Assembly (NCBI RefSeq): GCF_009791395.1
Contig: NZ_WSZK01000006.1
Span: forward strand, 1-64,000
Direction of reading: 5' to 3'
DNA length: 64,000 nucleotides
DNA from: Halomarina oriensis
GTDB lineage: Archaea > Halobacteriota > Halobacteria > Halobacteriales > Haloarculaceae
How positions within the stretch are numbered: the stretch's first letter is position 1; each line of letters starts with the position of its first letter. Below, piece by piece: positions 1 to 64,000 of the stretch. The position numbers and the translations under genes are program-made. The notes under the pieces were generated by a model, which saw only the letters and a list, made by a program, of their open reading frames with translations, had not been told where the DNA came from and made no database searches.

Positions 1-154
1 GCGGCGAGGGCCGCCGCCCGTGCCGTCGCCGAGGACGATTCGGGACGGCGACGTCGCCGTCCCGCACGACTCGGTCGTGACCGTCTTCCCCGACTCCTCC
101 GAGCGATACCTCTCGAAGGGACTCTACGGGTCGTTCGAGGAGTGGCAGGGCTGA
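1..154 (+). CDS. Cysteine synthase family protein, C-terminal fragment (5' end outside window)
   Basis: The frame ending in TGA at 152-154 reads DSVVTVFPDSSERYLSKG followed by LYGSFEEW. This is the typical C-terminus of PLP-dependent cysteine synthase / cystathionine beta-synthase proteins, which make cysteine from an activated serine and sulfide. Upstream of about position 45 the best family-like reading (alanine-rich, AARAAARAVAEDD) lies in a different frame from the tail, so a one-base frameshift near 40-50 is possible. Too little of the gene is visible to exclude a true start or divergent segment. A cystathionine gamma-synthase/lyase-type gene lies 1.9 kb downstream, which fits sulfur amino-acid metabolism. 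Family call is good; intactness is uncertain. Confidence 0.55.
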   Translation, partial: RRGPPPVPSPRTIRDGDVAVPHDSVVTVFPDSSERYLSKGLYGSFEEWQG

Positions 155-188
155 GGCCGGAGCGGGAACCGGTCGCCGTCGCCGTGAC

Positions 189-569
189 TCACTCCTCGGC
201 CGGCGTGTCGGCTTCGAGTTCACGAATCGTCGACTCGAAGTCGAGCGCCCGCCGCGAGGCGGTGTAGCGCGTCCCGTTCGTGGTCGTCTCCACGAGTCCC
301 ACCGACTGGAGCGCCGGGAGGTGGTCGTCCCGGAGTCGTTCCTGAACTTCCTCGAAGGTGAGTCGCTCGTCGTTCCGCGTCCGCTCCCACGCCAGCAACC
401 GGTCGGCCAGGTCGTACACCGGTACGGGGTGGAAGTGCGAGATGAGGTCGTACAGCGCGAACCGACACCGGTCGTCCGTCAAGACGGTCTCGTTCTCGCT
501 GCCGTCCTGTCCGTCGAAGCCCCCAGCTTCCGTGAATTTGTGCATTGGTCTCTCCCCGCAACCTTCCAC
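189..569 (-). CDS. DUF7344-type winged-helix protein
   Basis: A 126-residue acidic soluble protein. Residues about 30-105 form one compact helical domain (RCRFALYDLISHF, then a PVYDLADRLLAWER stretch) typical of the haloarchaeal DUF7344 family, which is believed to be winged-helix and DNA-binding. The start is taken as GTG at 569 because an A/T-rich TATA-like element (596-604) lies about 30 nt upstream; an internal ATG at 545 is an alternative. It is convergent with the preceding cysteine-synthase tail and lies 80 nt downstream of the iron-siderophore binding protein gene on the same strand, so co-transcription is possible. No specific target can be inferred. Confidence 0.8.
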   Translation of the reverse strand: MEGCGERPMHKFTEAGGFDGQDGSENETVLTDDRCRFALYDLISHFHPVPVYDLADRLLAWERTRNDERLTFEEVQERLRDDHLPALQSVGLVETTTNGTRYTASRRALDFESTIRELEADTPAEE

Positions 570-648
570 CGGACCTGCTCGGATAGAGCTACACCTTGTA
601 TATTCAACGGGAACGTCGTTCGGCCGCTCGGTGACGCGCTCGTCGGTC

Positions 649-1905
649 TCAGAACCGGCCAGCGACGACGTCGGCGACCCGCCGGTGGTCGAACAGTCGT
701 TCGTCGGCCGGTAGTTCGGGGTACGGTCCCGAGTCGTACTGCGGCCACTCGCCGAACCGCTCGGGAAAGAGCTGCTTCGCCGTCATCTCCAGTTGGAACA
801 GGTTGAGAACGGGCCCCTGGTAGCGTGCGCCCTGTGCGTAGACGCGGCCGTCCTCGACGGCTCTCAGGTCGCTACCGACCGGGTGGTCTTCGAGCGCCCG
901 TCGTGTCTCGGCCATCGCCCGCCGTGGGTGCATCCCGCCGAGTACGAGGAGAACGTCGGGGTCGGCCGCCAGCATCCCTTCGAGGTCCACCGTGTCGCCC
1001 GAGGAGAGATTCTCGTCGAACGCGTCGGTGACGCCGAACGGCCGAGTGTGGGCCGCGAGGAAGCCCGGAGCGTTGACGTTGTAGGGGTAGATGGACTCGA
1101 CGTCGCTCGCGCCGACCATCGCCACCGTGGGGCGCTCGCTCTCGGGTGGGAGGTCCGTCTCGATGGCCGCCAGCAGGTCGTCGTGGACCGCCGCCAGCGC
1201 CTCGTAGCGCTCCCGTTCCCGGAACACCCGTGCGACCTTCTCGAACTGCTCCCAGAGGGTGTAGTACTCGTAGCCCTCGCGCCACCCCTCCGGCGGCGAC
1301 TGGTTACGGTCGCTGAACGTGTTGCCGAACCACGGACCGACGTTCTCGGCGATCTCCTCGACGTCCGAGCGGCCCCACCCGTCGAGGGCGGCGACGCTCG
1401 CGGGGTCGGCGAGGTGGACGTCGCTGTCCAGTTCGTAGAGATGCTCCTCGTCGACCTGCCAGGAGGAGTACAGGCCGGTCCAGTCGAGTTCGACGCCGTC
1501 GAGTCGTGGCGTGAACTGGTTCCAGAGCGCGTCGTAGTAGTCCGGCGCGTGCATCGCGTTGACGGCGTCGCCCCGTCCGAGCGCGAACGCCATGCCGGCG
1601 TGGTGGGTGAGACGCGTGAAGACGGTCTCGGGGACGCTCTCGAACTCGACCTCGCCCATCGGCGACATCGTGACGCTGTAGGACCGCTCGCCGGAGGACT
1701 GCTCCGTCTCGGGGGCCGGCGTCGGTTCTCCCGTCGACGCCGCGAGGGTGCTCGTCGCCGTGTCTCCGTCCCCTCCGTCGGTCGTCGCGCCCGCTCCGTC
1801 GGTGTCACCCGCACAGCCAGCGAGGAGGCCGCCGGCGAGAACCGCTCCGCCGTGGGTGAGATACTCGCGCCGTGTGGGTGCCCGTCCGTCCGTGTCGTCG
1901 TCCAT
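649..1905 (-). CDS. Iron-siderophore (FecB/BtuF-type) ABC transporter substrate-binding lipoprotein
   Basis: 418 residues. The N-terminus carries a twin-arginine signal (TRREYL, residues 11-16) and a lipobox (LAGC, cysteine 31), followed by a Gly/Asp/Thr-rich linker, as in Tat-exported haloarchaeal lipoproteins anchored outside the membrane. The remainder has the periplasmic-binding PF01497 layout, with a C-terminal ADPDVLLVLGG segment. It would capture an iron-siderophore or related complex for an ABC importer; no permease or ATPase is nearby. The start at 1905 is set by the Tat signal; the reading frame continues upstream without it. Two DtxR-type palindromes lie directly upstream, which supports iron-repressed expression. 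Confidence 0.88.
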   Translation of the reverse strand: MDDDTDGRAPTRREYLTHGGAVLAGGLLAGCAGDTDGAGATTDGGDGDTATSTLAASTGEPTPAPETEQSSGERSYSVTMSPMGEVEFESVPETVFTRLTHHAGMAFALGRGDAVNAMHAPDYYDALWNQFTPRLDGVELDWTGLYSSWQVDEEHLYELDSDVHLADPASVAALDGWGRSDVEEIAENVGPWFGNTFSDRNQSPPEGWREGYEYYTLWEQFEKVARVFRERERYEALAAVHDDLLAAIETDLPPESERPTVAMVGASDVESIYPYNVNAPGFLAAHTRPFGVTDAFDENLSSGDTVDLEGMLAADPDVLLVLGGMHPRRAMAETRRALEDHPVGSDLRAVEDGRVYAQGARYQGPVLNLFQLEMTAKQLFPERFGEWPQYDSGPYPELPADERLFDHRRVADVVAGRF

Positions 1906-1909
1906 GTTT

Positions 1910-1923
1910 TTAGGCCAGCCTAA
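1910..1923. promoter_or_regulatory. DtxR/IdeR-type iron box 1
   Basis: TTAGGCCAGCCTAA is a 6-2-6 palindrome (TTAGGC, 2 nt, GCCTAA) starting 5 nt upstream of the substrate-binding protein start codon. It matches the core of DtxR-family iron-repressor sites. It would overlap the transcription start of a leaderless mRNA, so a bound repressor should block initiation. Confidence 0.7.
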
Positions 1924-1945
1924 TCCAACATAGTCGTTCCGAATT

Positions 1946-1959
1946 TTCGGCTCGCCTAA
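1946..1959. promoter_or_regulatory. DtxR/IdeR-type iron box 2
   Basis: TTCGGCTCGCCTAA has the same 6-2-6 architecture as the box at 1910-1923, with one mismatch in the left half. It sits inside a longer T4/A4-flanked palindrome (1944-1961). The centres of the two boxes are 36 bp apart, bracketing the likely TATA/BRE region of the minus-strand iron gene. Confidence 0.6.
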
Positions 1960-2016
1960 AACACCGCCGCGGCGACGAACGGTAAGAATCACCACGACGG
2001 GCCGCAGACTCGGCGT

Positions 2017-3198
2017 ATGGACGACCAGGACGCTCCCGAGCGAGGGGAGTTCGCCTTCGAGACGCAGGCCATCCACGCCGGTCAGGGGCCGGACCCACGG
2101 ACCGGCGCGGTGATGACGCCCATCTTCGCCAACTCGACGTACGAGCAGGACGCCCCCGGCGACCACCGCGGCTACGAGTACTCGCGGACGGGCAATCCGA
2201 CCCGGACCGCACTGGAGGACAACCTCGCCGCGCTGGAGGGGGCGGCGTACGGCCGGGCGTTCTCCTCGGGGATGGGTGCCATCAACACCGTGATGAACCT
2301 CCTGAGCGCGGGCGACCACGTCGTCACGGGCGACGACGTCTACGGCGGCACTCACCGTCTGTTCACCCAGGTGTACGAACAGTACGACGTGGAGACGTCG
2401 TTCGTCGACACGACCGACCCCGAGGCCGTCGAAGACGCGATGCGCCCCGAGACCGAACTCGTCTGGACGGAGACGCCGACGAACCCGCTCATGCGGGTCG
2501 TCGACGTCCAGGCCGTGGCCGACGTCGCCCACGACCACGACGCGCTCTGTGCGGTCGACAACACGTTCGCCACGCCGTACCTCCAGCGTCCGCTCGAACA
2601 CGGTGCGGACATCGTCAGCCACTCGCTGACGAAGTACCTCGGCGGCCACTCGGACGTGGTCGGCGGGGCGCTCGTCACGGACGACGAGGCGTTGGACGAG
2701 CAGTTCGGCTTCTACCAGAACTCCGTCGGCGCGACGCCGAGTCCCTTCGACTGCTTCCTCGTGCTCCGCGGGACGAAGACGCTGCCCGTCCGGATGGACC
2801 GCCACTGCGAGAACGCCCGCGAGTTGGCCGGGTGGCTCGACGCCCACCCCGACGTGAGCGAGGTGTTCTACCCCGGACTGGAGCGCCACCCACAGCACGA
2901 CGTCGCCGCCCGCCAGATGGACGACTTCGGCGGAATGCTCTCGTTCGAGTTGGACGCCACGCTGGAGGAGGCCTCCGACGTCGTCGGGTCGACCGAGGTG
3001 TTCACGCTCGCCGAATCGCTCGGCGGCGTCGAGAGCCTCATCGAACAGCCAGCGCCGATGACCCACGCGGCCGTCCCGAAGGCCGAACGTGAAGCCGCCG
3101 GCCTCTCGGACGGTCTCATCCGCGTCAGCGTCGGCCTGGAGAGCGTCGACGACCTGCGTGCGGACCTGGACCAGGCCATCGACGGCGCGTTACACTGA
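2017..3198 (+). CDS. Cys/Met-metabolism PLP enzyme (cystathionine gamma-synthase/lyase type)
   Basis: 393 residues, the usual length for PF01053. It has the substrate-phosphate and PLP-contact stretch [11 protein letters not shown] (53-63), SSGMGA (83-88), the PLP-holding DNTFATP (181-187) and the PLP lysine K206 in [13 protein letters not shown]. It would catalyse transsulfuration-type gamma-replacement or elimination on homoserine or cysteine derivatives. Sequence alone does not separate synthase, lyase and O-acylhomoserine sulfhydrylase activities. It is divergent from the iron-binding lipoprotein gene and shares the intergenic region holding the iron boxes. A cysteine-synthase-like gene ends upstream, consistent with sulfur amino-acid interconversion. 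Confidence 0.9.
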
Positions 3199-3264
3199 GT
3201 GCCGACCACCTCGTCCGGTGACGTGGTGGGACTTTTGTCGTCAGGGTCCCTCGCCCCGGACGTA

Positions 3265-3753
3265 ATGAAGAAGGTCGCACTCGACGAGATTCGCAACGAA
3301 CCGAACCCGTTGAAGGTCCACGAGGTCCGCAAACCCGTCTCGAAGGTGCTCGGGACGGAGGACTTCGCCATGAACTACTTCGAACTCGACTCGGGCGAGT
3401 CGTTCTCCGGCGGCCTCCACACCCACCACGACCAGGAGGAGGTGTTCTACGTCCAGGAGGGGACCGCGACGTTCCAGACCCGCGAGGAGATAGCCGACGA
3501 CACCGAGAGCGTCGAGGTCGGCCCCGACGAGGCTATCCGGTTCGAACCCGGCGAGTACCAGCAGGGCATCAACATGGGCGAGGAGGAGGTCGTCGGCCTC
3601 GCACTCGGTGCGCCCGGCGCGATGCACGACTGGGACGATATCGAGTCGGTCGTCTACTGCCCGGAGTGTGGCGAGGAGACGGGCCACGACCTGGCGATGG
3701 AGGACGGCCGCTTCGAGATTACCTGCGGCGACTGTGGCCACGAACAGGGCTGA
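3265..3753 (+). CDS. Cupin protein with C-terminal zinc ribbon
   Basis: 162 residues. A cupin barrel covers residues about 30-125, with a metal-ligand set around HTHHDQEEVFY (52-62). A C-terminal zinc ribbon follows (C132-x2-C135 and C154-x2-C157). The start at 3265 is preferred over the in-frame GTG at 3199 because the extra residues do not resemble the family and the promoter-like GGTGGGACTTTT (3226-3236) lies 29-39 nt upstream. The function is unknown; cupins bind small metabolites or metals. The zinc ribbon fused to a cupin is seen in haloarchaeal uncharacterised proteins. Confidence 0.85.
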   Translation: MKKVALDEIRNEPNPLKVHEVRKPVSKVLGTEDFAMNYFELDSGESFSGGLHTHHDQEEVFYVQEGTATFQTREEIADDTESVEVGPDEAIRFEPGEYQQGINMGEEEVVGLALGAPGAMHDWDDIESVVYCPECGEETGHDLAMEDGRFEITCGDCGHEQG

Positions 3754-3841
3754 CCGCCACGTCCCGAGTCGTGTCCGCCGGCCGTATTTCGGTCGCTGCG
3801 CAAGCAACAGGTTCGTTCGGGCTGCCGCTCTCCCTATCGGT

Positions 3842-3994
3842 ATGTCACACGACAGCGAATCCGGGGTGCGAGAACCGCCGTTCACCTACGAATGTGTGGA
3901 CTGTGGCGAGCGCCACGAAGCGGACCGGCAACCGGTCGGCTGTCAGGAGTGTGGCGGCGAGATGCGTAACATCAGCGTGTCGAGCGAGCGGTGA
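3842..3994 (+). CDS. Small rubrerythrin-like zinc-ribbon protein
   Basis: 50 residues with a CVDCGE knuckle and a CQECGG knuckle separated by about 15 residues. This is the rubredoxin/zinc-ribbon layout annotated in haloarchaea as a rubrerythrin-like domain protein. It likely binds zinc or iron; the role is unknown. It sits 88 nt after the cupin/zinc-ribbon gene on the same strand. Confidence 0.75.
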   Translation: MSHDSESGVREPPFTYECVDCGERHEADRQPVGCQECGGEMRNISVSSER

Positions 3995-4037
3995 GGGAAG
4001 TGGCGGGTCGTCACTGCGACGGGACCGGAGGGTCGTT

Positions 4038-4508
4038 TCACTCGGTCGTCGCCGTCGGTGACGAACAGAACTGTCGCTTGGCTCCTGCGAGATAGTCGAA
4101 CTCCCCGTCGCCGTGGAGTCGAACGACTCGACTGTTTCCGTCGTGACTGCGGTCTGAGACGGTCGGAAAGACGCGTCTCTCCTCGCCGTCCACACGGACT
4201 GCAAGTCGATAGACTCCCGGCGTACATCCGTCGAACGTCGCCGCTGGAATCCTCTCCCAACTCCCATCGGTTCCGGGGTCTCTCGGCGGCAGTTCGTACG
4301 ATTGCCAGTGGACGACCTCGTCGTCGCGGCGAATCAGTAGGTCCGCTTCGTGAGCGATACTGTCGTGGTTGTTGAGCGCGACTTCGCCGATACGATACGG
4401 CTCGTGACTGAACTCCGTCTCCTCGTCTCTCAGCGCGGAACAACCGGCGAGTGAAGCGAACCCGCTCACACTCGCGGCGAGCAGCCGGCGGCGACCGATG
4501 GAGGACAT
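4038..4508 (-). CDS. Tat-exported lipoprotein of unknown function
   Basis: 156 residues starting MSSIGRRRLLAASVSGF with a lipobox LAGC (cysteine 23), so it should be Tat-exported and lipid-anchored. The mature part (about 30-150) has a beta-rich look: EVALNNHDS, then YRLAVRVDGEERRVF, resembling the conserved haloarchaeal lipoproteins with an Ig-like or C2-like fold. I recognise no catalytic motif. It is convergent with the small zinc-ribbon gene and 48 nt from the mevalonate-pathway gene on the same strand. Confidence 0.78.
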   Translation of the reverse strand: MSSIGRRRLLAASVSGFASLAGCSALRDEETEFSHEPYRIGEVALNNHDSIAHEADLLIRRDDEVVHWQSYELPPRDPGTDGSWERIPAATFDGCTPGVYRLAVRVDGEERRVFPTVSDRSHDGNSRVVRLHGDGEFDYLAGAKRQFCSSPTATTE

Positions 4509-4556
4509 TGGACCGACGTTCGTCCGTTCGAGAATAAGCCTGCTGGGTCGACCGAC

Positions 4557-5525
4557 TCAGAACAGCGATTCGTTCTCGTCCAGCACCTGCGCCGGGCCAC
4601 CGACCTCCCAGACGCGCGTGGGGACGAGTTCGGAGAGTTCGGATTCGACGCGCTTGACGTACTCTTCGGTGGTGTTGACGTACACCGACGCCCCCGTGTC
4701 CGTCGAGAAGTAGACCGGAACGCCGTCCTCGCGCATGTCGCGGACCGCGTTGAACACCTCCAGCGTCTCCGGTTGCCAGTACACCCACCCGGCGGGGCCG
4801 GTCATCGTCGTCGCCGCGAGCGACAGCGAGTCGTGTTCGGCGAGTTCGAACGCGGCGTCGAAGTCGCCGCGATGGAGCGCGTCGCGCATCTCCGCTATCT
4901 GGTCGTGGATGTGCGCGAGTCGCGCCTCGAACATGTGGCTGTCGGCGGCTTCGGCGTGGGCCTGCTCGGTGTGTTTGAACGCCGGGACCTCGCAGGCGAC
5001 GATGCGCAGGTCGTCGTCGAGGGCCGTCGGGATGCGCTCGGCGTAGCAGTCCTCGTCGTTGAGGCCGTCGTAGAGGATGGAGACGCCACCGGTGACGGCG
5101 CGGGCCGCAGAGGAGGAGCCACGGCGGGCGACGGTGGACATCTCCTCGTGGCTCATATCGAGTCCGGCCGCCGCACAGAGCGCGACGGCCGCAGCCGCGA
5201 ACCCCGAGGACGAGGAGCCAAACCCGATGTTCGTGGGGAACGACGACTCGCTCTCGAAGCGAACGCGCGTGTCGATGCCCGCCAGTTCGCGGACGTAGTT
5301 CACGACGTGGTCGACGCGTTCGCGCCCCCGACCGTCCACTTCCTCGCCGTCGATGACGACGCGGTCCTCGTCGAGCGAGTCGTCGAACTCGACGGTCGTC
5401 GTGGTGTTCGACGGGGCAGTACAGACGCTGATGGAGTCGTGATACGGCAGACGCAGGTCGGCGTCGCGCATCCCGTGGTACTTCACGAGGCCCTGGATGG
5501 GGTGGGCGCGAGCGGTCGCTTTCAT
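4557..5525 (-). CDS. mvaD: Phosphomevalonate decarboxylase (modified mevalonate pathway)
   Basis: 322 residues, GHMP-kinase fold. The N-terminal MKATARAHPIQGLVKYHG and the ATP-loop PTNIGFGSSSSGFAAAA match mevalonate-diphosphate-decarboxylase-like proteins. In Haloferax volcanii the corresponding protein acts on mevalonate 5-phosphate, giving isopentenyl phosphate for archaeal lipid synthesis, so that substrate is expected here by homology. The start at 5525 is set by the family N-terminus; the frame is open further upstream but unrelated. It is divergent from a small membrane-protein gene. The partner kinases of the pathway are not in the window. Confidence 0.88.
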   Translation of the reverse strand: MKATARAHPIQGLVKYHGMRDADLRLPYHDSISVCTAPSNTTTTVEFDDSLDEDRVVIDGEEVDGRGRERVDHVVNYVRELAGIDTRVRFESESSFPTNIGFGSSSSGFAAAAVALCAAAGLDMSHEEMSTVARRGSSSAARAVTGGVSILYDGLNDEDCYAERIPTALDDDLRIVACEVPAFKHTEQAHAEAADSHMFEARLAHIHDQIAEMRDALHRGDFDAAFELAEHDSLSLAATTMTGPAGWVYWQPETLEVFNAVRDMREDGVPVYFSTDTGASVYVNTTEEYVKRVESELSELVPTRVWEVGGPAQVLDENESLF

Positions 5526-5628
5526 ACCCGAGGGTCCGGGTGCCGGGTCTTTGCAGTTGCGTTGTCCGGTCGTACCGAGCGCCCCGAACGACCGCAACGG
5601 CGATGTGTCCCGCCACGTCACGAGAGGT

Positions 5629-5931
5629 ATGTCGCTGGTCCTCCCCGTCGTTTTGCTGTTCTCAGCGGCACTCACGGCGCTGCTGGGCTGGACGGTCTAC
5701 CGGGGCGACCCCACGCTCATCTCGGGCTACGACCCCGACCGGGTCGACGACGAGGCGGGCCTGACACGGTTCGTCGGTCGTGGGACGCTCGCAATCGCCG
5801 GTCTGACCGCGGCGTTCGGACTCCTGACGGTGTTCACAACGCCGGACCTGCTCACCGTCGGCGTCTACACCGGACTGGTCGTCCTGATAGCGCTGTGGCT
5901 CGTGGTCGGCACGAGACGGTTCGAGACGTAG
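5629..5931 (+). CDS. Small three-helix membrane protein (DUF3784-like)
   Basis: 100 residues with three predicted transmembrane helices: residues about 3-23, 51-70 and 76-94. After the first helix comes LISGYDPDR, a motif of the DUF3784 family of small membrane proteins. The start at 5629 is preceded by GAGGT 1 nt upstream. Function unknown. Divergent from mvaD. Confidence 0.75.
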   Translation: MSLVLPVVLLFSAALTALLGWTVYRGDPTLISGYDPDRVDDEAGLTRFVGRGTLAIAGLTAAFGLLTVFTTPDLLTVGVYTGLVVLIALWLVVGTRRFET

Positions 5932-5969
5932 AGAGACCGGAGTCCGGTCGAGCGGTGACTACGGCGACC

Positions 5970-7229
5970 TCACGGCCAGGTGCCGCCCTGCTGGTAGGCC
6001 TTGACGACGCGCTCGATGGCGACGACGTAGGCCGCAGTGCGGAAGTTCGGCGTCCCCTTCTCCTCGTAGGCGTCGGTCAGGGCGTCGAACGCCTCGGTGA
6101 TGACGCGTTCGAGTTCGTCGTTGACGCGCTGTTCGGTCCAGTAGAACCGCTGGCGGTTCTGGACCCACTCGAAGTACGAGACGGTGACGCCGCCCGCGTT
6201 GGCGAGGATGTCCGGCAGCACCTCGACGTCGCGTTCGGTGAGGACGTCGTCGGCGTCGGGCGTGATGGGACCGTTCGCGGCCTCGACGACGACGTCGGCC
6301 TGCACGTCCTCGGCCAGGTCGGCGTCGATGGCGTTCTCCAGTGCGGCGGGGATGAGTAGGTCGACGTCGAGGGTGAGCAGTTCCTCGTTGGTGAGTTCCT
6401 CGGCGGCCTGCGAGAACCCGGTGACGCTCCCCGTCTCGTCCTTGTAGTCCTTCGCCGCGGCGGCGTCGAAGCCGTCGGCGTTGTAGATGGCCCCCGAGGA
6501 GTCGCTGGCGGCGACGACGGTGCCGCCGAGTTCCTCCTCGATGAGACGCGCGGCGATGGAACCGGCGTTGCCGTAGCCCTGGACGGCGACGGTCGCGCCC
6601 TCGATGTCCTTGTCGAGGTAGTCGAACGCCTCACGGGCGGTGAGCATCGTCGAGCGACCGGTCGCCTCGACGCGGCCCGCGGAGCCACCGGAGTCGGGAG
6701 CCTTCCCGGTGATGACGCCCGGCGCGGTGGTGTTCTCCAGCGTCTCGTAGGTGTCCTTTATCCAGTTCATCTCGCGCTGGCCGGTGTTGACGTCCGGTGC
6801 GGGGATATCCGTATCCTCGCCGATGATGGGGCGCAGTTCGTTGGCGAACGCACGGGTCAGCCGCTCGACTTCGCCGTCGGAGTACTCGCGGGGGTCGACG
6901 ACGATGCCGCCCTTCCCGCCGCCGTAGGGGATGTCGACGACGGCCGTCTTGTAGACCATCCAACCCGACAGTGCCTTCACCTCGTCACGGCTGACGCCCG
7001 GATGATAGCGGATGCCACCCTTGTAGGGACCACGGTCACCGTTGAACTGCGAACGGAACGCCTTGAACACCTCCAGTGAGCCGTCGTCCATCTCGACCGT
7101 GAGGTTGGTTTCGAGGATTCGCTCGGGGTGTTTCAGCCGTTCGAGGAGGTCCGATCGAACGTCGAGGAACTCGGCCGCGTCGTCGACCTGCTCCTGCAGA
7201 CTCTCGAACGGGTTGGCCTCTTCTGACAT
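5970..7229 (-). CDS. gdh: Glutamate dehydrogenase
   Basis: 419 residues, the hexameric GDH length. The substrate-binding domain carries [11 protein letters not shown] (70-80), the catalytic-region lysine K94 and PYGGGKGG (K106). The Rossmann domain begins at [11 protein letters not shown] (near 217-227), and an [13 protein letters not shown] segment follows. It interconverts glutamate with 2-oxoglutarate and ammonia, linking nitrogen to the TCA cycle; cofactor preference cannot be read here. The start at 7229 is backed by a TATA-like CATACTTAAC (7254-7263 on the complement) 25-34 nt upstream. The CitE-like gene lies upstream on the same strand, 105 nt away. Confidence 0.93.
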
Positions 7230-7333
7230 ACCCTGCGAGTCGGTGACGCGCCGGTTAAGTATGTCGGAGTTACGACGGTCTTGCCCGCCGAATTCGACGG
7301 TTGGCAATACCTACCGGAACGGTAATGAGTGGC

Positions 7334-8194
7334 TTACTCGGCGTCGTCGTCGCCCGTTTCGCCGTTCGTCTCACCTGCCCGTGCCAGCACCGTCTCCGCC
7401 CGCGTGATGAGCGGCGCGTCGACCATCTCGCCGTCGACGCGGAAGACGCCCTCGCCCCCGTGGTCGTCGCGGGCGTCGAGGACCCGCCGCGCCCACGCCA
7501 CCTGCTCGTCGGTCGGCGTGAACGCCTCGTTCATCACCGGGACCTGTACGGGGTGGATCGCCATCTTCCCGTCGTAGCCGAGGTCACGAGCGAACGCCGT
7601 CTCCTCGGCGAGACGGTCGGTGTCCTCGATGTCGGTGAAGACGGTGTCGACGGCGTCGACGCCGGCGGCGCTCGCGGCCAGCACGACGTGTTCGCGGGCG
7701 TAGAGCACCTCCGTCCCCTCGTCGGTCCGGTTCGCGCCGATGTCCGCCGAGAGGTCCTCCGCACCGAAGGCGACCGCCGTCGTCGCCTCGGCCCCGGCGA
7801 TGGCCTCGGCGTGGAGCACGCCGGTGGCGGTCTCACAGAGCGCGAACACCGGGACGTCGGCGTCGCGTTCCGCGAGCATCGCCGCCAGCGTGTCGACCTG
7901 GTCGGCGGACTCGGCTTTCGGGAGCATCACGGCGTCGAGACGAGCGTCCGTGGCGACGACGGCGTCGAGGTCCGCGCCCGTCTGGTGCGTCGAGACACGG
8001 ACGCAGACCTCGCAGTCGGGGTCGAACGCCGGGTCGGTCAGGACCGCACGGACGGCCGCGCGACCGGCCTCCTTCTCTCCGGGAGCGACGGCGTCTTCGA
8101 GGTCGAAGACGACCACGTCCGCGCCCGTACCGGGGGCCTTGCGCATCAGTTTCGGCCGGTCACCGGGCGAGAACAGCACGCTGCGTCGAGTCAT
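7334..8194 (-). CDS. HpcH/HpaI aldolase / citrate lyase beta-type protein
   Basis: 286 residues with the CitE TIM-barrel signature: SVLFSPGDRPKLMRKA at the N-terminus, ADVVVFDLEDAVAPGEK and VMLPKAES. Haloarchaeal paralogues act as beta-methylmalyl-CoA lyase or malyl-CoA thioesterase in the methylaspartate cycle; others are uncharacterised. The short acidic tail (GDDDAE) is typical of a halophile. The neighbouring glutamate dehydrogenase and a MaoC hydratase 1.3 kb away fit CoA-ester or glutamate-linked carbon metabolism, but which reaction this protein carries out is inference. The start at 8194 matches the family N-terminus. Confidence 0.85.
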   Translation of the reverse strand: MTRRSVLFSPGDRPKLMRKAPGTGADVVVFDLEDAVAPGEKEAGRAAVRAVLTDPAFDPDCEVCVRVSTHQTGADLDAVVATDARLDAVMLPKAESADQVDTLAAMLAERDADVPVFALCETATGVLHAEAIAGAEATTAVAFGAEDLSADIGANRTDEGTEVLYAREHVVLAASAAGVDAVDTVFTDIEDTDRLAEETAFARDLGYDGKMAIHPVQVPVMNEAFTPTDEQVAWARRVLDARDDHGGEGVFRVDGEMVDAPLITRAETVLARAGETNGETGDDDAE

Positions 8195-8324
8195 ACTCGT
8201 CTCGTGGCGGGTCGTGGGCTTCAAACCCCTATATGTGTTGCCGGTCGTCCCCCGCCCCGAGTACGGACGTAGCCCACAACGACGCCTCGGGGGAGCGCCC
8301 AGCGTCGGTCGAGGCTGTCGATAG

Positions 8325-9104
8325 ATGGCATCCCGCACACCCCCACCGACCGACGCGCCCGACGACGTCTCTCCCGATACGGGGACCGGCCCCGGTGCCG
8401 ACCGTGAGTCACCGCCCGCGACAGCGAGCACCGTCGCCGACGAACGACACTGCCGACACGTCGTCCGTCCGGACGGCAGCGACCTGCTGGTCGTCGGCGT
8501 CGTCCACGACCACCCCGCGAGCGTCGCCCGCGTCCGGCGGATCTGCCGGAGGGTCGATCCCGACACGCTGGCGCTCGAACTCCCGCGAGCGTCGCTCCCG
8601 CTGTACCGTCGGTTCGCGGCGACCGACCCGCCGGAGACCGGCGGCGAGATGAGCGCCGCCATCGCGGCCGCCCCGGCCGCACGACTCGTGAGTGCCGACC
8701 CCCTCGACTCCCGTCTCCTCTTCGGACTGGTCCGTGAGACCCACCGGACGGATCGCTCGTGGGAGACGGTTCGAGCGGTCGCCGACCGCACGCTCGCCGT
8801 CACCCGTAACGCCCTCGGCGACCGGCTCGCGGCGCTCTCGCCCGAGCCCCCCGACCCGCCGGAGGCGACCACCTACGGCTGTGAGGACGCCACGCCCGAG
8901 GCGCAGGCCGACCACGAGGCCGACCACGTCTCGCGGTGTTCACTGCTCGCGGGCGCGACGGTGGCCCCGCCGGCCGTCCGCATCACCGACGCCGTCCGCG
9001 AGCGCCGTATGGCCCGGCGACTCGCGGCGGTCGACGGCGGGACCGTCGTCGCCGTCGTCGGCTGGAGTCACCTCGACCCGGTCGTCGGCCGACTCGACGC
9101 CTGA
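8325..9104 (+). CDS. TraB-domain-like protein
   Basis: 259 residues. A disordered acidic N-terminus (about 1-45) is followed by a TraB/PrgY/GumN-like domain: LLVVGVVHDHPASV, then LALELPRASLPLYRRF, and near the C-terminus RERRMARRL with VVAVVGWSHLDPV, the pattern where TraB proteins usually have a G-x-x-H core. The family is proposed to be metalloprotease-like, and the biological role in haloarchaea is unknown. Unlike many archaeal TraB proteins I see no C-terminal transmembrane block. Divergent from the CitE-like gene. Confidence 0.65.
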   Translation: MASRTPPPTDAPDDVSPDTGTGPGADRESPPATASTVADERHCRHVVRPDGSDLLVVGVVHDHPASVARVRRICRRVDPDTLALELPRASLPLYRRFAATDPPETGGEMSAAIAAAPAARLVSADPLDSRLLFGLVRETHRTDRSWETVRAVADRTLAVTRNALGDRLAALSPEPPDPPEATTYGCEDATPEAQADHEADHVSRCSLLAGATVAPPAVRITDAVRERRMARRLAAVDGGTVVAVVGWSHLDPVVGRLDA

Positions 9105-9122
9105 GTGTCGTCGGTTCGGCGC

Positions 9123-9368
9123 TCAGTCGAGTGGTCGCTGGAGGCGGACGGTGTCGTCGGTCACCGTCTCGACGTCGTCCATCGAGAGTTCGAGGACGTC
9201 CTCGTCGTCCCGACCGAGTGCCGACGCGACGGCGTCGGCGAGTCCGTCGTCGGTCTCGACGCGTGCCCGCTCCCCGTCGGCTTCGACGGCGACGACGACG
9301 CCGACCTCGCCACCGTTCGGCCGAACGACGCGCTTCCCGACGTCGTCGTCACGGAATCGTGTTCGCAT
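9123..9368 (-). CDS. PRC-barrel-like small protein
   Basis: 81 residues: RFRDDDVGKRVVRPNGGEVG, a short beta barrel, then an acidic helix and TVRL near the end. This is the layout of haloarchaeal PRC-barrel-type proteins, which may bind RNA or proteins. The start at 9368 (MRTRFRDDD) is chosen because the upstream in-frame extension is Arg-rich and unlike the family. Convergent with the TraB-like gene, 18 nt apart. Confidence 0.7.
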   Translation of the reverse strand: MRTRFRDDDVGKRVVRPNGGEVGVVVAVEADGERARVETDDGLADAVASALGRDDEDVLELSMDDVETVTDDTVRLQRPLD

Positions 9369-9526
9369 GGTCGGACTCTCGCCGTCGTCGCGGAAGTGCG
9401 TTCGGCCGGCGTACCGTCGCGTGTCGTCGGCGCCACGGACGCTCCCCCGTCCGTCGACGGGTCCCGTCCGGTCCGACCGGGCGTGGGTCGGTGGGACTTT
9501 TCTCCCGGTGGTGCGCACGGGGTCGT

Positions 9527-10006
9527 ATGACCGGACGCTACTACGAGGAGTTCGAAGTCGGCGAGACCATCGAACACGAGAAGCGCCGTACCGTCAGCGA
9601 GCGCGACAACCAGACGTTCTGTGATATGACGATGAACCAGCAGCCGTTGCACCTCGACGACGAGTTCGCCGCCGACACGCAGTTCGGCAGCCGACTCGTC
9701 AACGGCCTCTACACCATGTCGCTGGCCGTCGGTCTCACCATCCCCGACACCACCGACGGCACCATCGTCGCCAACCTCTCGTACGACGACGTCACCCACC
9801 CCGCGCCGGTGTTCCACGGCGACACCGTTCGGGCACAGTCGACGGTCACCGACAAGCGCGAGACGAGCGACGGCGAGCGCGGTGTCGTGACGATGCACGT
9901 CGAGGCGTTCGCGGTCAACCGTGAGAACGACGACGGCGAGGAGCTACTCGTCTGTGCGTTCGACCGGACGGCGCTGTCGCTCAAGCGAGAGTCCGTCGAG
10001 GAGTAG
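9527..10006 (+). CDS. MaoC-family hydratase
   Basis: 159 residues, single hot-dog fold. RYYEEFEVGETIEHEKRRTV, then DMTMNQQPLHLDDEFA (the catalytic-region Asn/Gln-x-His of (R)-hydratases is only partly conserved), FGSRLVNGLYTMSL and HPAPVFHGDTVRAQS are MaoC hallmarks. It would hydrate a 2-enoyl-CoA-type substrate. The nearby CitE-like gene suggests a role with branched or C5 CoA esters, but the double-hot-dog mesaconyl-CoA hydratases are longer, so I do not assign that name. A promoter-like GGTGGGACTTTT (9490-9501) lies 26-37 nt upstream, nearly identical in placement to that of the cupin gene. Confidence 0.85.
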   Translation: MTGRYYEEFEVGETIEHEKRRTVSERDNQTFCDMTMNQQPLHLDDEFAADTQFGSRLVNGLYTMSLAVGLTIPDTTDGTIVANLSYDDVTHPAPVFHGDTVRAQSTVTDKRETSDGERGVVTMHVEAFAVNRENDDGEELLVCAFDRTALSLKRESVEE

Positions 10007-10022
10007 TTCGGGCGTCGGCGAG

Positions 10023-10373
10023 TCAGAGCGACGCGATGGTGAAGACGTTGATGAGCGACGCGAGCGCCCACGGGACGCCGAGTGCGAGCGGGACGAGTGC
10101 CCCGAACTCGTCGGGGATGAGCAGGCGGCCGAAGACGGCGATAGCGACGCCGCCGAGTTTCAGCCCCGTCATCCCGAGCACGTGGTACTCCGCGATGACC
10201 CACGCCGCGAGCGGGTTGAGTTCGACCGCGCCGTTCGCCAGACCGTACGTGGTCAGCGCGATGTCCGCGACGAGCGCGGCGATGGCGAACGCCCAGAGCG
10301 CCCGCTCGTGGCGGGCGACGAACTGGAGCGTCCCGGTCTGCGTGGGTGTGGCGGCGTCGGTCGGGTGTGACAT
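10023..10373 (-). CDS. DUF5658-like membrane protein
   Basis: 116 residues with three or four hydrophobic helices: FAIAALVADIALTTYGL, a VIAEYHVLGMTGLKLGG stretch, and LVPLALGVPWALASLINV. The D-x-x-L-T pattern in helix 1 with following Asn/Gly is seen in DUF5658 membrane proteins. Function unknown. It is convergent with the MaoC gene, and its start at 10373 faces a 230-bp intergenic region in which I see no other gene. Confidence 0.72.
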   Translation of the reverse strand: MSHPTDAATPTQTGTLQFVARHERALWAFAIAALVADIALTTYGLANGAVELNPLAAWVIAEYHVLGMTGLKLGGVAIAVFGRLLIPDEFGALVPLALGVPWALASLINVFTIASL

Positions 10374-10603
10374 GGGTCGAGTGGCCCGGTCGGGCTTGTG
10401 CTATCGCACACCACCTCACACCATTGTTATCAGCGCCTTACGAGGAGAAACCAGCACGTAATGCCGCCGAAAGCCACGAAAGCGTGAGGATAACCACCGT
10501 TCGTGTCACACCACCACCCGACGGGGCATGGACCCGTTCTCGCCCCCAGAGTCGTCGCGTCCGGCCCGACGGCCCTTTGGGTACGACCCGCCTATCTCTC
10601 GTC

Positions 10604-11026
10604 ATGACCTCCTACGAGCGTGTCGTCGCGCGAAGTCGGGCCGTCGCCACCCGGTCGCCCGACCCGTCGACGCTCGCGCGAGTGGGCCTCGGCGCGATGG
10701 TCCTCCTCGCCGGGGTGCACAAACTGCTCGCCCCCGAGGCGTGGGCCGTCTACGTCACCGACTGGCTGGCACCGTTGCTCGTCGTCTCACCGGTCGTCTT
10801 CATGTTCGTCAACGGGGTGCTGGAGGTCGGGTTCGGCCTCGCACTCCTCGTCGACCGGTTCACCGCGTTCGCCAGCCTCGTCGCCGCCGTCTCGTTGACC
10901 GCGACGGTGGCGTATCTCCTCGTCGTCTGGGTGCTGTCGGGGCGGTTCGGTGACGTACTCGCACGGGACGTCGGCCTCGCGGCGCTGGCGTGGACGGTGC
11001 TGGTCGAGGCGCTGCGGGACCCGTGA
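10604..11026 (+). CDS. DoxX-like membrane protein
   Basis: 140 residues with four predicted transmembrane helices. Helix 1 contains RVGLGAMVLLAGVHKLLAPE, the signature of DoxX-type proteins. Relatives occur with thiosulfate:quinone oxidoreductases or as stand-alone membrane proteins of unknown redox role. The start at 10604 is preferred; the frame extends upstream but the added residues are not hydrophobic or family-like. It is convergent with the carboxyltransferase gene (21 nt between stops). Confidence 0.82.
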   Translation: MTSYERVVARSRAVATRSPDPSTLARVGLGAMVLLAGVHKLLAPEAWAVYVTDWLAPLLVVSPVVFMFVNGVLEVGFGLALLVDRFTAFASLVAAVSLTATVAYLLVVWVLSGRFGDVLARDVGLAALAWTVLVEALRDP

Positions 11027-11047
11027 AAACGGAACGAACAGACGACG

Positions 11048-12760
11048 TTACAGCACGGTGCCGTGTTTCTTGCTCGGGAGGTCCTTCTCGACGGTCTCGT
11101 AGAACGCGAAGCGGTTGGCGAGTTCCTCGCGCAGCGAGGCGGGCGGGACGATCTCGTCGACGACGACTTCGCTCGCCATCCGGTGGATGTCGATGTCCTC
11201 GCGGTACTCCTCGCGGAGTTCGGCCTCGCGCTCGGCGCGCTCTTCGGGGTCGTCGATGGCGTTGAGTTTGTTCGCGTACACCGCGTTGATGGCTGCCTCG
11301 GGACCCATGATACCGATTTCACCCGCGGGCAGGCCGATGACGCTCTCGGGGTCGTAGGCGGGACCGCTCATCGCGTAGATGCCCGCGCCGTACGCCTTCC
11401 GGAGGACGACCGACTGCTTTGGGACTGTCGCCGAGGACGTGGCGTAGATCATCTTCTTGCCCTGTTCGAGGATACCCTCCTTCTCGACGTCGGAGCCGGC
11501 CATGAAGCCGGGCGTGTCACAGAGATAGAGGAGGGGCACGTCGAACGCGTCGCACTTCCAGACGAACTCGGCGGCCTTCTCGGCGGCGTCGGGGAAGATA
11601 GCGCCCGCGCGCTGTGCTGGCTGGTTGGCGACGATACCGACGGGCCGACCGTCGATGCGGGCGAACGCCGTGATTATCTCGCCGCCGTAGTTCGGCTGAA
11701 GTTCGAGGACGGAGTCCTCGTCGACGACCCGTTCGATGAGGTCGTGCATGTCGTAGCCTTTGTTCGGTTCGGTCGGGATGACGCGGTCGATGCCCGCCGG
11801 GGAGGCGGCCGGAGCGACACCATCGATGTGTGGGGGTTTCTCGTCGGCGTTGTTCGGCAGGTAGCCGACGAGTTTCGCCACGAGTTCGCGGGCGTGCTCC
11901 TCGTCGCGCGCGACGAGGTCCGCGCTCCCGGAGTGTCGGGCGTGAATCTGCGGGCCGCCGAGGTCCTCCATCGATATCTCCTCGCCGGTCACCATCTTCA
12001 CCATCCGTGGCGAGGCGATGGCCATCGCACTCATCCCCTCGACCATGACGGTGAAGTCCGCGAAGACGGGCGTGTACGCCGCACCGGCGATACACGGGCC
12101 GTAGAGGACGCATATCTGCGGGACGCGCCCCGAGAGCATCGAGTGGTTGTAGTAGTACTTCCCGATACCCTCGCGGTTGGCGAAGAAGCCGGTCTGCTGG
12201 TCGATGCGCCCGCCCGAGGAGTCCATCAGGTAGAGGACCGGTTTGCCGGTCTTCAGCGCGCGCTGTTGCATCCGGAGGAACTTCTCGACGCCCTTCGCGG
12301 CCATCGACCCCGCCTTGACGGTGAAGTCGTTGGCCATGAAGTGGACGTCCCGCCCCTCGAACTCCGCCGCACCCGTGATGAGACCGTCCGCGGGCAGGCG
12401 GTCCTCGGCGTCGAACTCGGCGAACTTGCCGTCCTCGAACAGCAGACCGTCCTCGCCGAACCAGAGGTCCATCCGGTCGCGGACGAACAGTTTCCCTTGG
12501 TCCGAGAGGCGCTCCTTGTACTTCTCGTGGCCGCCCTGCTCGATGGCGGCTATCTCTTCGAGGAGCGCGATTTCGCGCTCGGTCGGGCCGAGGTCGTCGT
12601 TCGGGACGGCGTCACCGACGCGCTGAGCGTCGTGGACGACGGCGGGTTCGTCGGCGTCGCCGACGTACACCTCGACCTCTTCGACGGCGTGTCGGGCGAG
12701 AGCAGCGGCGATGGCCTGTGCCTCCTCCTCGCTGGCCTCCGCAGCGATGCGCACCTTCAT
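11048..12760 (-). CDS. Acyl-CoA (propionyl/acetyl-CoA) carboxylase carboxyltransferase subunit with N-terminal extension
   Basis: 570 residues. Residues about 75-570 form the two-lobed carboxyltransferase: KYKERLSDQGKLFVRDR, GGRIDQQTGFF, LYGPCIAGAAY, MVTGEEISMEDLGG, and in the C-lobe AQRAGAIFPDAAEK and YLCDTPGFMAGSDVEK. It would transfer CO2 from carboxybiotin to acyl-CoA, most likely propionyl-CoA in a haloarchaeon. Residues 1-70 form an extra domain starting MKVRIAAEASEEEAQAIAAA, which resembles the small acc-operon proteins found beside other haloarchaeal carboxylases. The biotin carboxylase partner is not in the window. Convergent with doxX. Confidence 0.9.
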   Translation of the reverse strand: MKVRIAAEASEEEAQAIAAALARHAVEEVEVYVGDADEPAVVHDAQRVGDAVPNDDLGPTEREIALLEEIAAIEQGGHEKYKERLSDQGKLFVRDRMDLWFGEDGLLFEDGKFAEFDAEDRLPADGLITGAAEFEGRDVHFMANDFTVKAGSMAAKGVEKFLRMQQRALKTGKPVLYLMDSSGGRIDQQTGFFANREGIGKYYYNHSMLSGRVPQICVLYGPCIAGAAYTPVFADFTVMVEGMSAMAIASPRMVKMVTGEEISMEDLGGPQIHARHSGSADLVARDEEHARELVAKLVGYLPNNADEKPPHIDGVAPAASPAGIDRVIPTEPNKGYDMHDLIERVVDEDSVLELQPNYGGEIITAFARIDGRPVGIVANQPAQRAGAIFPDAAEKAAEFVWKCDAFDVPLLYLCDTPGFMAGSDVEKEGILEQGKKMIYATSSATVPKQSVVLRKAYGAGIYAMSGPAYDPESVIGLPAGEIGIMGPEAAINAVYANKLNAIDDPEERAEREAELREEYREDIDIHRMASEVVVDEIVPPASLREELANRFAFYETVEKDLPSKKHGTVL

Positions 12761-12897
12761 GCGCCGAACTGCGCAGACCGACGTGAAAATCGTTGTCTTG
12801 TGGTGACCGACACCGGTGTCGTCGTCGTCGGGTCCCCGCCGCACACGAGAAAGCCGTCGGACCAAGGAACTACCGGCCGTTCGCCGGAGTCACACAG

Positions 12898-13276
12898 GAG
12901 ACCGACCTGCTCCAGCACGTCCAGAGGTGCGGCGGCCACGACACGGTCGACGCCGCCCGAGAGAGTACCCACGCCGTCCTGCGGTCGCTCGGCGCGACAC
13001 TGCCCGACGAGGAAGCGGAGGCCCTCGCCGCCCAACTCCCCGAAGCGTTCGAGACGGACCTCACCAACGCCGAGACGGCCGACGACCGCTCGCCGGAGGC
13101 GTTCTCGAACCGCATCGACGGTTCCTCGGACGGTCCTCGACCCGGAGGCGGAGGCGACGGCGGTGCTCTCGTCGGTCGCCGCGGGTGTCACGGACGGGGA
13201 GATTTCGGCCGTCCTCGACAGTCTGCCAGAGGGTTACGAGGCGTTCGTGGACCCACAACACGCCCCCGACGTCTGA
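12898..13276 (+). pseudogene. DUF2267-type protein, frameshifted and lacking a start codon
   Basis: Frame 12898 onward reads ETDLLQHVQRCGGHDTV, then THAVLRSLGATLPDEEAE and LAAQLPEAFE, the first half of a DUF2267 repeat protein. From about 13115-13145 the matching second half (ATAVLSSVAAGVTDGE, then ISAVLDSLPEGYEAFVD) is in the next frame, ending at 13276. No ATG or GTG precedes the first half in frame. Codon bias stays coding-like on both sides, so decay is recent or one base is wrong. DUF2267 proteins are of unknown function and often accompany stress genes. Confidence 0.7.
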
Positions 13277-13278
13277 AC

Positions 13279-13305
13279 GCCGACCGACCACCGGCGTCGG
13301 TCGGC
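13279..13305. terminator. 10-bp perfect hairpin after the DUF2267 remnant
   Basis: GCCGACCGAC (13279-13288) and GTCGGTCGGC (13296-13305) are exact reverse complements around a 7-nt loop, starting 2 nt after the DUF2267 stop. No T-run follows, so it is a candidate RNA 3' structure rather than a classic archaeal terminator. Confidence 0.45.
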
Positions 13306-13422
13306 ACCGTTCACGGCCCGTCGAACTCGACGGTCCCGAGCAGGCCGTGAGCGTGCGCTCGTGATTCGAGACGCGTGGTCGAAAACGAGCGGTCGCGTGC
13401 CAGTTCGTAGCCCGTGTCCGGG

Positions 13423-14358
13423 CTACTCCAGTGCGAGTTCGAGTCGTTCGACGAACTCGTCGTTGCCGACGAACACCGGTGTGCGTTCGTGGAGTTCCTC
13501 GGGCGTCCGCTTCAGTAGTGACCCGCTACCGTCGCTGGAGCGGCCGCCCGCGGCCTCGACGATGGCCGCGATGGGGATGCCCTCGAACAGCAGTCGAAGC
13601 TTCCCCTCCGAGCGGTGGCGCAGACCGGGGTAGCCGAAGATACCGCCGTAGGTGAGCACCTGGTTGACGTCGCCGATCATCGCGCCGCCGTAGCGGAGCT
13701 TCAGTTCGTCCTCGACGAGGCCGACGTAGCCCGCGAAGTCGTCGGTCCACTCGGGGACCCGGCCACCGAAGCCGTAGACGGTGGGGTCTTCGGGGAGTGT
13801 GAGGTCGGCGTCGTTGACGGTCCGTTCGACTGCTCGCGGCTCTGTACCGTCGCCGCTCGCATCTCCCGCGTCGCGTTGCGCCGCGCTGTCGATTACGGTG
13901 TACTCCGACACCTGCCCGTCGCAGGCGACGACCATCGTCGTCAGCGGGCCGTACAGGACGTAGCCCGCGGCGACGAGCGCGTCACCGCCTGCCGGGAGCG
14001 GTTCGTCGAAGACGGCGACGATGGTGCCCATCGCGTTGTTCGACTTGACGTTCGAGGAGCCGTCGAGCGGGTCGAGCGCGAGGTGGTAGTCGTCGTCTCC
14101 CTGTTCGTCCGCTTCGACCACGTCGTCTCGCTCCTCGCTGGCGTAGCTGCCGACGCCCTCCAGCGCGAGGAGTGCCTCCTCGAACAACTGGTCGGCGAAC
14201 AGGTCCGCCTCCAGTTGCTGTTCGCCCGAGGGGTTCTCGCCCGCCTCGTAGCTCCGGCGACCGACGAGGCTCTCGCGAACTTCGGGGGCGGTCTGTGCAA
14301 CCGTCTCGAACACCGCGTCGACGACCGGGTGGTCGGTCGTCGCGTGGTCGGCGGTCAT
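13423..14358 (-). CDS. fbp: Fructose-1,6-bisphosphatase, class I
   Basis: 311 residues. The metal and substrate motif DPLDGSSNV is at 96-104. ASEERD (73-78) provides the upstream acidic ligands, and GGIFGYPGLRHRSEGKLR plus the C-terminal FEGIPIAAIVEAAGG complete the family pattern. It hydrolyses fructose-1,6-bisphosphate in gluconeogenesis. Its start overlaps the stop of the aldolase gene by ATGA (14355-14358), so the two are translated as an operon, the aldolase first. Convergent side: the frameshifted DUF2267 gene. Confidence 0.93.
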   Translation of the reverse strand: MTADHATTDHPVVDAVFETVAQTAPEVRESLVGRRSYEAGENPSGEQQLEADLFADQLFEEALLALEGVGSYASEERDDVVEADEQGDDDYHLALDPLDGSSNVKSNNAMGTIVAVFDEPLPAGGDALVAAGYVLYGPLTTMVVACDGQVSEYTVIDSAAQRDAGDASGDGTEPRAVERTVNDADLTLPEDPTVYGFGGRVPEWTDDFAGYVGLVEDELKLRYGGAMIGDVNQVLTYGGIFGYPGLRHRSEGKLRLLFEGIPIAAIVEAAGGRSSDGSGSLLKRTPEELHERTPVFVGNDEFVERLELALE

Positions 14359-15140
14359 TCGAGGGCGGCGTCGACGGACGCTCCCTCGAAGATGACCTTC
14401 TCTAGCGAGTCGAGGAGCGCGGTGGGGTTCTCACGCTGCCAGACGTTCCGGCCGACGGCGAGGCCCTTCCCGCCGGCGTCCATCACGGCCTTCACCGACT
14501 GGAGGAACTCGCGGTCGGTCGTCTTCGACCCGCCGGACATGACGACCTTCGTCTTGCCGGCCATCTGGACCGCGTGTTCCATCCCGGTCTTGCTACCGGG
14601 GTACTTCACCTTCGCCACGTCCGCGCCGAGTTCGAGCGCCAGGCGAGCGGCGTACGCGATGGTCTCCTCGCTGGTGTCGTTCTTCAGTCCCTGTCCGCGC
14701 GGGTACGACCACATGACCGTCGGGAGGCCGTACTCGCGGGCGGCCTCCTGTGCCTCTCGGAACTCCTCGACCATCTCTATCTCGTTGTTCGAGCCACCGT
14801 AGACGGTGAAGCCGACGGACGACGCGCCGACCTCGGCGGCGTAGTCGACCGAGCAGTTGACGGCCGTGTCGGGTTCGCCCATCCAGAGGTTCGACGTGCC
14901 GTTGAGCTTCATGAGGAGGTTCACGTCGTCCTCGTAGGAGGGGTAGTACGCTTCGGCGATGCCTTTCTGGACGGCGATGGAGGTGACGGCGGGGTGGGTC
15001 GCCGCCTCGAACGTTCGCTCCGGGTCGGCGCTCTCGGGGAGGCCGGCGAAGTCCACCGGGCCGTGTTCGAGGCCGTGGTCGAACGCGAGGATGAGGACCT
15101 TGCCGTCCCGACAGAGCGGCGAGTCGTCGATGGGAATCAT
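14355..15140 (-). CDS. Archaeal class I fructose-bisphosphate aldolase (DhnA/FbaB type)
   Basis: 261 residues. FDHGLEHGP (20-28) is the diagnostic N-terminal motif. The Schiff-base lysine lies in VAKVKYPG (K177 or K179), and MSGGSKT and GLAVGRNVWQRENP supply the phosphate site. It condenses glyceraldehyde-3-phosphate and dihydroxyacetone phosphate. It heads the fba-fbp operon, so both irreversible-direction steps of gluconeogenesis are co-expressed. Its TATA-like element (15163-15171, complement) lies inside an inverted repeat (15154-15180), suggesting repressor control. Confidence 0.93.
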   Translation of the reverse strand: MIPIDDSPLCRDGKVLILAFDHGLEHGPVDFAGLPESADPERTFEAATHPAVTSIAVQKGIAEAYYPSYEDDVNLLMKLNGTSNLWMGEPDTAVNCSVDYAAEVGASSVGFTVYGGSNNEIEMVEEFREAQEAAREYGLPTVMWSYPRGQGLKNDTSEETIAYAARLALELGADVAKVKYPGSKTGMEHAVQMAGKTKVVMSGGSKTTDREFLQSVKAVMDAGGKGLAVGRNVWQRENPTALLDSLEKVIFEGASVDAALE

Positions 15141-15153
15141 GCGGATGGGTGTT

Positions 15154-15180
15154 CACCAACCGTCTATTTTACTGTTGGTG
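15154..15180 (-). promoter_or_regulatory. fba-fbp promoter: TATA box enclosed by a 7-bp inverted repeat
   Basis: CACCAAC (15154-15160) and GTTGGTG (15174-15180) are perfect reverse complements separated by 13 nt. The spacer contains TAAAATAGA on the complement (15163-15171), 23-31 nt upstream of the aldolase start, exactly where a leaderless haloarchaeal TATA box belongs. A dimeric regulator bound here would occlude TBP. No specific regulator can be named. Confidence 0.6.
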
Positions 15181-15259
15181 CAACCGCTCGTATCGTTCTC
15201 CGAGGCTGACGTGTCTCCCCCGTCCGACGGTCGGCGTGCGTGTTCGGACAGATTCATAT

Positions 15260-15277
15260 GTGGGAGACACATCCCAC
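15260..15277. promoter_or_regulatory. GTGGGA-N6-TCCCAC palindrome, candidate operator
   Basis: Perfect 6-bp arms with a 6-nt spacer lie between a TATA-like TTCATATG (15252-15259) and an ATG at 15283, about 24-31 nt after the TATA. A protein bound here would sit at the transcription start of the HAD-gene transcript. Confidence 0.45.
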
Positions 15278-15282
15278 CCTCC

Positions 15283-15315
15283 ATGACCGAGAGCGACGAC
15301 GAGGTACGGGCGTGA
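15283..15315 (+). CDS. Possible 10-codon leader peptide overlapping the HAD gene
   Basis: ATG at 15283 opens a 10-residue acidic peptide (MTESDDEVRA) whose TGA overlaps the GTG start of the HAD hydrolase as GTGA (15312-15315). With the TATA at 15252-15259 the mRNA would begin at this ATG, so the HAD gene would be reached by translational coupling. Alternatively it is chance, or the N-terminus of the HAD protein is frameshifted. Confidence 0.35.
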   Translation: MTESDDEVRA

Positions 15316-15953
15316 GTTACGCCGCAGTCGTCCTCGACAACGACGGGGTGCTCACGGAGCTCCCCAACCACGAAACCCTCTGGCGGGCGGCCGAACGGAC
15401 CTTCCAGAGCTTCGACCTCTCCACGCCGTCGGGCGAGCAGGTCCGGGCGCTCGTCGGGGGCAACGTCGAGGCCATCCGCACGCTCTGTGCCGAACACCGT
15501 ATCGACGCGAGCACGTTCTGCTACGAGGCCGCCGCCCACGCGGTCCGCGAACAGAAACGCGAACTCCGCGAGGGGCTCCGGACGCTCTACGACGACGCGA
15601 GCACGCTCTGGGACCTGAACGCCCGCCTCGGCCTCGTCAGCGACAACCAGCACGAGACGATTCGGTTCATCCTCCAGTTCTTCGGTATCGAAGACCGGTT
15701 CGAGGCGGTCTACGGCAACCCCTACACGCCCGAGGGCCTGCGCCGGATGAAACCCGACCCCCACTACCTCGACGCCGCGCTCGACGACCTGGGGACGCGG
15801 AACGCGCTCTACGTCGGTGACTCCGCAGTGGACGTGGAGGCGGCCGCGAACGCCGGTGTCGACTCCGCGCTCGTCGTCCGTGACGACGCGGTGCCCGACT
15901 GTGAGCCGACCCACCGCATCGAGTCGCTCGGCGAACTCCCGGCGTTGGTCTGA
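15312..15953 (+). CDS. HAD-superfamily hydrolase
   Basis: 213 residues from GTG. Motif I is VLDNDGVLTELP, with the nucleophile in DNDGV. Motif II is LVSDNQ, motif III lysine lies in RRMKPDPHYL, and motif IV is YVGDSAVDVEAAANAG. It is a phosphoglycolate-phosphatase-like enzyme that dephosphorylates an unknown small metabolite. The start is set by the family N-terminus (VSYAAVVLDNDG); the frame is open upstream but those residues do not belong. The gene is divergent from the fba-fbp operon. Confidence 0.85.
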   Translation: MSYAAVVLDNDGVLTELPNHETLWRAAERTFQSFDLSTPSGEQVRALVGGNVEAIRTLCAEHRIDASTFCYEAAAHAVREQKRELREGLRTLYDDASTLWDLNARLGLVSDNQHETIRFILQFFGIEDRFEAVYGNPYTPEGLRRMKPDPHYLDAALDDLGTRNALYVGDSAVDVEAAANAGVDSALVVRDDAVPDCEPTHRIESLGELPALV

Positions 15954-16039
15954 GTTCTCGACCGTTCTCTCGTCCCTCTCGGAACACGTCCCGAACCGGA
16001 GAGCGGCACGCTTTACCCACCGCGCGGAGAGCGACGAGT

Positions 16040-16900
16040 ATGCGTGGCTTCGATTCGATAGAGCGTATCGGCGTCGTCGGCGCGGGCACCATGGGCGGCG
16101 GCATCGCACAGGTCTGCGCCCAGCAGGGCTACGACGTCGTCGTCCGGGACGTCGAGCAGGAGTTCCTCGACCGTGGCTTCGAGGCCATCGAGGAGTCGCT
16201 CGGGCGACTCGTGAACGCCGAGAAACTGACCCAAGCGGAGGCCGACGCGGCCCGCGAGCGTCTGACCGGGACGACGGAACTGGCGGACCTCGCGGAGTGT
16301 GACGTCGTCGTCGAGGCGGCCGTCGAGAACATGGACGTCAAGCAGGACATCTTCGCGGACCTGGACGAGGCGGTCCCCGAGGACGTGGTCCTGGCGACGA
16401 ACACCTCGACGCTCTCCATCACGACCATCGCCAGCGCCACCGAGCGTCCCGAACTCGTCGTCGGGTTGCACTTCATGAACCCCGTCCCGGTCATGAAGGG
16501 CGTCGAAGTCGTCACCGGCGAGCACACCAGCGAGGAGGTGACGTCGCTCGCCCACGGTCTCGCCGAAGCCCTCGGCAAGGAGACGTGGGAGTCCGACGAC
16601 AAGCCCGGATTCGTCTCCAACCGCATCCTCATGCCGTGGATCAACGAGGGCGTCCGGGCGTTCGACGAGGGCGTCGCCACGAAGGAGGACATCGACCGCG
16701 GGATGAAACTCGGGACGAACGTCCCGATGGGGCCGCTCGAACTCGCCGACCACATCGGCCTCGACATCTGTCTCGACGCGACCGAGACGCTCCACGAGGA
16801 ACTGGGCGACCGCTACAAACCGGCGTACCTCCTCAAGCGGAAGGTCGACGCCGGTGACCTCGGGAAGAAGTCCGGGCGTGGTTTCTACGACTACGAGTAG
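16040..16900 (+). CDS. 3-hydroxyacyl-CoA dehydrogenase
   Basis: 286 residues, the length of the single-function enzymes. NAD-binding IGVVGAGTMGGGIA is at 10-23. The middle has ATNTSTLSITTIA and LHFMNPVPVMKGVEVV (catalytic His region), then KPGFVSNRILMPWINE, and the C-terminal domain ends GRGFYDYE. It oxidises (S)-3-hydroxyacyl-CoA to 3-ketoacyl-CoA. An acyl-CoA dehydrogenase (17841) and a thiolase (20791) follow on the same strand, giving three of the four beta-oxidation steps within 6 kb, though not in one operon. Confidence 0.92.
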   Translation: MRGFDSIERIGVVGAGTMGGGIAQVCAQQGYDVVVRDVEQEFLDRGFEAIEESLGRLVNAEKLTQAEADAARERLTGTTELADLAECDVVVEAAVENMDVKQDIFADLDEAVPEDVVLATNTSTLSITTIASATERPELVVGLHFMNPVPVMKGVEVVTGEHTSEEVTSLAHGLAEALGKETWESDDKPGFVSNRILMPWINEGVRAFDEGVATKEDIDRGMKLGTNVPMGPLELADHIGLDICLDATETLHEELGDRYKPAYLLKRKVDAGDLGKKSGRGFYDYE

Positions 16901-16957
16901 TCCGAACCCCGGCGTGGCCGATCCGGTGACTGTCCGCCGTGGTGTAACAAGACTGTT

Positions 16958-17449
16958 ATGTGGGTGCGTTCACGCGTTCAGTCTGTGAGGACTCCCGAGG
17001 TCAGGCGCTATCGCCCCACGGACGCCGCGGCGGTCTGGGACGTCCACGTCCGTGACCTCTCGGAGGCGATGCCGATTTTCTCGCCCGCGTGGGCGACGGA
17101 CCTCCACGACGTCGAGCGGTACTACCTCGTCGACGGGGACTTCCTGGTCGGCGTGGTCGACGACCGGGTCGTCGCGACGGGCGGGTTCCTCCCGACCGAC
17201 GACGAGACGGTCGGGTTGCGACGCGTCCGCGTCCTCCCGACGTGGCGCGACGGGGAGGTCGTCGACGACCTCGTCGGGACGCTCGAGGCGCTCGCGGACC
17301 GCCGTGGGTACGCTCGAGTGGTCCTCGACACGAACGGCCACCTCCAGCAGCGAAACCGCGCCGTCGAGTCGCGGGGGTACGAACTCGTCGACCGCCGTCC
17401 CCTGCCGGAGTGGGGTACGGACATCCTCTACTACCAGAAGTGGCTCTGA
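16958..17449 (+). CDS. GNAT-family N-acetyltransferase
   Basis: 163 residues. The GNAT core begins at VRRYRPTDAAAVWDV and continues through FLVGVVDDRVVATGGFLP and LRRVRVLPTWRDGEVVDDL (motif A, which is poorly conserved), ending DILYYQKWL. It would acetylate an unknown amine using acetyl-CoA. The first nine residues (MWVRSRVQS) may not be translated; GTG at 16985 is an alternative start. Confidence 0.72.
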   Translation: MWVRSRVQSVRTPEVRRYRPTDAAAVWDVHVRDLSEAMPIFSPAWATDLHDVERYYLVDGDFLVGVVDDRVVATGGFLPTDDETVGLRRVRVLPTWRDGEVVDDLVGTLEALADRRGYARVVLDTNGHLQQRNRAVESRGYELVDRRPLPEWGTDILYYQKWL

Positions 17450-17517
17450 GCTCGACGGTCGGTCACCCGGCACCTGCGTGGCGCTACGCTTTGCCGTCTC
17501 GTCGCCTCCCCGTGGCG

Positions 17518-17721
17518 ATGACACTCGGAGATCTCCTCTCGAACGGAACTACCAGGACGACGAGCGCGCTGTCGATGCTCTTCGAGGCCGCCCTCGCGCT
17601 CTCCCGTGGCAAGCGGCGGATCGCGGCGCTCTTCGTACTGGCGGCGGTCGTCGCCTACCGCTTCAGCTGGGTCGGCTTCGCCCTCCAGATCGCCATTCGC
17701 CTCTACGACCGGAGCCGGTAG
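17518..17721 (+). CDS. Small membrane protein, unknown
   Basis: 67 residues starting MTLGDLLSNG. One or two hydrophobic helices cover about 35-62 (RRIAALFVLAAVVAYRFSW). It lies 68 nt after the GNAT gene and 119 nt before the acyl-CoA dehydrogenase, same strand. The hydrophobic profile and GC3 bias support coding. No family recognised. Confidence 0.5.
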   Translation: MTLGDLLSNGTTRTTSALSMLFEAALALSRGKRRIAALFVLAAVVAYRFSWVGFALQIAIRLYDRSR

Positions 17722-17840
17722 TCCCGTCGGCCTCCCGGCGGCCCCGGTGACGGCTCCGCGTCCTCGTTCTCGTTTCGCCGCAACGCGCCGTCAGCGGTGG
17801 TGATGCCAACAATGAAGTCCGGATGGCTCGGAGGCGAGGT

Positions 17841-18983
17841 ATGGACTTCAGCCTCTCGCCCGAGCAGAAGCAGATCGAGGAGATGGTCTCCGAGTTCGTC
17901 GACGAGGAGATCGTCCCGCGTGCCGCCGACATCGACCACGACGACGAGTTCCCCCACGATCTCGTGAGCGAGATGGGCGAACTCGGCCTGATGGGGATGC
18001 CGTTCCCCGAGGAGTACGGCGGGGCCGGCCTCGATTATCACTCCTACGCGCTGGGCCTCGCGGAGATATCGCGTGGCTCCGGCGGCGTCGGCACCATCGT
18101 CGCCGCCCACACTTCGCTGGCGGGGAACATGCTCTACGAGTTCGGTGACGAGGCGCAGAAACGGGAGTATCTGACGCCGCTCGCGGAAGGCGAGGACATC
18201 GGCGCGTTCGCGCTCTCGGAGGCGCAGGCCGGCAGTGACGTGCCCGCGATGGGCACCACCGCCGAACGCGACGGCGACGAGTACGTCGTCAACGGCAACA
18301 AACTGTGGATCTCGAACGGGTCGGAGGCCGACACGGTGACGCTGTTCGCCAAGACCGACCCCGACGCCGGCAACAAGGGCATCTCCTCGTTCATCGTCCG
18401 CCCCGAGGAGGACGACGGGTTCATCGTCGAGGGCACGGAGGACAAACTCGGCGACAAGGGCTGTCCGACCGCCGAACTCCGCTTCGACGACCTGCGCATC
18501 CCCGCCGACCGTCGACTCGGCGAGGAGGGGCGTGGGTTCGTCCACGCGCTCAAGACGCTCAACGGCGGGCGCATCACCATCGCCGCTCGCGGTGTCGGTA
18601 TCGCACAGGCCGCCCTCGACGAGGCGCTGGCGTACAGTCAGGAACGCGAACAGTTCGACCAGCCCATCAGCGGGTTCCAGTCCATCCAGCACAAACTGGC
18701 GGACATGGACACGAAGACGTCCGCCGCGCGGTTGCTGATGCACCAGGCGGCGGACAAGAAGATTCGCGGCGAGGACTACGTCAAGGAGGCCGCACAGGCG
18801 AAACTCTACGCCAGCGAGGTCTCCCGTGAGGTCGCCAACGAGGGCATCCAGATCCACGGCGGCTACGGCTACACCAAGGACTTCCCCGCGGAACGGTTCT
18901 ACCGCGACGCGAAACTCAACGAGATATACGAGGGCACCAGCGAGGTGCTCCGCAACACCATCGCCGCACAGTTGCTGAACTGA
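17841..18983 (+). CDS. Acyl-CoA dehydrogenase
   Basis: 380 residues, medium/short-chain ACAD length. It begins MDFSLSPEQKQIEEMV. FAD and substrate motifs are ALSEAQAGSDVPAMGTTA and KLWISNGSEA. The C-terminal domain has HGGYGYTKDFPAERFYRDAK and the catalytic-glutamate segment YEGTSEVLRN. It makes the 2,3-double bond in acyl-CoA and passes electrons to ETF. The start at 17841 is set by the family N-terminus. A second paralogue is at 59847. Substrate chain length is not readable. Confidence 0.92.
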   Translation: MDFSLSPEQKQIEEMVSEFVDEEIVPRAADIDHDDEFPHDLVSEMGELGLMGMPFPEEYGGAGLDYHSYALGLAEISRGSGGVGTIVAAHTSLAGNMLYEFGDEAQKREYLTPLAEGEDIGAFALSEAQAGSDVPAMGTTAERDGDEYVVNGNKLWISNGSEADTVTLFAKTDPDAGNKGISSFIVRPEEDDGFIVEGTEDKLGDKGCPTAELRFDDLRIPADRRLGEEGRGFVHALKTLNGGRITIAARGVGIAQAALDEALAYSQEREQFDQPISGFQSIQHKLADMDTKTSAARLLMHQAADKKIRGEDYVKEAAQAKLYASEVSREVANEGIQIHGGYGYTKDFPAERFYRDAKLNEIYEGTSEVLRNTIAAQLLN

Positions 18984-19089
18984 GCGCGAGCGCCGCTTCT
19001 CGATCGGTCGCCGGCCGTCCTCACGTTCACTTTCACTCACCCCGCTAGGCGCGCGTTCATGTCCTCGAGAATCCAACAGGATACTGGCC

Positions 19090-19531
19090 GTGATAACAGA
19101 ACTCTCGCACGCGACGCTGCTTGTCGACGACCTCGACGAGGCGCTCGCGTACTACACTCGGGTACTGGGATTCGTGAAACGCGACGACGTGGACATGGGG
19201 GGGGATGGGTCGCTGGCTGACCGTCTCGCCCGGTGAGCAGGAACTGCCGCAGTTCTCGCTGATGGAACCGGAGACCGACGCGCAACGCGAGCGTGTCGGG
19301 GCGCAGGTCCCCGGCTACGTCGCGTTCGTCCTCGGCACCGACGACTGCCGGGCGGAGTACGACCGCTTGCGCGAGGCGGGTGTCGCGTTCCACGGCGAAC
19401 CCGAAGACAACCCGTGGGGTGTCGAGGTGCAGTTCGAGGACCGCTACGGCAACGTCTTCGACCTCGTCGAACCCCGCGAGATGGACGAGGCGGCGATGGC
19501 GGCGCTGCTGGACGAGGCGACCGCCAACTGA
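19090..19531 (+). pseudogene. Glyoxalase/VOC-family protein, frameshifted in an 8-G tract
   Basis: GTG at 19090 begins VITELSHATLLVDDLDEALAY, a standard VOC N-terminus. The frame runs through eight Gs (19197-19204) and then reaches an early stop. The rest of the protein (WLTVSPGEQELPQF, VAFVLGTDD and WGVEVQFEDRYGNVFDLVEP) is intact in the next frame to 19531. Removing one G restores a complete ~147-residue VOC protein. This is either a sequencing or assembly indel, or a slippage-prone switch. Both halves keep strong coding bias. Confidence 0.75.
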
Positions 19532-19543
19532 CCGCTCGTCGGA

Positions 19544-19837
19544 CTACTCCTCGTTCTCGTCTGCGGTCTCCACGCAGTCGGTGAGCCACTGTCGTTGGGC
19601 GCGGACGCCCCGTTCGCCACGCTCGGTCAACGAGTAGATGTCGTCCAGGCCGTCGACGTGGCGTTCGACGTGGCCCGAGGACTCGAGCGCCGAGAGGCGG
19701 TCGTAGAACCGCTTGGAGTCCAGTCGGTCGTCGTAGTGGCGTTCGAGACGGCGCTTCAGTTCGGGTCCACGCGCCTCCCCGAGTGCGAGGAGGGCGGCGC
19801 ACATGTCCCGTCGGGTGCCGGATTCCAGCCAGCGCAT
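19544..19837 (-). CDS. PadR-type winged-helix transcriptional regulator
   Basis: 97 residues. RRDMCAALLALGEARGPELKRR, SKRFYDRLSALESSGHVERH and DIYSLTERGERGV form the winged helix seen in short haloarchaeal PadR-like regulators (MRWLESGTRRD start is characteristic). It should bind DNA as a dimer; the target is unknown. Convergent with the VOC gene and divergent from the DUF7111-like gene starting 97 nt away, which may be its target. Confidence 0.75.
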   Translation of the reverse strand: MRWLESGTRRDMCAALLALGEARGPELKRRLERHYDDRLDSKRFYDRLSALESSGHVERHVDGLDDIYSLTERGERGVRAQRQWLTDCVETADENEE

Positions 19838-19933
19838 ACCCCGAGGTCCGTCGCCGGGGACTCGGCCGTTGTGGTTCTCGGGCGCTCGTTCCGGAACCGA
19901 CAGAGACGACGGGGTGGCACGACAACGAGTGGT

Positions 19934-20257
19934 ATGAGCGACGCCGACGCGAGCGAGGAGCACGACGGGACGGACGACCACGAAACGACCGATACCGCCG
20001 AAGCGAACGGCATCACCGCCCGCTACTACGAGACCGAGACCGAGCGTGTGCTGGCCTACGAGCGTGCGGGTCGGACGGCAGCGGTCGCCCAGAACGTGGA
20101 GGGGTACGCGATGCTCAAGGTCAGACCGACCGCCGACGGCGACGAACTCGAACGCTACTACGGGTTCGACATGGCGCTCGACCACGTCGCCGAACTGCTG
20201 GCCGTCGCCGTCCACGACCTGCCCGTGCCCGACGCCGCCTCGGACATGGGGATGTAG
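19934..20257 (+). CDS. Conserved haloarchaeal protein (DUF7111-like)
   Basis: 107 residues. The first ~27 are an acidic, disordered tail. Residues 28-95 make one small alpha/beta domain (ARYYETETERVLAYERA, a VRPTADGDELERYYGFDMALDH segment, and LLAVAVHDLPVPD). It is close to the haloarchaeal family annotated DUF7111, of unknown function. Divergent from the PadR-like regulator. Confidence 0.65.
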   Translation: MSDADASEEHDGTDDHETTDTAEANGITARYYETETERVLAYERAGRTAAVAQNVEGYAMLKVRPTADGDELERYYGFDMALDHVAELLAVAVHDLPVPDAASDMGM

Positions 20258-20283
20258 CCGCGCCGCGTGACCGTCGCGTCGAC

Positions 20284-20628
20284 TCAGACGAACGGACCGA
20301 CGGCCGCGAGACAGCAGACGCCGAGGCCGACGAGGTCGCAGGCGAGTTCCACCCGTCCCGACATCGGAATGGTCTCCGGTTGGTACTTCGAGGGGTCGGT
20401 GGTGTCCCGAAAGCCGGCCACCCCGCCGGCCGTCGCGGTGTCGAGACCGGTGTCGGAGGTGGCGACGAGCAACGGACCGAGCATCAACGCCCCCATCCCG
20501 ACGACGAACGCGGTCGCCGGGGGCGAGCGGTCGAGGACGGCGGGCACGGGGGAGAGCAGGGCGGCGGTGAGGCCACCACCGCCGAGGCCGTAGACGGCAC
20601 CGAGTCCGAGGAGGGAGTTCAGACTCAT
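20284..20628 (-). CDS. Membrane protein, unknown
   Basis: 114 residues with three or four hydrophobic helices: LLGLGAVYGLGGGGLTAALL, TAFVVGMGALMLGPLLVA and the C-terminal CDLVGLGVCCLAAVGPFV. A middle loop (GFRDTTDPSKYQPETIP) is soluble. The start at 20628 (MSLNSLLGL) is chosen over 20763 because the upstream residues are not hydrophobic or conserved-looking. Function unknown. Convergent with the DUF7111-like gene. Confidence 0.65.
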   Translation of the reverse strand: MSLNSLLGLGAVYGLGGGGLTAALLSPVPAVLDRSPPATAFVVGMGALMLGPLLVATSDTGLDTATAGGVAGFRDTTDPSKYQPETIPMSGRVELACDLVGLGVCCLAAVGPFV

Positions 20629-20760
20629 CTCCGACCTGTCGGGTCGCGGGAACGAAACTGTCGACTGCCGGTAGCTCTCGCACGCTGTTAATCTTCGACC
20701 GACCATTCCAGAACAGCGTAAGCGGTTCGCTCGTGCGTTCTCGCGCCGTCTCGCGGCAGA

Positions 20761-20768
20761 CATATACG
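20761..20768 (+). promoter_or_regulatory. TATA-like element of the thiolase gene
   Basis: CATATACG lies 23-30 nt before the thiolase ATG (20791), consistent with a leaderless transcript. Confidence 0.45.
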
Positions 20769-20790
20769 GCGCAACCGAGTACGTCAGTCC

Positions 20791-21957
20791 ATGTCAGAGG
20801 TACGTATCGCGGGTGTCGGACTGACGCCGTTCGGGCGGATGCCCGACCGCACGGGCCGGGACCTCTTCGCGGAGGCGGGACTGGCCGCACTCGACGACGC
20901 GGGGGTCGCCCCGCCGACCGTCGAGCACCTGTTCTTCGGGAACTTCATGGGGGAACTGGCGGAACACCAGGGCCATCAGGGACCGTTGATGGCCGAGGCG
21001 GTGGGCGTGAACGCGCCCGCCACACGACTGGAGACGGCGTGTGCCTCCTCGGGCGTCGCCGTCCGCGAGGCCGTCAAGACCGTCCGAAACGGCGAGGCCG
21101 ACGTCGTCCTCGTCGGCGGGATGGAACGCATGACGAACATGGGCACCGCGGGAGCCACCGACGGCCTCTCCATCGCCGCGGACGACCTCTACGAGATTCG
21201 CGCGGGGATGACGTTCCCCGGCGCGTACGCGCTGATGGCCACCGCCTACTTCGAGGAGTACGGCGGGAGCGTCGAGGACCTCGCGCACGTCGCGGTGAAG
21301 AACCACGACAACGCCCTGCCCAACGAGTACGCGCAGTTCCGAAACGCCATCACCGTCGAGCAGGCACTCGACGCGCCGCGTATCGCCGACCCACTGGGGC
21401 TGTTCGACTCCTGTCCCATCTCCGATGGCGCGAGCGCGGCGGTGCTCGTCAGCGAGGAGTTCGCCGAGCGCGAAGGCCTCGACGCTGCCGTCTCCGTCAC
21501 CGGCAGCGGGCAGGGTGGCGACAAACTCGCGCTCCACGACCGGGAGTGGCTAGCACGTTCGCCGGCCACCGAGAAGGCCGCCGAGATGGCCTACGATGAC
21601 GCCGGTATCGGCCCGGACGACGTCGACCTCGCGGAGGTCCACGACTGTTTCACCATCGCCGAAGTCCTCGCTATCGAGGCGCTGGGCTTCTACGACTACG
21701 GCGAGGGCGTCGGCGCGGCCCGAGACGGCGAGACGACCCGCGACGGCCGACTCCCGATCAACGTCTCGGGCGGTCTGAAGGCGAAGGGCCACCCCGTCGG
21801 CGCGACCGGTGTCGCCCAAATCGCCTCGCTGACGAAACTCCTGCGCGGGACCCACCCGCGTTCGTCGGACCTCGACGACCCGCGAGTCGGACTGGCGCAC
21901 AACGCCGGCGGCACCGTCGCCAGTGCGACGGTCCACGTTCTGGAGGTCGAACGATGA
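20791..21957 (+). CDS. Thiolase family protein (SCP2-thiolase-like acetyl-CoA acyltransferase)
   Basis: 388 residues. The nucleophile C84 lies in LETACASSGVAV. The second active-site region is LAEVHDCFTIAE, and the C-terminal catalytic loop is GGLKAKGHPVGATGVAQI. These are features of archaeal SCP2-type thiolases, which cleave or condense 3-ketoacyl-CoA. The gene overlaps the next one by ATGA (21954-21957), and thiolase-DUF35 pairs form complexes in archaea. It likely finishes beta-oxidation begun by the dehydrogenases at 17841 and 16040. Confidence 0.9.
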   Translation: MSEVRIAGVGLTPFGRMPDRTGRDLFAEAGLAALDDAGVAPPTVEHLFFGNFMGELAEHQGHQGPLMAEAVGVNAPATRLETACASSGVAVREAVKTVRNGEADVVLVGGMERMTNMGTAGATDGLSIAADDLYEIRAGMTFPGAYALMATAYFEEYGGSVEDLAHVAVKNHDNALPNEYAQFRNAITVEQALDAPRIADPLGLFDSCPISDGASAAVLVSEEFAEREGLDAAVSVTGSGQGGDKLALHDREWLARSPATEKAAEMAYDDAGIGPDDVDLAEVHDCFTIAEVLAIEALGFYDYGEGVGAARDGETTRDGRLPINVSGGLKAKGHPVGATGVAQIASLTKLLRGTHPRSSDLDDPRVGLAHNAGGTVASATVHVLEVER

Positions 21958-22343
21958 GCGCCGACGACGCCCCCCGCGAGGACGGGTTCGACGACCTGCT
22001 CGACGCCGTCGAGGACGGGTCGGGCTACTACTGCTCGTGTGAGAACGGCCACGGGTCGCTCCCGCCACGGCGGGTCTGCCCGCACTGTGGCTCACAGGCC
22101 CTCACCGAGACGTCCCTCCCCGACTCGGGGCGCGTCGAGACGTTCACCGTCGTCCGGGTCGCCACCCCACAGTTCGCCGACGACGTGCCCTACGTCACGG
22201 CCGTCGCCGACTTCGGCGAAGTCCGCCTGACCGGTATCGTCGACGCCGCCCCCGACGAGGTGTCCGTCGGGATGACCGTCGGCGTGAGTGTCGGTCGCTC
22301 GGAGACGACTGGCGACCGGGTGCTGACGCTCGACCCGCGGTAG
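21954..22343 (+). CDS. DUF35 zinc-ribbon/OB-fold protein, thiolase partner
   Basis: 129 residues. The zinc ribbon is YYCSCENGHGSLPPRRVCPHCG (ligands in CSC and CPHC); one of the usual four cysteines is spaced unusually as CSC. The OB-fold part follows (VETFTVVRVATPQFADD, then VSVGMTVGVSVGR). DUF35 proteins bridge thiolase and HMG-CoA synthase or bind CoA in archaeal acyl-CoA enzymes. It is translationally coupled to the thiolase gene by ATGA, so a complex is likely. Confidence 0.85.
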   Translation: MSADDAPREDGFDDLLDAVEDGSGYYCSCENGHGSLPPRRVCPHCGSQALTETSLPDSGRVETFTVVRVATPQFADDVPYVTAVADFGEVRLTGIVDAAPDEVSVGMTVGVSVGRSETTGDRVLTLDPR

Positions 22344-22437
22344 GTCACAACCTTCTTTCGACAGCGTCAGTGTGTCGTCGCTGGTAGCACCGGCCAACGC
22401 TCTCCCCACAGTCGCCCGCCGTGTTTATTTCATATGG

Positions 22438-22483
22438 GATTCTGGTGACTCAGCTGTTAGACTCGTGCCGCGAGTGTATCACC
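22438..22483 (+). repeat. Hairpin repeat copy 1 (right arm clear; left arm degenerate)
   Basis: The right arm shares 31 of 34 positions with copy 2 (cores CTCAGCTGTTAGACTCGTGC and CTCAGCTGTTAGACACGTGC). The expected left arm around 22357-22400 is recognisable only weakly (a CACCGGCCAA segment at 22388). It lies 43 nt upstream of the small lipoprotein gene at 22526. Confidence 0.7.
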
Positions 22484-22497
22484 CGTCAGGAGAAAGT

Positions 22498-22509
22498 ATT
22501 TATTTAAAA
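22498..22509 (+). promoter_or_regulatory. TATA box of the small lipoprotein gene
   Basis: An A/T-only run (TATTTATTTAAA) lies 17-28 nt upstream of the ATG at 22526, a strong haloarchaeal core promoter for a leaderless mRNA. Confidence 0.65.
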
Positions 22510-22525
22510 CCACGAAATTGCCTGC

Positions 22526-22870
22526 ATGAAGCGACGGTCCCTCCTCGCCCTCCTCGGCATCTCCATGACTGCTGGCTGTTCGGACCTTACACGGGGCCTC
22601 ACCGGTAATGGTGAACGAGAGCACAAGGTGCGAGCAACCTACAGCTGTGACGAGTCCGCTGACCCATCATGCACCGCGACAATACGCGTTGAGCAGATGG
22701 GGCGAGCGAACCAGTACACCGCTCGCCTCGCCAATACATCGTCAACATCCACCGACCACATTCTTGACGAAGCGGGGGACGACGTGACGTTCCGTTTGAA
22801 CCCCGACCAAACCGTCGAGGTGTACGCCGAATATGACGATTCGACACGTCGGATGATGAGAGTCCCGTAA
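22526..22870 (+). CDS. Small lipoprotein, unknown (repeat-flanked)
   Basis: 114 residues. The signal MKRRSLLALLGISMTAGC ends in a lipobox (cysteine 18). The mature part has two cysteines (SCDESADPSC), then a beta-rich region (ATIRVEQMGRANQYTARLA) and VTFRLNPDQTVEVYAEYD, which reads like a small Ig-like or surface domain. Visibly lower G+C and weaker GC3 bias than the core genes suggest recent arrival. It lies between repeat copies 1 and 2 with its own TATA box. No family recognised. Confidence 0.7.
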   Translation: MKRRSLLALLGISMTAGCSDLTRGLTGNGEREHKVRATYSCDESADPSCTATIRVEQMGRANQYTARLANTSSTSTDHILDEAGDDVTFRLNPDQTVEVYAEYDDSTRRMMRVP

Positions 22871-22890
22871 CTACGGAGTGGGACAGGTCT

Positions 22891-23006
22891 GATAGACTCA
22901 CGCTCTCTGTCTAACAAGACCGGCAAGCAACGAGATAGCTTTCTTTCGTACCGATCCGCCGTGGCTCAGCTGTTAGACACGTGCCGCGAGTATAGCACGC
23001 CGCTGG
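22891..23006 (+). repeat. Hairpin repeat copy 2 (both arms)
   Basis: 116 bp. The left arm has CTCACGCTCTCTGTCTAACA then ACCGGCAA. The right arm has CTCAGCTGTTAGAC then GTGCCGCGAGT. GTCTAACA (22909-22916) and TGTTAGAC (22971-22978) are exact reverse complements, so the element can fold into a hairpin. It begins 20 nt after the lipoprotein stop at 22870 and ends 15 nt before the stop of the opposite-strand lipoprotein at 23022. Confidence 0.8.
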
Positions 23007-23021
23007 GTTCGTGTTGCGGGT

Positions 23022-23426
23022 TTACGGCGGCTGCTCCAATCCCGTGATAACGAACGAACCATCCTCATCAACCGTTATCAGGACTGTCCCTCCGACACGT
23101 TCGCCATCGGCGTTCTCACCGATACCAACGAGTCCGGCAACCGGAGCGTCGTCTCCTCGCTGGACAGTGACCCTGTACTCACCTTGCTGTGAGAACGCTT
23201 CATGGAGGTCGACCCCCATGCCGGGCGTGAGCGTCAGATTAAATTGAGCCGTGGTGTTCTCGCTCTGAATGGAGAGGTTGATACGCTCTGTTTGGTTGTA
23301 CTCGTTCTCAAGTACAACTCCTGTGGACCCCTCTGATGACCCGCCAATGTTTGGCACCGAACAGCCAGAAACTGCCACCAGCAAGCAGACGATGATGAGA
23401 GGACCAAACCGTCGACGGAGAGGCAT
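23022..23426 (-). CDS. Lipoprotein, unknown (repeat-flanked)
   Basis: 134 residues. A Sec-type lipoprotein signal (MPLRRRFGPLIIVCLLVAVS with cysteine 22) is followed by GGSSEGSTGVVLENEYNQTE, INLSIQSENTTAQFNLTL and VRVTVQRGDDAPVAG-like beta segments, suggesting an Ig-like surface domain. The start at 23426 is set by the signal peptide. A TATA-like GCTTATC (complement, about 23449-23456) lies upstream. It has lower G+C than the core genes and is flanked by repeat copies 2 and 3. Function unknown. Confidence 0.72.
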   Translation of the reverse strand: MPLRRRFGPLIIVCLLVAVSGCSVPNIGGSSEGSTGVVLENEYNQTERINLSIQSENTTAQFNLTLTPGMGVDLHEAFSQQGEYRVTVQRGDDAPVAGLVGIGENADGERVGGTVLITVDEDGSFVITGLEQPP

Positions 23427-23476
23427 GTCTCGATTCCATGTACTATTGCGATAAGCTTTCTGTCGGTCCAGTTGCT

Positions 23477-23592
23477 CGATACACTCACGCTCTCTGTCTA
23501 ACAATACCGGCAATAAATACAGTGGCTGATCCCTTCGCTCACATTCCGAGTGTGCCAGTCGCAAGTTTGGCAGACAAGAGCGTTGGCTCTCT
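23477..23592 (+). repeat. Hairpin repeat copy 3 (left arm clear; right arm diverged)
   Basis: The left arm repeats CTCACGCTCTCTGTCTAACA and ACCGGCAA of copy 2 exactly. A diverged right arm (TTTGGCAGACAAGAGCGTTG, 23566-23585) still resembles the reverse complement of the left arm, so a hairpin remains possible. It overlaps the region just downstream of the alpha/beta hydrolase gene. Confidence 0.65.
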
Positions 23593-23597
23593 TCCGC

Positions 23598-24551
23598 TCA
23601 GGCTTCGACGTACTCCAGGTCGTCGACCACGTCGCCCCGGACGACGGCGGCGAACTCGGTCGGGTGTTCGTAGTGCGGGAGGAGGAGTGCGTCGTCGAAC
23701 ACGACGAGTTTCGCGTCGATGGCCTCGGCGAGTTCGCGGCCCTGCTCCAGCGGGAGGATGTCGGCGTCGCGGCCCCAGACGACGGTCACGTCGGCGTCGA
23801 CGTCCGCGAGCGTCTCCGCGAGGTCGAGGTCGGAGTCGAGAAAGCCGCTGACGAACGACGCCGGGGCGAACCGCGCACCGGGCTGGTGGGTGAGCTGCCA
23901 CCGGTATTCGAGCCACTCGTCGTCGGCGTTGCTCGGGTCCGCGAAGCCGTGGTCGGCCTGGAAGTACTGCAGCGACCGCTCGCTCGACAGCAGGTTGAAC
24001 AGCCCTTCACCCACGAGCGGCGAGCGGAGCAGGGAGCGGAGCCACGTCCGGCGGCCGGGCATCGTCGTCGCCGTCGGGCAGACGAGCACGAGTTCGTCCA
24101 CCGAGACGGCCCCGCTCGTCGCGGCTCTGGCGACGTAGGCGGAGGTGAGCGAGGACCCGACGACGGTGGCGTCCTCCACCGTATCGCGCAGGAAGTCGGT
24201 GACGAACGTCTCGTAGAGCGACGCCGAGTACATCAGCGGCGGCCGGTCCGAGAGACCGAACCCCGGCAGGTCGGGGGCGACGACGTGGTAGTCCTCGGCC
24301 AGTGCGTCGAAGCACTCGACGAACTCCGCCGACGACCCGGCGGCGTTGACGCCGTGAATCAGGACGAGGTCCGGGTCGTCCGGGTCACCGGCTTCGGTGT
24401 AGGAGACGTCGAACCCACGCCAGCGGTACGTCTGCGTCGCTCGGCCGAGCGGCGTGTGTGGGGTCTCCGCCTGCCCCGCGAGTGCCCGGTTCGCGGCGGC
24501 CGTCGCCCCGAGGCCGCCGACGAGTCCATAGAGGAGGTTGCGATAGCGCAT
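23598..24551 (-). CDS. Alpha/beta-fold hydrolase
   Basis: 317 residues. An N-terminal hydrophobic segment (LLYGLVGGLGATAAANRALA) may anchor it. The alpha/beta hydrolase core follows: LVLIHGVNAAGSS (oxyanion loop), VVAPDLPGFGLSD, the nucleophile elbow as VVGSSLTSAY, and an acid/His region VVWGRDADILP and LLPHYEHP. The elbow is G-S-S-L-T, an unusual but possible nucleophile setting. Substrate unknown. Same strand as meaB, 69 nt downstream. Confidence 0.8.
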   Translation of the reverse strand: MRYRNLLYGLVGGLGATAAANRALAGQAETPHTPLGRATQTYRWRGFDVSYTEAGDPDDPDLVLIHGVNAAGSSAEFVECFDALAEDYHVVAPDLPGFGLSDRPPLMYSASLYETFVTDFLRDTVEDATVVGSSLTSAYVARAATSGAVSVDELVLVCPTATTMPGRRTWLRSLLRSPLVGEGLFNLLSSERSLQYFQADHGFADPSNADDEWLEYRWQLTHQPGARFAPASFVSGFLDSDLDLAETLADVDADVTVVWGRDADILPLEQGRELAEAIDAKLVVFDDALLLPHYEHPTEFAAVVRGDVVDDLEYVEA

Positions 24552-24619
24552 AGCGCACTGTACGACGGTCGGGCGCTTAATCCCTGTCCACGCGCGGGCA
24601 GTCACACCGCCCCACGTTC

Positions 24620-25666
24620 TCAGCCGTCGCGGTCGGCCTCGACACACTCCTCGATGGGGGCGACGAGTTCGTCGGCGACGGCGTAGGGGTCGGTCTCGCG
24701 GTCGAGCACCCGCTGGACGTAGCTCTCGATGCCGCCACGCGCGGCGAGTTCGCCCGCGACGAGTTGGTTGACGTCCTCGCGGAGGAGCGTGCGAATCTCC
24801 TCGGCGTAGCGTTGACGCGCACGCTCCTCGCCTTTCCCCGACTCCGCCAGATAGGTCGCGTGGTCGGCGAGCAACTCGATGAGGTCGTCGACGCCCGTCC
24901 CGTCCTCGGCGACCGTCTCGACGACCTGCGGGGTCCACCCCTCGTCGTCGGTCTCACGGGCCATCGCCTCACTGGCGGCGGCCTCGCTGGCCGCGTCCGC
25001 ACCGTGGTGGTCTGCCGTCTGGGTGTAGTCGTTGCGCGTGTCGATCATCTCGCGCAGTTCCATCACCGTGCGGTCAGCGCCGGGGAGGTCGGCCTTGTTG
25101 ACGACGAACACGTCTCCGATTTCGAGGATACCGGCTTTGAGCATCTGCACGTCGTCACCGCTGCCCGGCGGGACGAGGACGGCGACCGTGTCGGCGGTCT
25201 TCACGATGTCTATCTCGTTCTGTCCCGCGCCGACCGTCTCGACGATGACCTTGTCCTTGCCGAACGCGTCGAGCGCCTTGACGGCGTCCGCGGTGGCCGT
25301 CGAGAGCCCCCCGAGACTCCCGCGAGCGCTCATCGAGCGGAAGAACACGTCCATGTCGCCCGACACGGAGGCCATCCGGATGCGGTCGCCGAGGACGGAC
25401 CCGCCGGTGAACGGTGAGGAGGGGTCGATGGCGATGACGCCCACCGTCAGGCCCTCGTCGCGGTAGGTCTTGGCGAGTTTGTCGACGAGCGTGGACTTGC
25501 CCGCACCCGGCGACCCGGTGATGCCGATGACCTCGGCGTCGCCGGTGTGCTGGTAGAGTTCGCCGACGAGGTCACGATAGCCGGGCGAGCGGTTCTCTAT
25601 CTTCGTGATGGCGCGGGCGAGCGCCCGGTGTTTGCCCGCGAGCAGGTCGTCGATGAGGTCGCCCAT
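24620..25666 (-). CDS. meaB: Methylmalonyl-CoA mutase-associated GTPase MeaB/ArgK
   Basis: 348 residues, G3E P-loop GTPase. Walker A is GSPGAGKS (51-58). IDPSSPFTGGSVLGDRIRM, VETVGAGQNEIDIVKTADT and VNKADLPGADR (NKxD) are diagnostic. It loads and protects adenosylcobalamin in methylmalonyl-CoA mutase. Residues about 210-245 carry an Ala/Asp-rich insertion. It overlaps the start of the B12-binding subunit gene by one base (TGATG at 25664-25668), a translationally coupled pair. Confidence 0.92.
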   Translation of the reverse strand: MGDLIDDLLAGKHRALARAITKIENRSPGYRDLVGELYQHTGDAEVIGITGSPGAGKSTLVDKLAKTYRDEGLTVGVIAIDPSSPFTGGSVLGDRIRMASVSGDMDVFFRSMSARGSLGGLSTATADAVKALDAFGKDKVIVETVGAGQNEIDIVKTADTVAVLVPPGSGDDVQMLKAGILEIGDVFVVNKADLPGADRTVMELREMIDTRNDYTQTADHHGADAASEAAASEAMARETDDEGWTPQVVETVAEDGTGVDDLIELLADHATYLAESGKGEERARQRYAEEIRTLLREDVNQLVAGELAARGGIESYVQRVLDRETDPYAVADELVAPIEECVEADRDG

Positions 25667-26085
25667 CAGTCGCGCTGTGGGGCGTTCTCGCGGACGAACT
25701 CGACGGCCTCCTCCATCGACGCGCCGGGGCCGAAGATACCGCCGACGCCCGCCTCCTTCAGTTTCGGCCGGTCGTCCTCGGGGATGATGCCGCCGACGAC
25801 GACGAGCGTGTCGTCCAGCGCGTCGTACTCGTCGAGTCCCGCCAGAATCTTCGGGACGAGCGTGTTGTGCGCCCCCGAGAGGATGGAGATGCCCAGCACG
25901 TCGACGTCCTCCTGGACGGCCGCCTGGACGACTTCGTCCGGCGAGCGATGCAGGCCCGAGTAGATGACCTCGAAGCCGGCGTCGCGGAACGCCCGTGCGA
26001 TGACGTGTGCGCCGCGGTCGTGGCCGTCGAGGCCGACTTTCGCTACCAGACAGCGGATGGTTCGCTGGTCAGCGTCTGCGCTCAT
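25666..26085 (-). CDS. Methylmalonyl-CoA mutase small (cobalamin-binding) subunit
   Basis: 139 residues. The B12-binding motif is DGHDRGAHV (20-28) with the base-off histidine H22. The Rossmann-like body follows with GISILSGAHN, VVVGGIIPEDD and GIFGPG. In haloarchaea the mutase is split into a large catalytic subunit and this domain. The large subunit is not in the window. It is coupled to meaB, and together they convert methylmalonyl-CoA to succinyl-CoA in propionyl-CoA catabolism. Confidence 0.92.
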   Translation of the reverse strand: MSADADQRTIRCLVAKVGLDGHDRGAHVIARAFRDAGFEVIYSGLHRSPDEVVQAAVQEDVDVLGISILSGAHNTLVPKILAGLDEYDALDDTLVVVGGIIPEDDRPKLKEAGVGGIFGPGASMEEAVEFVRENAPQRD

Positions 26086-26177
26086 GGCCTGGGGTTCACG
26101 GGGTGGGACATTGACTCTAACGAAGCGACTAAGGTCCAAAGCGAAGCGGCCATACACCCGGCGCACGGAGAGTGGGT

Positions 26178-26873
26178 ATGGCCACTGCCTCCTCCGGGAG
26201 CGTCCTCAAGGAGCATCCCCGTGCGATTACGGCGGTGCTCTCCGTCGTGGGCTACGCGCTCGTCCTCGGCGCGTTCGCGGACGTCATCCCGCTGTTCCCG
26301 GAACTCTCGCGTGAGACCGTCATCCTGTTCTCGGACCTCATCGCCGTCGTCAACTCGCTAGCGCTCACTGCCTTACTCGTCGGCTGGTATCTCATCCGGC
26401 GGGGCGACGTCCGGAGACACCGTGTGGCGATGCTGACCGCGTTCACACTCATCTGTGCGTTCCTCGTCCTCTACCTCTGGAAGGTGGGCGGGGGCTTCGA
26501 GAAGTCGTTCGTGATTCGGGAGGGCCAGTTCCTCGCGGGCTACGCGGGGGTCATCGAACCGCTCTACCTCGGCATGCTCGCCATCCACATCCTGCTGAGC
26601 GTCGTCGCAGTCCCCGTCGTGCTCTACGCCATCGTCCTCGGCCTCTCGCACACCCCGCAGGAACTCCGGAACACCGCCCACGCGCGGGTCGGACGCATCG
26701 CCGTCGCGTCGTGGTCGCTGAGCCTCTTCCTCGGCGTCGTCACCTACGTCATGCTCAACCACGTCTACTCGTGGGTGCCGCGCGGCGAGGAGGCGATGCT
26801 CCTGTTGCTCGCCGTCCCCGCCTACCGCGCCCGTCGTGCGTCGGCCCGAGACGACGAGAGCGCCGACGAGTAG
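26178..26873 (+). CDS. DUF420 multi-pass membrane protein
   Basis: 231 residues with about six transmembrane helices. VLFSDLIAVVNSLALTALLVG, WYLIRRGDVRRHRVAM, then HILLSVVAVPVVLYAIVLGL and RIAVASWSLSLFLGVVTYVM match DUF420, with histidines (H in GDVRRHR and HILLS) that may bind heme. DUF420 proteins are found with cytochrome c oxidase assembly genes. Divergent from mcmB. The start at 26178 is preceded by GAGAGTGGGT. Confidence 0.85.
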   Translation: MATASSGSVLKEHPRAITAVLSVVGYALVLGAFADVIPLFPELSRETVILFSDLIAVVNSLALTALLVGWYLIRRGDVRRHRVAMLTAFTLICAFLVLYLWKVGGGFEKSFVIREGQFLAGYAGVIEPLYLGMLAIHILLSVVAVPVVLYAIVLGLSHTPQELRNTAHARVGRIAVASWSLSLFLGVVTYVMLNHVYSWVPRGEEAMLLLLAVPAYRARRASARDDESADE

Positions 26874-27002
26874 TCCGGCCGGCGACCTGTCCTTCCCGAC
26901 GGCAGTGCGTGCGTGTCACCGAATCGCACGCCCGTTATCGTCGGCGTTCGCTTACCTCCGGTTAGTCCGCCGCGGGCGGCGTGTTCGACGCGGTGGCCCA
27001 CC

Positions 27003-28064
27003 ATGAGCGAGGAGTCAACCTACCAGCAGTTGTATCGAACGACCATCCCGTCGGTCGTCTCCATCTACATCGCGGGCAACGGCCGGCGACCCGGCGGTTC
27101 GGGGTCGGGGTTCGTCCACGAGACGGCCGACGGCGAGTGGGTGGTCGTGACGAACCAGCACGTCGTCGGCCGCGAGACGGAGGTCGACGTGCGCTTCGCC
27201 GACGGCCGGTGGCGCGTCGGCGAGGTAGTCGGGAGCGACGCCTCCACCGACCTCGCCGTCGTCCGCGTCCCCGACCTGCCCGACGCGGTCGAACCGCTCG
27301 TCTTCGCCGACGAGAACCCGGTCCCCGGAACGCACGTCGCCGCCCTCGGCAACCCGATGGGTCTCGACGGGTCGCTGTCGGTCGGCGTCGTCAGCGGCGC
27401 GTCGCGGTCGATGGTCACTCGGTCGGGGTTCGTCATCCCCGACACCGTCCAGACGGACGCGCCCATCAACCCCGGCAACTCCGGGGGACCGCTCGTCGCC
27501 CTCGACGGCCGGGTCGTCGGCATCAACCGCGCCCGTGGCGGCGACAACATCGGCTTCGCCGTCAGCGCCGAAGTCGCCGCACGCGTCGTCCCGTCGCTCG
27601 TCGTCGACGGCGAGTACCGCCACCCGTACCTCGGAGTCCGGACCCTCGACGTCTCGCCGAGCGTCGCACAGGCCAACCGCCTGGAGCGGCCCCGCGGCGT
27701 CCTCGTCGTCGACGTGGCCGACGGGCCGGCCAGCGGCGTCCTCCGTGGGTGTCGTGGGACCCGACGCGTCAGGGACCACGACGTGCCCGCCGGCGGCGAC
27801 GTCGTCGTCAGCATCGACGGCGACCCCGTCGACGCCCACGAGCAGTTGATGCGCTACCTCCTGCTGGAGACGCGACCGGGCGATCAGGTGACGCTCGAAC
27901 TGCTCCGGCGCGGAGCGCGCATCGAGGAGCGTGTCCGACTCGGCGAACGACCGATGCCGGGCGAGCGTGGCGACCAGCGCGGCCGTGGGCGTCGTCGGGG
28001 TGGCCGCGACCCACGCGGTGACGGTGACTCCCGTCGCCGCGGGACGAACGTCCCGGTTCGCTGA
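27003..28064 (+). CDS. HtrA/DegP-like S1C serine protease with PDZ domain
   Basis: 353 residues, no signal peptide visible. The trypsin-like domain covers 10-195: TNQHVVGRETE (catalytic His), STDLAVVRVP (Asp) and INPGNSGGPLV (Ser). The PDZ domain follows from YLGVRTLDVSPS to about 310, ending VRLGERP. The tail is an Arg/Gly-rich stretch (RGQRGRGRRRGG-like) atypical of acidic haloarchaeal proteins. A parallel frame there has alanine/valine-rich codons, so the C-terminus may be frameshifted. It degrades or chaperones misfolded proteins. Confidence 0.85.
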   Translation: MSEESTYQQLYRTTIPSVVSIYIAGNGRRPGGSGSGFVHETADGEWVVVTNQHVVGRETEVDVRFADGRWRVGEVVGSDASTDLAVVRVPDLPDAVEPLVFADENPVPGTHVAALGNPMGLDGSLSVGVVSGASRSMVTRSGFVIPDTVQTDAPINPGNSGGPLVALDGRVVGINRARGGDNIGFAVSAEVAARVVPSLVVDGEYRHPYLGVRTLDVSPSVAQANRLERPRGVLVVDVADGPASGVLRGCRGTRRVRDHDVPAGGDVVVSIDGDPVDAHEQLMRYLLLETRPGDQVTLELLRRGARIEERVRLGERPMPGERGDQRGRGRRRGGRDPRGDGDSRRRGTNVPVR

Positions 28065-28149
28065 GGCCGCCTCGATTCGCTCGTCTCGAAACCGGTCGGT
28101 CGAAACGAGAACACCGCTACGCCAGTTCCTGACGTCTCTCCCGACTGTT

Positions 28150-28272
28150 ATGTCAGAACAGAGCGAGTCGTGGACGTCCTCGACGACGGTAACGGGACGT
28201 CCCGGCGAGGAGATGACGCTCGACCTCCGATGGTCAGGGGGCGAACGAGAGGCGACCGTCACCGTGGAGTAA
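28150..28272 (+). CDS. Possible small protein of 40 residues
   Basis: ATG at 28150 encodes MSEQSESWTSSTTVTGRPGE and ends REATVTVE, with an acidic, beta-like pattern and good GC3. It lies between the protease gene and repeat copy 4 and has no clear TATA box. It could be a real small gene or the decayed 3' end of a longer one. No family recognised. Confidence 0.3.
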   Translation: MSEQSESWTSSTTVTGRPGEEMTLDLRWSGGEREATVTVE

Positions 28273-28297
28273 TCGATTGCTCCCGTTCACTCCGACC

Positions 28298-28412
28298 GTT
28301 AGACCCACGCGCTCTGTCTAACAACACCGGCAATCGACGCGAACAGTTCCCTTTCACGCTGATTCGCAGTGGTTCAGCTGTCAGACTGGTGGCGCGTGTC
28401 TATCACCGCTGG
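28298..28412 (+). repeat. Hairpin repeat copy 4 (both arms)
   Basis: 115 bp. The left arm contains CACGCGCTCTGTCTAACA and ACCGGCAA. The right arm contains TTCAGCTGTCAGAC and GTGGCGCGTGTC. GTCTAACA (28316-28323) pairs with TGTCAGAC (28379-28386) except for one A:C, and ACGCGC (28307-28312) pairs exactly with GCGCGT (28392-28397). The changed outer pair relative to copy 2 looks compensatory. Length matches copy 2 within 1 bp. Confidence 0.75.
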
Positions 28413-28451
28413 CATCGAATCGGGCGGGCCATACAGCGCCCGGTCAGGCCG

Positions 28452-28649
28452 CTACTGTGGTTCAGTCGACCGCTCGAAGATGAGAAACTTCGTTCCGCCG
28501 CCGGTGTAATCGACCGTCTCGACCAGCCGCCAGCCCTCGGCGGCCAGTTCGTTGATTTCGACTTTCGGGTCCGCGGACTCCTTTTTCGTCTCGCCACGAG
28601 GGACTCGTAGCGTCTCGTACTCCCAGTGGTCGTCGGTGTGGTGGCTCAT
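28452..28649 (-). CDS. DUF4177-type small protein
   Basis: 65 residues. WEYETLRVPRGE, a LAAEGWRLVETVDYTGGGTKFLIF core and the acidic N-terminus match DUF4177 proteins, which form a small beta sheet with one helix and have unknown function. The start at 28649 (MSHHTDD) is set by the family. It is convergent with repeat copy 4, its stop lying 40 nt from the repeat. Part of the accessory block between copies 4 and 5. Confidence 0.72.
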   Translation of the reverse strand: MSHHTDDHWEYETLRVPRGETKKESADPKVEINELAAEGWRLVETVDYTGGGTKFLIFERSTEPQ

Positions 28650-28743
28650 GTGGAACGGGAGATACTCCGCCGGCGATGATACCACTCCCGATTACTGCTG
28701 GTTACCGAGGGTACCCGGTCGTCGATTACGAACGACGGCATCG

Positions 28744-29139
28744 TCACGGGTAGGTGTCCCCGCTGACCGTCACGTTCTGAGTCGCAACGACACTCCCGTT
28801 GACGGTGTTGACCGCGTACAGCGTCACTGGGGTTCCAGTCGGGAGCGGGAGTGAGACACTGGTCTGTCCGGTGTCGACTTCGGTCGAGTAGAACGACCCA
28901 CCGCTTTCGGTGATGACGTTCACTCGACTCACGCCGTCCGTCGTCGTCGCCGACGGAGCGAACGTGATGGTCGCTTGGACCGACGAGGTTCCCCACTCGC
29001 TGCCTGTCTCGACGTTTCGAAACGTGGCCGAGTCGTTGGACTCTACGGTAACAGACGGATAGACGGTGAGACAGCCGCTCGTAACGACGAGACCGACAAC
29101 AGCGAGTAGGGCGACTGCGCCTCTCCGGGTCGTATTCAT
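28744..29139 (-). CDS. Lipoprotein, unknown
   Basis: 131 residues. The signal MNTTRRGAVALLAVVGLVVT leads to a lipobox with cysteine 23. The mature part is Ser/Thr/Val-rich (VSRVNVITESGGSFYSTEV, then SVSLPLPTGTPVTLYAVN), a secreted beta-sandwich pattern. It lies in the accessory block between repeat copies 4 and 5. Function unknown. Confidence 0.7.
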   Translation of the reverse strand: MNTTRRGAVALLAVVGLVVTSGCLTVYPSVTVESNDSATFRNVETGSEWGTSSVQATITFAPSATTTDGVSRVNVITESGGSFYSTEVDTGQTSVSLPLPTGTPVTLYAVNTVNGSVVATQNVTVSGDTYP

Positions 29140-29280
29140 CTACTCCTCCGTCCGCAAGCGACCCTTATTACTCCACGGCCGGCTTCGACCCGGGGTTCAG
29201 TAGTGAAACAGCCCGAATGCGGCGGGATAGAGGGGGAACAGAGCCCTCAAGTGTGTACCACGAGTCGGCGGAGTCACTAC

Positions 29281-29370
29281 ATGAAACGCGCTGCTCGTGA
29301 GCGGACGGTGCCTCTCTTCGAGGGCCTCTCGCTGACCGATAGACACCAACTGAAGGACTCACAGCGATGA
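29281..29370 (+). CDS. Possible 29-residue leader peptide coupled to the downstream membrane protein
   Basis: ATG at 29281 encodes MKRAARERTVPLFEGLSLTD and ends KDSQR. Its TGA overlaps the next ATG as ATGA (29367-29370). The downstream protein ends RDSQR, an odd match that may be chance. It could be a genuine translated leader for coupling. No family recognised. Confidence 0.35.
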   Translation: MKRAARERTVPLFEGLSLTDRHQLKDSQR

Positions 29371-30440
29371 GCGACGACTCCTCGGAGACTATCGACACCC
29401 GTGAGGAGGACCCGAACCTCGATGCGTCGAGCGTCGACGACATCGGAACGGCGAACACGATGCGCGAGCGAAGCGGCGAGACGAAGTTCAAGGTCTGGCT
29501 GACCCTCGACGGCCACCGCATCGTCGTCGCAGGGCTGTTGGCGATGCTCATCTTCGGTGTGTTCGTCTTTGGCGGGACGTTCTTCTACCAGTACTACCTC
29601 ACGGACGCTCAGACTGCCGACACCGTCGAGACGGTGTTTTCGACGATGATCAGCGCCATCATCACCGGTGTCACGCTCGTGTTGACCATCACGCAGATCG
29701 TCATCTCACAGGAGAACGGGCCGCTCGGCGACCAGCGCCAGCGGATGAGTGACACGATGGACTTCCGAGAGTACACGAAGGAACTCACCGGAACGCCGAC
29801 GCCCGCCGACCCGTCGGCGTTCCTCCGGGCGCTCATCTTGGAGAGCAAAGACTACGCCGAAGACCTGCGCGAATCGGTCCAGAACAGCGACAGTGAGGAC
29901 CTCCGTGGGGAAGTCGGCGAGTTCACGGACAGCCTCATCGGCAACGCAGAGGCTGCCTCCGACAAACTCGAAGGGCGGAAGTTCGGGTCCTATACGGTCG
30001 TCTCGGCGGCACTGGACTACAACTACGGCTGGAAAATCTTCCAGATCGAGCGCATCGCCGACGACTACAGCGACACCCTCACAGAAGAGACGCGGAGGAT
30101 TTTCGACGATCTGAAGACGGTGCTGTCGATGTTCGGTCCCGCACGCGAACACATCAAAACGCTGTATTTCGAGTGGGAACTCATCAGTCTCTCACAGAAC
30201 ATCCTCTATCTCTCCGTCCCGGCGCTCATCACCGCCGGGTTCATGACGACGTACGTCGGCGGGACGGCACTGGCCGGTGGGACGCTCGGCGTGCCGAACC
30301 TCATCTGGGTGACGTCCGGAGCGTTCGCCATCACGACGCTCCCCTTCCTGTTGCTCATCTCGTACATCGCGCGGGTGGCGACCATCGCCAAGCGGACCCT
30401 CGCTATCGGACCGTTCATCCTCCGAGACTCCCAGCGCTGA
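29367..30440 (+). CDS. Membrane protein, unknown, with large central soluble domain
   Basis: 357 residues. Two transmembrane helices near the N-terminus (IVVAGLLAMLIFGVFVFGG, then TMISAIITGVTLVLTITQIV), a soluble helical domain (about 115-270), and two C-terminal helices (LSVPALITAGFMTTYVGGTAL, ITTLPFLLLISYIARVATIA). The central region is acidic with paired charges, suggesting helical bundles. No recognised family, and no pore or catalytic motif. It is part of the accessory block bounded by repeat copies 4 and 5. Confidence 0.75.
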   Translation: MSDDSSETIDTREEDPNLDASSVDDIGTANTMRERSGETKFKVWLTLDGHRIVVAGLLAMLIFGVFVFGGTFFYQYYLTDAQTADTVETVFSTMISAIITGVTLVLTITQIVISQENGPLGDQRQRMSDTMDFREYTKELTGTPTPADPSAFLRALILESKDYAEDLRESVQNSDSEDLRGEVGEFTDSLIGNAEAASDKLEGRKFGSYTVVSAALDYNYGWKIFQIERIADDYSDTLTEETRRIFDDLKTVLSMFGPAREHIKTLYFEWELISLSQNILYLSVPALITAGFMTTYVGGTALAGGTLGVPNLIWVTSGAFAITTLPFLLLISYIARVATIAKRTLAIGPFILRDSQR

Positions 30441-30585
30441 ACCAACCGTTTTCAGGAGGAGAGGCAACGGGCGGTTCATCGCTACTCATCGATTGCGTGC
30501 TGTGGTCGCTCTTTTCCGACAGTGTCGAATTGGAGAGGAACGGTGCGCATTGAGTCGGAGTTCATGATGGGTGTCTGAGTCGTAC

Positions 30586-30690
30586 CGATAGACCCACGCT
30601 CTCTGTCTGACGACGCCGGCAGACGAGGCAGTAGCCGATTCCGGCCGTTCGCGCTCGTGTACCGGGTCCGTCGGTGGCACCGTCCGGTCA
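30586..30690 (+). repeat. Hairpin repeat copy 5 (left arm clear; right arm degenerate)
   Basis: The left arm has CCCACGCTCTCTGTCTGACG and CGCCGGCA, matching copies 2-4 with changes. The right part (GATTCCGGCCGTTCGCGCTC, 30637-30656) keeps a GCGCTCGTG that could pair with the left-arm CACGC. It ends about 30 nt before the ABC permease stop at 30723 and closes the accessory block. Confidence 0.6.
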
Positions 30691-30722
30691 GCACGTCGGT
30701 AGTGGCCGCCGGTCCGTCCGAC

Positions 30723-31511
30723 TCAGTCCGTCCGCGGCAGCGCGAACGCGCCGAGGACGAAGAACACCACCGCGAGCACCGCCAGCACGCCGAGGTTCAG
30801 TAGCCACGGTGCGACGCCCGTCGCACCCTCGACCTGAATCGTCGCCCGTGGCGTCGTCACCGCCCGGACGCCCCGCGAGAAGTACGTCAGCGGCGAGAGG
30901 TTCAACGCCGGGAGGAACCAGTCGGGGAGTTGGTCGGGGGCGACGAACGTCTCCGAGAGGAAGAGCAGCGGGATGGCGATGCCGTTCGAGGCGGCGATGA
31001 CGCCGTCCTGGGAGTCCGCGACCCGCCCGAGAATCGCACCGACGCCACAGAACAGCGCCACCGCGAGCGCGACGAACGGGACGAGTGCGAACAACTGTGG
31101 CCCGACGGCTATCTCCGCGCCCGTCACGAAGACGACGAGGACGAAGATGAGGATGGCGGCCCCACCGATGATGGCGACGTTGACGAGCGTCTGGGCGAGC
31201 AGCCACTCCCAGCGAGCGAGGGGGGTGGTCGCCAGTTTCTCGAAGCGGTTGCCCTCGCGGTGGCGTGCCACCTCGCTTCCCACCCGCGACAGCGGTGTGA
31301 ACAGCACGACGACGGCGAGGTACGCCGGCAGGTAGTAGACCGGCGGTTCGGCGAACAGGCCGCCACCGGTCGGGTTGGTCTGGACCAGCGCGCCGAAGAT
31401 GAGGATGATGATGACCGGGAAGAAGAACGTGAAGAAGACGGCCGTCCGGCGACGCAAGAATCCCCGTGCGGCGGCCGTCGTCTCCGACCCGACCCGGCGA
31501 GTCAGGCTCAC
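30723..31511 (-). CDS. ABC-2 type transporter permease
   Basis: 262 residues with about six transmembrane helices. FFTFFFPVIIILIFGALVQTNP at the N-terminus and GVIAASNGIAIPLLFLSETFV with PALNLSPLTYFSRGVRAV are the ABC-2 permease signature, close to multidrug or drug exporters. The start overlaps the ATPase stop by ATGA (31508-31511), so the ATPase gene is first in the operon. Substrate unknown; export direction inferred from the family. Confidence 0.87.
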   Translation of the reverse strand: MSLTRRVGSETTAAARGFLRRRTAVFFTFFFPVIIILIFGALVQTNPTGGGLFAEPPVYYLPAYLAVVVLFTPLSRVGSEVARHREGNRFEKLATTPLARWEWLLAQTLVNVAIIGGAAILIFVLVVFVTGAEIAVGPQLFALVPFVALAVALFCGVGAILGRVADSQDGVIAASNGIAIPLLFLSETFVAPDQLPDWFLPALNLSPLTYFSRGVRAVTTPRATIQVEGATGVAPWLLNLGVLAVLAVVFFVLGAFALPRTD

Positions 31512-32443
31512 GCGGCGGCCTCCTCGCGTTCGACCGCTTCACCCGTCTCGGTGACGCCCGTGCCCGTCAGCGCGAGGTACACCGATTCGAGGTCCGGTCG
31601 TTCCCAACGCAGGGCGTGGTACGACACGTCCGCCTCGGCGAGGGCGTCGACGATAGTGCCGATGTCGTCGGGCATGGCGTCGCGGACGACGACGCCTCGT
31701 GCCGTCGTGGCGACGCGGTAGCCCGCCTCCTCGACGGCGCTCGCGGCCGCGTCGGCCACACCGCCCTCCGTCTCGACGACGAGTCGGGACTGGCCGCCGT
31801 AGGCCTCGACGAGTTCGCGGGGGGTCCCCTCCGCGACGAGTTCGCCGCCGGCGAGCAGGCCCACCCGGTCCGCGAGGCGTTCGGCTTCGGGCATCGAGTG
31901 CGTCGTCAGGACGACGGTGGTGCCGCCCGCGACCAGCGACTCCAGTAACTCCCAGAGCGCGCGCCGACCGGCCGGGTCGATGGCCGTCGTCGGTTCGTCG
32001 AGGACGAGCAGGTCGGGGTCGTTGACCAGCGCGATAGCGACGCAGGTGCGCCGTCGCTGGCCCCCCGAGAGGTTCTCGTACCACGTGTCGGCGTCGTCGG
32101 TCATGCCGACGTCCGCCAGTACGTCGTCCGTGGGGCGAGCGTCGTCGTAGAGGCCGCCGTAGTAGTCGACCAGTTCGCGGGCGGTGAGCCGTTCGGGCGG
32201 CGAGAACGACTGTGGGAGGAGACCGACGCGCTGTGGGTCGGCGGTGCGCGGGTCGCCGCCGAACAGGTCGACGCGGCCCTCGTAGTCCGTGGTCCCCAGC
32301 AGCGCACGGACGAGCGTCGTCTTCCCCGCGCCGTTGGGACCGATGAGCGCGTACACCTCCCCGTCGTCGACGGTGAGCGAGACGCCGTCGAGCGCGACGG
32401 TGTCGCCGTACTCCCGACGGACGTTCTCGGCGACGATTGCCAT
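31508..32443 (-). CDS. ABC transporter ATP-binding protein (drug-exporter type)
   Basis: 311 residues. Walker A GPNGAGKTT (35-43), signature LSGGQRRR, Walker B LLVLDEPTTAIDPAG and switch THSMPEAE are all intact. A C-terminal extension (about 215-311) is common in ABC-2 export ATPases and regulates the dimer. It pairs with the adjacent permease by ATGA overlap. The start at 32443 is set by MAIVAENVRREYG. Confidence 0.9.
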   Translation of the reverse strand: MAIVAENVRREYGDTVALDGVSLTVDDGEVYALIGPNGAGKTTLVRALLGTTDYEGRVDLFGGDPRTADPQRVGLLPQSFSPPERLTARELVDYYGGLYDDARPTDDVLADVGMTDDADTWYENLSGGQRRRTCVAIALVNDPDLLVLDEPTTAIDPAGRRALWELLESLVAGGTTVVLTTHSMPEAERLADRVGLLAGGELVAEGTPRELVEAYGGQSRLVVETEGGVADAAASAVEEAGYRVATTARGVVVRDAMPDDIGTIVDALAEADVSYHALRWERPDLESVYLALTGTGVTETGEAVEREEAAA

Positions 32444-32557
32444 GGTTCGAGTTGCGGTCGGTTCGCGCCTAAGGGTTCCGGGTTCTCCCGTCGGCCCGTT
32501 CGTGAGTTCGTGACACACTACCCCAAGCGCTTTGCGAGTCGCTCGGTCAGCACGCAC

Positions 32558-33166
32558 ATGGGCCAACGCCGCCGCGTCAGGGACGCGTACGACGATATCG
32601 CCGCCGACTACGACGCGGACCGTGGGACGGCCGGGGCGGACGTCCTCCGAACGCTCCTCGACCGACTCGACCCCGATTCTCGCGTCCTCGACGCTGGCTG
32701 TGGGGGTGGCCGTGTCGCGCTCGAAGGCCTCGCCGAGCGCCACCGGGCGGTCGGACTGGACTTCTCCCGTGAACAGCTTCGACTGGCGGCCGAGGCGGGC
32801 CGTGGCGACGAACACGTCGCCGGCGACATGACCCACCTCCCGTTCGCGGACGACTCCTTCGACGCGCTCACGTCGCTGTTCGCCGTCATCCACGTCCCCA
32901 CCGAGGAGCACGCGACGGTGTTCTCGGAGTTCGCACGTGTCGTCCGACCGGACGGCTGGATGCTGTTCAACACGGGCGACCAGGCGTGGACCGGCGCGAA
33001 CGACGACTGGCTGGAGACCGGAACCCGCATGGAGTGGTCGTACCCCGCTCCCGCGGTCACCCGCGAACTGGTGACCGACGCCGGCTTCGTCGTCGAGTCG
33101 GTCTGGTCGCCCGAGGACGAGCACGGCGGGCCGTTCCCGATGCTCCTCGCACGAAACGAGGGCTGA
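32558..33166 (+). CDS. Class I SAM-dependent methyltransferase
   Basis: 202 residues. Motif I is VLDAGCGGG (43-51). VGLDFSREQLRLA, HLPFADDSFDALTSLF and FARVVRPDGWMLFNTG complete a type-11 methyltransferase. Substrate unknown; the C-terminal half (DQAWTGANDDWLETGTRMEW) is less conserved. Divergent from the ABC exporter, 114 nt apart. Confidence 0.82.
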   Translation: MGQRRRVRDAYDDIAADYDADRGTAGADVLRTLLDRLDPDSRVLDAGCGGGRVALEGLAERHRAVGLDFSREQLRLAAEAGRGDEHVAGDMTHLPFADDSFDALTSLFAVIHVPTEEHATVFSEFARVVRPDGWMLFNTGDQAWTGANDDWLETGTRMEWSYPAPAVTRELVTDAGFVVESVWSPEDEHGGPFPMLLARNEG

Positions 33167-33182
33167 ACGTGGGACGGGGTCG

Positions 33183-33419
33183 CTACGCGAACGTCTCGTC
33201 GCGCACGGCTCGGACGATGGCGTCGACGTCGAACTCGTCGCGCTCTTTCTCGTAGACGACGGTCCCATCCACGCGGACTTCGAGGATGCCGTGGTCGCCC
33301 GTCACGAGTGCGGCGCGGTCGATGCGTTCGCCGAGACTGCTCAGGACGGCGTGCTGTATCTGTTCGGCGCGTTCGAGGAAGCCACAGGGGACGCAGTACT
33401 CGATTTCGACGGCTGTCAT
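33183..33419 (-). CDS. Rdx/SelT-SelW-type thioredoxin-like protein
   Basis: 78 residues. IEYCVPCGFLERA gives the CxxC pair C9/C12. A DGTVVYEKERDEFD hairpin and IVRAVRDE helix match the Rdx family, with Cys in place of selenocysteine. It likely acts in redox homeostasis. The start overlaps the stop of the DUF7546-like gene by ATGA (33416-33419), so it is its downstream partner in an operon. Confidence 0.78.
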   Translation of the reverse strand: MTAVEIEYCVPCGFLERAEQIQHAVLSSLGERIDRAALVTGDHGILEVRVDGTVVYEKERDEFDVDAIVRAVRDETFA

Positions 33420-34129
33420 CGTCGGAGCCACGCCCGGAGGCGTGAAACGTCTGCCGCCGTCGGCCGCCAGACGAGCAGGGCGACGCTGACGACGAACACC
33501 GCCGTCGACGCGCCGTAGGTCAGCCCGTTGGTCGCCGCGACGAGCACGCCACCGCCGCCGACGAAGCTGCTGACGACGCCCGCGAGCACCGGGAGCGTAC
33601 ACGAGACACAGGAGAACAGGCCGAGAACGCCCGCCGCCGCGCCGCCGGCCCCGCCCGTCGCGTCGAGGACGACGCCGTAGACGAGATACGCAAGCGCCAC
33701 GTAGCCGACGACGCGGAACGGGACGAGCGCGACCGTCAGCCACTCGCCCGTGTAGAGGACGGCCGGGGACCACCCCGGCGGGAGCGTCCAGAAGCGCACG
33801 TCCACGCCGAGGGTGAACCGTGTCGGCCCGACGGCGTAGAGCCCACCGGCGTACCCCAGCACGAGGAGGTAGCCGACGGCGACGAGCGCCGCGAGCGCCC
33901 GCCTTCGGGCGGGGGCGTCGGGAATCCGTGCCCGAACGACGCCCCAGACGGCGACGTTGATCCAGACGAACGGGTAGAGGTAGATGTTCGTCCGCGCACC
34001 GGTCGGTGCGATGCCCGTCGTGTCGAAGTACGTCGCCAGCAAGAGGAGTTCGGCGACGACGAGGAACGTCCCGTAGGCGATGGTCTCGCGTCGTGGGACG
34101 AACCGTTCGAGGGGGTGTGCGGTGCTCAT
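33416..34129 (-). CDS. DUF7546-like membrane protein of the oxidase locus
   Basis: 237 residues with about six or seven transmembrane helices. The conserved FSCVSCTLPVLAGVVSS motif near residue 175-190 carries two cysteines in a membrane-proximal segment. This family sits beside heme synthase genes in haloarchaea and may assist oxidase assembly or heme handling; that role is inference. It is followed by the Rdx gene and preceded by ctaB (18 nt) on the same strand. Confidence 0.7.
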   Translation of the reverse strand: MSTAHPLERFVPRRETIAYGTFLVVAELLLLATYFDTTGIAPTGARTNIYLYPFVWINVAVWGVVRARIPDAPARRRALAALVAVGYLLVLGYAGGLYAVGPTRFTLGVDVRFWTLPPGWSPAVLYTGEWLTVALVPFRVVGYVALAYLVYGVVLDATGGAGGAAAGVLGLFSCVSCTLPVLAGVVSSFVGGGGVLVAATNGLTYGASTAVFVVSVALLVWRPTAADVSRLRAWLRR

Positions 34130-34147
34130 CTGGTGATGTCGGGGCGT

Positions 34148-35563
34148 TCAGACGACGCTGGCGTCGACGAGAACCGCTATCAGGACCGTCCCGAGGTAGG
34201 CGTTCGAGGCGTGGAACGCCCGGAACGCGGCGGACTCGGTCTGCTCGCGGTGGAGCCTGACGACCGCCCAGAGGAACACGCCGCCGAAGACGACCGTCGC
34301 GGCGGCGTAGAGCCAGCCGAGTCCCGTCTGCGCGGTCAGTGCCGTCGCCGCGATGAGCGTCGCCGCGAGATACCAGAGGATGTGTTTCCGGGTGACCGTC
34401 TCACCGCGGACGACGGGCATCATCGGGAAGCCGCCGCGGGCGTAGTCGTCCTTGTACGCCAGCGCGAGGTTGTAGAAGTGCGCCGGCGTCCAGAGGAAGA
34501 TGACGCCCGCGAGGACGAGGCCCGGCAGGAGGCTCCCGAGGCCGTCGATACCGACCCACCCGGTGACGGCGACGTAGCCGATGAGCGCCGGGAGCGCCCC
34601 GGCCGCGCCGCCGATGACGGTGTTCTGGACGGTGTTGGGTTTGAGGACGAGCGTGTAGACGACGCTGTAGAAGAGGATGGCCACGAAGCCCAGCGTCGCC
34701 ACCAGCACGTTCACCTGGAGGAACGCGACCAGCGAGAGCACGGTCAACACCGCCGCGAACGCCAGCGCGTTGCGGACCGGCACCTCGTGGGTCGCCAGCG
34801 GGCGGTCGCTGGTCCGCTGCATCCTCTTGTCGACGTCGCGTTCGAGGACGTGGTTGAACGTCCCGCTCGCACCGATAGAGAGGACACCGCCGAGCAGCGT
34901 GAACACGATGGTGTCCAGGGAGAGGTCGGGTCCCGCGGCGAGCGCCATCCCCGCCGAGGCGACGAGACAGAGGAGCCACATCAGCCGTGGCTTCATCAAC
35001 TGGAAGTACGCCCAGCCGACGCGCTTGGCACGCGCCACCGGCCCGACGTCGGCCGCGAGCGGCGCGGTCGGTCGGTCGACCGGCGTCTCGTCGAGCGCAG
35101 GGTCGGGTGTGTCGAGCGACCCGTCGGGTCGGTCGTCGGTTCCGGTCTCGGCTTCGAGTTGCCAGGCGAGCGCGAGCGCCAGCGCGGTGAAGATGACCGT
35201 CCCGACGAGGAGGTGGGTGCCCGCGAGGGCACGCGGTGCACCTTCGAGCGCGACGGACGCGCCGACGCCGGCCTGGAGGGGGTACGCGACGCCGGCGACC
35301 AGCAGGGCGAGGCGGACGCGGGTCGTAGCAGCCGACCAACCGACGACGGCCGTCGTCAACCCGAGCAGGCCGACGACGACGGCGACGAGTCGGTGGCCCG
35401 TCGCAACGGCGACCTGCGGGTCGGTGAGGGGCCCCGAACACGTCGGCCAGGTGCCACAGGCGGCGACGGCGTCGGCGAGTGAGGCGGTCGCGCCCACCAC
35501 CACCAGCAGGTAGACGCCGACGAGCGTCGCCGCGAGCAGGGAGGTGAAACGAGGGCGGGACAC
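34148..35563 (-). CDS. ctaB: Fused heme A synthase-like / heme O synthase (protoheme IX farnesyltransferase)
   Basis: 471 residues, long for CtaB (~300). The N-terminal ~140 residues have four helices and HRLVAVVVGLLGL and HLLVG segments like half of CtaA/COX15. The C-terminal part (about 165-471) is UbiA-type: GTFNHVLERDVDKRM, RPLATHEV, YSVVYTLVLKP and YARGGFPMMPVVRGE. It farnesylates heme b to heme o for the terminal oxidase. Fusion in one protein is known in haloarchaea. It is followed on the same strand by the DUF7546-like gene and is divergent from coxB. Confidence 0.87.
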   Translation of the reverse strand: MSRPRFTSLLAATLVGVYLLVVVGATASLADAVAACGTWPTCSGPLTDPQVAVATGHRLVAVVVGLLGLTTAVVGWSAATTRVRLALLVAGVAYPLQAGVGASVALEGAPRALAGTHLLVGTVIFTALALALAWQLEAETGTDDRPDGSLDTPDPALDETPVDRPTAPLAADVGPVARAKRVGWAYFQLMKPRLMWLLCLVASAGMALAAGPDLSLDTIVFTLLGGVLSIGASGTFNHVLERDVDKRMQRTSDRPLATHEVPVRNALAFAAVLTVLSLVAFLQVNVLVATLGFVAILFYSVVYTLVLKPNTVQNTVIGGAAGALPALIGYVAVTGWVGIDGLGSLLPGLVLAGVIFLWTPAHFYNLALAYKDDYARGGFPMMPVVRGETVTRKHILWYLAATLIAATALTAQTGLGWLYAAATVVFGGVFLWAVVRLHREQTESAAFRAFHASNAYLGTVLIAVLVDASVV

Positions 35564-35647
35564 GGTTGTGATACCGTCGGATGCGTTCGCACTTAGACCC
35601 CCCGTTTTCCGGAGCCGATCGGTCGTTACGAGGCCGCAGTCAGCAGG

Positions 35648-35653
35648 TATTTA
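35648..35653 (+). promoter_or_regulatory. TATA box of coxB
   Basis: TATTTA lies 25-30 nt before the coxB ATG (35678), consistent with a leaderless transcript. Confidence 0.5.
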
Positions 35654-35677
35654 CGTCGAAGCGGCTAAGCGCAGTTC

Positions 35678-36538
35678 ATGCAACAGGCGCGACGAGTACT
35701 GGGTGTGCTGACCGGCCTGTTCGCGCTCGTCCTCATCGCGGACCCGGTCGCCGCCCAGACGTCAGTCAACGAGGAACTCATCTTCGGGCTCAACCGGAAA
35801 CTGCTCTACGTCGCAGTTCCCATCACGGTGCTCGTCGAGGGAATCCTCATCTACACCGTCTATCGGTTCCGAGACAACGACGACCCGAAACCGACCCAGG
35901 AGAACCGCCGTCTCGAGATCACCTGGACCATCGCCACGGCTATCATCCTGCTGTTCGTCGGTCTGGCCTCCTACCAGGTGCTCGGCAGCGAGTTCATCGG
36001 CGGCGCGACGGCCACCGTCGACGACAACGGCCAGTCGGGCGACCTCATGGAGTTGAGCTACGACTACCCCGGCGCGTCGCCGCCCGCCGCCGACAGCCCC
36101 GACGCGACGCAGATCGAGGTGAAGGCATTCAAGTACGCCTGGCAGTTCAACCACCAGAACGCCGGCGGGGAGAACGTCTCCGCGTCCGGGACGCTGGTGA
36201 TACCCGCCAACGAGAAGGTCTACCTCCACGTCACCTCGAAGGACTGGCTCCACGCCGTCCACATCCCCGCACTGGGGCTGAAACAGGACGCCTTCCCCGG
36301 TCAGTACAACACCATCGCCACCAGGGTCACCGAGGAGGGTACCTACCAGCTCTACTGCGCCGAGTACTGCGGTGTCGGCCACTCCAACATGCTCGGTGAG
36401 GTCCGCGTCGTGAGCCAGGAGGAGTACCAGCAGTACCTCGAAGAGAACGGTAGCTCCGGCGGCAGCGGGGGCAACGCGAGCGGTAACGGTTCGGGCAACG
36501 CCTCCGGCAACGCGTCGGCGTCGCTCGTCACGGCCTGA
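35678..36538 (+). CDS. coxB: Cytochrome c oxidase subunit II (CuA)
   Basis: 286 residues. Signal peptide about 7-27, then two helices (about 42-62 and 85-105). The CuA site is complete: H192 in WLHAVHIP, and C227, E229, C231, H235 and M238 in CAEYCGVGHSNM. The C-terminal tail is a Gly/Asn/Ser repeat (GSGNASGNAS-like). It receives electrons from the soluble or membrane donor and passes them to subunit I. Divergent from ctaB. Subunit I does not follow, which is unusual. Confidence 0.93.
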   Translation: MQQARRVLGVLTGLFALVLIADPVAAQTSVNEELIFGLNRKLLYVAVPITVLVEGILIYTVYRFRDNDDPKPTQENRRLEITWTIATAIILLFVGLASYQVLGSEFIGGATATVDDNGQSGDLMELSYDYPGASPPAADSPDATQIEVKAFKYAWQFNHQNAGGENVSASGTLVIPANEKVYLHVTSKDWLHAVHIPALGLKQDAFPGQYNTIATRVTEEGTYQLYCAEYCGVGHSNMLGEVRVVSQEEYQQYLEENGSSGGSGGNASGNGSGNASGNASASLVTA

Positions 36539-36540
36539 CG

Positions 36541-37379
36541 AGCGGTCTCGTCGTCTTTCTCCGACCACGACGCTCACCGGAGCCACTGCTCGGATTACTG
36601 AACATCCCACTGGCGAGACTACTCACTATCGAAACATTTTTGTTCGTGTACACTGTTGTCGTGGCACGATGGTGTCGCTAGCTGTGTCGTGGTGACGGGG
36701 TTCGGTCGAGTCGACCCGTCGAGACACCACGGCGGAGGGCGATTCCATCGGTACGCCCGTACCGCGTCGGTCGGAGCAGGTGACGCTGGCACCGACACCG
36801 CTCCGCTCGGACGTCGTGTGACCGCGACGGTATCGTCGCCCGCGATGCCGTCGCGCTCGCCGAGTGGCTCCGCGCCCACCCACTCGGCGTCGACACACGA
36901 TGCGGTCGACGGGTTTCGAGCCGACGGCACGTGGGGAGAACGAACCGTCGCACGAACGGGCGCACACCGTCACCCGCCGAGCCGGCGCTCCGTCGGACCG
37001 GTCGGGACGCCCCCTCGTCCACGAGCGTGCCGTCGTCACGTCGACCCGCCCCGAGTGCCGACGGACGGCCGTCTTCCGACGACTGGCGCTCTCACCCGGT
37101 AGCTACCGCGCCGCTCGTCCTCGTCAGTGTTCGGGGTGCGTGACTCCACGGAGTGACCGGCACGTCTCGGGTCTCGTGTCGCCGCCTCGTCGGCGTCACG
37201 CGACTGTCCGTTCGGGTCGGACGGTCCGCCGTCGCCCTCACGTCGGTCGAGTGCCCGACGTCGTCGGCCGGGTGCAGGCGGTCGAACGTCGCTCCGTCCA
37301 CGAGCGGAGCGCGTGACGGCGGCCGCGAGACGGCGGCGGCGCTGGTGGGTCGGAGACGTCGAGAGAACTCGTGGCCGTC
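36541..37379. other. 840-bp gap between coxB and coxC with no supportable gene
   Basis: No reading frame here looks like a protein on either strand; candidates are Arg/Ser-rich shadows. A short stretch (36826-36921) reads DGIVARDAVALAEWLRAHPL with coding-like GC3 but has no context. A T-rich, roughly palindromic segment (CGAAACATTTTTGTTCG, 36630-36646) about 90 nt after coxB could end its transcript. I see no coxA remnant. Confidence 0.6.
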
Positions 37380-38240
37380 TCAGATGGTGAACACCGCGCC
37401 GACGTAGAGCACGACGACGAGGAAGATCCAGACGACGTCCACGAAGTGCCAGTACATCGAGACGGTCGAGACGGAGGTGTGACGCTCCGAGGAGTACTGG
37501 CCGAACAGCGCGCGGATGAAGACGATGCCGATGAGCACCGCACCGAGCGTGACGTGCAGGCCGTGGAGGCCCGTCAGGCCGTAGAACGCCGACCCGAACA
37601 CGCCCTGCGTGATGGTGAAGTTCTCGTGGACGATGAACTCGTAGTACTCGTAGATCTGGCCGCCGATGAAGACGATTCCCAGGAGGAGTGTCGTCCCGAG
37701 CAGGCCGATGAACCGCTTGCGGTCGTCGTTCAACAGCGCGACGTGTGCGTAGTGGAGCGTGAACGAACTCGCCACGAGCAGTGCCGTGTTGATGAGGACG
37801 AGCGAGCCGACGAGGTGGGGGAACCCCTCCGTGCTCCACGCGCCGGCGCGGACGAAGAAGTAGTAGATGAACCCGGCCCCGAACGTCGCCACTTCGGTCC
37901 CGAGAAACAGTATCATCGCCATCCGGAGTCTGGAGGAGCCGTGTTCGGAGGCGTCGCCCTCCCAGAAGTTGACGATGAACGCGTGGTAGAGCCATCCGTA
38001 CAACCCGACGAGGAAGACGACCGTGGAGGCGACGAACACCGACGGCCCGACCAGCGAGCCGATCAGTGGTTCGTCACCGGTACCGAGGAGGAACAGGGCA
38101 GCACCGATGTAGAAGCCTGCGCCACCGATGGCCGTGACGAACGGCCACCAGCTCGCCTCGCCGAAACCGCGAGGCCAGTCCTCGACGGCGGGCAGGTGGT
38201 GACCGTGTCCGCCGTGGTCGTCCGATTCTTCAGTCGCCAT
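37380..38240 (-). CDS. coxC: Cytochrome c oxidase subunit III
   Basis: 286 residues. A His-rich N-terminus (DDHGGHGHHLP) precedes about six or seven helices. The hallmarks are GTEVATFGAGFIYYF, HVALLNDDRKRFIG, TGLHGLHVTLGAVLIG and the C-terminal SMYWHFVDVVWIFLVVVLY. It is a membrane subunit of the terminal oxidase. The start at 38240 is the first Met before the family region. It lies opposite coxB, convergent across the 840-bp gap. Confidence 0.92.
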   Translation of the reverse strand: MATEESDDHGGHGHHLPAVEDWPRGFGEASWWPFVTAIGGAGFYIGAALFLLGTGDEPLIGSLVGPSVFVASTVVFLVGLYGWLYHAFIVNFWEGDASEHGSSRLRMAMILFLGTEVATFGAGFIYYFFVRAGAWSTEGFPHLVGSLVLINTALLVASSFTLHYAHVALLNDDRKRFIGLLGTTLLLGIVFIGGQIYEYYEFIVHENFTITQGVFGSAFYGLTGLHGLHVTLGAVLIGIVFIRALFGQYSSERHTSVSTVSMYWHFVDVVWIFLVVVLYVGAVFTI

Positions 38241-38334
38241 AGGAATCGTTACCGAGCGGAGGGACAAAAGCCCTCTCAAAACGCCGGCGGCGCGAGACGA
38301 AAGCGACACCACGGCGCTGGCCGTACTCGACCGT

Positions 38335-39753
38335 ATGGACCGGTTGGCCTCGCCCGAACGCGCTCCGCGCGTACTCCCGCCGCGTCGCCTCCTCGCGCTC
38401 GCCGTCGTGCTCGGTGTCGCGTGCGCGCTGTTCGTCGGCACCGCACTCGCCCACAGCGGGTCGCTCGGTGGCTCCAGACAGGACCTCTCGGTCCCCCAGT
38501 GGCTCGTCCTCATGACCGGTGGCGGGGCCGTCGGCGCGTCGTTCCTCCTGGCGAGTTTCGTCACCGACCGGTCGTTCCTCCGAGCGGTCCACGACAGCGA
38601 GCGTGGCCTCGGGTCGCCCGTCCGCCCGCTCGTCGTCATCGGCCGAATCGGGGGCGTCGTCGGGCTGGTCGGCGTCCTCGTCACCGGGCTGTTCGCGGAC
38701 CCGCTCGGGCTGACACAGCCACTCCGGAACCTCGCGGTGCTCGTCGTCTGGGTCGGCTGGTGGGCCGGGTTCTCGATGACGACGTACCTCGTGGGCGACA
38801 CCTGGCCCGTGCTCAACCCGTGGCGCACCGTCGCGTCCGTCCTCCCGTCGCTCGACCGCTCGCTCCCCGAGCGCGTCGGGTCGTGGCCGAGCGTCGGCCT
38901 CCTCCTGGCGCTCGTCTGGCTGGAGGTGGTGAGTCCGGTCGCCGACGACCCGACGCTGCTGGGAGCGGTCGTCCTCGCGTACACCGTGTTCACGGTCGCC
39001 GGAGCGGCCGTCTTCGGCACCGAGACGTGGTTCTCGCGTGTCGACCCGGTCTCGCGTGTGTTCGCCGCCTACGGGCGTGTCGCACCGTTGACGGTCGAGG
39101 ACGGGCGTGTTCGCGCCCGCGTACCGGGGATGGCCCTCTCCGAGGCGTCGTGGCTCTCGGGGCGTAGTGACGTGGCGTTCGTCGTCGCCCTGCTGTGGGT
39201 GACGACCTACGACGGGTTCGTCGCCACCCCGACGTGGCGCGGTGTCGTCACGCCGCTCGTCGAGGCGGGCGTCCCCGCACCGCTGCTCTACCCGCTCGCG
39301 CTCGTCGTCGGCTTCGTGCTGTTCTACGGCGCGTACCGACTGGCGGCCCGCTCCGGCAAGCGCGCCGCCGACTCCCTGCTCACGACCGACGAGGTTGCCC
39401 GCCGGTTCGCGCCGTCGCTGCTCGCCATCGCCGCGGGCTACCACGTCGCGCACTACCTCGGCTACTTCCTCTCGCTGTCGCCGGCGCTGTTGGGCGCACT
39501 GTCGAACCCGTTCTCGCCACCGCCGCCGCTCGAACTCGTCCTGCCGTCGTGGTTCGGCGGCGTCGGCCTGACGTTCGTGCTGGTGGGTCACGTCCTCGCC
39601 ATCTGGGTCGCCCACACCGCGGCGTTCGAACTGTTCCCGAGTCGCGTCCAGGCTATCCGCAGTCAGTACGCACTCACGGCGGTGATGGTGCTCTACACGA
39701 TGACGAGTCTGCTCATCGTCTCTCAGCCGGCAATCGAGGTGCCGTACCTGTGA
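38335..39753 (+). CDS. Multi-pass membrane protein of the oxidase locus, unknown
   Basis: 472 residues with about 12 predicted helices. After a signal-like segment (LLALAVVLGVACALFVGTAL) come WVGWWAGFSMTTYLVGDTWP, LNPWRTVASVL and several helices to IEVPYL. Conserved Trp and His (HVAHYLGYFLSL, GHVLAIWVAHTAAFEL) hint at a redox or quinone role, but I do not recognise a family function. It is coupled to the next gene by GTGA overlap (39750-39753) and divergent from coxC. Confidence 0.8.
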   Translation: MDRLASPERAPRVLPPRRLLALAVVLGVACALFVGTALAHSGSLGGSRQDLSVPQWLVLMTGGGAVGASFLLASFVTDRSFLRAVHDSERGLGSPVRPLVVIGRIGGVVGLVGVLVTGLFADPLGLTQPLRNLAVLVVWVGWWAGFSMTTYLVGDTWPVLNPWRTVASVLPSLDRSLPERVGSWPSVGLLLALVWLEVVSPVADDPTLLGAVVLAYTVFTVAGAAVFGTETWFSRVDPVSRVFAAYGRVAPLTVEDGRVRARVPGMALSEASWLSGRSDVAFVVALLWVTTYDGFVATPTWRGVVTPLVEAGVPAPLLYPLALVVGFVLFYGAYRLAARSGKRAADSLLTTDEVARRFAPSLLAIAAGYHVAHYLGYFLSLSPALLGALSNPFSPPPPLELVLPSWFGGVGLTFVLVGHVLAIWVAHTAAFELFPSRVQAIRSQYALTAVMVLYTMTSLLIVSQPAIEVPYL

Positions 39754-40040
39754 GCGGGAGTGCCGAGCCGACGGCGAACGATGCGGTCGCGGTGCCCGAG
39801 GCCGGCCCGTTCGTCTGTGCGCACTGTGGCCGGCCGTTCGCCCGCGAGGCGTACCTCGCGCTCCACTACGGCGTCGACCACGACGAACCGCTGGACGCCG
39901 AGCGCCGCGCGGCCTTCGAGACGGCCCGCGAGGAGGAGGAAGCGGCGCTGCGCCAGTTTCGACTGAAGGCGCTGCTCGCGCTCGTGTTCACGTACTTCGG
40001 CTTCCTCATGCTGTGGGCGGTGGTCAACCTCCTGCTGTGA
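39750..40040 (+). CDS. C2H2-type zinc-finger membrane-anchored protein (DUF7410-like)
   Basis: 96 residues from GTG. FVCAHCGRPFAREAYLALHYGVDH is a C2H2 finger. A charged helix (RREEEEAAL-like) and one C-terminal transmembrane helix (LALVFTYFGFLMLWAVVNLLL) follow. It probably serves oxidase assembly at the membrane; that is inferred only from locus conservation. The start overlaps the stop of the upstream membrane gene. Confidence 0.75.
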   Translation: MSGSAEPTANDAVAVPEAGPFVCAHCGRPFAREAYLALHYGVDHDEPLDAERRAAFETAREEEEAALRQFRLKALLALVFTYFGFLMLWAVVNLLL

Positions 40041-40083
40041 GAGACGACTGGACCGCCCGTGACCGGGTGGAGCGACGACGGTC

Positions 40084-40230
40084 TCAGCCCAGTCCCCGGA
40101 AGACGAGATACGGCAGGACGAACAGGACGACGGTCATCGCCACGAGGATGAGGCCGTAGCTGAGTGCCGTCGCGACGGCCGTGAGCCAGGTCGGGTGTTC
40201 GTACTCGGCGAAGCGTGCGGGCAGTTCCAT
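40084..40230 (-). CDS. Small single-pass membrane protein (DUF7550-like)
   Basis: 48 residues. PARFAEYEHPTWLTAVATALS leads into one helix (YGLILVAMTVVLFVLPYLVF). Small proteins like this sit beside oxidase loci in haloarchaea. The start at 40230 is the only Met giving this layout. Function unknown. Convergent with the zinc-finger gene. Confidence 0.65.
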   Translation of the reverse strand: MELPARFAEYEHPTWLTAVATALSYGLILVAMTVVLFVLPYLVFRGLG

Positions 40231-40300
40231 ATCCGACCCTGCGCGCCTCGGCTCAAAGGTGTATCGTTGCCCGGAGCCACGGGACGACCCGGTGACCGAT

Positions 40301-40498
40301 TCAGCGGACGATGTCGCCGATACGTCGGGGCTCACCCGTCGGCTGTGAGTCCTTCTCGACGATGTTCAGCACCTCGTGGTCGGTGACGTCGGGGTAGGAC
40401 TTGCCGATGGCCTCCTCGACGAGGGACTTCTCCAGTCGGAACTCGGTACCTTCGTAGACGACGTCGACGCCCGACTCGTCGAACGACAGAACCGTCAT
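40301..40498 (-). CDS. DUF5800-type small protein
   Basis: 65 residues. MTVLSFDESGVDVVYEGTEF, LEKSLVEEAIGKSYPDVTD and GEPRRIGDIVR match the DUF5800 family, a small haloarchaeal acidic protein of unknown function. Start at 40498 per the family. Divergent from the bactofilin-like gene. Confidence 0.8.
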   Translation of the reverse strand: MTVLSFDESGVDVVYEGTEFRLEKSLVEEAIGKSYPDVTDHEVLNIVEKDSQPTGEPRRIGDIVR

Positions 40499-40601
40499 AC
40501 CTCCCCTGTGCATCCGGCTTACAAAACCTCACCGTTCCTCGGAACCCGGACTCTCACGACCTCGAACAGGCGTCTGCCGTCCGTCAGACGCTCGCCGTGG
40601 G

Positions 40602-40609
40602 TTTATTAT
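40602..40609 (+). promoter_or_regulatory. TATA box deciding the GTG start at 40631
   Basis: TTTATTAT lies 22-29 nt before GTG 40631, the spacing of a leaderless haloarchaeal gene, so translation is expected to begin there and not at upstream in-frame codons. Confidence 0.6.
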
Positions 40610-40630
40610 GGGAGACGGCAAGGGGTAGCC

Positions 40631-41542
40631 GTGCCGCTCCGTTCCGACCCGCTGGACAGACTCGCCGTTCCCGACGGGACGACCGTCGAGGAGCGCGACC
40701 TGGTGACGGCGGGAGACGTGGTCGTCGGGGGACAGTCCACCGTCGAGTTCGGGGTTCGCGGTCGGGGGGTCGTCGCCGGCGAGCGCGTCACCTTCGGCGG
40801 CGACATCGAGGCCGAAGCCGACTGCCGACTCGACATGTGGTGTGACGTCGCCGGGAACGTCCTCGTCGGCGAGGACGCCTACATCGGCGAGCGGACCCAC
40901 ATCGGCGGGCAGTTGATGGTCTCGGGTGACCTCGACATCGGCGACGACGTCGACATCGAACGCGGCTTCGAAGCCAACGGCTGGATCGTCATCCGGAACC
41001 CGATGCCGACCATCACGTTCTTCTTCGTCTACCTCTCGCATCTCCTCCGCATCGGCGAGGAGGAGGCCGCCCAGGACGCCGCGAACGAACTACTGAGCGA
41101 CGACGAGGGCGACGAATCCGAGGGTGAGGAGAGCGACGCGGACGTCGACGACGCGGACGCGCCGACCGGTCCCGCTCCGCTCGTGATTCCGCGTGGGGCG
41201 AGCGTCTCCGACGACGCGTGGCGGGTCTCGACGCCCGCGTTCGTCGGCGACGACTGTCGCATCCACGGCAACCTCCGGGCCGCCTCGCTCGACGTCGGTG
41301 AGGACAACAACGTCTTCGGCAGTCTCCGCGCGAAGGGCGACATCACCGTCGGCGAAGGAACCCGGATTCACGGCGACGTGACGACCCGGAAAGGCACCGT
41401 CCGCATCGCGCCCGGCGCGGAGGTGCTGGGCGACGTCGCCTGCGAGGACCTCTCGCTCCACGACGACGCCGCCGTCGACGGCGCGATTCGCGCCCGCGGC
41501 GAGATGTCCATCGTCCGCGAGTTCGCCCGCGAAATCGAGTGA
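40631..41542 (+). CDS. Polymer-forming / bactofilin-like beta-helix protein
   Basis: 303 residues from GTG. The protein has repeated short beta turns (GDVVVGGQSTVEFGV, GNVLVGEDAYIGERTHIGG, GNLRAASLDVGEDNNVFG, GDITVGEGTRIHGDVTT) forming a right-handed beta-helix like bactofilins and acyltransferase-type hexapeptide proteins. An acidic linker (about 158-190) splits two such blocks. It may polymerise at the membrane or cell surface; assignment to the bactofilin class is by pattern. Confidence 0.72.
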   Translation: MPLRSDPLDRLAVPDGTTVEERDLVTAGDVVVGGQSTVEFGVRGRGVVAGERVTFGGDIEAEADCRLDMWCDVAGNVLVGEDAYIGERTHIGGQLMVSGDLDIGDDVDIERGFEANGWIVIRNPMPTITFFFVYLSHLLRIGEEEAAQDAANELLSDDEGDESEGEESDADVDDADAPTGPAPLVIPRGASVSDDAWRVSTPAFVGDDCRIHGNLRAASLDVGEDNNVFGSLRAKGDITVGEGTRIHGDVTTRKGTVRIAPGAEVLGDVACEDLSLHDDAAVDGAIRARGEMSIVREFAREIE

Positions 41543-41583
41543 CCGGCCACGGTCACTTCGCCGACCACCGCCTTCGACCCACC

Positions 41584-41787
41584 ATGGCTCCAGATCAGCG
41601 GTTCCGTATCGGCCAGCGCGTCACCTTCGAGCGTCCGAACCACCCGCGCCACGGTGCGGTCTGTTCGGTCGTCGACGTGCTGGCCGTCTCCCACCCGCTG
41701 GCGGACTACCGGACCTACGTCGTCGAGTTCGTCGACACCGGCGAGCGGGTTCGCGCCAGCGGCGAGGAACTGACCGCCCGACAGTGA
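41584..41787 (+). CDS. Small SH3-like protein, unknown
   Basis: 67 residues. FRIGQRVTFERPNHPRHGAV, then YRTYVVEFVDTGERVRASGE reads like a short KOW/SH3-type beta barrel. The start at 41584 (MAPDQRF) is the nearest Met after the bactofilin-like gene. No known family recognised; it may bind nucleic acid or protein. Confidence 0.55.
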   Translation: MAPDQRFRIGQRVTFERPNHPRHGAVCSVVDVLAVSHPLADYRTYVVEFVDTGERVRASGEELTARQ

Positions 41788-41808
41788 ACAGGCCGCCTCC
41801 GACGCCGC

Positions 41809-42903
41809 TCAGAAGAACTCGTGGACGAACGCGCGGTGGTCGGCCGCGACGTCGTCACGCTCCTTCGGTGATGCGTCTTGGTACCACAGTGGGAGACACG
41901 CCATCGCGTCCAGTCGGTCGGTGAGGCGGTACAGCGCCATCCGTTCGAGGGTCGCGTCGTCGAACGTCCACGAGGGCCGTTCTCGTCGGTAGGCCGACCG
42001 GAACGTCTCGCGGAGGTCGGCGGTGCGTGTCTCGCCGTCGTCCTCGGGCGAGAGGAGTCGCGTCTCGACTTTCGCCAGGTTGTACGCCGGATCGGCCGCC
42101 GAGAGGTTCGCCCAGTCGAGGACGGCCCGCGTCTCGCCCGTCTCGGGGTCGACCAGCAGGTTTCCGTACCGGTAGTCCCAGTGGTTGTACGTCGGGGGGT
42201 CCGCTTCGGGGAGCGCCGGAACCGCCTCGCGGACGAACGCACGGGCGTCGGGGACGAGGTCGGCGAACCGTTCGGGGTCGTCCGCGAGTTCCGGGAAGAA
42301 CCCGCCGTCGGTGAGCGAGTCGAGCGTCTCCTCCGTGTCGGCGAGCAGTTTCTCGCGGAAGTCCTCCCGGTGGGAGTGATCGTCGGTGTCGAGCACCGTC
42401 AACTCGCCGTCCTCGACGCCGACACGGCCGTACGCGGGAAGCGGACCGAGCGCGTGCAGTCTGGCGAGGTTCGCCCCCGCATCGCGGACGATTCGGTCAC
42501 GGGCCGCGGGGGCGAGCGACCCAGCCCGGTTCTCCAGGTTCTCGCCGTCGACGTACTCCATCAGGGTGAACGGCGCGGGGTACGTCCCGTGGTCGTCACG
42601 GTATCCGACCACACTCGGGACGGGAATCGCCGTCTCTCGGTCGACGAGGTCGAGCAGTCGCGGTTCGGAGCGGGCGACCGCCGGATCGACGAGGCCCGCC
42701 GTCGTCGCCTTCAGGACGACACGCCGTCGCTCGTCGCCGGTATCGACCGTCAGGAGGCCGACGAAGTCGGTGCCGTGTTCGCTTCGCTCGATGGACTCGA
42801 CGGTCCACGTCGGTTCGAGTTCGCCGACCATCCCGCGGACCGCGTCGTCGTCGACGGTGTCCGACGAAGTCGACTCGTTCGTCATGGCGACACGCTCGGT
42901 CAC
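41809..42903 (-). CDS. Aminoglycoside-phosphotransferase-like (APH) kinase
   Basis: 364 residues. The catalytic loop is YNHWDYRYGNLLVD (H-x-D-x4-N) and the metal loop is AVLDWANLSAADPAYNLA (D-W). The nucleotide lobe has RRVVLKATTAGLV. It is a protein-kinase-like fold phosphotransferase for a small molecule, such as an acyl-CoA-linked or sugar substrate; which one is not readable. The internal Met at 42885 is an alternative start. Confidence 0.78.
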   Translation of the reverse strand: MTERVAMTNESTSSDTVDDDAVRGMVGELEPTWTVESIERSEHGTDFVGLLTVDTGDERRRVVLKATTAGLVDPAVARSEPRLLDLVDRETAIPVPSVVGYRDDHGTYPAPFTLMEYVDGENLENRAGSLAPAARDRIVRDAGANLARLHALGPLPAYGRVGVEDGELTVLDTDDHSHREDFREKLLADTEETLDSLTDGGFFPELADDPERFADLVPDARAFVREAVPALPEADPPTYNHWDYRYGNLLVDPETGETRAVLDWANLSAADPAYNLAKVETRLLSPEDDGETRTADLRETFRSAYRRERPSWTFDDATLERMALYRLTDRLDAMACLPLWYQDASPKERDDVAADHRAFVHEFF

Positions 42904-43019
42904 GGGCGTGGTAAGCGTGTCGTAGGCGTGTTACCACCCGTGAGTTCGCCGTCGACCGAGCGAGACGCTCGGCGGGTAGCGAGCGGAGGAGACGGGGCCC
43001 ACCGATGCGAGGGGCGGAC

Positions 43020-44207
43020 TCAGTCGTCCGAGGAGTCGTAGCCGAGGGCGGCGGCCACGTCGAGCAGGCCGGAACCGCTCTCGTTCTCGGCCAGGCCGAT
43101 GTCCTCGGCGGTGCTCTTCAACCGGGAGCGTGCCTCGCCGGGGCCGTAGCCGTCGGCGAGCAGTTGCCCGGCCGCACCGGCGACGTGCGGGCAGGCCATC
43201 GACGTCCCGGAGAACTCGGCGTAGCCACCGGGAACGGTGGAGTTGATGTTGCTTCCGGGGGCGGCGATTTCGACCTCCGGACCGGTCGAGGAGAAACTCG
43301 ACAGGCCGTCGTTGCTGTTGGTCGAGGAGACGGCCATGACGGTGTCGTAGGCGGCCGGGAAGCCCACGCAGTCGGTACACTCCCCGGAGTTGCCGGCCGC
43401 GGCGACGAGGAAGACGCCGTTGTCGGCGGCGTACTGACAGGCGTCTTTCACCGCCTGCGACCCGGAGGACGCCCCGAGACTCATGCTGGCGACGTCCCAG
43501 CCCTTGTCCGCGACGGCCTCGATGCCGGCGGCGATGTCGGAGAACGCTCCCGAACCCGCACAGTCGAGTACCTTCACCGCGTGGAGCGTCGCCTCGGTGG
43601 AGACGCCGACGACGCCCTCGCTGTTGTTCACCGCGTTGGCGGTCCCGGCACAGTGGGTTCCGTGGTCGTTGTCGTCGTCCCACGGTTCGTTACAGGAGTT
43701 GGAGTTCCCGCCGAAGAAGCAGGTGAACCCGCCGTCGCCACACGCGGTGATGGCGACGCCCTCCCCGAGGTTCGCCTGGAGGTCGGGGTGGTCCGAGTCG
43801 ATGCCGGTGTCGACGATGGCGACGTCGATGCCGTCGCCCGTCGACCCGTTGGCCTGTGCGACTTCGGCGTCGACCCGGTCGACGCCCCACGGCGTCGACT
43901 GGGCGATGGCGTGCATCTTCCCGTCCGGTTCGATATACTTCACGTTCGGGTTGTTCCGGAGCCCCTTCAGCGCCTGCTCCGGGAAGTTCCCGGCGACGGC
44001 CTCGCCCTGCGCCCCGAAGTCGAGTTCGTGTTTGACGCTGTTGGCCTGCTGTTTCACCAGGCCCTTGGCCTTCCCGTCGGTCACGCCCACGACGAAGTCA
44101 CCTTTCTCGGCGGCCTGTGCGCTCGCCGTGCCGAGGAGTGCCGTCCCGGCCGCACCCGCGCCGATTCCCTTGAGTACGCTGCGCCGCGTCTTGTTATTCC
44201 GAGACAT
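43020..44207 (-). CDS. Halolysin-like S8 family serine protease (subtilase), Tat-exported
   Basis: 395 residues. The Tat signal is TRRSVLKGIG (7-16) with SAQA as likely cleavage. A short inhibitor propeptide follows (about 37-100). The catalytic triad is D133 (VDTGID), H182 (DHGTHCAG) and S336 (FSGTSMACPH), with oxyanion Asn in AAGNSG. Cysteines are numerous (C156, C163, C172, C186, C216, C257, C277, C280, C339), so several disulfides are likely. I see no C-terminal PPC/PKD extension; it ends with LDVAAALGYDSSDD. Secreted protein degradation. Confidence 0.92.
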   Translation of the reverse strand: MSRNNKTRRSVLKGIGAGAAGTALLGTASAQAAEKGDFVVGVTDGKAKGLVKQQANSVKHELDFGAQGEAVAGNFPEQALKGLRNNPNVKYIEPDGKMHAIAQSTPWGVDRVDAEVAQANGSTGDGIDVAIVDTGIDSDHPDLQANLGEGVAITACGDGGFTCFFGGNSNSCNEPWDDDNDHGTHCAGTANAVNNSEGVVGVSTEATLHAVKVLDCAGSGAFSDIAAGIEAVADKGWDVASMSLGASSGSQAVKDACQYAADNGVFLVAAAGNSGECTDCVGFPAAYDTVMAVSSTNSNDGLSSFSSTGPEVEIAAPGSNINSTVPGGYAEFSGTSMACPHVAGAAGQLLADGYGPGEARSRLKSTAEDIGLAENESGSGLLDVAAALGYDSSDD

Positions 44208-44235
44208 GGAACAGACAATCACAAGTAACACCCGA

Positions 44236-44243
44236 TAATAAAT
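44236..44243 (-). promoter_or_regulatory. TATA box of the halolysin-like gene
   Basis: ATTTATTA on the complement lies 29-36 nt upstream of the protease start at 44207, giving a very short leader. Confidence 0.55.
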
Positions 44244-44326
44244 CTAGGGTCAGTCAAACGAGGAAATAAGTACGTTCGGATTCCGGCGACCGAAAGGCAC
44301 ACCTCCGCCCTCGCGGTGGGTGTGAT

Positions 44327-45508
44327 ATGCTCTCTGTCGCGCTCGCGGGCAAGCCCAACGCCGGCAAGTCCACGTTCTACCGGGCGGCGACGCTCGCGGA
44401 CGTCGACGTCGGCAACTACCCGTTCACCACCATCGACCCGAACCGGGGAGTGAGCTACGTCCGCACGGACTGCCCCTGTCTCGCCCGCGAGGACCGCTGT
44501 GGCAACGAGAACTGTCGGAACGGCAAGCGCTACGTCCCCGTCGAACTGCTCGACGTGGCCGGACTCGTCCCCGGCGCACACGAGGGGCGTGGCCTCGGCA
44601 ACCAGTTCCTCGACGCCCTGTCGAACGCCGACGTCATCTGCAACGTCGTCGACGCCTCCGGCGGGACGAACGCCGAAGGTGAACCGGTCGAGGTGGGCAG
44701 CTACGACCCCGTCGAGGACGTCGACTTCGTCGAGGAGGAGATGGACCTCTGGCTGGCGGGTATCGTCTCGCGCAACTGGGAGTCCGTCGAGCGACAGTCA
44801 CGCTCGCCGGACTTCTCGCTGGAGGACGCCCTGACGGACCTCCTCACCGGTATCGGCGCGAGCGAACACGACGTCGCCGCCACGCTACGGAGCGTCGAGT
44901 ACCCCGCCGACCCCATCCAGTGGGACGAGGAGGACCAGGAACGCCTCGCTCGTGACCTGCGGGCACGCTCGAAACCCATCATCGTCGTCGCCAACAAGGC
45001 CGACGTCGCTCCACAGGAGAACCTCGAACGCCTCCACGAGGCCGCGGACGTCGTCGTCCCCGCCACCGCCGAGGGCGAACTCGCGCTGAGACAGGCCGCG
45101 AAGGCGGGTGCCGTCGACTACGACCCCGGCGACGAGGAGTTCGAGATCACGGGCGACCTCTCGGAGAAACAGGAACGCGGCCTCGAACGGATTCGCGGCG
45201 TGATGGACGAGTGGGGCGGCACGGGCGTCCAGACCGCTCTCGACACCGCGGTCTACGACTTCCTCGACCACTTCACCGCCTACCCCGTCCAGAACGAGTC
45301 GAAGTGGACGGACGGACAGGAGAACGTCCTCCCCGACGCGTTCCTCCTCGCGCGGGGTTCGACCCCGAAGGACCTCGCGTTCGCGGTCCACTCCGACATC
45401 GGCGAGGGCTACCTCCACGCCGTCGACGCCCGAGAGAACCGACGCATCGGCGAGGACCACGAACTGGAGGAGGGCGACGTCGTCAAGATCGTCTCGACGG
45501 CCGCCTGA
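44327..45508 (+). CDS. ychF: YchF/OLA1-type redox-regulated GTPase/ATPase
   Basis: 393 residues. G1 is GKPNAGKST (8-16), [17 protein letters not shown] gives the switch region and VANKADVAP is the NKxD motif. A zinc-binding-like [15 protein letters not shown] insertion (about 49-63) is typical of archaeal YchF. The C-terminal TGS domain ([18 protein letters not shown]) is complete. It binds ribosomes and hydrolyses nucleotide. Divergent from the protease gene. Confidence 0.92.
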
Positions 45509-45515
45509 CCCGGCG

Positions 45516-45908
45516 ATGCCCGGACCGTTCAGGCTCCCGGCCGAGGACGTTCGACCCTCACAGCTCTACCTGAACGGTCGGAAACTGGCACTGGCGACCG
45601 AGTGGTTCGACTTCGACGACCCCGAGTACGACTCGGTTCCTGTCGTTCGCATCGACGGCAACTGGACGCTGACCGACGGTCACACACGGGCCTTCCTCGC
45701 TGTGTTCGCGGGTGCTGAGAGTCTCCACGTTCACGAGGACACCGACGACCTGCCGAGGGCGCTCTACGCCGAGTGCGTCGGGTGGTGTCACGAGGAGGAC
45801 GTCACTCAGGTTCGAGACCTGTTCGGGCGGGTCGTGAACGCCACCACGTTCGAGCGGGTGTGGGTCGACCGATGCCAGCGGGCGGCCGAGCGACTCGGCG
45901 ACGGCTGA
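45516..45908 (+). CDS. ParB/Srx-like small protein, unknown
   Basis: 130 residues. PAEDVRPSQLYLNGRKLALA, then VPVVRIDGNWTLTDGHTRAF resembles the ParB N-terminal or sulfiredoxin-like motif (DGHTR). The C-terminal helix contains WCHEEDV. No clear function. It starts 8 nt after ychF and may be co-transcribed with it. Confidence 0.65.
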   Translation: MPGPFRLPAEDVRPSQLYLNGRKLALATEWFDFDDPEYDSVPVVRIDGNWTLTDGHTRAFLAVFAGAESLHVHEDTDDLPRALYAECVGWCHEEDVTQVRDLFGRVVNATTFERVWVDRCQRAAERLGDG

Positions 45909-45921
45909 CGACCACGCGCCG

Positions 45922-46686
45922 TCACTCGGCGACGTGGGCGACGAACACGCCCGCGTCCTTCCGAACCCGGAAGACGCCGTCCTCGAACCCCTCCTCGAAC
46001 GCCTCGCGGAGCGCCGGCGCGTCCGACTCGTCGAACTCCTCCCGCGAGAGTGCGTAGCCGACCAGCACGTCCACGTCGGTGACCGCGAGTGCGTCCTCGT
46101 GACGACGGCACTCGACGCGGTCGAAGACGGCCGTGAGTTGCTCGCGCCCGTTCTCCAACCGGAAGCCCTCGATTCGGGGGACGACCCCCTCGTGGACCGC
46201 TTCTACTCTCTCGTAGAGTTCACGAAGGTGGGCTTCGCCACTCGTCGCGGCGTGGAGCGTCCCGCCGGGGCGGAGGACGCGCCGAATCTCGCGGAAGGTC
46301 CGCCGCCGTTCCGCGATATGATACAGCACGAAGTTCGCCGTGACGGCGTCGAACGAGTCGCTCGCGAACGGCAGTGACGCGGCGTCGGCGACGGCGAACT
46401 GGGCGTCGACCGCGTCGCGTGCCTCCTCGACCATCCCCGACGAGGCGTCGGTGTGGACGACGGTCCAGTCGCCGGGCACACCGACGTCGGCCCAGACGTC
46501 CCCCGGGCCGCCGCCGAGGGTGAGGATTCGCGGCGAGTCGGGGCAGTCGAACTGGTCGAACAGCCAGGGCTTGAGGTCTCGCTCGGCCGTCGAGAACCGC
46601 TCGTGGAGGGCGATACGTGCGTCGAGGTTCGAGGCGTCGTCGTACTGCTCGGCGAGCGCCTCCCGGTCTTCACACCAGTCGGTCAC
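45922..46686 (-). CDS. Class I SAM-dependent methyltransferase
   Basis: 254 residues from GTG (VTDWCEDRE). Motif I is unusual, LTLGGGPGD in place of LDxGxGxG. VVHTDASSGMVEEAR, LPFASDSFDAVTANFV and IRRVLRPGGTLHA follow, as in methyltransferase type 11. An ATG start is absent in the family frame; GTG at 46686 is chosen as the nearest. Substrate unknown. Convergent with the ParB-like gene. Confidence 0.75.
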   Translation of the reverse strand: MTDWCEDREALAEQYDDASNLDARIALHERFSTAERDLKPWLFDQFDCPDSPRILTLGGGPGDVWADVGVPGDWTVVHTDASSGMVEEARDAVDAQFAVADAASLPFASDSFDAVTANFVLYHIAERRRTFREIRRVLRPGGTLHAATSGEAHLRELYERVEAVHEGVVPRIEGFRLENGREQLTAVFDRVECRRHEDALAVTDVDVLVGYALSREEFDESDAPALREAFEEGFEDGVFRVRKDAGVFVAHVAE

Positions 46687-46849
46687 GACCGGGGGTCCTC
46701 GTCCGGTCGAAATGAAGGTGTCCTTCGACCGACTGTCGACGCTGCGGAGGGAAATTCGGGTGAGTCTCTGGTCCGAGTTTGAAATACCCTTTTGCTCGGG
46801 CACCCCCTCCACCGAGTCGTGTGCAAACGATGCACACAGAGCATCACCG

Positions 46850-47011
46850 ATGACCGAACTGACCGACACCGAACGGGCGCTACACCTCGTCGTCGAGGAA
46901 CTCCGCGAGTCCAACCGTATCGGTAGCGACGACGCCCGGTACTTCCACGACCGCATCGGTCTTCTGGTCGCCGAACTTCGGTGCTGTCACGAGCCAACGA
47001 ACCATCGGTGA
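46850..47011 (+). CDS. Small helical protein, unknown
   Basis: 53 residues: MTELTDTERALHLVVEELRE then IGLLVAELRCCHE. Acidic helices with a CC pair. It lies between two minus-strand genes with a modest A/T-rich stretch upstream (about 46784-46798). No family recognised. Confidence 0.5.
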   Translation: MTELTDTERALHLVVEELRESNRIGSDDARYFHDRIGLLVAELRCCHEPTNHR

Positions 47012-47079
47012 GCGCTCTTCTCTACCGTCCGACCGCTGACGCCGCCTTCGAGTCCTCCACCCGCCGCCCCGACGACCGG

Positions 47080-47934
47080 TCACCGTAACGGCTCGAACCA
47101 GACGGCGACGACCAGCGCCGCGAGGAACAGGTACGACCCACGAATCAACACGGCCGTCGTCGTCCGGGCGTCCATCCGGCGAGTGAGCGACGCGACGGCG
47201 ACGAACACGCCGACGGCGAGGACGCTACTCGTCGGGAACACGGACGTCGACACCGCGAGTGCGGTGACGACGACCATCCCCGTCGCCATCAGCGCGTACG
47301 CGGCGGTCCGTGCCCGTTCACGACCGAGGACGACCGCGACGGTCCGCTTCGAGATGGAGCGGTCGTACTCGTAGTCCTTCGCGTCGTCGATGACCTTGAT
47401 GCCCGAGAGGACGGTAACGAACACGACGGCGAACGCGACGACGGTCGTCGAGAGCGCCTCCGCCTGCACGTAGTAGCCGCCGAGGAGCGCGAACCCGATG
47501 CCGGCGGGGTAGCCCGTCGTCGCCGTCACCGGGTGCATGTCGAGTCGTGGCGCGTGGTGGTAGCCGATGAGCCACCCCGGAAGGGTGAGCGCGACGGCGA
47601 CCGGTCCCGCCGCGAGGTAGATGGGGACCAGACCGAGGAAGAACACCGTCGACGCACCGGCCAGGGCGAGTCGGCAGCCACGTGCGGTCAGCGGGTGGTC
47701 GTCGTCCTCGCCGCGGCCGTGGAAGTCCACGTAGCCGTCCTTGACGTGGGCGACGAACAGCGCGCTGAACACGACGACGGCGTACAGCAGCGCGACGGCC
47801 GGGTCGAACGAACGGGCGAGCACGGCTCCGAACGCGCTTGCGGCGACCGGCGGGAGCATGAACACGGGATGGACCTGTGACGCCAGTGCTCGCACGTCCG
47901 CACCGACACCCGAACCGTGACGAGCGATAGCCAT
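47080..47934 (-). CDS. UbiA-family prenyltransferase
   Basis: 284 residues, about eight or nine helices. The first Asp-rich motif is KDGYVDFHGRGEDD (DxxxD), the second is DDAKDYEYDRSISKRT. It attaches a prenyl chain to an aromatic or lipid acceptor; in haloarchaea paralogues act in menaquinone, archaeal lipid or carotenoid synthesis. A TATA box (complement TTTATG, 47959-47964) is 25-30 nt before ATG 47934, favouring this start over 47967. Confidence 0.82.
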   Translation of the reverse strand: MAIARHGSGVGADVRALASQVHPVFMLPPVAASAFGAVLARSFDPAVALLYAVVVFSALFVAHVKDGYVDFHGRGEDDDHPLTARGCRLALAGASTVFFLGLVPIYLAAGPVAVALTLPGWLIGYHHAPRLDMHPVTATTGYPAGIGFALLGGYYVQAEALSTTVVAFAVVFVTVLSGIKVIDDAKDYEYDRSISKRTVAVVLGRERARTAAYALMATGMVVVTALAVSTSVFPTSSVLAVGVFVAVASLTRRMDARTTTAVLIRGSYLFLAALVVAVWFEPLR

Positions 47935-47958
47935 ACACACACTCGGGTCGCCCCGCCA

Positions 47959-47964
47959 CATAAA
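47959..47964 (-). promoter_or_regulatory. TATA box of the UbiA gene
   Basis: TTTATG on the complement, 25-30 nt upstream of the start at 47934; it overlaps the alternative upstream Met, which argues against that start. Confidence 0.5.
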
Positions 47965-48297
47965 CATCGACGGCGAAACAGGAAGGCCGAACGCCGAGGA
48001 CCGGTCCCGGCCGTGCCGCCGTCTTCCCTCGTCGGCGCGACCGAGTTCGGGACGACGGCCGAGGCCTGTGAGCGACAGAACGGACTCGTCCCGAGTCGAG
48101 TCGTGAGGCCCGACCGAACGTCAGGGAGACGGTTCGAGACCGGTTTCACGCGGTCGAACACTGCCGTCTGCGTCTCCACCGGGCGAGTGGGGTACAGGAG
48201 TTCTCAGGGGGCTTGTGAGGTCGGCTCGCGTTGGCACGAACGCCAGTGCTCGACGGCCGGTCGTGACGTCGGGCGAGGGCCAACGCGTCGGGGTCGG
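47965..48297. other. 333-bp intergenic stretch with no recognised gene
   Basis: Frames here are Arg/Ser-rich shadows on both strands and lack family-like patterns. I see no RNA gene, repeat or operator beyond the UbiA promoter at its edge. Confidence 0.5.
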
Positions 48298-48675
48298 TCA
48301 GTCGCGTCGCCAGTTCGACGTGTCGAGGACGGTGTCGGCGACGTGCGAGGCGAGCCGTCTGGCCGTCCGTTCGGTGTCGGCGTGGAGTTCCCCGGCGATG
48401 GGGCCGGTCTCGCCGCCGACCCGTTCGACCTGCGAGCGGGCGTCGACCCCCGGCGAACGGTCGTGGAACGCCAGCACCTGCTGGCGGAGGCGCTGGAGCG
48501 CCGTACTCGTCAGGTGCTTGTCGACGACGCCCAGGTCGTAGCGGACGACGAACCCGCGTTCGCCGATGCGGACGGCGACGACGGGGAGTCCACGCTCGGC
48601 ACAGCGCGACCAGACGCGCGCTCGCTCCTGGTCGCTCGCGTACAGCGGGACGTTCGACGGTGCGAGTGAGTCCAC
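48298..48675 (-). CDS. Conserved small protein, unknown
   Basis: 125 residues. SDQERARVWSRCAERGLPVV, VVRYDLGVVDKHLTSTALQR and VAGELHADTERTA give a mixed alpha/beta acidic protein similar in style to haloarchaeal uncharacterised proteins. No motif recognised. It lies 70 nt downstream of the aminotransferase gene, same strand. Confidence 0.55.
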   Translation of the reverse strand: MDSLAPSNVPLYASDQERARVWSRCAERGLPVVAVRIGERGFVVRYDLGVVDKHLTSTALQRLRQQVLAFHDRSPGVDARSQVERVGGETGPIAGELHADTERTARRLASHVADTVLDTSNWRRD

Positions 48676-48745
48676 ACGGCGAGTACGGGTTCGACGGGCT
48701 TGGATTCGTCGGCTACAGCCATCGGTGGTCGCGGCTACGGGGGCG

Positions 48746-49867
48746 TCACTCGACGCTCGCCGTCGCGTCGGCCATCACGTCGAGCGCCTCTTTCAGCGTC
48801 TCGACGTTGACGGCGTAGGAGATGCGGGCGTGCCCCGTACCCCCGGCACCGAACGCCTCGCCGGGAACGACGACGACGCCACGGTCGATGACGGCGTCAC
48901 ACCAGCCATCGGGGACGCGTGGCATCGCGTAGAACGCACCCGCCGGCGTGGGTGTCTCCAACCCCATGTCGTTCAGCCCGTCGAGCAGGACGTTCCGGCG
49001 CTCCTCGAACGCCGCGCGCATCTCCTCGACGACGCCCTGCGGGCCGGAGAGCGCAGCCTCGGCGGCGAACTGTGCGGGCGCGGACGCACACGCCTGGACG
49101 TACTGGTGGACACGGAGCATCCGCTCGATACGGCGTTCGCTGGCGGTCACCCAGCCGAGTCGCCACCCGGTCATCGAGTAGGTCTTCGAGCAGGCGTTGA
49201 CGACGACGACGTTGTCGGTCTCGGCGAACGCCATCGGTGAGTGGTGCTCGCCCTCGAACACCAACTGCTCGTACACCTCGTCGCTGATGCACAGCACGTC
49301 GTGTTCGTCGGCGATACGGGCGAACTCGCGCATGTCGGCCTCGGACTGGACCGCGCCGGTGGGGTTCGACGGCGAGTTGACGACGAACGCGGCGGTGTCG
49401 TCGGTGATGGCGTCCTCGACGGCGGCGGGGTCCATCGTCAGGTCCTCGCGGAGTTCGACCGGGGTCGGCGTCCCACCGGCGATGCGGGTCAGCGCGTCGT
49501 AGGAGACGAAGCCGGGGTCCGGGAAGACGACCTCCTCACCGGGGTCGACGTGGGCCTCCAGCGCGATGTGGAGCGCCTCGCTCCCGCCGGCGGTGGCGAT
49601 GACGTCCCGCGGGTGGACCGAGAAGCCGTTCGTCCGGTCGTGTTTCGCGGCGATGGCTTCGCGCAACTCGCGGGTCCCCTTGTTGGAGGTGTAGGCGTCG
49701 GCCTCCCCCGATCGGATGGCCTCGACGGCCGCCTCGCGGGCGTGTTCGGGCGTCGGGAAGTCCGGCTGTCCGAGGCCGAGGTTGATGGCGTCCTCGCCCG
49801 CCGCCTCGAACACCTTCCGGATGCCGCTGATGGAGACCTGCTCGACCCGATTGGAGAACGTCGTCAT
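48746..49867 (-). CDS. Class I/II aminotransferase (aspartate-aminotransferase-like)
   Basis: 373 residues. It has INLGLGQPDFPTPEHA, VNSPSNPTGAV, CISDEVYEQLVFEG and the PLP-lysine segment CSKTYSMTGWRLGW, with GHARISYAVN near the end. A fold-type-I aminotransferase in the aspartate/alanine group. The start at 49867 is chosen because the in-frame upstream residues (MSRPHPVVG) do not fit the family. Substrate preference is not readable. Confidence 0.88.
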   Translation of the reverse strand: MTTFSNRVEQVSISGIRKVFEAAGEDAINLGLGQPDFPTPEHAREAAVEAIRSGEADAYTSNKGTRELREAIAAKHDRTNGFSVHPRDVIATAGGSEALHIALEAHVDPGEEVVFPDPGFVSYDALTRIAGGTPTPVELREDLTMDPAAVEDAITDDTAAFVVNSPSNPTGAVQSEADMREFARIADEHDVLCISDEVYEQLVFEGEHHSPMAFAETDNVVVVNACSKTYSMTGWRLGWVTASERRIERMLRVHQYVQACASAPAQFAAEAALSGPQGVVEEMRAAFEERRNVLLDGLNDMGLETPTPAGAFYAMPRVPDGWCDAVIDRGVVVVPGEAFGAGGTGHARISYAVNVETLKEALDVMADATASVE

Positions 49868-49954
49868 ACCCACTACCGGGTGGGGCCGTGACATGAAGGT
49901 TGAGGACCGGCGTCACTCGGACGCCGGTCACGCGTCGACACGGTGGCCGTGTCG

Positions 49955-50107
49955 CTACTCCAGGTCGGTCTCCTCGCGGAGTTCGCCGACGTACAGTTCC
50001 ATCGCGTCCATCGCGGCGTCGGCGTCCATGTACCCCTGCTCGTACTCGTGGAACACGCCGTCGACCTTCCGGAGGTACTCTCTGACCGCGTCGTCGGGTT
50101 CGCTCAT
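49955..50107 (-). CDS. Small acidic helical protein, unknown
   Basis: 50 residues: MSEPDDAVREYLRKVDGVFH, YEQGYMDADAAMDAMELYVG and ELREETDLE. It resembles an amphipathic helical pair. It lies 88 nt upstream of the aminotransferase start on the same strand. Too short for most gene callers but with good coding bias. Confidence 0.55.
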   Translation of the reverse strand: MSEPDDAVREYLRKVDGVFHEYEQGYMDADAAMDAMELYVGELREETDLE

Positions 50108-50311
50108 GGCAGTGGGTTCGCCCGCAGAGGGGAGAACCTGTCGCCCCGGCTGCGGGTCGCTCGCGGACAGGCGACACCACCACCGCTCACGGACGGGCGT
50201 GTCGCGCGGTACGGGTCTCGGCCCCGGAACCGTCCGTGACTGAACTCACGTCACGGCGGGCGCTGGTGGCGTCCTCGCCGAAAAACGGTCACACGCAGTC
50301 GGCCCGTGGTC

Positions 50312-51856
50312 TCAGTCGTCGCCGGACGCGGTCTTGATGTCCGCCGAGAGACCCTGTGCCATCTCGATGTCCTTCGAGTTGTTGAGCGTCCACGCCGTGC
50401 GCTCGGTGACGGCCTCGATGACCTCGCGGGCGCTCGGGTAGCCGTTCCCGGACTTCTTGACGCCGCCGAACGGCAACTGGACCTCCGCGCCGATACAGGG
50501 GAGGTTGCCGTAGGCGAGGCCGACCTCCGCACGGTCACGGTAGTAGTTGATCTGACGGTAGTTCTCGGAGATGACGGCACCGGCCAGCCCGTACGGCGTG
50601 TCGTTGTGGATGTCGACGGCACGCTCGATGTCGCCGCTGTAGCTCATGAGCGCGACGTGCGGGCCGAACACCTCCTCGCGGATGGAGCGCTGTTCGCCCT
50701 CGTCGTCGTACTCGACCTCGTAGACGAACGGGCCGACCCAGTTGCCCTCGGCGTGGCCCTCGGGAATCTCGCTGTCGTCGAGGTCGGTGCGGTCGACGAG
50801 CACCTCGGTGGCCTCCTCGCGGGCGAGGTCGTTGTACTTCCGTATCTTCTCGACGTGCTCCGGTTCGATGGCCGGGCCCATGAACGTCCCCTCGTCGAGG
50901 GGGTTGCCCACGGAGACCTGCTTCGCCACCTCGACGAACCGCTCTTTGAACTCGTCGTAGACGTCCTCGTGGACGATGAGACGCTCGGAGGAGACACAGC
51001 GCTGGCCGGTCGTCTTGAACGAACTCATTACGGCGGAGTGGACCGCGACGTCGAGGTCCGCCTCCTCGGTGACGACGATGCCGTTCTTCCCGCCCATCTC
51101 GCAGGCCGCGAGCGTGCCGGGCTGTTCGGCGACCTTCTGGGCGACCTCGTGACCGACCTCGGCGCTGCCGGTGAACAGCACGGCGTTGACGTCCTCGTGG
51201 TCGACGATGCGCGACCCGGCGTCACCGAAGCCCTGGACCATGTTGAACACGCCCTCGGGGATGCCCGCGTCCTCGAACATCTCGGCGATGACCTGCCCGC
51301 ACATCGGGGTCTGCTCGGCGGGTTTCCAGACGACCGTGTTGCCCTCGACCAGCGCGACGGCCATGTGCCAGAACGGGATGGCGACCGGGAAGTTCCACGG
51401 CGTGATACAGCCGACGACGCCGCGCGGTTTGCGGCGCATGTAGGCGTCCTTCGCGGGAATCTCGCTGGGGACGACGTCCCCCTTGGGGTGGCGGGCGTCG
51501 CCGGCGGCCCACTCGACCATGTGGTACGCCTCGACGACGTCGGCGCGACCCTCCGAAATCTCCTTGCCGCACTCCTTCGTGACGACTTCGGCGAGTTCGT
51601 CGGTGCGCTCGCGCAGTTCGTGGTAGATGTCCCAGAGGTACTCCGCGCGCTGGATGTGGCTGAGCGAGCGCCACTCCTCGAAGGAGTCCTCGGCGGCCGC
51701 GACCGCACGCTCGATGTCGCTCTCGGTGCCGCGGCGGAACGTGGCGATGGTCTCGCCGCTCGCCGGGTTGACGGAGTCGAACGTCTCGTCGCCGTCCCCG
51801 TCGTCGAACCCGCCCGCGATGTAGTGCTGGTGGGTCTCGCTGACCTGTTGGCTCAT
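50312..51856 (-). CDS. Aldehyde dehydrogenase family protein
   Basis: 514 residues. Catalytic glutamate and cysteine are in LAACEMGGKN and GQRCVSSERL. NAD-binding FTGSAEVG and PWNFPVAIPFW are intact. It oxidises an aldehyde to its acid with NAD(P); close homologues include alpha-aminoadipic or pyrroline-5-carboxylate type enzymes, but no substrate can be claimed. The start at 51856 (MSQQVSETHQHYIAGG) fits the family. Divergent from the DUF4112 gene. Confidence 0.9.
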   Translation of the reverse strand: MSQQVSETHQHYIAGGFDDGDGDETFDSVNPASGETIATFRRGTESDIERAVAAAEDSFEEWRSLSHIQRAEYLWDIYHELRERTDELAEVVTKECGKEISEGRADVVEAYHMVEWAAGDARHPKGDVVPSEIPAKDAYMRRKPRGVVGCITPWNFPVAIPFWHMAVALVEGNTVVWKPAEQTPMCGQVIAEMFEDAGIPEGVFNMVQGFGDAGSRIVDHEDVNAVLFTGSAEVGHEVAQKVAEQPGTLAACEMGGKNGIVVTEEADLDVAVHSAVMSSFKTTGQRCVSSERLIVHEDVYDEFKERFVEVAKQVSVGNPLDEGTFMGPAIEPEHVEKIRKYNDLAREEATEVLVDRTDLDDSEIPEGHAEGNWVGPFVYEVEYDDEGEQRSIREEVFGPHVALMSYSGDIERAVDIHNDTPYGLAGAVISENYRQINYYRDRAEVGLAYGNLPCIGAEVQLPFGGVKKSGNGYPSAREVIEAVTERTAWTLNNSKDIEMAQGLSADIKTASGDD

Positions 51857-51984
51857 GACGGTGGAGTGTTGCCCCGAGCTCCGTATAAAGCCCTGTCTTT
51901 CGCGGCAGTACTTCTCGGCGGCCGTGACCGTCTCGGGTGATGACGGGCGCCATCGCTTTGTGGTCGCCGCGAGTGGATGAGCGC

Positions 51985-52551
51985 ATGGACGACGCCCCAC
52001 ACGAGGACGACGACGGGACTGCCGACGACGACACCCTCCCCGGCGAGGACGCCCTGAACGAGATCGGTGACGACGACTTCGACGTCCCGGACTCCGTCGA
52101 CGAGGACGCGCTCAACCGGATGCGGGCGGTCGCGGACCTGCTCGACGAGGCGGTGACCATCCCCGGCACCGACGTCAAGGTCGGACTCGACCCGCTGGTG
52201 AGCGCCATCCCCGCCGTCGGACCGGTCGTCTCGGCGGGCGTCTCGCTGTACATCGTGCTGGAGGCGGCCAACCTCGGCGTGCCGTTCACCACCGTCGTCC
52301 GGATGCTGGCGAACGTCACCGTCGACGTGGCGACGGGGTCCATCCCGGTGGTCGGTCCCATCTTCGACACGTTCTGGAAGACCAACGCCTGGAACGTCGA
52401 CCTCGTCGAGGAGTTCTTGGAGAGCGAGCGTGCCCGTGACCGGGAGCGGCGAGCGTTCGCCCCGGACCCCCGTCACGCCGAGACGGTCGAGGAGTCGACC
52501 GGCGACGAAGACGAGGACGACGGCCCGATTCGCATCGACGTGACGGAGTGA
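51985..52551 (+). CDS. DUF4112 membrane protein
   Basis: 188 residues. A long acidic N-terminus (about 1-50), then RMRAVADLLDEAVTIPGTDVKVGLDPL, two helices (AIPAVGPVVSAGVSLYIVLEA, VVRMLANVTVDVATGSIPVVG) and an acidic tail match DUF4112. Function unknown. The start at 51985 is preferred over 51937, whose extra residues are not acidic. Confidence 0.85.
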   Translation: MDDAPHEDDDGTADDDTLPGEDALNEIGDDDFDVPDSVDEDALNRMRAVADLLDEAVTIPGTDVKVGLDPLVSAIPAVGPVVSAGVSLYIVLEAANLGVPFTTVVRMLANVTVDVATGSIPVVGPIFDTFWKTNAWNVDLVEEFLESERARDRERRAFAPDPRHAETVEESTGDEDEDDGPIRIDVTE

Positions 52552-52593
52552 CGGTCGGCCCCGACGGGGCGGCCGAGTACTGCTCGCCTGTCG

Positions 52594-53409
52594 TCAGCCC
52601 TCGACACCCTCCGCGCTCGCCTGTTTCTCTATCTCGCCTTTGACCGTCGCCGCGTCGAAGTCGTGGTCCGGTCGGATGTTGACGAAGTCGAGGAAGTCCT
52701 CGGCCGCCAGCAGGTCCCGCGTCGGGTAGTGTGCGAGCGCCGCGTCGAGGGTGGCGCGGGGGCCGACGAGCGGTTCGAGCGCGGCGAGCGCACAGGCGAG
52801 GTCGTAGGCGCGAGCCTGCTCGATGGCTCCCTCACGGACGCTCGTGGCGTCGATGAGGTAGAGGCGGTCGCGGGCGACGAGGACGTTCTCGGCTCTGAGG
52901 TCGCCGTGAGAGAGTCCCGCGGCGTGCATCCGGGCGAGCGCCCCGAACAGGTCGGGCGCGTAGGTCAGCACCTCGTCCGGCGTCAACTCGGTGAGCGTCC
53001 GGAACGACGGCAGGTACTCGACGACGAGCACGCCGAGACCGTCGTGCTCGAACGCCTCGACCGGTTCGGGGACGTCCAACCCGAGGTCCCGCATCCGACG
53101 GGTCGCCTCCAGTTCCCGTTCGGCCATCTCGATGGGGTCGGCGACGTGCTCGAAGAACCCCTCCTGGCCGCTGGAGAACGCGCCGAGGTTCCGACCCGTG
53201 GTGAGCACGGCGTGGAGCAGCGAGTGCTGTGGCGTGATGACCTTCACGAACCAGCGGTCGTCGACGACACACGGCACCGAGAGCCAGTTGTCGGCGTCGA
53301 GAAACTCGACGCGGACCGACGGCCGGTCGTAGCGTCGAGTGAACTCGACGAGGACGCCTTCGAGGCGGTCCCACTCGACCTGCCCCTTCAGAAACTGCCG
53401 GAACGCCAT
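52594..53409 (-). CDS. RIO/APH-like kinase-fold protein
   Basis: 271 residues. The catalytic loop is GLSHGDLRAENVLV (H-G-D-x4-N) and the metal-binding DLIDATSV-like segment is LYLIDATSVREG. The N-lobe is ADNWLSVPCVVDDRWFVKV. It is kinase-like, in the RIO/LPS-kinase style known in haloarchaea. Whether it phosphorylates a protein or a lipid is unknown. Convergent with the DUF4112 gene. Confidence 0.72.
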   Translation of the reverse strand: MAFRQFLKGQVEWDRLEGVLVEFTRRYDRPSVRVEFLDADNWLSVPCVVDDRWFVKVITPQHSLLHAVLTTGRNLGAFSSGQEGFFEHVADPIEMAERELEATRRMRDLGLDVPEPVEAFEHDGLGVLVVEYLPSFRTLTELTPDEVLTYAPDLFGALARMHAAGLSHGDLRAENVLVARDRLYLIDATSVREGAIEQARAYDLACALAALEPLVGPRATLDAALAHYPTRDLLAAEDFLDFVNIRPDHDFDAATVKGEIEKQASAEGVEG

Positions 53410-53511
53410 TACTGCTCCTCACTCCATCCGGCGGCATGAGTGTGTTGCCCGCACTCCGGGAGCACTCGACCACAAGGGATATGACTCCTGACCTATTTCG
53501 ACCGACACTGA

Positions 53512-54753
53512 ATGACTGGCGAGAACGATGGCGGTAGCCGCCGTGTATCGCGTCGACGACTCCTGACGACGGTCGGTGCGCTGGGTGCTGGGAGCGTCGC
53601 TGGCTGTCTCTCCGCGAGGGCCGACAGCCGCGAACCGCCACACCAGCGTGCGGGCGACGACCCGGCGATATTCGTCGACCGGTCGGAACTGGCGGCGGTC
53701 AGAGAGCGCGTCGACGCGGGCGAGGAGCCGTGGGCCAGTGCGTACGAGGCGTTCGTCGCCGACGCCGACGAGTCGCTCGACGCCGACCCGCTGAGCGTCA
53801 CCGACGACGGTGGCGGTCGCACGTTCGAGTCGAGCGACCCCGACGACGACTCGCGTGGTGACTACGCGGCGGCCATCGAGACGGGCGACCGGGTCCGGGA
53901 TCTGGGACTCGCCTACGAGTTGACCGGCGACGACGCCTACGCCGAGCAGGCCGTCGCCGTCCTCGACCACTGGTGTCTCGACCCGGACACCCGCATGGAA
54001 CCGGAGTTGACCGACAGCATCGAACAGTACGTCACGCTCCCGAAGCTGTGGTACGGTGCGGAACTCGTCGGTGACCACGACGCCTGGGACGACGTCGGCG
54101 GGTCGCCCGCGGCGATGGCCGACTGGGTGCGGTCGTTCGTCGACTCCGTCGGGACGGGCATCCCCGAGCGGGTCCAGAACATCTTCGTCTGGCGGGAGGT
54201 GGCTCGCGCCTCCGGCGCGGCGTACCTCGGCGACGACGACCTGTTGAGCGCGTCGTTCGACCGCCTCCGTGACCACGCGTTCGGTCAACTCCGACGCGAC
54301 GGCCTCCTCGAAGAGGAACTCGTCCGGAGCGAGGGGCTCTCGTACTCGCTGTACGCGCTGAAGGCGTTCGTCACGGCCGCGGAACTCGGTCGCCACTATG
54401 GTGAGTCGTTCTACGAGTACGAGCAGTACGGTCAGAGCGCGCTCAAACTCATGTTCGACGCCCACGCCGACTTCTTCTTCGACCCCGAGTCGTTCGACGA
54501 CCGGTACGGCGAGGTCGGCGGGTTCGCCGCCCGCGAACGGGAGGAGGGAACGTCGGCGTACGAACTCGCCTACTCCTACTGGGGCGACGAGCGCTATCTG
54601 GACGTCGTCGAGTCCGGCGGGAGCGAGATTACGAACGAACCGACGTACGTCCCACAGCACCAGGACGCCATCGACTCGTCGGGCCGTCCGGTGCGTGACG
54701 AGCGCCTGCTCGGGTGGACGACGCTCACCCACGGCAACCGCTTCGACCTCTGA
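53512..54753 (+). CDS. Alginate-lyase-like Tat-exported lipoprotein
   Basis: 413 residues. Tat signal SRRRLLTTVG (13-22) and lipobox VAGC (cysteine 32). The mature part is an alpha/alpha-toroid: PAIFVDRSELAAVRERVDA, LGLAYELTGDDAYAEQAVAV, TLPKLWYGAELVGD, IPERVQNIFVWREVARASG, RSEGLSYSLYALKAFVTAAE. These fit the PF05426 alginate-lyase family, which cleaves uronate polymers. It heads a polysaccharide-type cluster. Activity and substrate are inference. Confidence 0.78.
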   Translation: MTGENDGGSRRVSRRRLLTTVGALGAGSVAGCLSARADSREPPHQRAGDDPAIFVDRSELAAVRERVDAGEEPWASAYEAFVADADESLDADPLSVTDDGGGRTFESSDPDDDSRGDYAAAIETGDRVRDLGLAYELTGDDAYAEQAVAVLDHWCLDPDTRMEPELTDSIEQYVTLPKLWYGAELVGDHDAWDDVGGSPAAMADWVRSFVDSVGTGIPERVQNIFVWREVARASGAAYLGDDDLLSASFDRLRDHAFGQLRRDGLLEEELVRSEGLSYSLYALKAFVTAAELGRHYGESFYEYEQYGQSALKLMFDAHADFFFDPESFDDRYGEVGGFAAREREEGTSAYELAYSYWGDERYLDVVESGGSEITNEPTYVPQHQDAIDSSGRPVRDERLLGWTTLTHGNRFDL

Positions 54754-54783
54754 ACCGACCGCCGAGGACGCTCGGGTCGGGAC

Positions 54784-55854
54784 TCACTCCCTGAGAGTGC
54801 GACGACCGGCGAACGCCTCCGCCAGCGCGTCCGTCTCGCGGATGCTCGTCCGGGTGGTCGGCACCGCGGTGACCGTCGGTCCCGGTGCCGACTCGAACGC
54901 GAACACGGGAAGCTCGAACGCCGAACGACCGGTCAGGTCGCCGACCGCTCCTCGCATCGTCCGCTCGTAGTACTCGCTCCTGAGTCGGTAGTAGACGCTG
55001 TCGGGTGCGTACTTGAGGGCGCTGTAGAGCCGACCCGGTCGTGGGTTGACGAGTCCGTAGCCCGCGGCGAGCGCCTGCTCGACGAGCGAGGCGTCCCCCG
55101 ACGACGAACCGAGGAACCGCAGGTCACACTCCGAATCGGCGTAGAACTCGAAGACGTCGCGCCACGTCCACTGCGGCCGATTGACACAGGTGTACGTGCC
55201 CGGTTCGGGACCGGGTCGGGCGGTGTCGCTCGTCCCATCCTCGCTACTCGCCCGAGCACACGCGAGGACCGTCTCGCGGAGCGTGACGGTGTGGAGGACG
55301 TTCGACGGTCGCTCGGCGTCGGCAGCGACCGAGAGGTGGTCCCGTCCCTCGACCCCCGCGACGAGTTGGTCGGTCCAGTTCTGCTGTGGGCCGAGGACGT
55401 GCCCGAGACGGAGGACGTAGCCGTCCCGCCCCGTCTCCTCGCAGTGCTCCTCGAACACCGTCTCCTCGTGGCGTTTCATCTCGCCGTAGAAGTTGAACCC
55501 CTCGCTCAACTGGAAGACGGCGACGGAGCTGAACAGCACGGCCGTCGCGTCGGCGGGACTCCCCGACACCGCCCCGGTAACGATGGCCTCGTTGATGCGC
55601 TCGACCTCGCTCGGACTGTTGCTCTCGATGGAGGTTCGCGCGGAGACGACGACGACGTCCACGTCACCGAGCAGCCGGTCGGCGTCGTCGGAATCGGTCA
55701 CGTCGCCGACGCGAACGTCGAACCCCTGCTCGTCGAGGAACGCGCCGGCGAACGAGGTCCGAACGACGGGGACGACGGTCACGCCGGCCGCCTCCAGCAG
55801 CACCGAGAGTTCCATGCCGACGCTCCCGTTCGCGCCGACGACGCCGACCTTCAC
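54784..55854 (-). CDS. NAD(P)-dependent epimerase/dehydratase-like protein
   Basis: 356 residues. The Rossmann fingerprint is VGVVGANGSVGMELSVLLEA. Extended SDR pattern follows: VLFSSVAVFQLSEGFNFYGEMKRHEE (a Y-x3-K-like YGEMK), then a substrate domain WTWRDVFEFYADSECDLRF. Likely acts on a nucleotide sugar. It overlaps the Gfo/Idh/MocA gene by ATGA (55851-55854), so the two are one operon, the oxidoreductase first. Confidence 0.75.
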   Translation of the reverse strand: MKVGVVGANGSVGMELSVLLEAAGVTVVPVVRTSFAGAFLDEQGFDVRVGDVTDSDDADRLLGDVDVVVVSARTSIESNSPSEVERINEAIVTGAVSGSPADATAVLFSSVAVFQLSEGFNFYGEMKRHEETVFEEHCEETGRDGYVLRLGHVLGPQQNWTDQLVAGVEGRDHLSVAADAERPSNVLHTVTLRETVLACARASSEDGTSDTARPGPEPGTYTCVNRPQWTWRDVFEFYADSECDLRFLGSSSGDASLVEQALAAGYGLVNPRPGRLYSALKYAPDSVYYRLRSEYYERTMRGAVGDLTGRSAFELPVFAFESAPGPTVTAVPTTRTSIRETDALAEAFAGRRTLRE

Positions 55855-56894
55855 GGCTCGTCACCCCCGTCGGCCCCGTCGGTCCCGTCAGCCCCATTGA
55901 ACCCGTAGAGCGCCGTCAGGAGGCGTGAGACCGCCAGCCCGCTCTCTCGCTCCCAGTCGGTGTCCGACGACCGCAGGCTCTCCAGGAACGCCTCCCATCG
56001 CAGGTAGACGCCCTGTCTGAACGCCGTCGCCCACTCGTCGGCGGGGGCGAGTTCGAGCGGGCCGACTCCCGCGGGAGTCGGCTCTTCCGGCGTGACCCGG
56101 AGCGTCGCGTCGGGCGCGGCCGGGTCGAACGTCACCGTCGCGTGCTCGAACTCCAGTCGTACACGGTCGTCCGTCGGCGTCACCATCGTCACGAGCAGGT
56201 CGACGGGGACGCTCCGGTCGCCGGCCGTCGCCGTCAGCGACGCCTCCACCTCGACGTCCAGTCCTTCGTGCGTTCGGACGTCCGCTTCGGTGATGGACAG
56301 GTCGTAGCCCGCCAGGAGTCGCGTCACCTGACTGAGCAGGTGACAGCCCGACTCCGCGAGGACGCCGCCGCCGCTCAGGTCGGCGTCGAGACGGTAGCTG
56401 CCCGGACTGACGCCCTGTGCGCCGACGAAGCTCTCGGCGAACGAGGCCCGCTGGAGTTCACCGAACGCGTCGCCGGCGACGAGCGCGCTCGCCTGCCGCG
56501 TACTGGAGAAGAAGAGGCGGGTGTAGTTACAGCACATCGACGGCCCACGGTCGAGGAACCGTCGGTGGGTGTCGAGCGACGGTGCGAACGGCTTCTCCGC
56601 GAGCAACGGCGTCTCGCGGGTGCCGAACACCTCGACGTACTCCCCTCTGACGCCCACGGGGGTGGCGAGGACGGCGACGTCACACTGCGGGAGGGACGCC
56701 GCGTCGGTGACGGTGACGGCGTCGACGCCGTGTGCCCGGCCCACCGTCCTGGCCCGGTCACCGTCCACGTCGGCGACGTACGCCAGCGTGAGTTCGTCGA
56801 GTGTCGACACCGCCGGAATGTGGGCGAGTTCCGCCATCTCGCCCGCGCCGACGACGCCGACACGGTACTGCTCGCTCCGCGCGACTCGGCTCAT
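55851..56894 (-). CDS. Gfo/Idh/MocA-family oxidoreductase
   Basis: 347 residues. VGVVGAGEMAELAHIPAV (NAD fold), CDVAVLATPVGV, LLAEKPFAPSLDTH (EKP motif) and a C-terminal beta-sheet domain with DADLSGGGVLAESGCHLLSQVTRLL. It oxidises or epimerises a sugar or sugar acid. Its stop overlaps the SDR-like gene. The C-terminal tail is Gly/Asp-rich (GADGTDGADGGD). Divergent from the AsnB-like gene at 57045. Confidence 0.8.
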   Translation of the reverse strand: MSRVARSEQYRVGVVGAGEMAELAHIPAVSTLDELTLAYVADVDGDRARTVGRAHGVDAVTVTDAASLPQCDVAVLATPVGVRGEYVEVFGTRETPLLAEKPFAPSLDTHRRFLDRGPSMCCNYTRLFFSSTRQASALVAGDAFGELQRASFAESFVGAQGVSPGSYRLDADLSGGGVLAESGCHLLSQVTRLLAGYDLSITEADVRTHEGLDVEVEASLTATAGDRSVPVDLLVTMVTPTDDRVRLEFEHATVTFDPAAPDATLRVTPEEPTPAGVGPLELAPADEWATAFRQGVYLRWEAFLESLRSSDTDWERESGLAVSRLLTALYGFNGADGTDGADGGDEP

Positions 56895-57044
56895 GTGCCC
56901 GCTCACGAACAGTCGACTGTTAGTTACCGAGTCGCTACGCTCCGAGAGAGCGTGAACGGCCGGCGAGCGTGGCGACCCCGGTAGTATCGACGAACGTACA
57001 GTTCGCCGACTAACTATGCCCCCGATGCGTGATGATCCCGTACT

Positions 57045-58832
57045 GTGACCGGAATTGTCGGCGGAACGGTCGGTAGCGAGGGTGCGGCGACGATGGCGGC
57101 CCCGTTGAAACGCGAGTCGTGGTACGGCGAGGAGCGAGCGGAGACGGGGGCCCACGCGCTCGAACTCGTCCACCACGGGGAGCGTGACCCGGCGGGCCAC
57201 ACCGTCGTGGACGACGGCGGTGTCGTGGGGTTCGTCTACGGCGTCGTCTCCAACCACCCCGAGGGGTGGGCCGTCGCCGACCTGTTCGAGCGGGTGCTGG
57301 ACGACCCGGTGGCTACGCTCGAAGCCGTCGACGGCCCGTTCGCGCTGGCGTGTGCGGACCGCGAGACCGACCGACTGGTCGTGGCGACCGACAAGATCGG
57401 TGCCCGACCGCTGTACTACACGACGGGCGACGGTCTGGCGTTCGGCTCCGAGGTCAAGACCGTCCTGTCGTCCGTCGACGACCCGACGCTCGACGAGCAG
57501 GCGGTCTGTGACGTGATGAGCGTCGGCCACGTCTGGGGCCAGAAGACGCTCGTCGAGGAGGTCCGAGCGCTCCCGCCGGCGACGGCGCTGGTCTACGAGA
57601 ACGGCGAGGCCACGACCGAGCGCTACTGGAACCCCTCGTTCGAACCGGCGGAGTCGGGCGACGCGTACATGTTCGACCTGGCGAACCGCTACCGGGAGGC
57701 GGTGACGGACATGGCCGACAGCATCGACGGCGACGTGGGACTCTGGCTCTCGGGGGGTCTCGACAGCAGACCGATGGCCGCCGAGTTGACCCGGACGGCG
57801 GGAACCGAGGCCGGCGTCGACGGCGTCCGGACGTACAGCTACGACGCCAACCCCCCGACAGGCGGGAACCCGGCGCTCGCCGAGCGGGTGGCCGCGACGC
57901 TCGGCCTCGACAACGAACCCGTCGAACTCGGCGGCGAGACGTTCGCGGAGGTGGTCGAGGAGTGTATCGACGTGACCGACGGGATGTTGCGCTGGAACTC
58001 GTTCGTCAACATGTCGACGACGTTCTCGCTGCCCGACGACCACCCCGGTGTCGTGCTGGAGGCGGCCGCACAGGGCGAACTCCTCGGCGAACACCTGCTC
58101 CGCTACCACGTCGCGGACGCGGAGTCGGCCGCACGTGGGCACTACGAGCGCCAGGAGGCGGTCGACCCCGAAACCGTCGCCTCGCTGCTGACCATCGACG
58201 TCGACCCGATGGCGTCGTTCCGCGAGTCCGAACGGGCCAGCGAGGAGGCGACGATGCTCGAACGGGCGATGGACATCCACTTCCGGAACCACTACACGCG
58301 GTTCGTCTTCTCCAGCAACCCGCTCGCGCGGCGGAAGGTCGGCACCCGGACCCCGTTCGCCAACGGCGCGTTCCTCGAACACGTCGCTCGCCTGCCGACC
58401 GACTACCGGACCGGGTCGTTCCCGTTCACCGACGGGGCCATCCCGTACGGTGCCAGCAAGCCGAAACTCAAGCTCACCCGACTGCTGGACCAGGATCTCG
58501 CGTCCATCCCCTACGAACAGACCCGACTCCCGCCGACCTACCCCTACCCCGCCCACATCGCCGGGTTCGTCGCGGCGACCGGCTACAACCGGGTCGTCGG
58601 TGGGATGACGTACGGCGGACTGTCGCTTGCCGACGAGTGGTACCGGACCAACCCCCAACTCCGGGCGTACGTCGACGGCCTCGTCGACGACGCCTGCGAG
58701 CGTGACCTGTTCGACGCCGACCACCTCCGGGCGCTCAGGGACGAACACCTCGCCGGTGAGGGCAACCACATCTTCGTCCTCGCACCCGTGACGACGCTCG
58801 AAGCGTGGATACAGCGCTACCTCGACGACTGA
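57045..58832 (+). CDS. Asparagine-synthase-like protein lacking the glutaminase cysteine
   Basis: 595 residues from GTG. The N-terminal glutaminase fold (about 1-190) begins VTGIVGG instead of MCGI, so the catalytic Cys2 is absent. The PP-motif in the C-terminal domain is LWLSGGLDSRPMAAEL (236-242), with S-G-G-L-D-S-R. FVYGVVSNHPEG, DKIGARPLYY and PYGASKPKLKLTRLL are conserved. It could amidate or adenylate a carboxylate using ammonia, likely on a polysaccharide or its precursor. GTG start with no ATG. Confidence 0.8.
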   Translation: MTGIVGGTVGSEGAATMAAPLKRESWYGEERAETGAHALELVHHGERDPAGHTVVDDGGVVGFVYGVVSNHPEGWAVADLFERVLDDPVATLEAVDGPFALACADRETDRLVVATDKIGARPLYYTTGDGLAFGSEVKTVLSSVDDPTLDEQAVCDVMSVGHVWGQKTLVEEVRALPPATALVYENGEATTERYWNPSFEPAESGDAYMFDLANRYREAVTDMADSIDGDVGLWLSGGLDSRPMAAELTRTAGTEAGVDGVRTYSYDANPPTGGNPALAERVAATLGLDNEPVELGGETFAEVVEECIDVTDGMLRWNSFVNMSTTFSLPDDHPGVVLEAAAQGELLGEHLLRYHVADAESAARGHYERQEAVDPETVASLLTIDVDPMASFRESERASEEATMLERAMDIHFRNHYTRFVFSSNPLARRKVGTRTPFANGAFLEHVARLPTDYRTGSFPFTDGAIPYGASKPKLKLTRLLDQDLASIPYEQTRLPPTYPYPAHIAGFVAATGYNRVVGGMTYGGLSLADEWYRTNPQLRAYVDGLVDDACERDLFDADHLRALRDEHLAGEGNHIFVLAPVTTLEAWIQRYLDD

Positions 58833-58953
58833 CCCGTCGGGAAACCCGCCGGCCATCGAGCGGTCGAGCGGTCGGCCGACCGCGACTCGACCGGTATCGC
58901 TCCACCGACGTGTCGGCTCCCTGTCGCTGCCGACGGCAAGCAATCGGCGAGGG

Positions 58954-58960
58954 TTTATAT
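58954..58960 (+). promoter_or_regulatory. TATA box of the 58983 lipoprotein gene
   Basis: TTTATAT lies 23-29 nt before the ATG, supporting a leaderless start. Confidence 0.6.
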
Positions 58961-58982
58961 TGCGGTACGAGAATATCTACCG

Positions 58983-59744
58983 ATGAGACCGGTCGTCTCC
59001 CGTGTCCTGCTCGCCCTGCTGGTCGTGCTGGCGGGCTGTAGCGCCGGGAATCTCCCGGAGACGAGCGGCCCGACGGTGACGCCGGCGGCGGTGCCCGTCT
59101 CTCCGCCACCGGGGCTCTCGGAGACGGGAGTGGTGAACGCGAGTCGACTCGTCGCCGGACACGTCGCACTGTTGACGAACACGACGGCGACGCGCAGCAC
59201 CAACCGGACCGTCGGCTACCCGAACGGGACGCTCGTCGTCGAGAACCGGACGACGTGGGCCGGCGAGGAGGGTCGCCTCGTCGTCGTCCGGACTCGCCAC
59301 CCCGGCGGCCCCGGCGGCTACGCACGGTGGCAGAACGGTTCGCACGTCGTCGGCTGGGTCGAGAGCGCCGACCGGCGACAGTACTACACGCTGGAGGCGT
59401 CGTCGACGCCGTTCGCGGGTGTCGACCCGCTGGGCGACCACCTGTCGGCCGCGCTGACGACGCAGCGAGGGGCGTCGGTCACCCCCGTCGACTGCGGCGA
59501 CGACCGCTGTCTCGAGGTCGCGTTCTCGCTCGACGAGCGACTCGTCTGGGGCGACGGCTACCCGGCGACGGGACCGGTTCGCTACCGACTCACCGTGACG
59601 ACCGACGGACTCGTCCGCCATCTGGTCGTGACCTGGGCGGCCCGAAGCGGCGACCGGACGGTGACGGTGATCGAACGGACGACATTCCGGAACGTGGGGT
59701 CGACGAACGCCACCGCTCCGAACTGGGCCGTCGACCGAATCTGA
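58983..59744 (+). CDS. DUF7537-like lipoprotein, unknown
   Basis: 253 residues. The signal LLALLVVLAGC has a lipobox with cysteine 19. NRTVGYPNGTLVVENRTTWAG, AARSGDRTVTVIERTTF and repeated N-x-S/T sites suggest an exported, probably glycosylated, surface lipoprotein of the haloarchaeal DUF7537 type. One Cys pair (DCGDDRC) may form a disulfide. Function unknown. Confidence 0.78.
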   Translation: MRPVVSRVLLALLVVLAGCSAGNLPETSGPTVTPAAVPVSPPPGLSETGVVNASRLVAGHVALLTNTTATRSTNRTVGYPNGTLVVENRTTWAGEEGRLVVVRTRHPGGPGGYARWQNGSHVVGWVESADRRQYYTLEASSTPFAGVDPLGDHLSAALTTQRGASVTPVDCGDDRCLEVAFSLDERLVWGDGYPATGPVRYRLTVTTDGLVRHLVVTWAARSGDRTVTVIERTTFRNVGSTNATAPNWAVDRI

Positions 59745-59817
59745 GAGTCGACGACCCGCGCGGCCCACGCGACCCTCGCCGTCGCCCGACGCTGTCGCTG
59801 TACCGGGTGTCGGAGTG

Positions 59818-59823
59818 TTTATG
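59818..59823 (+). promoter_or_regulatory. TATA box of the second acyl-CoA dehydrogenase
   Basis: TTTATG lies 24-29 nt before the ATG at 59847, consistent with a leaderless transcript. Confidence 0.5.
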
Positions 59824-59846
59824 AGCGTCGCCCGGCGAGATTTGCC

Positions 59847-61001
59847 ATGGACTTCGAGCTACCGGCCGAACACCGGATGATTCGTGACACCGTCCGGGAG
59901 TTCTGCGACGAGGAAATCGAGCCGATCGCGTGGGACATCGAGGAGGAACGGCGCTTCCCCGAGGAGGTCTTCGACGCGCTGGCCGACCTCGACATGATGG
60001 GCGTCCCCGTCTCAGAGGAGTACGGCGGTCTCGGCGGCGACCAGTTGATGTACGCGCTGGTCACCGAGGAACTCGGTCGCGTCTCCGGCTCTATCGGCCT
60101 CTCTTACGCCGCCCACACGAGTCTGGCGACCAAGCCCATCGAGATGTTCGGCACCGACGCCCAGAAAGAGCGGTGGCTCGAACCGCTCGCGACCGGCGAG
60201 TACGTCGGCGCGTGGGCGCTCACCGAACCCAGTTCCGGCTCCGACGCCAGCGACATGGACACGATGGCCGAACGGGTCAGCGGACCCGCAGGCGACGAGT
60301 ACGTCATCGACGGCACCAAGCAGTTCATCACGAACGCCTCCGTCGCCGGGTCCATCCTCGTGAAGGCCGTCACCGACCCCGACGCGGGCTACGACGGCAT
60401 CTCGACGTTCATCGTCGACCCCGATGAGGACGACGGGTTCGAGGTCGTCACCGAGTGGGAGAAGATGGGCCTCAACGCCTCGCCGACCTGCGAGATCAAG
60501 TTCACGAACTGCCGCATCCCCGAGGACCGCCTGCTCGGCGAGGAGGGCGAGGGCTGGAAACAGACGATGAAGACGCTCAACGGCGGGCGCATCTCCATCG
60601 CCGCGCTCTCGGTGGGGCTGGGACAGGGCGCGTTCGAGGCGGCGAAGTCGTACGCGACCGAACGCGAGCAGTTCGGCCAGGCCATCTCGAAGTTCGACGC
60701 CGTCCGGGACATGGTCGTCGAGATGGACCGGAAGATAGAGCGCTCGCGCCTGCTCACCCACAAGTCCGCGACCCAGTACGACGACGGCGAGGACGTCACC
60801 CACAGCTCCGCACTGGCGAAGTACGACGCCAGCGAGACGGCCCGAGAGGTCGCCGAGGACGCCGTGCAGGTGCTCGGCGGCTACGGCTACACGACCGACT
60901 TCGCCCCACAGCGGTTCTACCGCGACGCGAAACTGATGGAGATCGGCGAGGGGACTTCGGAGATCCAGCGGATGGTCATCGGCCGACAGCTCGGCCTGTA
61001 A
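59847..61001 (+). CDS. Acyl-CoA dehydrogenase (second paralogue)
   Basis: 384 residues. It begins MDFELPAEHRMIRDTVREF. ALTEPSSGSDASDMDTMA, KQFITNASVAGSILVKAV, LGGYGYTTDFAPQRFYRDAK and GEGTSEIQRMVIGRQLGL are all intact. It oxidises an acyl-CoA via ETF. Compared with the paralogue at 17841 it has a longer 100-130 loop (AERVSGPAGDEY). Convergent with the GNAT gene. Confidence 0.92.
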   Translation: MDFELPAEHRMIRDTVREFCDEEIEPIAWDIEEERRFPEEVFDALADLDMMGVPVSEEYGGLGGDQLMYALVTEELGRVSGSIGLSYAAHTSLATKPIEMFGTDAQKERWLEPLATGEYVGAWALTEPSSGSDASDMDTMAERVSGPAGDEYVIDGTKQFITNASVAGSILVKAVTDPDAGYDGISTFIVDPDEDDGFEVVTEWEKMGLNASPTCEIKFTNCRIPEDRLLGEEGEGWKQTMKTLNGGRISIAALSVGLGQGAFEAAKSYATEREQFGQAISKFDAVRDMVVEMDRKIERSRLLTHKSATQYDDGEDVTHSSALAKYDASETAREVAEDAVQVLGGYGYTTDFAPQRFYRDAKLMEIGEGTSEIQRMVIGRQLGL

Positions 61002-61030
61002 GCACGACCGACTCCCTTCTCGACTCGTCT

Positions 61031-61558
61031 TTATCTCTCGTACTCCTCGGCGAGCAGTCCCCAGTACTCCAGGTCGACGTACTCGCCCTGCTCGAACGCC
61101 TCCTCTCGGAGCGTCCCCTCGTGCTGGAAGCCGACCTTCTCCAGCACCCGACCCGACGCCTCGTTGAACGCGAAGGTCCGGGCCGCGACTTTGTTGAGAC
61201 GCCGCTCCCGGAAGCCGTAGCCACAGACCAGTTCGACCGCCTCCGTCGCGTAGCCGTTCCCCCAGTGGTCGGGGTGGAAGAAGTACCCCGCTTCCGCGCG
61301 GCCCCAGCCGTCGCGGAACTCGTGGAGGCCGACCGTGCCGACGCGCTCGCCGTCGGCCCGGACGAGGAACTGGGCGTCGTCGTCGGTGCTCATCGACTCG
61401 AACCACTCGCGCTCGGCGTGGGCGTTGGTCGGAGCGGAGTTACCGACGCTCCGCCGCACGTCGGGGTGGTTCGTCGTCTCTCGGAGGAAGTCGAGATCGT
61501 CCTCCTCGACGGTTCGGAGTTCGACGCTATCGCCGACGAGGAAGGTCGCGCCTGCCAT
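61031..61558 (-). CDS. GNAT acetyltransferase (RimJ/RimL-like)
   Basis: 175 residues. LRTVEEDDLDFLRETTNHPD, GTVGLHEFRDGWGRAEAGYF, HWGNGYATEAVELVCGYGF and AFNEASGRVLEKVGFQHEG are RimJ/L hallmarks. It acetylates an N-terminus or small amine. The start at 61558 (MAGATFLVGDSVEL) fits the family. Convergent with the acyl-CoA dehydrogenase gene. Confidence 0.85.
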   Translation of the reverse strand: MAGATFLVGDSVELRTVEEDDLDFLRETTNHPDVRRSVGNSAPTNAHAEREWFESMSTDDDAQFLVRADGERVGTVGLHEFRDGWGRAEAGYFFHPDHWGNGYATEAVELVCGYGFRERRLNKVAARTFAFNEASGRVLEKVGFQHEGTLREEAFEQGEYVDLEYWGLLAEEYER

Positions 61559-61691
61559 GGGCGAGACGAGGGATGCCGGGGAGGTAGTTCCCTCTATCCG
61601 ACAGGTGGGGCTGTCGGGTCCGGCTGCCGACCGATTCGGCTCGACTCGTTCGTCAGACAGATTGATGAACCCACGGCGACCATGCGTACGC

Positions 61692-62498
61692 ATGTCAGGC
61701 CCTCCAGCCGACGACGTACCAGCCGACGGTACGGTTCCGCAGGCGATTCGTGAGTACGCGGCCGAACACGGGTCGCCGTTCACCTACGGCGACGTACGGG
61801 ACGGCGTCGACGCCGAGACGTGGGGACGACTGCTCGCCGACGGTGTGCTCGTCCCCGACGGCGACGGGTTCGCGCTCGCGGGGGACGACGGTGTCGAGTC
61901 GTGGTCACGGGCGGACAAGGCGGCGGGCGTCGCCGCGCTCTGTCTCCTGGCGGGCTACCAGGTCGGCCCGGTGGGGTCGTTCGTGGGGTCGACGGTGGAC
62001 CTCGCGCTCGGCCCGGTGCAGGCCGCACTCCCGTTCTCCGTCGTCGTCCTCGGACTCGCGGCGCTGACCGCGACGGTGTCGCTCGTCGTGCGTCGTCGCC
62101 TCGTCGGTGACGTCTCACCGCCCGACGGCGACCGGATGCAGGACCTCGCCGAACGTCTCGACACGGCCCGCGAACGCGGTGACGACGCCGTCGTCGAGCG
62201 ACTCGAAGCACGGCGGCGGGCGCTCGTCCGCGAGCAGCTATCGGCGTTGAAGACGCAGTGCCGCCCGCTCGTCTGGACGATGCTGGTGACGATTCCGGTG
62301 TTCCTCTGGCTCTCGTGGCTGGTCGCCGCCCCCGCCGCGGCCGTCACCCCCGTCGCACCGGTCTACCCCGTCGTCGGCCGAATCGTCTGGACCGCACGCC
62401 TCGTCGGGCCGGTCCAGGCGTGGATGGCGTGGTACTTCGTCTGCTCGCTGCTCGCCGGGACGACGCTCCGTCGGACCGTCGACCGGGTGACGGCGTAA
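61692..62498 (+). CDS. EMC3/YidC-like DUF106 membrane protein
   Basis: 268 residues. A small N-terminal wHTH-like part (about 14-65) precedes a DUF106 pattern: helix LGPVQAALPFSVVVLGLAAL, charged coil DRMQDLAERLDTARERGDDA, LKTQCRPLVWTMLVTIPVFLWL and a third helix LVGPVQAWMAWYFVCSLLAG. DUF106 proteins are the archaeal YidC/EMC3 insertase relatives. The extra N-terminal domain is notable. Divergent from the GNAT gene. Confidence 0.72.
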   Translation: MSGPPADDVPADGTVPQAIREYAAEHGSPFTYGDVRDGVDAETWGRLLADGVLVPDGDGFALAGDDGVESWSRADKAAGVAALCLLAGYQVGPVGSFVGSTVDLALGPVQAALPFSVVVLGLAALTATVSLVVRRRLVGDVSPPDGDRMQDLAERLDTARERGDDAVVERLEARRRALVREQLSALKTQCRPLVWTMLVTIPVFLWLSWLVAAPAAAVTPVAPVYPVVGRIVWTARLVGPVQAWMAWYFVCSLLAGTTLRRTVDRVTA

Positions 62499-62569
62499 CC
62501 GGTTCCCGCCGCCGTCGACTCGTCTACGCGAACGACAACACCGAAGTCGGTGCCCGCCCCGGACCACCC

Positions 62570-63253
62570 ATGGGCGACCCCCTCGATTCACGCGAGGCAC
62601 AGGCCGAGGCCGTCGTCGAGCGTCTCCAGACGGAGTATCCGGACTCGACCATCTCGCTGCGCTACTCGAACCGCCTCGAACTCCTGATCGCAGTCGTGCT
62701 CTCCGCGCAGTGTACCGACGAGCGAGTGAACCAGGTCACGGCGGACCTGTTCGAGACCTACCAGACACCAGAAGACTACGCGAACGCGACGCAGGAGGAA
62801 CTCGCCGACGCCATCTACGGCATCACCTTCCACAACAACAAGGGCGGCTACCTCCAGGGCATCGGCGAGCGAATCGTCGCGGACCACGACGGCGAGGTTC
62901 CGGACACGATGAGCGCGCTGACCGACCTCCCGGGTGTCGGTCGGAAGACGGCGAACGTCGTGCTCCAGCACGGTCACGACGTCGTCGAGGGTATCGTCGT
63001 CGACACGCACGTCCAGCGTCTCTCACGGCGACTCGGACTGACCGAGGAGGAACGGCCCGAAGCCATCGAGCAGGACCTGCTCCCGGTGGTGCCGGAGGCC
63101 CACTGGCAGGAGTTCACCCACCTGCTCATCGACCACGGACGAGCGGTCTGTGACGCGCGAAATCCGGAGTGTTCGGCGTGTGTCCTCGAAGACGTCTGTC
63201 CGTCCTCGAAACTCGACGCCGAGGTGGACCTCGCCAGCGGCGAGGAGTGGTGA
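62570..63253 (+). CDS. nth: Endonuclease III (DNA glycosylase/AP lyase)
   Basis: 227 residues. The helix-hairpin-helix is LPGVGRKTANVVL (catalytic lysine in GVGRKTAN), the catalytic Asp is in VVDTHVQRLSRRL and the 4Fe-4S ligands are C-x6-C-x2-C-x5-C in CDARNPECSACVLEDVC. It removes oxidised pyrimidines and cleaves the abasic site. The start at 62570 follows a clear ATG; upstream frame is unrelated. Confidence 0.93.
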   Translation: MGDPLDSREAQAEAVVERLQTEYPDSTISLRYSNRLELLIAVVLSAQCTDERVNQVTADLFETYQTPEDYANATQEELADAIYGITFHNNKGGYLQGIGERIVADHDGEVPDTMSALTDLPGVGRKTANVVLQHGHDVVEGIVVDTHVQRLSRRLGLTEEERPEAIEQDLLPVVPEAHWQEFTHLLIDHGRAVCDARNPECSACVLEDVCPSSKLDAEVDLASGEEW

Positions 63254-63292
63254 GCCACCGTCGTCGGTCACGCGGTGGTCACCGCCGCCCGG

Positions 63293-63790
63293 TCACCCGA
63301 GGATGGAGTACCGGAGGAGATACCGGACGATACCGATGACGTACGCCAGAATCCAGAAGAACGTGTAGCCGAAGACGCCGATACGGAGGCGACGTCGCCA
63401 GAACCGCATGTTCTCGTCGCCGATCTCGTCGAGCAGGACGTCCTCGTCGTAGTCGTGGTAGAGGTCGTGTTCCCACTTCGCCCGGAAGATGCGGACGATG
63501 CCCGTCGCGCCGAACGCGAGCATCGCGTACGCCTGGAACCCGAAGAAGGCGTGGACGGCGGCCAGGCCGTCGCCGAACTGCTCGAACAGGCGGGGGAGCA
63601 TCCAGAACACCAGCGGTATCGTCGTCAGCGCGAGTCCGGGGAGGATAAACGAGAGGTGGTAGGTGAGGACGTTCCACGTCACGTCCTCGGCGTCGATCAT
63701 GATCCACGCGCCGTAGAGCAGGAGGGGGAGGGTGAGCGAGACGGAGAACGCGACGACGGTCGCAGTCTGGGTCTCGCTGAGACCGAACAT
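63293..63790 (-). CDS. Four-helix membrane protein (DUF7321-like)
   Basis: 165 residues. TATVVAFSVSLTLPLLLYGAW, LTYHLSFILPGLALTTIPLVF, LAAVHAFFGFQAYAMLAFGA and FGYTFFWILAYVIGIVRYLL give four helices, with conserved His in helices 2 and 3. It is close to the haloarchaeal DUF7321 proteins. Function unknown. Convergent with nth. The start at 63790 is set by MFGLSE. Confidence 0.75.
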   Translation of the reverse strand: MFGLSETQTATVVAFSVSLTLPLLLYGAWIMIDAEDVTWNVLTYHLSFILPGLALTTIPLVFWMLPRLFEQFGDGLAAVHAFFGFQAYAMLAFGATGIVRIFRAKWEHDLYHDYDEDVLLDEIGDENMRFWRRRLRIGVFGYTFFWILAYVIGIVRYLLRYSILG

Positions 63791-63873
63791 GGACGCGTTT
63801 CGACCGGCGACGGTTTCAGCGTGCCGGATTCGCCGGCCGTGCACGGCGTCCGTCTCGGCTGGCGTCGGGCACG

Positions 63874-63914
63874 GGCGCCCGCGAGGGCCGTCACCGCGGC
63901 CCCTCGCGGGCGCC
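63874..63914. promoter_or_regulatory. 16-bp near-perfect GC-rich hairpin in a divergent intergenic region
   Basis: Arms 63874-63889 and 63898-63914 are reverse complements with one extra base and an 8-nt loop (GTCACCGC). It lies 74 nt before the ATG at 63988, between divergent genes. It could act in either transcript or as an operator. No T-run follows. Confidence 0.5.
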
Positions 63915-63987
63915 GCCCCGGTGAGCGTCGAAACCGGCTGCGGGCGGCGTCGCAACGTCTTTAGGCCGTCCGGCCGTAGTTCGGAGT

Positions 63988-64000
63988 ATGGCTGATGGGC
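63988..64000 (+). CDS. Start of a gene running off the window
   Basis: ATG at 63988 begins MADG and runs off the end. Only four codons are visible, so nothing about identity can be said. Confidence 0.35.

Follow-up and report, generated by a model that had tools for sequence, protein, structure and literature searches.

The repeats in the window (the whole 64-kb stretch of Halomarina DNA analysed here) are probably the recombination sites of a modular Halomarina gene-cassette system, in which a dedicated recombinase would exchange cargo genes by recombining R sites with R sites (RxR) and L sites with L sites (LxL). Haloarchaea exchange genes at high rates, and to our knowledge it is largely unexplained how small accessory genes come to lie between core genes. 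If this reading is true, part of haloarchaeal gene traffic passes through dedicated exchange ports, accessory content becomes readable as cassettes, as in integrons, and cassette capture has a separate solution with its own recombinase and sequence-conserved sites; the two-spacer design would also offer a ready directional insertion tool for haloarchaeal genetics. On the wider proposition we are evenly divided: the repeats may represent a new archaeal gene-exchange system—that is, natural cassette exchange by one short recombinase, with two fixed-spacer site classes and dozens of exchange ports—in which the recombinase and the inner arms change in step from one haloarchaeal family to another and so give separate exchange communities. 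It looks like an archaeal counterpart of the bacterial gene-cassette systems.

Two Classes of Site in the Window

A preliminary description of the window had reported five copies of a hairpin-forming repeat of about 115 bp. All five are present, in one orientation, and an independent blastn search with one junction as query lists 42 places in the same genome at E<=10, with E<=2.3e-4 for 41 of the 42. The repeat unit is nevertheless not one 115-bp hairpin: there are two kinds of site, R and L, each of 27 bp. The supposedly complete copies measure 108 and 109 bp, not 115-116 bp, and are L-linker-R junctions that join neighbouring cargo units; the copies at 22445, 23477 and 30586 are real, and these "single arms" are single sites (R, L and L, respectively) that close arrays, not full repeats.

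R and L have similar 9-bp arms, an outer arm (TGWTASACT) that faces the cargo and an inner arm (TGTTAGACA) that faces the backbone, and differ in a highly conserved, class-specific 9-bp spacer (CGTGCCGCG in R and CACGCTCTC/G in L), which per-position counts mark as the most conserved segment of the site. Two fixed and different spacers would mark one end of every cargo as its head and the other as its tail. The arms are distinct at position 6, where the inner arm has G in 64 of 66 and 82 of 82 cases, and the outer arm has C in 37 and G in 25 of the 66, and C in 16 and G in 64 of the 82. The 10-mers beside a native unit are also unlike each other (R-inner, GTGACTCAGC; L-inner, ATACCGGCAA). Arrays 1 and 2 of the window are laid out as follows:

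22445..22481, + strand: R site at the left end of array 1; core 22455-22481 (TGTTAGACT-CGTGCCGCG-AGTGTATCA) plus 10 bp of R-inner; score 60.7
22482..22889, unstranded: cargo unit 1, 408 bp, the interval between R and L cores
22526..22870, + strand: cargo gene, 114-aa product, a lipoprotein by inspection (lipobox-like signal); no Pfam match at E<=1
22890..22997, + strand: L-linker-R junction, 108 bp; L core 22890-22916, 54-bp linker, R core 22971-22997; scores 63.4 (L, 22890-22926) and 53.8 (R, 22961-22997)
22998..23476, unstranded: cargo unit 2, 479 bp, the interval between R and L cores
23022..23426, - strand: cargo gene, 134-aa lipoprotein-like product (lipobox by inspection); no Pfam match above cut-off
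23477..23513, + strand: L site at the right end of array 1; core 23477-23503 plus 10 bp of L-inner; score 62.3
28297..28405, + strand: L-linker-R junction, 109 bp; L core 28297-28323, R core 28379-28405; scores 54.2 (L, 28297-28333) and 46.0 (R, 28369-28405)
28406..30585, unstranded: cargo unit 3, 2180 bp, the interval between R and L cores
28452..28649, - strand: cargo gene, DUF4177 protein (domain search)
28744..29139, - strand: cargo gene, 131-aa lipoprotein-like product (lipobox by inspection)
29367..30440, + strand: cargo gene, 357-aa product, a membrane protein by inspection, which matches DUF4013 weakly (below cut-off)
30586..30622, + strand: L site at the right end of array 2; core 30586-30612; score 42.4

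The scores come from position-weight matrices, for which the best of 10 Markov shuffles of the 64-kb window gave 3.1 (L) and 8.7 (R); because the matrices were built from copies of the same genome, those in the window belong in part to the training data. An orthologous R site stands at the same place as the left R site of array 1 in G007 and G006, and an orthologue of the right L site in G007. Upstream of the 28297 junction, a scan from 27900 at threshold 8 found no R site. The last unit, for which a leader had also been listed, is corrected to 2180 bp with the DUF4177, lipoprotein-like and membrane protein genes; at its position a glutamate dehydrogenase-like gene (named by inspection) stands in G003, G004, G005 and G007. 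No tRNA gene that could serve as a target lies in the window.

One R and One L per Cargo Unit

Genome comparison shows the anatomy of the sites, the rule of one R and one L per cargo and the replacement of cargo at fixed docking sites. Among loci fetched from five Halomarina genomes, all 89 cargo units shorter than 3 kb (a count that omits one 3.7-kb unit, at locus L038) have one R and one L at their ends, in inverse orientation; for cargo of any length, the rule of one R and one L holds in 90 of 90 units, and RR or LL pairs never occur. Backbone intervals, by contrast, can have R at both ends (n = 7) or L at both ends (n = 1). Intervals between neighbouring cores alternate in 147 of 169 cases, and the 22 that do not, where the partner site is absent or under threshold, were counted neither as cargo nor as backbone. 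Both the 89-unit and the 169-interval counts used a threshold of 17.2. A further set of 242 cores was collected at a threshold of 14, and a few of these may be chance matches because this value lies below the shuffle maximum (17.1 / 16.6): 85 L and 75 R cores have native flanks, 33 L and 19 R have other flanks, and the swapped sites are balanced, with 15 L cores beside R-inner and 15 R cores beside L-inner. The swapped (RxL) sites run against a strict requirement for spacer identity.

Relative to the inner flanks, cargo occurs either way round, with cargo genes on the + strand in 48 cases and on the - strand in 32, and the median cassette size is 569 bp; site and cargo counts describe the fetched loci rather than whole genomes, because the loci were fetched mostly for holding sites. 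Docking sites number in the dozens and lie on the chromosome and on plasmid-like contigs. Matches per genome include 28 in G001 and 13 in G005, and G003 and G004 have no sites at E<=0.01. A search for the site pattern in the genome_contigs collection returned 10 stretches, all from Halomarina rubra (own-genome records were possibly excluded), and viral contigs gave 0 exact matches to one site pattern with 19 specified bases.

Cargo Turnover and Breakpoints

One docking site holds unrelated cargo, or none, in different species of the genus. Site 1 (array 1 of the window) carries three different cargos in G000, G007 and G006 between alignable flanks, and site 2 (locus L050) carries three in G000, G007 and G001. 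In G003, G004 and G005, no site is present at site 1, the flanks being 106, 608 and 65 bp apart, respectively (measured between aligned-block ends), and site 2 is without arms in the corresponding regions (L135-L137); the exact insertion point at these empty sites is unreadable because the intergenic DNA of the three genomes is too diverged. Three cases were scored neither filled nor empty: site 1 in G001 and G002, where the left side alone aligns, and site 2 in G006, where the flanks are about 13 kb apart. The cassette arrangement that had been suggested for the window is thus borne out by cargo gained, lost and exchanged between Halomarina genomes; the opposing pattern, with sites 3' of core genes and no presence or absence of cargo, was also checked, and the outcome favours cassettes. 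At inverted loci, a larger repeat was considered as the docking target and dropped; the palindromic repeats of the flanks vary by locus and occur in site-free genomes.

Such comparison likewise shows cassettes common to different species, with breakpoints in or at the sites. For example, a cassette with a 49-aa gene is identical over 247 bp at unrelated places in G000 and G007, two species whose orthologous flanks have about 86% DNA identity; the identity starts beside the R inner arm and stops after base 17 of the L core, so that the cassette moved without L-inner. A lipoprotein cassette is 93% identical at different places in G000 and G006, its alignment ending in the spacer of one core and its mismatches in the other core clustering in the inner arm. 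Near-identical plasmid-like backbones carry different cargo, with breaks at sites: G000:C2 and G007:C14 agree at 99.97% over at least 2982 bp from 2 bp outside the L core, and G000:C26 matches G007:C14 at 99.2% over the 1324 bp that lead up to the L core; past these stretches the cargo is different, and the recombinase block has 94% / 87% identity.

A Linked Tyrosine Recombinase

The preliminary description had left the agent unknown. A strong candidate is now available outside the window, a short tyrosine-type recombinase (P0001, G000:C2:5009-5821) that lies between two R sites and probably swaps the cassettes. Linkage of recombinase and sites is shown in two families: in three Halomarina genomes (G000, G006 and G007) the gene is flanked by outward-facing R sites, with cargo beyond them, and outward-facing R sites also flank it in G399, from another haloarchaeal family. 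The distance from its 3' end to the R core is 39-42 bp in six copies (G000:C2, C26 and C11, G007:C14, G006:C1 and G399:C10). The G399 protein is 75% identical, and it is accompanied by 22 R and 12 L sites (a few in these lists are probably chance matches) with the same spacers as in Halomarina and a changed inner arm, mostly TYCTAGAG.

P0001 matches Pfam Phage_integrase (35.4 bits against a cut-off of 27.1), and its catalytic set (R90, K157, H216, R219, W242 and Y251, with roles assigned by inspection) is invariant in 23 aligned sequences. Its NCBIfam matches at E<=1 are to four models of XerA, XerC and XerD type, all far under cut-off (XerA NF040815: 26.8 bits, curated cut-off 220). The predicted structure has a low-confidence N-terminus and a catalytic domain, for which Foldseek lists XerA first and IntI4 14th. 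In domain content P0001 resembles archaeal single-domain tyrosine recombinases (HSTV2-like and others), Phage_integrase being the one domain detected; the HSTV2 family is restricted to Halobacteria (PMC8371274), and the available part of that paper describes no cassette function for its families. The picture varies among relatives: a 96% copy in G007 has an internal TGA, the intact 63% copy there (C16) has no site above threshold, the R-like stretch that lies 48 bp from its 3' end being weak (it scores 13.6, against a shuffle maximum of 16.6), and the loci of 57% and 55% relatives (G047 and G195) hold no sites detectable with this matrix.

In the proposed mechanism, this dedicated recombinase would recombine sites with the same spacer. 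RxR and then LxL exchange between two DNA molecules would swap the cargo, as a natural recombinase-mediated cassette exchange; RxR or LxL alone, between direct copies within an array, would delete or insert cargo plus linker, and a rarer RxL event would invert the cargo. We infer the identity of the agent, the order of RxR and LxL exchange and present activity. Recombinase-mediated cassette exchange with heterospecific sites is an engineering method, which likewise uses common arms, different spacers and ends that are not interchangeable and are both kept; the Halomarina system would differ in being natural and in having dozens of docking sites. Among the matches listed in a literature search, we found no natural precedent for such exchange and, in open PMC papers, no haloarchaeal cassette system.

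Comparison With Dif Modules

The closest known logic is that of the dif modules of Acinetobacter, which have inversely oriented sites, two alternating module types and a common spacer in recombining sites, and are replaced, inverted and shuffled (PMC13141974). In the same account, p-dif modules (XerC/XerD) are small modules between inverse two-arm sites of 28 bp, against 27 bp here. The Halomarina system differs in its archaeal host, its two fixed spacer classes (one per cargo end), its dedicated site-linked recombinase, its docking sites across chromosome and plasmid-like contigs, and one module type often shrunk to a linker of 54, 11 or -2 bp; the comparison is one of layout.

This formal identity of logic is one reason to weigh the reading, unlikely in our judgement, that the arrays are a dif-module system of the host XerA and that the linked short integrase is merely another module. 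XerA-like genes, all under the curated cut-off, occur in 8 of 8 genomes tested and their products could act in trans on the sites, and G001 and G005 bear sites with no relative of the dedicated recombinase at E<=1e-8. XerA-like genes are, however, also present in the site-free G003 and G004, the inner arm of G399 has changed together with its linked recombinase, and the fixed spacing of the R core from the dedicated gene recurs in all six copies, all of which count against this reading.

Integrons, Transposons and Homologous Recombination

The core-site consensus of attC is RYYYAAC / GTTRRRY, which GTCTAAC and GTTAGAC in the repeats match. The cassette sizes and the site adjoining a recombinase gene also fit a true integron or CALIN, in which the 108-bp element would serve as an attC and be recombined, folded as a single strand, by the integron's integrase, and integrons do occur in archaea (Ghaly et al., 2022; PMC9668308); integrons resemble the present system in that a site adjoins the recombinase gene, most cassettes in the arrays carry one gene, and many arrays have no recombinase nearby. 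We nonetheless regard this as very improbable. Although the arms of the repeats are complementary, no fold is conserved in 30 L-linker-R junctions, which were tested against two named structures and with RNAalifold: covariation is absent (paired cells 78.5% against 79.8% in shuffled data; covariation score 0.100 against 0.112), and RNAalifold gives -0.05 kcal/mol. What the junctions conserve is primary sequence rather than structure. The linker can have any of three lengths. No integron-integrase model appears among the NCBIfam matches of P0001 at E<=1. Since both the folding and the IntI tests are negative, we conclude that this is no integron, and attC-like folding is not supported; sites at both cargo ends, cargo genes in both directions, replacement between fixed ends and an L-inner that stays behind when a cassette moves set the Halomarina system further apart.

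A transposon of MITE-like kind, as raised in the preliminary description, or of IS-like kind, with 27-bp imperfect inverted repeats at its ends and a DDE transposase in trans, would account for the resemblance of R and L cores to such repeats and for cargo in both orientations; we rate it as highly improbable, in that docking sites keep their place while their cargo is replaced, sequence identity breaks off within the repeats and not at unit ends, and the mobile part is the cargo plus half of each site and not the 108-bp repeat. No target duplication is present at native units because their direct flanks, the R-inner and L-inner 10-mers, differ; genes near the sites were viewed by eye for a transposase.

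Archaea recombine often, the repeats give short homology and the cargo lies in intergenic gaps, but the idea that the repeats are conserved terminators or RNA motifs at which ordinary homologous recombination drives the turnover of accessory genes is just as hard to credit, given identity that stops in or a few bases from the 27-bp sites with unrelated sequence beyond, the unbroken one-R-one-L rule and the balance of swapped sites (15/15), a window with no Rfam match at gathering scores and no conserved fold, and a recombinase linked to the sites in two families.

Architecture and Distribution of the Sites

The repeats of Halomarina form a real haloarchaeal cassette-exchange system, no description of which was found in the open papers searched. 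The anatomy of its sites, the bounding of each cargo by one R and one L site, the turnover of cargo at sites and the linkage to a recombinase are strongly supported; we infer its activity, its mechanism and, as its agent, a recombinase of the P0001 type (P0001 being a tyrosine recombinase of the source genome, G000:C2:5009-5821).

All five repeat places of the preliminary description are present in the window in the same orientation, and the copies are real, but the ~115-bp hairpin proposed as their unit is better described as two 27-bp sites. The R site comprises an inner arm TGTTAGAC(N) on the backbone side, a spacer CGTGCCGCG and an outer arm AGTSTAWCA on the cargo side; the L site comprises an outer arm TGWTAGAC(Y), a spacer CACGCTCTC and an inner arm TGTCTAACA. 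The 10-mers GTGACTCAGC (R-inner) and ATACCGGCAA (L-inner) adjoin R and L, respectively. The order of the cores gives R-cargo-L/R-cargo-L for array 1 and L/R-cargo-L for array 2. With matrices trained on copies from the same genome, the seven window arms score 42-63 vs. chance maxima of 3.1 (L) and 8.7 (R) in ten Markov shuffles.

Features of the two window arrays
22455-22481, R core, array 1
22890-22916, L core, array 1
22971-22997, R core, array 1
23477-23503, L core, array 1
28064-30722, region holding array 2, in the place of a glutamate dehydrogenase-like gene
28297-28323, L core, array 2
28379-28405, R core, array 2
30586-30612, L core, array 2

The window covers 64 kb of a 160-kb contig in a 4.07-Mb draft genome, three contigs of which (C8, C13, and C23) terminate at a junction, as expected for repeats. 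A sequence-only profile built from 30 junctions (cut-off E<=0.01) matched 68 places in G000, 89, 45, 28, 13, and 1 in its Halomarina relatives G007, G006, G001, G005, and G002, none in two further members of the genus, G003 and G004, and 38 in G399, a genome of another haloarchaeal family. A first blastn search gave matches at E<=0.001 in 6 of 59 genomes, the source included, all within the genus; in the order as a whole, eight genomes out of 392, again with the source, matched at E<=1e-4 (five Halomarina, G399, G351, and G213), G351 and G213 at one place each, with a GNAT-family gene between the sites in G351.

Cargo Content and the One-R-One-L Rule

Cargo, defined as an interval with outer arms facing, was counted in fetched loci from five genomes: all 89 intervals shorter than 3 kb, and all 90 of any length, are bounded by one R and one L, with no R/R or L/L pair among the 89. 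The rule is special to cargo, since R/R (seven) and L/L (one) do occur among the 57 backbone intervals, in which inner arms face. Neighbouring sites fail to alternate in a further 22 of 169 pairs, presumably because a partner site was lost or lies below threshold. Units under 3 kb have a median size of 569 bp (range 198-2433), and the gene caller placed one gene in 60 of them, two or three in 9, and none in 20, with 48 genes running along R to L and 32 against. Lipoprotein-like and small membrane proteins, DUF4177, a Na+/H+ antiporter, a Bat/HTH_10 regulator and an alpha/beta hydrolase are among the cargo types, as is an aldo/keto reductase in a longer unit (3.7 kb) not counted among the 89.

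The L-R linkers between neighbouring units measure 53-55 bp (n=31), 10-11 bp (n=8), 6 bp (n=1), or -2 bp (n=3), and these lengths show that the long, hairpin-like middle of the junction is dispensable. G006 has a second linker type of ~11 bp, with inner arm TCTATCG followed by AACGGGTC..., as well as junctions whose inner arms overlap by 2 bp (L098:3222-3273, L202:7276-7340, L070, L077).

Exchange and Inversion of Cargo

At the docking place of array 1, R lies at the same position beside the same genes in G000, G007, and G006; the flanks align at 79-84%, and the cargo is unalignable beyond the sites themselves. No site was found there in G003, G004, or G005, where the aligned flanks lie 106, 608, and 65 bp apart, respectively. 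A second docking place (L050) carries a different cargo in each of G000, G007, and G001, and no arms were found in the corresponding regions of G003, G004, and G005. Array 2 occupies the place of a glutamate dehydrogenase-like gene (named by inspection) of G003, G004, G005, and G007, the first three copies being 78-82% identical to that of G007; G000 lacks this gene at array 2 and carries only a 51% paralogue elsewhere in the window.

Individual cassettes recur in different surroundings. One with a 49-aa gene is identical in G000 and G007 over 247 bp, yet the neighbouring genes differ; the match begins at the R-inner end and breaks off after base 17 of the L core. A lipoprotein cassette, 93% identical between G000 and G006, lies at different places; its alignment stops within the spacer at one core, whereas at the other core mismatches cluster in the inner arm. 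The plasmid-like contigs G000:C2 and G007:C14 have at least 2982 bp in common at 99.97%, starting 2 bp outside an L core, and G000:C26 and G007:C14 have 1324 bp in common (99.2%), reaching as far as the L core; beyond this backbone the cargo differs, and different neighbours adjoin the recombinase block (94% and 87%). Modules are thus shuffled at R/L sites. The comparisons fit an exchange within the spacer, by which the outer arm would travel with the cargo and the inner arm stay behind; as spacers are the same within each site class, finer placement is beyond their resolution.

Cargo also occurs inverted: 15 L cores carry R-inner and 15 R cores L-inner, next to 85 L and 75 R cores with native flanks and 33 L and 19 R cores with other flanks. 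At swapped loci, the cargo and both cores are reversed between fixed flanks, and in L042 two cargos are reversed together.

Other palindromic repeats, of the CGCTCACTCGTT... type, adjoin several of the docking sites on the chromosome (L050:2537-2736, L050:3391-3566; similar flanks in L131, L143, and L144) and are also present in the site-free G003 and G004.

Comparison With Known Systems

The R/L system belongs with the dif-module/integron type of modular recombination. In Acinetobacter, dif modules lie between two-arm sites of inverse orientation, their two types alternate, and spacers of recombining sites are identical or nearly so; the route proposed for a single module runs through a cointegrate formed at one site and resolved at a different pair (PMC13141974). 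The formal logic is shared, and RxR followed by LxL would be the same proposed reaction. On the fold and family-model tests the system is not an integron: the junctions have no conserved fold, and P0001 has no IntI match in a family-model scan. Integrons have been described in archaea, in 75 MAGs from nine phyla, in a text that contains no words beginning "halo" or "Euryarchaeota" (PMC9668308).

The Linked Tyrosine Recombinase

Two R sites that face outward enclose the gene for P0001 (270 aa), and beyond each of them lie cargo and an L site. The same arrangement occurs in G006 and in G007, where the copy so placed has an internal TGA, and six copies have an R core 39-42 bp past the gene's 3' end.

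Other genes associated with the sites
G000:C26, broken recombinase copy, R on both sides
G000:C11, broken recombinase copy, R at 3' end
G007:C3, broken recombinase copy, R on 5' side
L204:2160-3360 (G001), Orc1/Cdc6-like gene beside R sites
L083:153-1224 (G007), Orc1/Cdc6-like gene beside an R site
L054:3870-4904, classical-type integrase-like gene (344 aa)
L088:4162-5184, classical-type integrase-like gene (340 aa)
L032:948-1478, toxin-antitoxin-like gene
L033:1197-1915, toxin-antitoxin-like gene

P0001 matches Pfam Phage_integrase and, in the family-model scan that gave no IntI match, falls far below the XerA cut-off; catalytic residues are invariant in 23 aligned sequences. Its predicted model (pLDDT 80.7) consists of 47 low-confidence residues followed by the catalytic domain; a core-binding domain is not apparent, and the nearest solved folds are XerA and the Tn1549 integrase. 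Of 392 genomes in the order, 79 encode a relative at E<=1e-25, the source included; most of the relatives among the matches listed are 40-50% identical and probably serve other functions. Outside the genus, the closest relative (75%, G399) likewise lies between R-type sites, and its genome holds further arrays. Spacers there equal those of Halomarina (GTGCCGCG; CACGCTCTG) and the inner arm is mostly TYCTAGAG, in site lists drawn up by regular expressions that include a few probable chance matches. The strongest evidence that P0001 reads R/L sites is this change of the inner arm alongside a recombinase that is both linked and diverged.

Some observations stand against P0001 as the agent. G001 and G005 have sites and no P0001 relative at E<=1e-8; the enzyme may have been lost, or XerA, acting in trans, or another recombinase may serve, and an XerA-like gene lies on the same small contig in G001 (C6). 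For an intact copy of G007 (C16, 63%), the 2.4 kb of sequence read contain nothing that reaches the site threshold and just one weak R-like stretch, roughly as far from the gene as an R site would be expected.

Orc1/Cdc6-like genes (named by inspection) are also flanked by R sites, as R-Orc1-R in G001 and as Orc1 then R in G007. Replication genes here stand where the recombinase does in the backbone. Longer proteins resembling classical tyrosine integrases are encoded near cargo in G000 and G007, and small PIN/AbrB-type toxin-antitoxin-like genes lie on the recombinase-bearing, plasmid-like contig C2 (both by inspection).

Follow-up and report, generated by a model that had tools for sequence, protein, structure and literature searches.

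What does an asparagine synthetase (AsnB) homologue do when its glutaminase cysteine is missing? The question is raised by a gene of the haloarchaeon Halomarina oriensis, located in the window analyzed here (the whole 64,000-nucleotide stretch, positions 1 to 64,000 of contig NZ_WSZK01000006.1). An earlier, sequence-only reading had described an N-terminus of VTGIVGG without Cys2 and a PP-loop of SGGLDSR, and both are confirmed in the open reading frame, which begins with GTG and encodes 595 residues with the N-terminus V(M)TGIVGG. The gene and its landmarks are as follows.

57,033 to 57,035, forward strand: in-frame TGA stop codon (from the sequence).
57,045 to 58,832, forward strand: AsnB-like protein of 595 residues with a predicted dead glutaminase and the PP-loop SGGLDSR, named here the haloarchaeal DSR / MTG subfamily (open reading frame, Pfam, orthologues, alignment, AlphaFold and tree).
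57,750 to 57,770, forward strand: codons of SGGLDSR, the PP-loop at residues 236–242, within LSGGLDSR at 235–242 (sequence and alignment numbering).

The codons TCC-CGT-ACT precede the GTG and are themselves preceded by the in-frame TGA, which closes the frame upstream and thus rules out a start that would restore an MCGI N-terminus. A separate seven-codon reading frame (57,025–57,048; ATG CGT GAT GAT CCC GTA CTG TGA) has a stop codon, TGA, that shares bases with the GTG start, an arrangement that could reflect translational coupling or chance. Pfam detects an Asn_synthase domain in the protein (4.4e-13) and a GATase_7 remnant covering profile positions 69–122 only, without the N-terminal half that bears the catalytic cysteine. 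The protein also scores far below the curated cut-off of every AsnB-type NCBIfam model, with 115.7 bits against TIGR01536 (cut-off 267.1), 79 bits against TIGR03108, the XrtA/PEP-CTERM amidotransferase (816.9), 72.7 against TIGR03104 (570.1) and 59.6 bits against the lasso-peptide cyclase NF033535 (525).

To describe the active sites, residues of the glutamine and synthetase sites were mapped on E. coli AsnB using an alignment of 50 family members. Across 62 members, the target included, position 2 is Thr in 44, Pro in eight, Val in six, Ser in three, Arg in one and Cys in none. Because Cys2 is missing from every one of the 62 and DS is followed by R in essentially all of them, the loss is not a sequencing error, a single-genome oddity or a chance substitution. 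E. coli Cys1, Arg49, Asn74, Glu76 and Asp98 correspond in the target to T2, A38, Y65, V67 and a deletion. Within the family, the Arg49 column contains Gly or Ala in 38 of 50 members (Arg in four), the Asn74 column Tyr or His in 42 (Asn in three) and the Glu76 column Ala or Val in 45, while the Ser-Asp98 stretch is deleted and Gly75 is the sole residue of the glutamine-site motif (Asn74-Gly-Glu76) to be kept. Sampled MCGI-type haloarchaeal homologues retain RRLSI/L, NGE and the acidic TE/SE stretch. Judged from these residues, the glutaminase reaction has almost certainly been lost from the family. Ntn hydrolases that use threonine exist, and Thr is the most frequent residue at position 2, which would fit a Thr-dependent glutaminase persisting with Thr2 as an alternative N-terminal nucleophile. 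However, position 2 also tolerates Pro, Val and Arg, which argues against a conserved Ntn nucleophile, and the equivalents of Arg49, Asn74 and Asp98 are gone, leaving this explanation very improbable indeed.

The H. oriensis genome also encodes a canonical AsnB (contig C6; MCGIGG...RRLSI...NGEIYN...GDAGDE), a second DSR-type asparagine-synthase-like protein (L002, contig C7) with SGGYDSR and no recognizable glutaminase N-terminus, and a PP-loop protein of apparent LarE type that is unrelated to them. A family tree of haloarchaeal AsnB-like proteins, a check that the sequence-only reading had proposed, was determined by quick search with SH-aLRT support from 78 representative proteins (77 haloarchaeal sequences and E. 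coli AsnB). The 51 sequences that combine SGGxDSR with the absence of Cys2, including the target, form one side of a branch with SH-aLRT support of 98, and the 32 sequences of the target subfamily are supported at 100. Cys2 proteins in the tree carry SGGxDSS/T. As a single branch holds the combination, the DSR motif and the Cys2 loss point to one old event followed by inheritance, not to repeated coupling. A small DSS/T clade with Ser, Gly or Thr at position 2 sits between the Cys2 and DSR groups, and one DSS row that appeared to lack the cysteine (L044) is a trimming artefact, its sequence reading MCGI. Other haloarchaeal SGGxDSR proteins (L243, MVGL...SDSR; L018, MPGT...LDSR; and L002, YDSR) share the wider clade and, like the target, lack Cys2, but they form separate subfamilies; in some, the G-x-x-x-D motif has kept its Asp (SGLYAD, TGDGGDK), whereas the target subfamily has lost it. 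A further set of haloarchaeal AsnB homologues (L228, L230, L241, L247 and L257), with MSGI or MGGI, HRGPD or HQGPD, and SGGLDSS, represents a second, separate group in which Cys2 was lost to Ser or Gly and DSS was kept.

Full-length orthologues at 31–59% identity were found by whole-genome search in 61 of the 392 genomes of the order, and none was found in seven other genomes of the genus. A wide scan of 84,980 species used the exact pattern WLSG[GD][LA]DSR derived from the alignment and, as it requires an exact match, is not exhaustive. It returned 45 loci, of which 44 are haloarchaeal (in Haloferax, Haladaptatus, Halorubrum, Halogranum, Halobellus, Haloarcula, Halococcus thailandensis, Halobonum tyrrellensis and others) and one is a distant Heimdallarchaeota match at 27%. 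Scanning genome contigs with the single target protein as the query gave no match, compared with the 45 loci from the alignment-based scan.

As read from the alignment, the synthetase site retains its ATP-binding loop and is rewired on the acceptor and metal side. The PP-loop residues Ser, Gly, Gly, Asp and Ser are kept in 45, 49, 44, 49 and 49 of 50 members, and SGGLDSR occurs verbatim in most members across the range of 31–59% identity. The residue that follows DS (R242) is Arg in all 50; compared with SGGLDSS, this Arg alone leaves the ATP motif SGGxDS unbroken and is a marker of the clade. Equally invariant are R435, the invariant Arg of the xARVPF motif, and columns that include G66, D105, D116, Y194, W195 and R553. 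The AsnB sequence SGEGSDE has become E-G-x-G-Q-G-E in the family (EAAAQGE in the target), a registration that is identical in a profile-profile alignment, and the GEGxDE motif with Glu348 and Asp351 is absent. The Glu348 column is mostly Ala, Ser or Cys, the Asp351 column is Gly in 41 of 50, and a new Glu (E339) appears at the Ser346 position in 43 of 50. In beta-lactam synthetase, the Asp351 equivalent is a Mg ligand. Placement of Lys449 is ambiguous: depending on which of two methods is used, it falls on Y490 or on a region near residue 515, and no conserved lysine is found at either. K474 (Lys in 44, Lys or Arg in 49 of 50 members) and R492 (mostly Arg, with Gln in the target) are candidate substitutes, with the equation of K474, Y490 or R492 with Lys449 differing between alignments. 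Given the replaced Glu348 and Asp351 and the insecure position of Lys449, adenylation by the family is not assured.

A subgroup in a Halosimplex-related genus (L061–L067) has a degenerate PP-loop, for example WFPGDADSR, in which D, S and R are kept; its members may be pseudoenzymes with a conserved neighborhood. Such degenerate loops, together with the loss of the Glu348 and Asp351 equivalents and the insecure Lys449, lend weight to the idea that the AsnB fold is repurposed or non-catalytic here and binds a nucleotide, nucleotide-sugar or glycan as a scaffold, as a regulator or for other ATP chemistry, without AMP-forming amide synthesis. The wide range of chemistry performed by N-type ATP pyrophosphatases (PMC6594144) is consistent with this idea. 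In contrast, the verbatim SGGLDSR of most members, the clade-specific E339 (43/50) and K474 (44/50), and the unvaried R242 and R435 (50/50) argue for a selected active site, and we therefore regard a repurposed or inactive fold as a serious but unlikely explanation.

AlphaFold, run on the 50-row alignment, predicts an AsnB-like fold with a mean pLDDT of 93.4 and a pTM of 0.93. The earlier remark that the fold otherwise looks complete is thus borne out for the fold itself but not for the active site, given the replaced Glu348 and Asp351 and the unplaced Lys449. The target resembles AsnB (TIGR01536; PDB 1CT9) in its two-domain architecture, SGGxDS PP-loop and xARVPF Arg (R435), but differs in lacking equivalents of Cys2, Arg49, Asn74 and Asp98, in its replaced Glu348 and Asp351, and in having DSR for DSS. 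The best PDB match is the hydroxyamidotransferase TsnB9 (7YLZ; E 2.9e-22, TM 0.65–0.70), which is nonetheless a natural-product enzyme at 17–18% identity, and the next matches are beta-lactam synthetase, AsnB and carbapenam synthetase (TM about 0.5–0.65), all top matches lying at 14–18% identity. Beta-lactam synthetase (1JGT) and carbapenam synthetase (1Q15) use the AsnB fold with the amidotransferase reaction swapped for another amide-forming use, and both have a Tyr at the 348 position, part of a Tyr-Glu catalytic dyad. A Tyr-Glu dyad is named in the title of reference 68 in PMC13060819. The target shares with these two enzymes an AsnB fold outside glutamine-dependent asparagine synthesis, but it has 14–16% identity to them and its family, with Ala, Ser or Cys at position 348, lacks the Tyr of the dyad. 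The comparison suggested by the sequence-only reading therefore supports a likeness at the level of the fold and not a closer kinship, TsnB9 being nearer (TM about 0.7). A natural-product ligase, whether similar to beta-lactam and carbapenam synthetases or not, that uses intramolecular amidation to close or join a small molecule would fit the presence of these non-asparagine enzymes among the best fold matches and the profile matches to 1jgt and 1q15. Nevertheless, the closest fold match is to a different enzyme, position 348 is not Tyr, and the neighborhoods examined contain glycosyltransferases and flippases with no recurring natural-product genes, making such a ligase improbable.

These neighborhoods were surveyed at 55 orthologue loci (up to 20 kb each), with 20 regions from the same genomes as controls. 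A GT4, GT2 or flippase gene is present in 34 of the 55 neighborhoods and in one of the 20 controls, a contrast that is partly circular because the neighbor-counting HMMs were built from the orthologue loci, the Pfam names being independent. By family, the counts among the 55 loci are 26 for Tat beta-helix proteins, 22 for GT4, 20 for flippases (which are Wzx-type), 17 for sulfatase-like proteins, 12 for GT2, 11 for FemAB/GNAT, 10 for sulfatases, nine for DUF1616 and eight for ATP-grasp. Glycosyltransferases, flippases, sulfatases and beta-helix proteins together support the glycan setting previously proposed for this glutaminase-dead homologue, and we consider a surface-glycan setting of the family likely. 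The beta-helix proteins are large, right-handed and Tat-exported, directly adjoin the orthologues (L092:6549–8756, L093:11135–14296, L099:11142–13478 and relatives), have almost no Pfam coverage and are candidates for polymer-acting enzymes. One neighbor family has a sub-threshold match (E 0.02) to the C-terminus of D-glucuronyl C5-epimerase.

The same surveys bear on a simpler proposal, that the protein is an asparagine synthetase that has lost its glutaminase and depends on ammonia. AsnB mutants with a dead glutaminase are able to use ammonia. Yet the intact glutamine-type AsnB of the same genome, the replacement of Glu348 and Asp351, the sporadic spread (61 of 392 genomes) and the glycan neighborhoods all speak against it, and we assign it little probability.

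At the H. oriensis locus, blastn against six genus-mate genomes delimits an insertion with syntenic flanks, and the features of this region, in addition to the AsnB-like gene, are as follows.

53,512 to 54,753, forward strand: alginate-lyase-family Tat-signal protein in the left flank, outside the insertion and part of the genus core (Pfam PF05426, 3e-39; genus-mates).
54,751 to 59,795, no strand: insertion of about 5.05 kb, absent from genus-mates.
54,784 to 55,854, reverse strand: NAD-dependent epimerase/dehydratase, co-inserted, with a 4-base overlap with the Gfo/Idh/MocA gene (Pfam; conserved pair).
55,851 to 56,906, reverse strand: Gfo/Idh/MocA-type oxidoreductase, co-inserted and divergent from the AsnB-like gene (Pfam, gene call and the pair in L189).
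58,983 to 59,744, forward strand: lipoprotein-like protein within the insertion, with a weak DUF7537 match (7.7e-6, below the curated cut-off; open reading frame and Pfam).

The distance between the flanks is about 65 to 120 bases in three genus-mates and about 325 and 520 bases in two others, and one further genus-mate is missing the alginate-lyase-like gene too. Among the genus genomes compared, only this one thus has the block, whose genes encode the epimerase, the Gfo/Idh/MocA-type oxidoreductase, the AsnB-like protein and the lipoprotein-like protein. Mobile-element ends were considered and rejected, since no convincing terminal repeats were found at the insertion and no transposase gene is among its open reading frames; its composition gives no signal either (GC 0.696, compared with 0.678 for the window). 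The sugar-modifying neighbors from which a glycan substrate had first been suggested fare unevenly. The epimerase and Gfo/Idh/MocA genes were co-inserted with the target and are conserved as a pair in a genus-mate cluster (L189) with GT4, GT2, flippase, sulfatase and nucleotidyltransferase genes, but the pair does not recur with orthologues and the alginate-lyase-like gene belongs to the genus core. The latter was dismissed as a functional partner because the insertion site lies 3′ of it and the gene is present in genus-mates that lack the insertion. A conserved lyase-epimerase-Gfo-AsnB operon was also discarded, as homologues of the three neighbors are found at no other orthologue locus. Four genomes of roughly 1 Mb and 38% GC that are placed in the same order (L288–L291) carry the Gfo/Idh/MocA-epimerase pair, which is otherwise rare in haloarchaea, with no AsnB-like gene found on the stretches read. 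In addition, one contig end (C26, 1–137) is 98% identical to window positions 54,401–54,536 inside the alginate-lyase-like gene, representing a second copy or an assembly repeat.

What reaction might the target then perform? With slightly less than even confidence, we favor a glutamine-independent, ATP-using ligase that modifies a surface glycan, with a uronic acid as the best guess for the group modified. The N-terminal domain would be retained as a structural shell, and the C-terminal ATP-pyrophosphatase domain would bind ATP through SGGxDS and most likely adenylate a carboxylate, perhaps a uronic-acid carboxylate on a surface or cell-wall glycan or on a precursor of it. A nucleophile that does not come from the enzyme's own hydrolysis of glutamine would attack the adenylated carboxylate to give a uronamide, an amide-linked substituent or a cross-link; the candidates are free ammonia and amines such as amino acids and amino sugars. 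Amide formation on a carboxyl group seems likeliest because the donor is not glutamine, ATP use is probable and the pathway is that of a surface glycan. Taken separately, AMP-forming ligation by the family has about an even chance, and uronic acid as the substrate is a more doubtful, if possible, choice. The AsnB-type enzyme WbpS (PGN_1234) makes glucuronamide, a uronamide, in Porphyromonas gingivalis (PMC7468200). WbpS and the XrtA/PEP-CTERM amidotransferase are AsnB-type proteins of glycan pathways to which the target, considering its TIGR03108 score, is alike by type only, and literature searches turned up no AsnB-like glycan enzyme in haloarchaea. The altered synthetase site, the degenerate WFPGDADSR subgroup, the partner genes that do not recur and the occurrence of glycosyltransferases or flippases in only 34 of 55 neighborhoods count against the ligase reading.

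The family is a clade-wide AsnB-fold variant whose rewiring goes further than the sequence-only reading had noticed. Haloarchaeal proteins annotated as "asparagine synthase" are in many cases probably not asparagine synthetases, a caution for reconstructions of nitrogen metabolism. Uronic acids are abundant in the surface polymers of haloarchaea, and the clade, with SGGxDSR and no Cys2 as its marker, provides a testable set of candidates for the enzymes that modify their carboxylates. If the reaction proves to be amide ligation with an amine other than ammonia, the AsnB fold would have a novel role in the cell walls of archaea. It is conceivable, but rather improbable, that glutaminase-less AsnB-type ligases join an amino acid or amino sugar (e.g., glycine) to the uronic acids of haloarchaeal surface polymers; if so, a rewired synthetase site would give archaea a route to peptide-like cross-links in a peptidoglycan-free wall. 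Halococcus wall polymers contain uronic acids, and the wall polysaccharide of Halococcus morrhuae also contains N-glycyl-glucosaminyl bridges (PMC4187196). One to three members of the family are present in six of the ten genomes of a genus that is apparently Halococcus (it holds Halococcus thailandensis), a link to the Halococcus wall that is suggestive only.
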